Under the pieces are notes generated by a model. That model searched no databases and was not told the origin of the DNA. It worked only from the letters and a program-made list of their open reading frames with translations. Shown here piece by piece: positions 1 to 17,924 of a DNA stretch of 17,924 nucleotides (position 1 is the first letter of the stretch; each line of letters starts with the position of its first letter). This stretch comes from Thermoplasmata archaeon (GTDB lineage: Archaea > Thermoplasmatota > Thermoplasmata > Lutacidiplasmatales > UBA184): positions 1 through 17,924 of the forward strand of contig JASHUV010000125.1 in NCBI GenBank assembly GCA_030039825.1, given 5' to 3'. The translations under genes and the position numbers were made by a program.

Positions 1-323
1 TGGCGCTGCCAGGAGATCCCCCCCTCCTCGAAGTGCGTCGGTTCGGCCGCGGCCTCCGTCGCCTCCGGGCCGTGAGGGCCCGCGCCGGGTCGCCCCTCGA
101 GCGCGGGACGGTTGAGCTCCGCCGCGAGGTCATGGACGATCCACCCCCGGGGGAGCGCGACGTGCAGGCGGATCACCTTCGGCCGGAAGCGGCTCTCGCT
201 CTCGGTCTCCGTCCGGTGGAAGAGGGCGACCGGCGCGCCGCCGACCTCGACCGTGCCGTCGAAGGAGAAGCTCTTGCCCCGGAACTCGAGCACGTTCGTC
301 TCGAGGTCGGCCTCGTCGAGCAC
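1..323 (-). CDS. Unidentified protein, 3' end beyond the window
   Basis: I read an open frame of at least 107 codons that runs off the left edge. It starts at a GTG (323-321); an in-frame TGA lies just upstream and a GAGGT Shine-Dalgarno-like stretch sits 7 nt before the GTG, which fixes this start. The first 60 or so residues look like a folded soluble domain, with alternating polar and hydrophobic residues and segments such as FRGKSFSFDGTVEVGG and KVIRLHVALPRGWIVHDLA. After about residue 70 it becomes rich in Ala, Gly, Pro and Glu and looks like a disordered linker. It lies 32 bp downstream of top6A on the same strand, so co-transcription with the topoisomerase genes is likely. I do not recognise the family and assign no function. 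Confidence 0.6.
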   Translation of the reverse strand, partial: MLDEADLETNVLEFRGKSFSFDGTVEVGGAPVALFHRTETESESRFRPKVIRLHVALPRGWIVHDLAAELNRPALEGRPGAGPHGPEATEAAAEPTHFEEGGISWQR

Positions 324-340
324 GGGGAGACCTCAACGCA

Positions 341-355
341 CCGCCGCGCCGGCGG
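341..355 (-). other. Small GC hairpin directly after top6A
   Basis: Perfect 6-bp inverted repeat (CCGCCG / CGGCGG) with a 3-nt loop, abutting the TGA stop of top6A (358-356). No T-rich tract follows in the short gap before the next gene. It could be a weak attenuator or mRNA-end structure, but in DNA this GC-rich it may be chance. Confidence 0.25.
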
Positions 356-1495
356 TCAGTGCAGCACTCCCATCTCGGTCAGCTTCTCGGGGAGGTAGGT
401 GTCGGTCACGTAGTTGAGCCCGTACTTCGCGAGGGACTGCTGCTCGGCCTTCTTGCCGTTCTTGAGCATCAGTTCGATCTCCGAGCGCCACTCGGCGGTG
501 CCGAACCTCGGGTCGGTGAGCTCGGCCTGCAGGGCGCGGACATCCTGATCGCTCAGCTTGTCGGAGGGGAGCTTGTAGTTCTCGATGTCGGAGGCCGTCA
601 CCCCGAGGAACTCCGCCTGCGGCGTCGCGAGGTAATGGGAGATGTGGGCGGTCTTGATCGCCCCGTACGCCACGCTCGCGAAGATCCGGAACGACCACGG
701 GTCCCCGTCCGTGAACACGACGACGGGCAGCTTCAGCTCCTCGTTGAGGCGCTTCAGGAAACGGCGCGTCGAGCGCGCCGGCTGCCCCTTGAGGTGGAGG
801 AGGATGGCGTCGTGCTCCTCGTCGAACCCGTTCTCCGCGAGGCGGTCGACCATGCCGCCGCACTCGATGGCGATGACGAACTTCGCGCCGGTGCTCAGGA
901 AGGCGATCTTCTCCTTCTCGACGTTGAACGGGATGCCGTAGCCGCCGTCGCCGACGTCGTCCCGGCAGTTGATCTTCTTGACCACGCCCTTGCGGTTCGT
1001 CTCGCGGATCGTGAGGTCGCCGATCACCGACGCGCCGTTCTCCTCGGGATGGAGGCGGAAGTCCTCCCGGAGGCGCTGGCAGAGGACCTCGAGGTCCTCG
1101 ATGAGGAGGTTCGATTCGTCCTCGCTGTGGAACTTCCCCTCCTCCCATCCCTCGGAGATGTAGTAGAGCTCCCTCAGGGTCGAGGTCTTTCCGTCGCGCG
1201 CCATCTCGTTGATGAAATCGACGAGGTAGAAGGTCCTCAGGAGCATCTGGGCGCCGTCGAGCTTCCTCGCGCTCCGGGTCCCGAGCGCCCGCCCGAGCTT
1301 CCAGACGCCGTCGCGCAGCTGGAACTGCAGGTTCTGCTTGGTGCGCAGCGGGAGTCGCATCCTCGGGATCTCGCCCTGGTCGAGCTGGGCGTAGATCTCC
1401 CGGGCGAGGTCGACGGTCGGCCGGAGCGCCTCCGGGGTCGGCGGCGGCGCGGGCCTACTCGTCGTCGTCGGCGTTCGCGCGGGCTTCCGCGGCAT
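356..1495 (-). CDS. top6A: DNA topoisomerase VI subunit A
   Basis: This is the 379-aa catalytic subunit of the type IIB topoisomerase, the archaeal Spo11 homologue that makes the double-strand break in the A2B2 enzyme. The winged-helix/CAP region holds [13 protein letters not shown] near residues 105-117. By comparison with Spo11 RDIFY, the second Tyr (about Y112) is the nucleophile. The Toprim domain shows FVIAIECGG with Glu about 211 and FTDGDPW with Asp 263 and Asp 265, the Mg2+ ligands. The length is typical. The ATG start is backed by a GGAGGTG Shine-Dalgarno 7 nt upstream, even though it puts the first 14 codons inside the end of top6B. The first 25 residues are a Pro/Thr/Arg-rich tail. 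Overlap and order imply coupled translation in stoichiometry with Top6B. Confidence 0.97.
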
Positions 1496-3464
1496 CGTAA
1501 TCCACCTCCGACTCTCCGGCGAGCACGGCGTCCTCGCCCCCTGTCTCCGCCGCCTCGATGACCGCCCTCGGGAGCCGGACGTCCCAGTCGCCCGGGAGCG
1601 GTTCCCCCCCGAGGAGATGAGCCTCGTCGACCCCGGCGACGTACCAGGAAAGGTCCGAAGCGTCGATCTCGGTCGCCGCCGGGAAGGTGACGGTGATCCG
1701 GGTCTTCCCGCTCGGGGCGAGCTTCGGGAGCGTCCACCAGGCCCGTCCGAGCTCGGCGTCCGTCCCGTCGGGGGTGGGGTCGAACCTCGCGGTCGGGAAG
1801 CTCTCGGCGGGTAGCTCGACGAACAGCTCGAGCACCCGGGCCCTCGGGGTGTAGTTCGTGAGGTCGGCCCGGACGAGGAGGCCCGACGGGCCCTTCTCGA
1901 GCGCGCCGTCGATGTTGACGACGTCCATGATGCGGGTGATGACCGGGGTGAGGTCCGGCACGGGCTTGCCCACGATCCCGCTCGTCTTCTCCGCGAGCTT
2001 CGGGAGGATCCGCAGGATGATGTCGAACTTCTCCTGGGCGAGGGCGCGCCGGTTCCGCCGGGAGAGGTGCGTCTTCAGGTGGCGGGCCGCCGTCTGGAGG
2101 GCGAGCGTGATCTCGCGGTCGACCTCGGGGTCCTCCGCGACGGCCTCCTTCGCCTCGCTCGTGAACGGGATCTTCGTCGAGGCGACGTGGACGAGGAGGA
2201 GCGCCGGCCCGGTCGGGAGGCCCGCGCCGCCCTTCTGCTCGAGGCCGTAGCGGCGCCAATCGAGGTTCTGGACGGCGTTCGTGATCGCGCAGGCGCCCTG
2301 TTGGAAGAGGAGCGGGACCCGGTTCGCGAAGCGAAGGAGCTGGATCGGCTGGTCGGGCGGGAGCCCGCCGCCGTAGACGAGCCCGACCTCGACGAGGAAG
2401 GGGAAGCCGCCCCGGACCTTCGGGGGACGGCTCACCGGCGGGGCGTAGAAATCCGGACGCACGTCGCCGAGCACGTTCCGCAGCCCGCGCTTGATGAGGA
2501 TCGGCCCGATGGGCGAGAGCGACTCCGCCGAGGGCGGCAGCAGGCGGACCGCGTGCATCGCCGCCAGCAGCCCTTCGAGCTCCTCGCCGTGGATCGACGC
2601 CGGGGCCTCCTTCCCGGAGAGCTTCGCCCGGGCCAGGATCTCGGTGACGGCCCTCGGCGTCACCCCGGCGAACTGTTTCCCGAGCGTGTCGGCGATGCTC
2701 TTGCCGCCGGCGGACTTCAATCGGTAGGAGAGCTCGCCGAGCTCGAGGCCGTAAGGGTGCGGGGCCACCTCCTTCGGCAGCGGCGGGACCTCGGTGGAGG
2801 CCCTCTCGTAGGTGATCCGGGTCCCGTCCGGTTCGACGAGGACGAGGCGGGCGTGCGGGTTGACGATCGCCGTCCCCCGGAGGTACTCGAACGGGGACTG
2901 GCGGCCCCGCTGGTACTTCGCCTTCAGGACGAGCGCGATCGAGGTGCCGCTCTCCCGGTCCCAGAGCGTGAGGTCGTCGGAGACGACCTTCGGGAGGTTC
3001 TTTTGGGTGTCGAGGAGGAGCTCGAGGACATGGGCCGCCTCCTCCTCCCGGACCTTGGAGACGATCTTCACCGGCCGGGCCGTCGTGAGGCCGGCGTAGA
3101 GGACCGCCGCGGAGATGCCGATGCCCTGCTGGCCCCGCGACTGGCGGTTCGCGTGGAAGCGCGAGCCGTAGAGCAGGCGACCGAACACGTTCGGGATCTC
3201 GCGCTTGAGGATCCCGGGGCCGTTGTCGGCGATGACGACCTGCAGGCGGTCCGGTCCGGCCTTCGCGATCTCGACCGTGATGTCGGGCAGGACCCGGGCC
3301 TCCTCGCAGGCGTCGAGGGCGTTGTCGACCCCCTCCTTGACGGTCGTCAGGAGGGCCCGGAGCGGGTTGTCGAACCCCAGGATCTGCCGGTTCCGCTCGA
3401 AGAACTCCGCGACGGAGATCTCGCGCTGCTTCGACGCGAGCTCCTCCGCGAGGGTCCTCGGCAC
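1455..3464 (-). CDS. top6B: DNA topoisomerase VI subunit B
   Basis: This is the 669-aa ATPase subunit of topoisomerase VI, which dimerises on ATP binding to drive strand passage through Top6A. The N-terminal GHKL ATPase fold shows the N-box [10 protein letters not shown] (about 43-52), ADNGPGI (about 79-85) and the glycine lid [10 protein letters not shown] (about 109-118). A helix-two-turn-helix region follows (roughly 230-310), then the transducer domain with [14 protein letters not shown], where Lys 431 is probably the switch lysine that contacts ATP. Residues from about 515 to 630 look like the extra beta-rich, Ig-like C-terminal domain seen in some euryarchaeal Top6B proteins. An acidic tail ends in ADDDE. 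The start is GTG with no good Shine-Dalgarno; a TATA-like box about 28 nt upstream suggests a leaderless or nearly leaderless message. Confidence 0.97.
1503..1509 (-). promoter_or_regulatory. Shine-Dalgarno of top6A
   Basis: GGAGGTG on the minus strand, 7 nt before the top6A ATG. It closely matches the anti-Shine-Dalgarno complement and lies inside the end of top6B. It decides the long, overlapping start of top6A over later internal Met codons. Confidence 0.75.
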
Positions 3465-3485
3465 GGGGAGCGGACGGTCCGGGCC

Positions 3486-3495
3486 TCTCTATAAG
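3486..3495 (-). promoter_or_regulatory. TATA-like box of top6B
   Basis: Minus-strand CTTATAGAGA is an A/T island in very GC-rich surroundings, centred about 28 nt upstream of the top6B GTG. That spacing puts transcription initiation at or within a few bases of the start codon. The TATAG part overlaps the TAG stop of the carbon-nitrogen hydrolase gene (3491-3489), so the promoter is embedded in the end of the preceding gene. Confidence 0.55.
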
Positions 3496-4325
3496 GAGGG
3501 CGTTCGAGTCGCGCCCTCGGGGGACGGTGCCCGCCGCGGCGCGACGTCGCGCAGCACCGGTCGGAAGCGCCGCCACCGGTGCGACGCCGAGGGATCGATC
3601 TCCACCGCGAGGACGCGCTCCTCCTCGCCGAGCCCCTCGGCGGTCACCGGCCGGCCCGCGATCTCCTCGCCCCGCGCGTCGAGGGCGACGGAGCCCCCGC
3701 CGAAGACGAGCCCCTCCTCGACGCCCGTCCGGTTCACGTAGACGAGCGGGACCGCGTTCTCGATCGCGCGGGCGGGGAGGATCCGCTCGAAGAGCCGGCG
3801 GGAGGTGACGGGGGCCGCCGAGATGACGACGAGGAGCTCCGCGCCCGCCAGGGCGAGCTCCCGGGAGACCTCCGGGAAGAAGGCGTCGTAGCAGATCTGG
3901 AGCCCGACGGAACGGCCGGCGATCGGGACCGGCCGGCTCGTGGGGACCGGGGCGAAGAGCGTGCCCTCCTCGAACGGCCCGAACGTCGGGAGGAAGCGCT
4001 TCCCCTGGACGGCGATCCCGCCGTCGGCCCCGACGGCGAGCGCCGCGTTCCAGATCTCTCCGGACCGCCCCGGCGCCCGGTACGGGGCGCCGAGGACGAG
4101 GGAGGCGGTGCGTCGCCGGGCGATGTCGGCGAGGCGGGCGAGCGAGGGGCTCCCCGGCCCGATCGCCGTCCCGGCCACCCGGTCCCCGACCCGGTAGCCG
4201 GACTCGTAGAGCTCGGGGAAGACCGCGAGGTCGCTCGGGTGCTGTGCGAGGATCGCGTCGAGGCGGTCGAGGTTCCGATCCGGCTCCCCGAGGAGGGGGG
4301 CGAGCTCCGCGAGGAGGATCCGCAT
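3489..4325 (-). CDS. Nitrilase-superfamily carbon-nitrogen hydrolase
   Basis: A 278-aa soluble amidase of the nitrilase superfamily, which hydrolyses or transfers non-peptide C-N bonds through a Glu-Lys-Cys triad. All three are visible: Glu 38 in AVFPELYESGY, Lys 109 in VQGKRFLPTFGPFEEG, and Cys 145 in GLQICYDAFFPEVSR. The second conserved Glu follows the Lys block in FEEG. The length is normal for the single-domain family. The substrate cannot be told from sequence; omega-amidase, carbamoylase and NAD-synthetase-like amidase branches are all possible. The ATG shares one base with the TGA of the upstream membrane-protein gene, implying translational coupling. The gene ends 24 bp before top6B. 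The last 25 residues, after the core fold, are Arg/Pro-rich. Confidence 0.9.
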   Translation of the reverse strand: MRILLAELAPLLGEPDRNLDRLDAILAQHPSDLAVFPELYESGYRVGDRVAGTAIGPGSPSLARLADIARRRTASLVLGAPYRAPGRSGEIWNAALAVGADGGIAVQGKRFLPTFGPFEEGTLFAPVPTSRPVPIAGRSVGLQICYDAFFPEVSRELALAGAELLVVISAAPVTSRRLFERILPARAIENAVPLVYVNRTGVEEGLVFGGGSVALDARGEEIAGRPVTAEGLGEEERVLAVEIDPSASHRWRRFRPVLRDVAPRRAPSPEGATRTPSL

Positions 4326-4762
4326 CAGTAGAAGTGCCGCCGGACGACGAGCAGGTAGACGAACACGACGAGGAGGATCAGGAAGAGGTAGGTGATCGAG
4401 TTCGTAAAGAACAGGAACGTGAGCCCGGCGAAGCTCACGGCGACCGTCGTGTAGAGCGCCCAGGCCTCCTGGCGCCAGAGCGCGGTGGCGAGCGCGAGGA
4501 GGATGGCGCCGAGGAGGATCAGGAGGGCCGCCCCGACCGGGTCGATCGAGTGGATGATGAGGACGCTCGTCGGGAGGGCGTCGTTCGTGTAGACCTCGAT
4601 GAGGAAGAGCCCGCCGGCGAGGATGAGGAGGATCCCGATGATGCCGATGACGACGGCGAGCACCGCGACCCCGATCGGGAGGCTCGGGCGCACCGTGTCG
4701 GGGCTCCACTGCGGGGGGAGGTGGCCGACCTCCGGGCCACCGTCGCCATCCGACGCGCTCAT
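4325..4762 (-). CDS. Four-helix integral membrane protein, unknown function
   Basis: A 145-aa protein with a soluble, acidic and Pro-containing N-terminus of about 28 residues. Four hydrophobic segments follow at about 29-56, 75-96, 101-119 and 122-141, and a short basic tail ends in RRHFY. No cysteines, catalytic motifs or known family signatures are visible, so I assign no function. The ATG start has a GAGGT sequence 6 nt upstream. Its stop overlaps the start of the carbon-nitrogen hydrolase by one base, so the two probably form a two-gene unit. A TATA-like element lies about 48 nt upstream. By the positive-inside tendency the C-terminal Arg-Arg tail is probably cytoplasmic, and an even number of helices would then put both ends inside. 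Confidence 0.8.
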   Translation of the reverse strand: MSASDGDGGPEVGHLPPQWSPDTVRPSLPIGVAVLAVVIGIIGILLILAGGLFLIEVYTNDALPTSVLIIHSIDPVGAALLILLGAILLALATALWRQEAWALYTTVAVSFAGLTFLFFTNSITYLFLILLVVFVYLLVVRRHFY

Positions 4763-4805
4763 CGCGACCTCTCGGGGGGGCGTCCGACGCCGCGACCGCG
4801 TCGCA

Positions 4806-4815
4806 TGAGATAAGC
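4806..4815 (-). promoter_or_regulatory. TATA-like element before the membrane-protein gene
   Basis: Minus-strand GCTTATCTCA is the only A/T-rich stretch in the 90-bp gap (4763-4852) between the polyprenyl synthase and membrane-protein genes. It is centred about 48 nt from the ATG, which would leave a leader of about 20 nt containing the GAGGT ribosome site. The match to the archaeal TATA consensus is moderate. Confidence 0.35.
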
Positions 4816-4838
4816 TCCCGCCCGGAGGCGAAGCGCGG

Positions 4839-4850
4839 GGCCCGCGGGCC
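4839..4850. other. 12-bp perfect palindrome after the polyprenyl synthase gene
   Basis: GGCCCGCGGGCC is self-complementary and lies 2 nt past the TGA of the polyprenyl synthase. As RNA it would form only a 4-bp stem with a 4-nt loop and no T-tract follows, so its value as a terminator is doubtful. It does mark the end of the long operon. Confidence 0.3.
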
Positions 4851-4852
4851 GA

Positions 4853-5908
4853 TCAGAACCGGCGGGCCGCCGCGCCGCGGGCGAGCCACTCGAGCAAGGT
4901 CCGGTACGGGCCGTCCGGGAGCGGCTCGAGCGCGCGCACCGCCCGTTCCGCCCACCCCTCGGCGGCCTCCGCCACCGCGGTGGCGGCGTCGGTCGTGTCG
5001 GTCAGGGCGCGGAGACGGAAGAGATCGCTCGGCTGCTTCCGCCTCAGCCCGAAGAGACGCTCGAACTCCTCCCGCTCCGTCCCGCCCAGGCGGGCGTGGG
5101 CCTCGAGCGAGAGGAGGGTGGGGTTCCCCTCCCGGAGGTCGGTGTACCTCGGCTTCCCGAGGAGGTCCGGGTCGCCGTACACGTCGAGGAGGTCGTCCCG
5201 GATCTGGAAGGCGATGCCGAGCGAGCGGCCGTACTCCTCGCACGCGGCCACGGAGGCGGCCGGCGCCTCGACGATCTCCGCCACGGAGGCGAGGGCCGCC
5301 GCGACGATCGCCGCCGTCTTGCGCTCGATGACGCGGAAGTAGTGGTCGCGCCCGCTCGTCAGGTCGAAGCGCCCGGCGTCCTGGAGGACCTCGCCCTCGA
5401 CGAGGTCCGCGCACGACTCGCCGCAGCGCAGGATGATCGACCGGGGGTACTCCGCGGCGAGCTCGAAGGCCCGGACGAAGAGGTAGTCCCCCGTGACGAT
5501 CGCCGAGGGCAGGCCGAAGGCCCGCGGCACGGACGGGCGGCCCCGCCGGAGCTCGGCGTGGTCGATGACGTCGTCGTGGACGAGCGTCGCGGTGTGGATC
5601 AGCTGGAAGGCGGCCGCGAGGGCCCCGATCCGGCCCGTCGAGGGGAGGCCGAGCGCGCGGGCCGTCGCCGCCATCAGGAGCGGACGCACGCGCTTGCCGC
5701 CCGCGCTGACGGCGTAGCCGGCCGCCTCGGTGAGCCTCGGGTAGTTCGACTGGAGGACCTTCTGGATGCGCTGGTCGATCTCGCCGAGGTCGCTCGTGAG
5801 GACCGGCAGGAGCTCGACGAGGGATTCCGGAGCCCCGGCCCCGAGCGTGCGGCTGACGATCGCGGCGAGGGAGGGCTCCCGCGGCACGGCGGACGGTCCG
5901 GCGCTCAC
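4853..5908 (-). CDS. Trans-polyprenyl diphosphate synthase
   Basis: A 351-aa all-trans isoprenyl diphosphate synthase that elongates allylic diphosphates with isopentenyl diphosphate. Both aspartate-rich motifs are present: DDVID (112-116, after QLIHTATLVH) and DDLLD (238-242, after AFQIR). The N-terminal GGKRVRPLL block supplies substrate-binding Lys and Arg. The fifth residue before the first motif is Ala 107. Families making FPP or GGPP usually have a bulky aromatic there, and the LIHTATLVHDD wording resembles long-chain hexaprenyl to octaprenyl synthases. This hints at a quinone side chain, although GGPP for archaeal lipids cannot be excluded. The GTG start forms a GTGA overlap with the stop of the upstream reductase gene. 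A longer frame reaching 6079 would run deep into that gene and is rejected. Confidence 0.92.
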   Translation of the reverse strand: MSAGPSAVPREPSLAAIVSRTLGAGAPESLVELLPVLTSDLGEIDQRIQKVLQSNYPRLTEAAGYAVSAGGKRVRPLLMAATARALGLPSTGRIGALAAAFQLIHTATLVHDDVIDHAELRRGRPSVPRAFGLPSAIVTGDYLFVRAFELAAEYPRSIILRCGESCADLVEGEVLQDAGRFDLTSGRDHYFRVIERKTAAIVAAALASVAEIVEAPAASVAACEEYGRSLGIAFQIRDDLLDVYGDPDLLGKPRYTDLREGNPTLLSLEAHARLGGTEREEFERLFGLRRKQPSDLFRLRALTDTTDAATAVAEAAEGWAERAVRALEPLPDGPYRTLLEWLARGAAARRF

Positions 5909-7014
5909 GACGCGCCTCCGAGGCGCGAGGGCCAGCGCATCCGCATCATGGCGTCGAGACCGGACGGCCCGATATAGCGCATTCCGAGCGCCAGGAGCAG
6001 GTCGCTCGCGGCGAACCGGTCGGCGAACCGCTTCAGGCGATGCCCCCGGGCGAGCGGTCCGGCGAGGTGGCGGCGCCACGCGTCATCATAGGAGCCAAGG
6101 GGGGTTCCGTCCCGGACGTGGGCGGCCGCCGCGACGCCCGCATCGTACCCCGAGAGCATCGCGGTCGGGATCCCTCCGCCGTTCGTCGCCATGACGGCGT
6201 TGGCGGCGTCGCCCGCGAAGATCGACCGGCCCGCGACCAGCGAGGCTGGCGGGGGGCCGATGGGAACCCACCACCTCGTCCGGTCGACCGCCGTCCCGAG
6301 CCCCTCCGACGCGAGGAAGCGGTCGAGCAGGCGGCCGAGCGTGGCCCCCTCGGGGAGCGAGGTGACGCCGAGCCCGACGTTCGCCTCGCCCGCCTTCGGG
6401 ATGACCCAGGCGTAGCCGCCCGGGGCGACCGACCCGAAGAAGAGGGCGATCTCCGGGGGGAAGTCGCCCGGTAAGGTCGCCGTGATCATCCGGTAGAGGA
6501 CGCGGGACGGTCGGAACCCCGCCCCCCGGGCGACCGTCGAGAGCGGGCCGTCGGCCCCGATGATGACCTTCGCCTCGACCGACGTCCCGCCCGCGAGCTC
6601 GGCGCGGCCGTCCCGCACCCGCGTCACGCCGGCGGGGAAGCGGAGCTCGGCGCCGGCGCGCTCCGCCCGGCGGGCGAGGGCGAGGTCGAAGCGCCGCCGG
6701 GAGACGCTGACGCCCCTCAAGGGGAACCGGTACCGACGGCCCCGCGGGGCCACGCACGCCATCGTGGCCGTCTCCCGCAGCACGGTCTCGGCCGGGATCT
6801 CGTAGGCGGCCCTCAGGAGGTCCGGGTAGGGGATGATGTCGGCGAGCTCCTCGAGGGCGGGGAGGAACTCCCCGCACTGCACCGGGTGGCCGATCTCGCC
6901 CCGTTGGTCGACGAGGAGGGTGCGCGCCCCCGCGGCGGCGCTCGCCCGCGCGGCGAGGCTTCCCGCGGGTCCCGCCCCGACCACGAGGACGTCGACGCGC
7001 TCCGGTGCGCTCAC
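5905..7014 (-). CDS. Geranylgeranyl reductase family FAD-dependent oxidoreductase
   Basis: A 369-aa flavoprotein of the archaeal geranylgeranyl reductase family, which saturates prenyl chains in lipid precursors or quinone tails. The N-terminal Rossmann FAD motif is VVGAGPAGSLAA (11-22), followed by the family Cys in QCGEF (Cys 47). The middle shows IIGADGPLS (about 151-159) and the family signature GGYAWVIPKAGEANVGLG (199-216). The second FAD site is AGDAANAVMATNGGGIP (267-283). The C-terminal 60 residues are Arg/Leu-rich and probably helical, suiting a membrane-surface enzyme. The GTG start overlaps the nuoN TGA as GTGA, and its own TGA overlaps the next GTG in the same way. This places it firmly in the nuo operon. 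Whether its substrate is an archaeal ether lipid or a menaquinone tail is open. Confidence 0.92.
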   Translation of the reverse strand: MSAPERVDVLVVGAGPAGSLAARASAAAGARTLLVDQRGEIGHPVQCGEFLPALEELADIIPYPDLLRAAYEIPAETVLRETATMACVAPRGRRYRFPLRGVSVSRRRFDLALARRAERAGAELRFPAGVTRVRDGRAELAGGTSVEAKVIIGADGPLSTVARGAGFRPSRVLYRMITATLPGDFPPEIALFFGSVAPGGYAWVIPKAGEANVGLGVTSLPEGATLGRLLDRFLASEGLGTAVDRTRWWVPIGPPPASLVAGRSIFAGDAANAVMATNGGGIPTAMLSGYDAGVAAAAHVRDGTPLGSYDDAWRRHLAGPLARGHRLKRFADRFAASDLLLALGMRYIGPSGLDAMMRMRWPSRLGGAS

Positions 7015-8537
7015 GCCCCGATCCCGACGAAGTGCGAGGCGGCGGTCGAGATCCCGGAGAGGACCGGGCCCGGATAGATGCCGAGGCCCACGATCGCGAC
7101 CGCGGCCACGGCGATGACCGCGGACCGGGCGAGCCCGATCCGACCGGTGAGGGGCCCGGCGACCGGGCTCGTCGGGTCGGGGCGGTCGAGGAAGATCGCC
7201 TTCAGCACGCGGGCGTAGTAGAACACCGAGAGCGCGCTGTTGAGGAGTCCCGCGACGGCGAGCCAGACGTAGAAGCCCTGGGCCTCCACGGCCGCGCTGA
7301 ACAGGACGAACTTCGAGACGAAGCCGACGGTCAGGGGGACCCCGGCGAGCGAGAGGAGCATGAGGGCGAAGGCGACCGAGAGGGCCGGTCGCTTCGCCCC
7401 GAGCCCCTTCCAGTCCTCGATCAGGGGACCGACGCCGAGCCCGGCGACGGCGGCGACGACGAGGAAGGCGCCGGTCTTCATGAAGACGTGCGCGAAGACC
7501 TGGAACGCGGCGCCCGCGATCGCGGGGTAGGTCCCCACGGCGACGCCGATCAGCATGTAGCCGGCCTGGGAGATCGACGAATAGGCGAGCATCCTCTTCA
7601 TCTCCTTCTGGCGGAGCGCGAGCACGTTCCCGACGGTCATCGTCAGGACCGCGAGGATCCCGAGCGTCAGCTGGAGGCTCGCGCCGAACGTGGCCGGGAG
7701 CGCGTCCGGGGCGCTCCGGAGGAGCAGGATCGGTCCGAGGAAGACGAGGAAGAAGGCGAAGATGCCCATCTTCTTCGACCCGCCGGACAGGAACGCGGCG
7801 ACGTCGGTCGGCGCCCCGTCGTAGACGTCGACGGCCCAGGCGTGGAACGGCACCGCCGTGACCTTGAACCCGAGACCGGCGATCAGGAGGCCGTAACCGA
7901 TCTCGGCGAGGAGCGGGAAGCCGACGAACGCGACCCCGGGGCCGAGCGCGTAGAAGCTCGTCCCGCCGTACGCCGCGAAGAGGAGCGAAGCGCCGAAGAA
8001 GGAGAGCGCCGTCGAGAGCGCGCCGATGATGAAGAACTTCATCGCTGCCTCGAGCGAGCGCTCGTCGCGGCGCGGGTAGGCGACGAGGAGGTAGGTGGAG
8101 AGGCTCGTGACCTCGATCGCAAGGAGGAGGAAGATGAGGTCGGAGGCGACGGCCACGAGCATCATCCCGAGGGTCGCGATCAGGAGGAGGCCGAAGAACA
8201 CCGACGCGCCCTTCTCGTCGGAGGGGCGCGAGAGGCTCGCGACGGCCACGAAGAGTCCCGCGAGCAGGAAGGTGACCTGGAAGACGAAGCCGAGGCTCGT
8301 GAACGCGTAGAGGCTCGGCGCGAGGGGGAGGTCGACGGAGCCCGCCGGGACCGTCCGGATCGCCGCGAGGCCGCTCACCCCGAGGTCGGCGACGACGAGG
8401 AGGAGCGCACCCCCGAGGCTCAGCGCCGCGACGCCGCCGACGAGCTCGAGCCGCCGGCGGCCGAGGACGTCGAAGAGGAAGATGAGGAGCGCCCCGGCGA
8501 GGAGGAGGATCTCCGGGAGGAACTCCGCGAGCGACAC
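7011..8537 (-). CDS. nuoN: NADH dehydrogenase-like complex I subunit N
   Basis: A 508-aa antiporter-like proton channel of the complex I membrane arm, with about 14 hydrophobic helices. The charged axis is intact: Glu 142 in LAIEVTSLSTY (E. coli E133), Lys 225 in GLGFKVTAVPFHAW (K217), and Lys 255/256 in SGGSKKMG (K247). YDGAPTDVAAFLSGG is a NuoN hallmark that separates it from NuoL and NuoM. The GTG start has a GGGAGGG ribosome site, 15 nt after nuoM. Its stop is shared with the GTGA start of the reductase gene. Confidence 0.96.
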   Translation of the reverse strand: MSLAEFLPEILLLAGALLIFLFDVLGRRRLELVGGVAALSLGGALLLVVADLGVSGLAAIRTVPAGSVDLPLAPSLYAFTSLGFVFQVTFLLAGLFVAVASLSRPSDEKGASVFFGLLLIATLGMMLVAVASDLIFLLLAIEVTSLSTYLLVAYPRRDERSLEAAMKFFIIGALSTALSFFGASLLFAAYGGTSFYALGPGVAFVGFPLLAEIGYGLLIAGLGFKVTAVPFHAWAVDVYDGAPTDVAAFLSGGSKKMGIFAFFLVFLGPILLLRSAPDALPATFGASLQLTLGILAVLTMTVGNVLALRQKEMKRMLAYSSISQAGYMLIGVAVGTYPAIAGAAFQVFAHVFMKTGAFLVVAAVAGLGVGPLIEDWKGLGAKRPALSVAFALMLLSLAGVPLTVGFVSKFVLFSAAVEAQGFYVWLAVAGLLNSALSVFYYARVLKAIFLDRPDPTSPVAGPLTGRIGLARSAVIAVAAVAIVGLGIYPGPVLSGISTAASHFVGIGA

Positions 8538-8552
8538 CGTCGGTCCCTCCCC

Positions 8553-10022
8553 CTACGGCCAGCCGCTGATCGGCGAGCTCACGATGACGTGGACGAGGAG
8601 GCCCGGTAGCACCCCGAAGATGATGGCGAGCCCGGCGAGGATCGCCATCCCGGCGAGCTCCACCCTCGGGAGGTCGTGGGCCGTCGGCGGGATCCCCTTC
8701 GGCGGGCCGAACAGGACGCGTTGCATCATCCAGAGGTAGAACGCCGCGGTGACCACGAGCAGGAGGAGCGGCACGACGACCCAGTAGCCGAGCTGGTCCC
8801 AGGTCGCGAGGAGCGCCGTGAACTCCGCCGGGAAGCTGATGAGCGCGGGAAGCCCGAGCGAGGCGAGGGCGCCGAGCATCACCATCGTGGCGAGCGCCGG
8901 GGTCCTCGGCGTGATCCCCCCGAGCGCGGAGACGTCGCGCGTCCCGAAGGTGTGGTGGACGCTCCCCGAGACCATGAACAGGAGGCCGCTCACGACCCCG
9001 TGGGCGAACATGAGGAGCACCGCGGCGGTGATCCCGAGCGAGGAGCCGACGGCGATCGCGAGGAGCACGATGCCCATGTGGTTGATCGACGAGTAGGCGA
9101 CCATCCGCTTCAGGTCGCGTTGGGCGAGGGCAACGAGCGCGCCCCAGATGATCGAGGTGAACGCGACGAGGTAGAGGAGCGGCGCGAGGTCGTGGGCCCC
9201 CGTCGGCAAGAGCTCGACGGCCCACCGGATGAGACCGTACCCTCCGAGCTTCAGGAGGAGACCGGCGAGCAGCACCGAGCCGCCGGTCGGGGCCTCGACG
9301 TGGGCGTCGGGGAGCCAGGTGTGGAACGGGACGATCGGGAACTTGACGCCGAAGCCGAAGAACATCCCGAGGAAGAGGACCACCTGGGTCGCGGGCATCA
9401 GGGTGCGCGCCGGCCCGTAGAGGCTGCCGAAGTCGAAGGAGGAGGCGCCCGAATAGAAGGCGAGCGCGAGCAGCGAGACGAGCATCACGATCGAGGCGAC
9501 GTGGGTGTAGACGAAGAACTTCAGGGCCGCGTACCGGCGGCGGGGCCCGCCCCAGTAGCCGATCATGAAGAACATCGGGATGAGCACGGCCTCCCAGAAC
9601 AGGAAGAACAGCAGGATGTCGAGCGCGACGAAGACCCCGAAGCAGCCGAGCCCGGTGAGGGCGACGAGCCCGAACCAGAGCGCCGGGCTCTTCGATTCGT
9701 TCCAGGAGTAAACGACCGTGGCGAGCTGAAGGAACGCCGTCAGGAGGACGAGGATGAGGCTGATCCCGTCGACCCCGACGGTGTAGTTGATGTGGAGCCA
9801 GGCGAGGGAGATCCACGGGTAGGTCTCGCTGTAATTGTACTGCGGGACCCCGCCGGCGCCGAAACCGGCCCACTGGGTGAAGTCGGCGATCATCAGGCCG
9901 ACCTCGGCGAGGAAGACGAGCGAGCCCGCCAGGGCCACGAACTTCGCGTACCGCCCCGAGAGGAACGTCAGGACGGCGGTGAGGAGCAGCGTGAGGAGCG
10001 TGAGCGAGAGGATGCCGACCAC
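8553..10022 (-). CDS. nuoM: NADH dehydrogenase-like complex I subunit M
   Basis: A 489-aa antiporter-like subunit forming the second proton channel of the membrane arm. The key residues sit in place: Glu 144 in LFWEAVLIPMFF (E. coli E144), Lys 227 in FGVKFPIVPFHTWLPDAH (K234), and Lys 258 in GLLLKLGGYGLIR (K265). The phrase LPDAHVEAPTGGSVLLAG is diagnostic for NuoM. AQRDLKRMVAYSSINHMG marks the helix 9-10 region. About 14 helices are expected. The GTG start lies one base after the nuoL stop, so translation is probably coupled. Confidence 0.97.
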   Translation of the reverse strand: MVGILSLTLLTLLLTAVLTFLSGRYAKFVALAGSLVFLAEVGLMIADFTQWAGFGAGGVPQYNYSETYPWISLAWLHINYTVGVDGISLILVLLTAFLQLATVVYSWNESKSPALWFGLVALTGLGCFGVFVALDILLFFLFWEAVLIPMFFMIGYWGGPRRRYAALKFFVYTHVASIVMLVSLLALAFYSGASSFDFGSLYGPARTLMPATQVVLFLGMFFGFGVKFPIVPFHTWLPDAHVEAPTGGSVLLAGLLLKLGGYGLIRWAVELLPTGAHDLAPLLYLVAFTSIIWGALVALAQRDLKRMVAYSSINHMGIVLLAIAVGSSLGITAAVLLMFAHGVVSGLLFMVSGSVHHTFGTRDVSALGGITPRTPALATMVMLGALASLGLPALISFPAEFTALLATWDQLGYWVVVPLLLLVVTAAFYLWMMQRVLFGPPKGIPPTAHDLPRVELAGMAILAGLAIIFGVLPGLLVHVIVSSPISGWP

Positions 10023-10023
10023 G

Positions 10024-12006
10024 CTAGCCGCCCCCCATCGATTGGACGATCGCCGGTCCCACGTACAGGATCAGGAGGAGCACCCCGACGAGCCCGGCGA
10101 CGACGTAGCCCGCGTAGTCGGAGACGATCCCGGTCTGGGCCCGCCGCAAGAGGTCGGAGCCCCGCGAGAACAGCTTCTCGAAGCCCCGGATCGTGCCGTC
10201 GATGACGTAGCGCTCGACGAAATCGGCGGAGCGCGCGACGGTGTAGACGGCGCGCCGGCCGATCCAGTCGTACCCGACCTTGAAGTAGTAGCGGTTGAGG
10301 AGGACCGTCCGCATCTGCGCGGCGATCCCGGTCGGTGCCGCCGCGATCCGCCCGTTCCCCCAGAGGGTGTAGGAGAGCGCGATCCCGCTCCCGGCGAGGC
10401 CGAGGGAGACCGCCGAGAGGCCGAGGTCGGTCGCCGTGTACGTCGGGGGGACCCCCGCGCCGGGGAGGAGCGAGGCGAACGCCGGGTCGAAGACGAAGAA
10501 GCCCGCCGCGATCGCGAATCCCGAGAGCACGATCAGCGGGACCCGCATGACCCACGGTCCCTCGTGGGCCGTCGGGAGCGACGCGTCGCGCGGGGCCGGA
10601 CCGCCGAAGGCGAGGAACCAGGCCCGGAAGATGTAGTAGGAGGTCAGGAAGACCGTCGCCAGGGCGAGCAGGAAGAACGGCCAGTACGCCGGATGGGCCT
10701 GGGCCGCCTGGAAGACGGAGCCCAGGATGTCGTCCTTCGAGAAGAAGCCGGCGAAGGGGAAGATCCCGGAGAGCGAGAGCGCGCCGACGAGGAAGGCGCC
10801 GGCGGTGAGCGGCATGGTGCGCCGCAGCCCGCCCATCTTGAACAGGTCCTGCGTGCCGACGGCGTGGATCACCGAGCCGGCGGCGAGGAAGAGGAGCGCC
10901 TTGAAGAAGGCGTGCGTGAAGAGATGGTACATCCCCACCATCGTGACGCCGGCCCCGACGGCGAGGACCATGTACCCGAGCTGGGAGATCGTCGAATAGG
11001 CGACGACCCGCTTGATGTCGGTGTTGACGACCGCCATCGTCGCCGCGAAGAAGCAGGTGATCCCTCCGATCGCGACGATGGCGAACTGGTCGTCGGGGGT
11101 GAAGCCGAGGAAGACCGAGGTGACGGCGAGGAGATAGACCCCCGCGGCGACCATCGTCGCGGCGTGGATGAGGGCGCTCACGGTCGTCGGCCCCTCCATC
11201 GCGTCGGGCAGCCAGACGTGCAGCGGGAACTGGGCGCTCTTCCCCGCGGCCCCGCCGAGGATCATGAGGCCGGCGACGGTGAGGAGCGGGGTGTTCGTCC
11301 CGACGAGGGGACCGAGGAAGGGCTGGGTCCCGTTCGCGAACTTGAAGCCGGACGCCGCCCAGCCGGCGCCCCCGCCGGCGGTCGCGTACGTCGCGAAATA
11401 GATGAAGATCCCGAGCAGGAAGAGGACGTCCCCGACGCGCGTGACGAGGAAGGCCTCCTTGGCGGCGCTCGCCGCGCTCGGCTTCTCGTAGTAGAAGCCG
11501 ATCAGGAAGTAGGAGCAGACACCGACGAGCTCCCAGAAGAGGAAGAACTCGAGGAGATTGTCGGCGAGGACGAGCCCCGTCATCGCCGTCAGGAACAGCG
11601 ACAGCTCCGCGTAGTAGCGCGGCAGCCCGTGGTCGTGGTGCATGTAGCCGATCGAGTAGAGCATGACGAGGAAGCCGACGATCGTCACGACGAGGAGCAT
11701 CAGCGCCGAGAGCGGGTCGACGAGGAAGCCGATCACGAGGCTCACGCCGTTCGGGAACGTCCCCGGGGAGCCGGGGACCGTGAGCCAGGTGTAGCTGACG
11801 TCCGTGTACTGCCCCGGCGAGAGCATCTCGGCCACGGCGACGAGGGTACCGACGACCATCGCCGCGCCGGAGAGGAGGACGGCGATCCAGCCGCCCCATT
11901 CGAGCCCCTTCAGCCGGTTCCCGAGGAATCCGACGAGCACGAAGGACAGGAACGTGAGCAGCGGGACGAGCCCGGCGTAGGCGAGGAGGGGGGTCAGCAC
12001 CGACAC
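10024..12006 (-). CDS. nuoL: NADH dehydrogenase-like complex I subunit L
   Basis: A 660-aa distal antiporter-like subunit. Glu 159 in FFLFWELVGVCSYFLIGFYY matches E. coli E144, and Lys 256 in AGKSAQFPLHVWLPDAMEGP matches K229. SALIHAATMVAAGVYL is the classic NuoL signature. The length, and a final hydrophobic helix (VAGLVGVLLLILYVG) after a long amphipathic stretch, show that the lateral helix and terminal anchor are present. The start is GTG with a GGGAG site in the 10-nt gap after nuoK. Loops around residues 60-90 and 208-240 are Gly/Pro/Thr-rich and should face the outer side. Confidence 0.97.
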   Translation of the reverse strand: MSVLTPLLAYAGLVPLLTFLSFVLVGFLGNRLKGLEWGGWIAVLLSGAAMVVGTLVAVAEMLSPGQYTDVSYTWLTVPGSPGTFPNGVSLVIGFLVDPLSALMLLVVTIVGFLVMLYSIGYMHHDHGLPRYYAELSLFLTAMTGLVLADNLLEFFLFWELVGVCSYFLIGFYYEKPSAASAAKEAFLVTRVGDVLFLLGIFIYFATYATAGGGAGWAASGFKFANGTQPFLGPLVGTNTPLLTVAGLMILGGAAGKSAQFPLHVWLPDAMEGPTTVSALIHAATMVAAGVYLLAVTSVFLGFTPDDQFAIVAIGGITCFFAATMAVVNTDIKRVVAYSTISQLGYMVLAVGAGVTMVGMYHLFTHAFFKALLFLAAGSVIHAVGTQDLFKMGGLRRTMPLTAGAFLVGALSLSGIFPFAGFFSKDDILGSVFQAAQAHPAYWPFFLLALATVFLTSYYIFRAWFLAFGGPAPRDASLPTAHEGPWVMRVPLIVLSGFAIAAGFFVFDPAFASLLPGAGVPPTYTATDLGLSAVSLGLAGSGIALSYTLWGNGRIAAAPTGIAAQMRTVLLNRYYFKVGYDWIGRRAVYTVARSADFVERYVIDGTIRGFEKLFSRGSDLLRRAQTGIVSDYAGYVVAGLVGVLLLILYVGPAIVQSMGGG

Positions 12007-12016
12007 GGGAGCTCCC

Positions 12017-12334
12017 TCACCGGCGCAACGCCGACGCCTCGGCGACGTTGATCGATCCGCGGAGGCGGTTCAGCCCGAGCACGATGGCGAGACCGACGGC
12101 GACCTCGGTGGCGGCGAGCCCGATGAGGACCACGGCGATCGCCTGCCCGGAGAGCGCCGAGGAGGAGCCGGAGAACGCCGCGAAGTAGACGAAGTTGAGG
12201 ACGGCGGCGTTGATCGCGATCTCCACCGAGATGAGGAGGAGGATGAAGTTGCGGCGGGTGAGGATCCCGAAGAGCCCGAGACCGAGGAGCGCCCCGGAGA
12301 GGGCGAGGAGGCCGGCGGGGGAGAAGGCGCTCAC
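12017..12334 (-). CDS. nuoK: NADH dehydrogenase-like complex I subunit K
   Basis: A 105-aa subunit with three membrane helices (about 7-24, 30-52 and 64-88) that forms part of the fourth proton pathway with NuoJ and NuoA. Two membrane glutamates are kept: Glu 38 in ISVEIAINAAVLNF (E. coli E36) and Glu 77 in GLAATEVAVGLAIV (E. coli E72). The GTG start overlaps the nuoJ stop as GTGA. The C-terminus after helix 3 is short and polar. Confidence 0.95.
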   Translation of the reverse strand: MSAFSPAGLLALSGALLGLGLFGILTRRNFILLLISVEIAINAAVLNFVYFAAFSGSSSALSGQAIAVVLIGLAATEVAVGLAIVLGLNRLRGSINVAEASALRR

Positions 12335-12819
12335 TCGCGGCCCTCCCGGACGAGGTAGATCGCCCCGGCGAGCGCGCTCAGCATCGCGAGGCCGAGGAGG
12401 AGGAGCCAGGGACCGTCCGCGTTGAAGAGGGCCTGGGAGAGCAGGGCCGGCGCGTAGGCGTGGACGGTGCCCTCGCCGGAGGGCAGCTCCTCCGCCCCGA
12501 CGACGACGACGGCGAGCACGAGGCCGGCGAGCAGGAGCGGGGCCGGGCCGATGCCCGTCACGGCCTCCCGGGCGAAGATCCGCTTGCGCGTGACCATCAC
12601 GCCGAAGAGGAGCAGGATCGTGACGGCCCCGGCGTACACGCCGAGCTCGAGCACCCCGAGGAACGGCGCGGCCAGGAGGAAGTAGAGCGCCGCGAGGTCG
12701 ACGAAGAAGAGCGCGATCCAGAGGATCGTGTGGACGAGCTCACGGACGAGCAGGGCGTTCGCCGCCGTGACGATGGCGACCGCCGCGATCACGAGGAACG
12801 CGAGTTCCTCGAGGATCAC
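12331..12819 (-). CDS. nuoJ: NADH dehydrogenase-like complex I subunit J
   Basis: A 162-aa membrane subunit with five predicted helices. Helix 3 carries LELGVYAGAVTILLLFGVMV, including the conserved Tyr 62 that belongs to the gating pi-bulge region. It is a single intact NuoJ, not split into J1 and J2 as in some archaea. I place the start at a GTG (12819-12817) because it forms a GTGA overlap with the nuoI stop, the pattern used repeatedly in this operon, and gives the usual short N-terminus before helix 1. A GTG eight codons upstream (12843) is possible but would extend 28 bases into nuoI. The loop between helices 4 and 5 (about 108-130) is Gly/Pro-rich and external. Confidence 0.93.
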   Translation of the reverse strand: MILEELAFLVIAAVAIVTAANALLVRELVHTILWIALFFVDLAALYFLLAAPFLGVLELGVYAGAVTILLLFGVMVTRKRIFAREAVTGIGPAPLLLAGLVLAVVVVGAEELPSGEGTVHAYAPALLSQALFNADGPWLLLLGLAMLSALAGAIYLVREGRE

Positions 12820-13610
12820 GGATGGGTCCCCCAGAAGAGGCACTCCTTCGGGCAGACGGAGATGCAGGTGCCGCAGCGCACGCAGTCGGAGTCGTTGACG
12901 ACCGGCTCCTTCCAGATCCGCCGGGGGAGCTTCTCACCGGGCTTCGCCGTCGGCTTGGGCGTGTCGACCATCGTGATGCAGTTCGTGGGGCAGTCCCGGG
13001 CGCAGGCGTTGCAGCCGATGCACAGCGGCGCGTCGAGGCGGATCGCGTCCTCGTTCTCCGGGCGCTCGACCCGGATCGGGTTCATCGGGAGCTTCCGCTC
13101 GAAGACCTCGTGGAGCTTCTGGGGGGAGAAGACCATCTCCGGCCGCCGTGAGACCGAGAGCTCGTAGCGGGTCGTCATCGTGAGGCACCCTTCCGGGCAG
13201 GCGTCGGAGCAGAACCCGCAGTAGCTGCACTTCCCGTAGTCGATCTGCGGGCACTTCTTCGGGTGCTTCGGGTCCCCGCCGGGGACCGTGACCATCTCGA
13301 TGCACAGGTCCGGGCAGGAGAACGCGCAGAGGTTGCAGGAGATGCACGTCGCGATGTTGAGGGCGTGGACGCCGCGGTAGTTGTCCCAGACCTCGCCGAT
13401 CCCGATCGGGTGCCCGCTCTCGACCCGAACCTGGTCGCGGAACTTCGGGTCCTCGAGGCGCTCGAACGGGTAGACGATCGTCGACGGGCGCACGAGGCTC
13501 TTCACGAACTGCCGGGCCGCCGTCGCCATCGGGCGGGCGACCCAGAGGACCGGGTTCGGACTCTCCTCCTCCTTCGGCTTCGCGCTCGCGGCCATCGTTC
13601 CGTTCCCCAC
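12816..13610 (-). CDS. nuoI: Complex I subunit I with four 4Fe-4S motifs
   Basis: A 264-aa iron-sulphur subunit of the peripheral arm. Canonical NuoI has two CxxCxxCxxxCP motifs (clusters N6a and N6b); here there are four. Motif 1 has Cys 89, 92, 95 and 99; motif 2 has 128, 131, 134 and 138; motif 3 has 197, 200, 203 and 207; motif 4 has 243, 246, 249 and 253. The first pair aligns with normal NuoI (CSYCGFCSDACPEG). The second pair is a C-terminal ferredoxin-like addition joined by a linker around 143-190. Every motif ends CPxxC, giving extra Cys at 103, 142, 211 and 257 where NuoI usually has Ala. The GTG start directly follows the nuoH TAG; an ATG at 13595 is an alternative. Without NuoEFG in the operon, the extra clusters may form the electron entry path. 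Confidence 0.95.
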   Translation of the reverse strand: MGNGTMAASAKPKEEESPNPVLWVARPMATAARQFVKSLVRPSTIVYPFERLEDPKFRDQVRVESGHPIGIGEVWDNYRGVHALNIATCISCNLCAFSCPDLCIEMVTVPGGDPKHPKKCPQIDYGKCSYCGFCSDACPEGCLTMTTRYELSVSRRPEMVFSPQKLHEVFERKLPMNPIRVERPENEDAIRLDAPLCIGCNACARDCPTNCITMVDTPKPTAKPGEKLPRRIWKEPVVNDSDCVRCGTCISVCPKECLFWGTHP

Positions 13611-14711
13611 CTAGCTCCCGATCCCCGGCACGCAACCGATCAGCGGGAGACACTTCACCACGACGAGCGCCGCGGCGAGCACGACCGAGGCGAGCGCGAG
13701 CGGCACCATCCTCAGCCATCCGACGCGCAACAGCTGGTCGGTCCGCACCCGGGGCAGCGAGGCCCGCACCCAGACGAAGACGCCGAAGACGAGGTAGGTC
13801 TTCACCATGAACCAGAAGATCCCGGCGAGCGGGAAGTTCGTGAGCGCCGACGGGACGTAGGTGGGGAGCGTCCACCCCCCGAGGAAGAGGAGGACGATGA
13901 GGATGCTCCCGATGAGCGCCCTCAGGTAGTCGGCGAGCATGAAGAAGGCGAAGAGCATCCCGCCGTACTCCGTGTTCCAACCCTCGACGAGCTCCGCCTC
14001 GGCCTCCGGGAGGTCGAAGGGGATGCGTTCCATCTCGGCGAGCATCCCGGCGACGAAGACGATGAGGGCGAGGACGAGCGGGATCGCGAACCAGTAGTTC
14101 TGCTGCTCCATGACGATCGTCGTCAGGTCGAAGCTCCCGGACACGACGACGACCGCGACGACCGCGATGAGGATCGGCACCTCGTAGGCGATCATCTGGG
14201 CGGCCGAGCGCATCCCGCCCATCAGGGAGTACTTGTTGTTCGAGGACCAGGCGCTGATGAAGATGAACAGCGGCGCGAAGGAGAAGATCACGAGGGCGAG
14301 AAGGAGGGAGAGCGGGAGCGAGCCGTTGTCCCAGCCCGTCGAGATCGGGAGGACCCCGAAGATGACGAGCGAGCTCACCATGTACGCCGTCGGGCCGGTG
14401 TAGAAGCCGAGCCGGTCGGCCTCGCTCGGCATGTAGGTGTTCTTCCGGAACAGCTTGAGCCCGTCGGCGAAGTTCTGGAGGAGCCCCGCGTAGCCGACGT
14501 GCATGGCGCCCCGCCGGTCCATGAAGCGGCCGAGGAGCTTCCGCTCGTACCAGATGAGCACGATCGTGTTGATCATGCTCGCCGCGAGGAGGATCGCGCC
14601 GAAGATCAGGTCCGCGAGGAGCGTGACGAGATAGCCCGGGACTCCCGGCACGAGGCTCGCGAGCGTCGTCGCGATCAGGGAGGCGACGCCGTAGAGGCTC
14701 TGGACCGACAC
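13611..14711 (-). CDS. nuoH: NADH dehydrogenase-like complex I subunit H
   Basis: A 366-aa membrane subunit that joins the membrane and peripheral arms and forms the quinone tunnel. Hallmarks are IWYERKLLGRFMDRRG (about 53-68), FRKNTYMPSEADR (88-100), SAWSSNNKYSLMGGMRSAAQ (153-172) and the acidic cytoplasmic loop EMERIPFDLPEAEAELVEGW (226-245). Glu 177 in AYEVP is the membrane glutamate of the E-channel. About eight helices are expected. The GTG start has a strong GGGGAGGGGAG ribosome site in the 18-nt gap after nuoD. Two Cys near the C-terminus (KCLPLIGC) are unusual but I see no motif in them. Confidence 0.97.
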   Translation of the reverse strand: MSVQSLYGVASLIATTLASLVPGVPGYLVTLLADLIFGAILLAASMINTIVLIWYERKLLGRFMDRRGAMHVGYAGLLQNFADGLKLFRKNTYMPSEADRLGFYTGPTAYMVSSLVIFGVLPISTGWDNGSLPLSLLLALVIFSFAPLFIFISAWSSNNKYSLMGGMRSAAQMIAYEVPILIAVVAVVVVSGSFDLTTIVMEQQNYWFAIPLVLALIVFVAGMLAEMERIPFDLPEAEAELVEGWNTEYGGMLFAFFMLADYLRALIGSILIVLLFLGGWTLPTYVPSALTNFPLAGIFWFMVKTYLVFGVFVWVRASLPRVRTDQLLRVGWLRMVPLALASVVLAAALVVVKCLPLIGCVPGIGS

Positions 14712-14729
14712 GAGCTCCCCTCCCCCGAC

Positions 14730-15875
14730 CTACCGGTCGACCTCGCCGACGCAGACGTCGACGGAGCCCATGATCGGCGGGATGTCGGCGACGTGGTAGC
14801 CGACGAGGTAGGACTTCGCCGCGCTGAGGTTGACGAAGACCGGCGAGCGGAACTTCACGCGGTAGGGGTGCTCGCCGCCCTCGTTGACGACATAGGCCGT
14901 CGCCTCGCCGTGCGGCTCCTCGATGGCGCTCAGGCCCACGCCCTTCGAGTAGTGGCGCTTCAGGAGGTAGCCCTCGTGGCCGATCGGCGCGTACGGCGCG
15001 CCGAGCCAGCGCGGCACGTTCGCCGCCATGACGGGACCGGGGTGGTGGTCGAGCCAGTCGACGACCTGGCGGATGATGCGGACCGACTGCCGCATCTCCT
15101 CCATCCGGACGAGGTAGCGGGCGGTGACGTCGGCGGTGTCGGCGAGCGCGATGTCGAACTCGAGGCGGTCGTAGGCGGCGTACGGGCGGTCCTTCCGGAG
15201 GTCGCGCTTCACGCCGGCCGCGCGGAGCATCGGTCCCGTGACCCCGTAGGTCACGCAGTCCTTCGCCTTCAGCACCCCGAGGTCGTCGCAGCGCGTGCGG
15301 AAGATCTGGGAGCCCAGGCAGAGCCGGTCGTACTCCGCGAAGCGGTCCATGAGCCAGTCCATCGTCTTGCGGATCCGGTCCGTCGTGCCGGGCGGGAGGT
15401 CGTTCCTCACCCCGCCGACGCGCATGTACTCGTAGGTGAGCCGACCGCCGGTGAAGCTCTGGAAGTGGTCGAGGAGGAGGTCCCGGTCCCGCATCCCGTA
15501 GAGGAAGGGGCTCATCAGCCCGAGGTCCTGGACGAACGCGGCGTACCACATGATGTGGGAGGCGAGCCGTTGCATCTCCTCGACGAGGACCCGGAGGTAG
15601 AGCGTCCGCTCCGGCGGCACGACGTGGAGGGCCTTCTCGGCCGCCTGGATGTACAGGTGCTCCCAGGCGATCCCCGCCACGTAGCAGGTCCGGTCCATGA
15701 GGGTGATGATCTCGTTGTAGTGGCGGTCCTCGCTGATCTTCTCGATCCCCCGGTGCAGGTAGCCCATCTCGGGATCGATGTCCCTCACGATCTCCCCGTC
15801 GATCTTGACGCGGAGGTTCCACAGGCCGTGCGTCATGGGGTGCTGCGGCCCCATGTTGATCCACATCTCAGACAC
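14730..15875 (-). CDS. nuoD: Complex I subunit D (49-kDa homologue)
   Basis: A 381-aa Q-module subunit descended from the [NiFe]-hydrogenase large subunit. The quinone headgroup residues are kept: His 16 in GPQHPMTHG, Tyr 65 in DRTCY and Asp 117 in VQDLGLMSP match bovine H59, Y108 and D160, with identical spacing of 49 and 52 residues. GYLHRGIEK (38-46) and the C-terminal GEVDR are also canonical. Cys 64 and Cys 375 (SVDVCVGEVDR) occupy sites that are usually Asp and Val in complex I but are nickel-binding Cys in hydrogenases; their partner Cys are missing. NuoD is separate from NuoC, unlike the fused NuoCD of many bacteria and haloarchaea. The GTG start overlaps nuoC by 8 nt and has GGAGGT 11 nt upstream; an ATG at 15866 is less well placed. 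Confidence 0.97.
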   Translation of the reverse strand: MSEMWINMGPQHPMTHGLWNLRVKIDGEIVRDIDPEMGYLHRGIEKISEDRHYNEIITLMDRTCYVAGIAWEHLYIQAAEKALHVVPPERTLYLRVLVEEMQRLASHIMWYAAFVQDLGLMSPFLYGMRDRDLLLDHFQSFTGGRLTYEYMRVGGVRNDLPPGTTDRIRKTMDWLMDRFAEYDRLCLGSQIFRTRCDDLGVLKAKDCVTYGVTGPMLRAAGVKRDLRKDRPYAAYDRLEFDIALADTADVTARYLVRMEEMRQSVRIIRQVVDWLDHHPGPVMAANVPRWLGAPYAPIGHEGYLLKRHYSKGVGLSAIEEPHGEATAYVVNEGGEHPYRVKFRSPVFVNLSAAKSYLVGYHVADIPPIMGSVDVCVGEVDR

Positions 15876-16344
15876 GGCGCGTCTTGACCTCCAGCTCCTC
15901 CGGCTCGTGGAGCTTGAACGACCTCAGGAGCGGGTGGAACGCATAGCCGTCCGGCATCAGGAGATGACGGAGGTCGGGGTGGTGGTCGAAGGTGATGTCG
16001 ACCATCTCCCACGCCTCACGCTCGTGCCAGTTCGCCGAGGGCCAGAGGGGTGTCGCGCTCTCGACGTGGGCGTCCTTGGCGTCGAGCCGCGTGGAGAGCA
16101 GGAGGTAGGCCTTCCTCTCGTCCGACCAGAGGAGGTAGACGACCTCCCGCTCGGCGACCCAGTCGATCCCCCCGACGAAGGAGAGATGCGCGAAGCCGAG
16201 GTCGTCGCGGACGGCCCGGAAGACCTCGAGCGCGTGCGACGGGGCGAACGTCACGCGCCCCAGGGTCCCGTCGAACGGCTCCACGGTGAGAACGGCGTCG
16301 GGGAGCTTCCCGCGGAGGAGCGCCCCGACCCCCTCCTCCGCCAT
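15868..16344 (-). CDS. nuoC: Complex I subunit C (30-kDa homologue)
   Basis: A 158-aa hydrophilic Q-module subunit that packs against NuoD. The family signature is present in the C-terminal half: WPSANWHEREAWEMVDITF (about 101-119), HHPDLRHLLMPDGY (121-134) and FHPLLRSF (136-143). The N-terminal half has the usual alpha/beta fold with FVGGIDWV. It carries no metal ligands, as expected. The ATG start is preceded by GAGGAGGG, in a 36-nt gap after nuoB that shows nothing else. The stop lies inside the nuoD start region. Confidence 0.95.
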   Translation of the reverse strand: MAEEGVGALLRGKLPDAVLTVEPFDGTLGRVTFAPSHALEVFRAVRDDLGFAHLSFVGGIDWVAEREVVYLLWSDERKAYLLLSTRLDAKDAHVESATPLWPSANWHEREAWEMVDITFDHHPDLRHLLMPDGYAFHPLLRSFKLHEPEELEVKTRRV

Positions 16345-16380
16345 TCTGCCCTCCTCGTCCGTCCGGTGGCCCTCGGGGGC

Positions 16381-16998
16381 CTATTCCCGGCGCTCCCGGA
16401 TGAGCTCCTCGAGCTTCAGGATCCCGTCGAGCAGCGCCTCCGGCCTCGGCGGGCAGCCGGCGATGTAGACGTCCACGGGAACGAGCTTGTCGACGCCCGG
16501 CACCACGGAGTACGCCGTCCGGAACGGGCCGCCCCCCGTCGCGCAGTTCCCCATCGCGATGACCCACTTCGGCTCGGGCATCTGCTCGTAGAGCGTGATG
16601 AGCTTGTGCGCGACCTTCCAGGTGACCGTCCCGTTCACGATCAGGAGGTCGCACTGTCGGGGCGAGGATCGAGGGACGACGCCGAAGCGCTCGGCGTCCC
16701 ATCGGGCCCCGAACGCGCTCGCGAACTCGATGGCGCAGCAGGCGAGCCCCCAGTGGAGCGGGAAGAGCGAGTTGCGTCCGGCCCAGTTGAAGACCGGCCG
16801 GATCACCTTGCCCTGACCCTGCTCGGCGAGGAGCGACAGGAGCGCCTCCTTCGCCGCGGGAATGAACTGCTGCGAGCGCAACCCCTCGATCTCCACGAAC
16901 GGGACGCCGGGCTCGGTGATCGCCGGCTCGGTCGGGCTCGGCGGGATCGCCGGGACGGCCGGAGCGGCGGCGACGACCGGCGTCGCCGGGGTGCTCAT
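16381..16998 (-). CDS. nuoB: Complex I subunit B (PSST homologue)
   Basis: A 205-aa subunit carrying the terminal cluster N2, which passes electrons to quinone. The four ligands are visible: tandem Cys 87 and 88 in [10 protein letters not shown], Cys 151 in [11 protein letters not shown] and Cys 182 in [21 protein letters not shown] follows, as in the family. The first 35 or so residues form an Ala/Pro/Val-rich low-complexity extension before the conserved core (about GLRSQQFIP). I choose the ATG at 16998 because it makes an ATGA overlap with the nuoA stop. A GTG three codons upstream (17007) is the alternative. Confidence 0.96.
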
Positions 16999-17366
16999 AC
17001 GACCCACCGGCGCTCACCGGAGAGCGCGTAGTAGATGCCCGCGAGCGCGAGGGCGGTGAATCCGAGCGCGATGAAGACCGGGTATTCCGCGGAATTGACG
17101 GTCCGGAAGGTGAGCGCCCAGAGGGCGAGGATGAAGCCCAAGATGTCGACGGCGACGAAGATGATCGCGAAGGTGTAATGCTGGGTCGGAAAGTCGATCT
17201 GCGCCTCCCCCTCGCTCTCCTGGCCGCACTCGTAGGTCGTCAGTCGGAGGTAGGAGCGCCTCGCCTTGGCGCCGAGCGTCCGGTTCGCGATCAGGGAGCC
17301 GATGCCGAAGACCGCCGCGATGGCCAGGAAGACGAGGAACGTCTCGATGTCCGCCGACGCCGCCAC
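16995..17366 (-). CDS. nuoA: NADH dehydrogenase-like complex I subunit A
   Basis: A 123-aa membrane subunit with three helices (about 8-28, 65-87 and 95-115). The long helix 1-2 loop holds [15 protein letters not shown] with the conserved Cys 47. In helix 2 the usual FDxE reads VDIL: Asp 74 is kept but the Glu is Leu 76, and the nearby Pro of PWA is Leu. I place the start at GTG 17366 because GGGGGGAGG lies 9 nt upstream. A GTG at 17375 would abut that ribosome site directly. This is the first gene of the operon, about 33 nt downstream of the predicted transcription start. Its TGA overlaps the nuoB ATG. Confidence 0.93.
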
Positions 17367-17398
17367 CGCTCCCACCCTCCCCCCACTACCTAGGAAGC

Positions 17399-17411
17399 GG
17401 TCCTTAGGACC
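17399..17411. promoter_or_regulatory. Interrupted palindrome at the predicted nuo transcription start
   Basis: GGTCCTTAGGACC is a perfect 6-bp inverted repeat around one central base. It lies between the TATA-like box (17421-17428) and nuoA, at about the distance where transcription should begin. A dimeric regulator bound here would block initiation, so it is a candidate operator. Confidence 0.4.
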
Positions 17412-17420
17412 CGGAGTGCG

Positions 17421-17428
17421 TATTTAAC
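17421..17428 (-). promoter_or_regulatory. TATA-like box of the nuo operon
   Basis: Minus-strand GTTAAATA is the clearest A/T island in the 133-bp intergenic region. It would place the transcription start near 17400, giving a leader of roughly 33 nt that contains the GGGGGGAGG ribosome site. No strong purine-rich BRE is evident just upstream (GCGACC). Confidence 0.6.
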
Positions 17429-17480
17429 GGTCGCTCGGCGGCGACGCCGGGGAGGGCCGGCTCGTCGTCGGAAATCCCCC

Positions 17481-17502
17481 GGAGCGGCCGCCCCGCCGCT
17501 CC
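17481..17502 (-). terminator. GC-rich hairpin after the enoyl-CoA hydratase gene
   Basis: A perfect 8-bp inverted repeat (GGAGCGGC / GCCGCTCC) with a 6-nt loop starts about 6 nt past the TAG stop of the upstream gene. On the minus strand it is followed by GGGGGATTTCC, only a weak T-run. It is the best terminator-like structure in the window, although archaeal termination relies more on T-tracts than on hairpins. Confidence 0.45.
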
Positions 17503-17508
17503 TGCTTC

Positions 17509-17924
17509 CTAGGGGCCGGGATCGGTCCGCCGGTCCCGGGGCCGGGGGAAGGCGGGTCGACGCTTCTCGCGGAAGGCGCGGATCCCCTCCGGGAGCTCGG
17601 CCCGACGGGCCGCCTCCACCGCTCCCCGACGCTCGAGCGCGAGCTGGCCCTCGAGGCTCTCGGAGAATGCGCTCACCATGAGGCGCTTCATCCATCCGTA
17701 CGCGAAGGTCGGGCCGTCGGCGAGCTCACGGGCCTTCGCCCAGGCCCGCGCGTCGAGTTCGGCGGGCGGCACGACCTCGTGCAAGAGGCCGAGCTCGCGG
17801 GCCCGATCGGCCGGAACGCGGGCCGTCGTGAAGAGGAGCTCCTGCGCGAGGCCGATGCCCAGGAAATGGGGCAGGAAGTAGGTCAGGCCGCCGTCCGGAA
17901 CGGCGCCGAGCCCCGGGAAGGCGG
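17509..17924 (-). CDS. Enoyl-CoA hydratase/isomerase family protein, 5' end beyond the window
   Basis: The C-terminal 137 residues of a crotonase-superfamily enzyme; the open frame continues to the right edge without a stop. The visible part begins AFPGLGAVPDGGLTYFLP, the active-site segment typical of 2-enoyl-CoA hydratases and isomerases of the PaaG-like type. It continues through the trimerisation helices (ARELGLLHEVVPPAEL) to the usual C-terminal EGIRAFREKRRPAF. The oxyanion-hole segment lies outside the window, so catalytic competence cannot be judged. The reaction would be hydration or double-bond shift of an enoyl-CoA in fatty-acid, amino-acid or aromatic breakdown. It is followed by a hairpin and is probably a separate transcription unit from nuo. 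Confidence 0.9.
   Translation of the reverse strand, partial: AFPGLGAVPDGGLTYFLPHFLGIGLAQELLFTTARVPADRARELGLLHEVVPPAELDARAWAKARELADGPTFAYGWMKRLMVSAFSESLEGQLALERRGAVEAARRAELPEGIRAFREKRRPAFPRPRDRRTDPGP

Follow-up and report, generated by a model that had tools for sequence, protein, structure and literature searches.

A NuoI with four 4Fe-4S motifs in a complex I-like operon without NuoEFG, conserved in Lutacidiplasmatales and Methanomassiliicoccales

Many archaea and bacteria have complex I-like enzymes without NuoEFG, and for these the route of electron entry is still debated. In canonical complex I, NuoI (Nqo9) carries two clusters and NuoG lies next to cluster N6a. Two clusters are also found in NdhI of NDH-1, the NuoI of another known complex without the N-module has the canonical two motifs only, and we presume that the FpoI of Methanothrix likewise has two motifs. 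Strings of 4Fe-4S modules occur in the polyferredoxins FwdF and MvhB, which join enzymes and are subunits in their own right in assemblies of formylmethanofuran dehydrogenase and of hydrogenase.

Several described systems, cited throughout from the parts of the papers available to us, work without an NADH-oxidising head or are reported to take electrons from ferredoxin. The cyanobacterial and chloroplast NDH-1 is complex I-like and has no NuoEFG; ferredoxin input has been described for cyanobacteria, with additional subunits aiding the delivery of electrons, and ferredoxin has also been proposed as the shuttle for the other complex without an N-module (PMC11238625). The Fpo complex of Methanomassiliicoccales has 11 subunits, FpoF and FpoO being missing (PMC4153887), and is described as ferredoxin-dependent and proton-pumping, with electrons passing to HdrD (PMC7374477, PMC7485788, PMC7886697). 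According to reviews, this headless complex of M. luminyensis oxidises reduced ferredoxin (PMC7374477; also PMC7886697), and the Fpo of Methanothrix is described as ferredoxin-dependent as well (PMC7374477). Finally, archaeal-type Nuo without EFG has been reported in all but one of the acid-mine Thermoplasmatales of one study (PMC3750248).

Here we compare with these systems a nuo operon from uncultured soil archaea, the Lutacidiplasmatales, whose order is described in PMC9287336. The window, by which we mean the whole stretch of 17,924 nucleotides analysed, is part of a contig (C210) from a 1.4-Mb metagenome bin that is 64% complete. Its minus strand carries eleven complete genes in the order nuoA-B-C-D-H-I-J-K-L-M-N: nuoA (16995-17375, PF00507), nuoB (16381-17007), nuoC (15868-16344), nuoD (14730-15875), nuoH (13611-14711), nuoI (12819-13610, stop codon at 12816-12818), nuoJ (12331-12843, PF00499), nuoK (12017-12334, PF00420), nuoL (10024-12006), nuoM (8553-10022) and nuoN (7011-8537), with nuoC, nuoH, nuoL, nuoM and nuoN assigned by profile matches. 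NuoB has cysteines at residues 90, 91, 155 and 185, which from the NuoB pattern we take to be N2-type ligands. NuoD has no match to the L1 or L2 cysteine motifs of [NiFe] enzymes, which sets the complex apart from the group 4 [NiFe] hydrogenases. An earlier note on this DNA, made from the sequence alone, had stated that the operon is without NuoE, NuoF and NuoG, and this holds: the window contains none of the three. Nor does the rest of the source genome contain a NuoF domain (PF01512), although at 64% completeness a distant input subunit may have been missed; the complex therefore does not qualify as a 14-subunit NADH:quinone oxidoreductase. All 13 operons that we viewed from the Methanomassiliicoccales families (f3, f6, f8 and f9, identified below) have these 11 genes in an identical arrangement.

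In the stretch adjoining nuoN lies a geranylgeranyl-reductase-like gene (5908-7014, minus strand, start codon not fixed), followed by a polyprenyl synthetase gene. A geranylgeranyl-reductase-like gene is also present downstream of nuoN in a distant genome of another order (G251, family f10; L275:3542-4534), and it is perhaps a conserved nuo neighbour tied to quinone or lipid saturation.

The earlier note gave no strand for nuoI, which lies on the minus strand and, read from its GTG, encodes 264 residues. An alternative ATG at 13593-13595, preceded by GGTGGGG, would give 259 residues, and is likely to be the true start since it fits the starts of several relatives better. With respect to the protein itself the earlier note had claimed four complete motifs and a second pair forming a C-terminal ferredoxin-like domain in the same chain, and both points proved correct. 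Four C..C..C...CP motifs begin exactly at Cys 89, 128, 197 and 243, and among 20,000 residue shuffles of the protein one motif appeared in 16 and two or more in none. Both halves match Pfam 4Fe-4S dicluster models. The subunit contains 4Fe-4S modules in series, which might form a continuous wire like that of a polyferredoxin. The canonical 2[4Fe-4S] domain (13173-13385, approximately residues 76-146, minus strand) contains the first two motifs (from Cys 89 and 128), whose clusters we name N6a and N6b by homology; a less conserved linker (13044-13172, approximately residues 147-189, minus strand) leads to the extra 2[4Fe-4S] ferredoxin domain, or C-domain (12819-13043, approximately residues 190-264, minus strand), which holds the other two (from Cys 197 and 243). 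As in canonical NuoI, the N-terminal domain is recognised by the NCBIfam model TIGR01971, scoring 115.9 bits against a cut-off of 113.05 over residues 76-166; unlike canonical NuoI, the protein has four motifs and there is no NuoG. All four motifs read on as CPxxC, placing further cysteines at residues 103, 142, 211 and 257, which are invariant in all 54 aligned archaeal rows and not so in the sequences of the methanogens.

The architecture is general among close relatives. The scan of species genomes covered the best 79 loci of 95 relatives, 70 of them archaeal (L002-L071) and nine bacterial. The archaeal loci are at least 71% identical to the window NuoI (one is a 42-residue end piece only), and most records are titled Thermoplasmata archaeon, others being Euryarchaeota archaeon (L002), 'bacterium' (L013) and Candidatus Lutacidiplasma silvani (L060). 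Among the matches listed, 68 of the 70 have four motifs; the remaining two, L070 with three and L071 with none, are matches that start at the edge of a contig or stored stretch. The nine bacterial loci among these matches are 30-36% identical, and in the reading frames that were counted every one of them has two motifs. When the window's family (f1) was considered as a whole, nuoI was matched at 1e-30 in 84 of 103 genomes and in 35 of the 36 of best quality, with no match in the other 19. Of 86 matches, 82 extend to residue 252 or beyond, thus covering the second motif pair, and the remaining four are truncated where their contigs end; one of the 82 (in G429) has an in-frame TGA.

In an alignment of 54 archaeal rows, made up of the window and 53 loci from the set of 70, the C-domain is almost as well conserved as the N-domain. 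All 16 ligand cysteines are invariant in the 54 rows, and mean pairwise identity is 92.3% in the N-domain, 87.6% in the C-domain, 71.3% in the linker (taken on residues 151-193 in window numbering) and 67.0% in the N-terminus. In all 52 copies read from f1, f3, f6, f8 and f9 the chain ends 20-21 residues past the first cysteine of motif 4, a constancy that suggests a fitted domain.

Some genomes depart from this picture. Two nuoI copies occur in single bins (G279, G497, and one bin with the loci L027 and L032), approximately 80-85% identical to the query, which reflects either duplication or bin contamination. A genome from the window's genus (G219) has a 290-aa ORF with NuoI-like and NuoB-like parts (L149:6153-7025 of G219:C66, minus strand), which adjoins NuoC/D-like and antiporter-like genes and belongs to a second complex in that genome. 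In the sister family f2 of the same order, G253 and G256 (93% and 95% complete) gave no NuoI match better than 2e-6, hinting that this complex I is absent from them.

Beyond the order, we sampled 292 genomes of the phylum, of which 261 had some match, many of these to other ferredoxin-like proteins; the NuoI ORF was read in a subset, counting a motif as C..C..C...C. All sampled genomes of five families have four motifs (f1, 14/14; f3, 26/26; f6, 8/8; f8, 3/3; f9, 1/1), as do the seven loci of f13 (six genomes, G176 twice) and the one of f29, in which the last motif closes with CK instead of CP. Two motifs were found in the nine copies read from f5 (28 genomes sampled), in both from f7, and in one each from f14, f22, f30, f36, f37 and f41. 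Loci with NuoI-like clusters that are differently arranged or incomplete were left out of the count (L116-L120, L132-L134, L136, L137, L139, L141, L142, L147 and L149). A 148-aa ORF in G034 was at one point considered a free ferredoxin; by eye it reads as NuoI/MbhN-like, and that assignment was dropped.

Two markers fix the identity of the main families. The methanogenesis gene mcrA (PF02249) occurs in 45 of 250 genomes of the class and is confined to f3, f6, f8 and f9, which are therefore Methanomassiliicoccales; 37 of their 38 motif-counted genomes are among the carriers, the exception being G192. G099, in f5, is Thermoplasma acidophilum, since its proteasome beta subunit is identical to 1pma_B over 181 residues, and its NuoI has two motifs. 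These two assignments also rule out f3 as a Thermoplasma-like family. Four-motif NuoI is thus present in Lutacidiplasmatales, in Methanomassiliicoccales (38 of 38 copies from the four families) and in a few further families, and not in Thermoplasma. Searching for homologues, as the earlier note had proposed, thus shows an architecture that is not peculiar to this lineage but fixed throughout a broader clade, Methanomassiliicoccales among its members.

Like the Lutacidiplasmatales complex, then, the headless Fpo of these methanogens combines four motifs in NuoI/FpoI with the reported lack of FpoF (PMC4153887, PMC7374477). The two differ in the f3 linker, which is approximately 14 residues longer, and presumably in the acceptor, because HdrD has been proposed for Methanomassiliicoccales (PMC7374477) whereas Lutacidiplasmatales are described as mostly aerobic (PMC9287336) and presumably use quinone. 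As to earlier descriptions, the main text of PMC9287336 nowhere names Nuo, ferredoxin or NADH, and the available part of a survey of archaeal fusions reports complex I fusions of subunits B, C and D, not of NuoI with ferredoxin (PMC11237513). The open-licence literature searched, in the parts available, does not mention a four-motif NuoI/FpoI (PMC9287336, PMC3750248, PMC11238625, PMC11237513, PMC4153887, PMC7374477, PMC7485788, PMC7886697, PMC10658910 and PMC6147122); an earlier mention in subscription papers is possible.

The extension goes further in another order of the same class. A member of it, G251 (L130, contig G251:C54), encodes a NuoI with six motifs, and 20 of the 21 genomes of the order gave a strong match (none in G343). 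Six motifs are present in seven of the 20 loci (L234-L253) and five in 12, one locus being cut. In the five-motif copies one site is degenerate, for example by replacement of Cys with His in L244, and the last motif of these three-pair proteins closes with CK or CR instead of CP. The extra domain can thus be extended again. The contig with the six-motif nuo genes also carries formate dehydrogenase alpha-like, MvhD/VhuD-like and HdrA-like genes (L274:636-6924 of G251:C54).

To place these forms on a tree we joined NuoB, C, D and H from 35 operons (LG+G4+F), with three bacterial outgroups. The tree placed all 23 operons with an extended NuoI in one group together with the two-motif f14 (UFBoot 100), and the eight two-motif operons of f5, f7, f22, f30, f36, f37 and f41 separately (UFBoot 100). 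The extended operons do not form a clade once f14 is set aside; f14 itself is weakly placed (73) and may, though this is unsure, have lost the extra domain. A tree built from the short domains brings the 26 C-domains together in one group (UFBoot 92). A single gain is therefore the simplest reading, with moderate evidence given the short alignments. The C-domain of f1 is 36.1% identical to other C-domains and 35.0% to the f1 N-domain, and such identities would be compatible with tandem duplication of the N-domain as well as with capture of another ferredoxin.

The best sequence matches of the C-domain are to FwdF and MvhB, to which the window protein is similar in having a string of 4Fe-4S modules, and from which it differs in that the string is fused to a complex I subunit. 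Of two AlphaFold2 models the first (A1, 56 rows; pLDDT 45.8, pTM 0.30) was set aside. The other, made for residues 60-264 from 20 rows (pLDDT 62.2, pTM 0.38), consists of two ferredoxin-like halves, most blocks of which have a pLDDT of 66-81, and a linker below 50, and is usable for the halves and not for their mutual placement. In a Foldseek search with this model, FwdF chains of formylmethanofuran dehydrogenase ranked highest, ahead of NuoI chains from complex I. At least one fifth of the VIA-align rows cover model residues 16-95 (the N-terminal half) only, and the three rows that span the whole model have an rmsd of 20-21 angstroms, so no arrangement of the halves is claimed.

The FpoF-type F420H2 subunit (PF04432) was found in none of 61 genomes of the window's family, compared with three of 14 controls including Methanosarcina acetivorans, so the complex lacks the hallmark of an F420H2 dehydrogenase (Fpo/Fqo). 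The NuoF-type domain PF01512 occurs in 54 of 250 class genomes, in f1 only in G101 (G101:C41:100702-101193) and in the methanogen families only in G428 of f9 (G428:C7:52351-52863), and also in five of the nine motif-counted, two-motif genomes of f5 (G128, G148, G180, G230 and G285). The 2-oxoacid:ferredoxin oxidoreductase domain PF01558 is present in 61 of 61 genomes of the window's family; as it is also present in 11 of the 14 controls, E. coli included, this common domain is weak evidence for a ferredoxin route. The closest studied complex does oxidise ferredoxin according to the reports on M. luminyensis, its four-motif NuoI being assigned by family. The docking or relay role proposed in the earlier note is supported to the extent that the genome setting fits a ferredoxin donor (PF01558 in every family genome sampled, PF04432 in none, no PF01512 in the source genome); electron entry at the extra domain is to be read as probable, not as the necessity that the earlier note made of it. 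With mean net charges of 0 in f1 and -5.6 in f13 the C-domain is not strikingly basic, and it gives no clear sign of an electrostatic docking patch.

The two motifs of T. acidophilum and of all nine f5 copies read, the Thermoplasmatales Nuo without EFG (PMC3750248) and the ferredoxin-dependent Fpo of Methanothrix imply that a missing EFG module is not by itself tied to four motifs and that the extra domain is probably not required for ferredoxin use as such. One alternative is that the additional clusters are off the main path, acting as a structural clamp or an electron store, with ferredoxin docking straight at N6a as it may in the two-motif relatives. Two motifs are indeed the rule in f5, and the 12 of 20 three-pair copies with a degenerate motif indicate that not every cluster is indispensable there; however, the eight extra ligand cysteines are invariant in all 54 aligned rows, and no uncut copy in the window's family (82 matches) lacks the C-domain, which makes this idea rather improbable. 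An artefact, be it a frameshift fusion, joined contigs or chance motifs, might be suspected of a single metagenome bin that is 64% complete, but the same architecture recurs in 68 of 70 loci among the matches listed, the other two being cut short, and in single-contig genomes of other families (for example G058 and G162). Together with the shuffles, in which two motifs never arose, this refutes the suspicion and leaves it a negligible chance.

A further option is that a dedicated enzyme, for example of the Hdr, formate dehydrogenase or 2-oxoacid oxidoreductase type, docks on the C-domain and hands over its electrons directly, without free ferredoxin. The polyferredoxins that provide the best sequence matches and, with FwdF, the best fold match speak for it, as do the FdhA-like and HdrA-like genes sharing a contig with nuo in G251, although that genome has the three-pair form, and the proposal that HdrD joins the Methanomassiliicoccales Fpo-like complex, although on the acceptor side (PMC7374477). 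Since no such partner gene lies beside nuo in the window and the M. luminyensis complex is reported to oxidise ferredoxin (PMC7374477), we consider a dedicated partner unlikely, if less so than clusters off the path. Our preferred explanation, to which we assign a probability of roughly 0.6, is that NuoEFG is replaced by a 2[4Fe-4S] ferredoxin domain, fused to the end of NuoI, on which reduced ferredoxin docks and which relays its electrons. Soluble ferredoxin, reduced by 2-oxoacid:ferredoxin oxidoreductases, would give its electrons to the C-domain at the free end of the peripheral arm; the two clusters there would pass them via N6a and N6b to N2 and on to a final acceptor, probably quinone in Lutacidiplasmatales and another acceptor in Methanomassiliicoccales, and this flow would drive proton pumping by the membrane arm. 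The domain would thus be a captive ferredoxin relay in a ferredoxin-oxidising complex I, a fused Fe-S domain in place of the additional subunits that aid delivery in NDH-1 (PMC11238625).

Throughout a large clade the C-domain is a genuine, conserved feature encoded within the nuo operon. More tentatively, and with the odds slightly against it, complex I input may have evolved within one phylum by ferredoxin modules added to NuoI, from two motifs in Thermoplasmataceae to four in Lutacidiplasmatales and Methanomassiliicoccales and up to six in the further order, so that a covalent polyferredoxin wire, instead of the NuoEFG or FpoF head, would be a third way of electron entry. The gradation from two to six motifs offers a natural series for structural and mutational work on electron entry. 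The four-motif form is predicted for the gut methanogens of Methanomassiliicoccales, among them M. luminyensis, which has been grown in pure culture (PMC5688252). One shared energy-converting machine links mostly aerobic soil archaea and methanogens.
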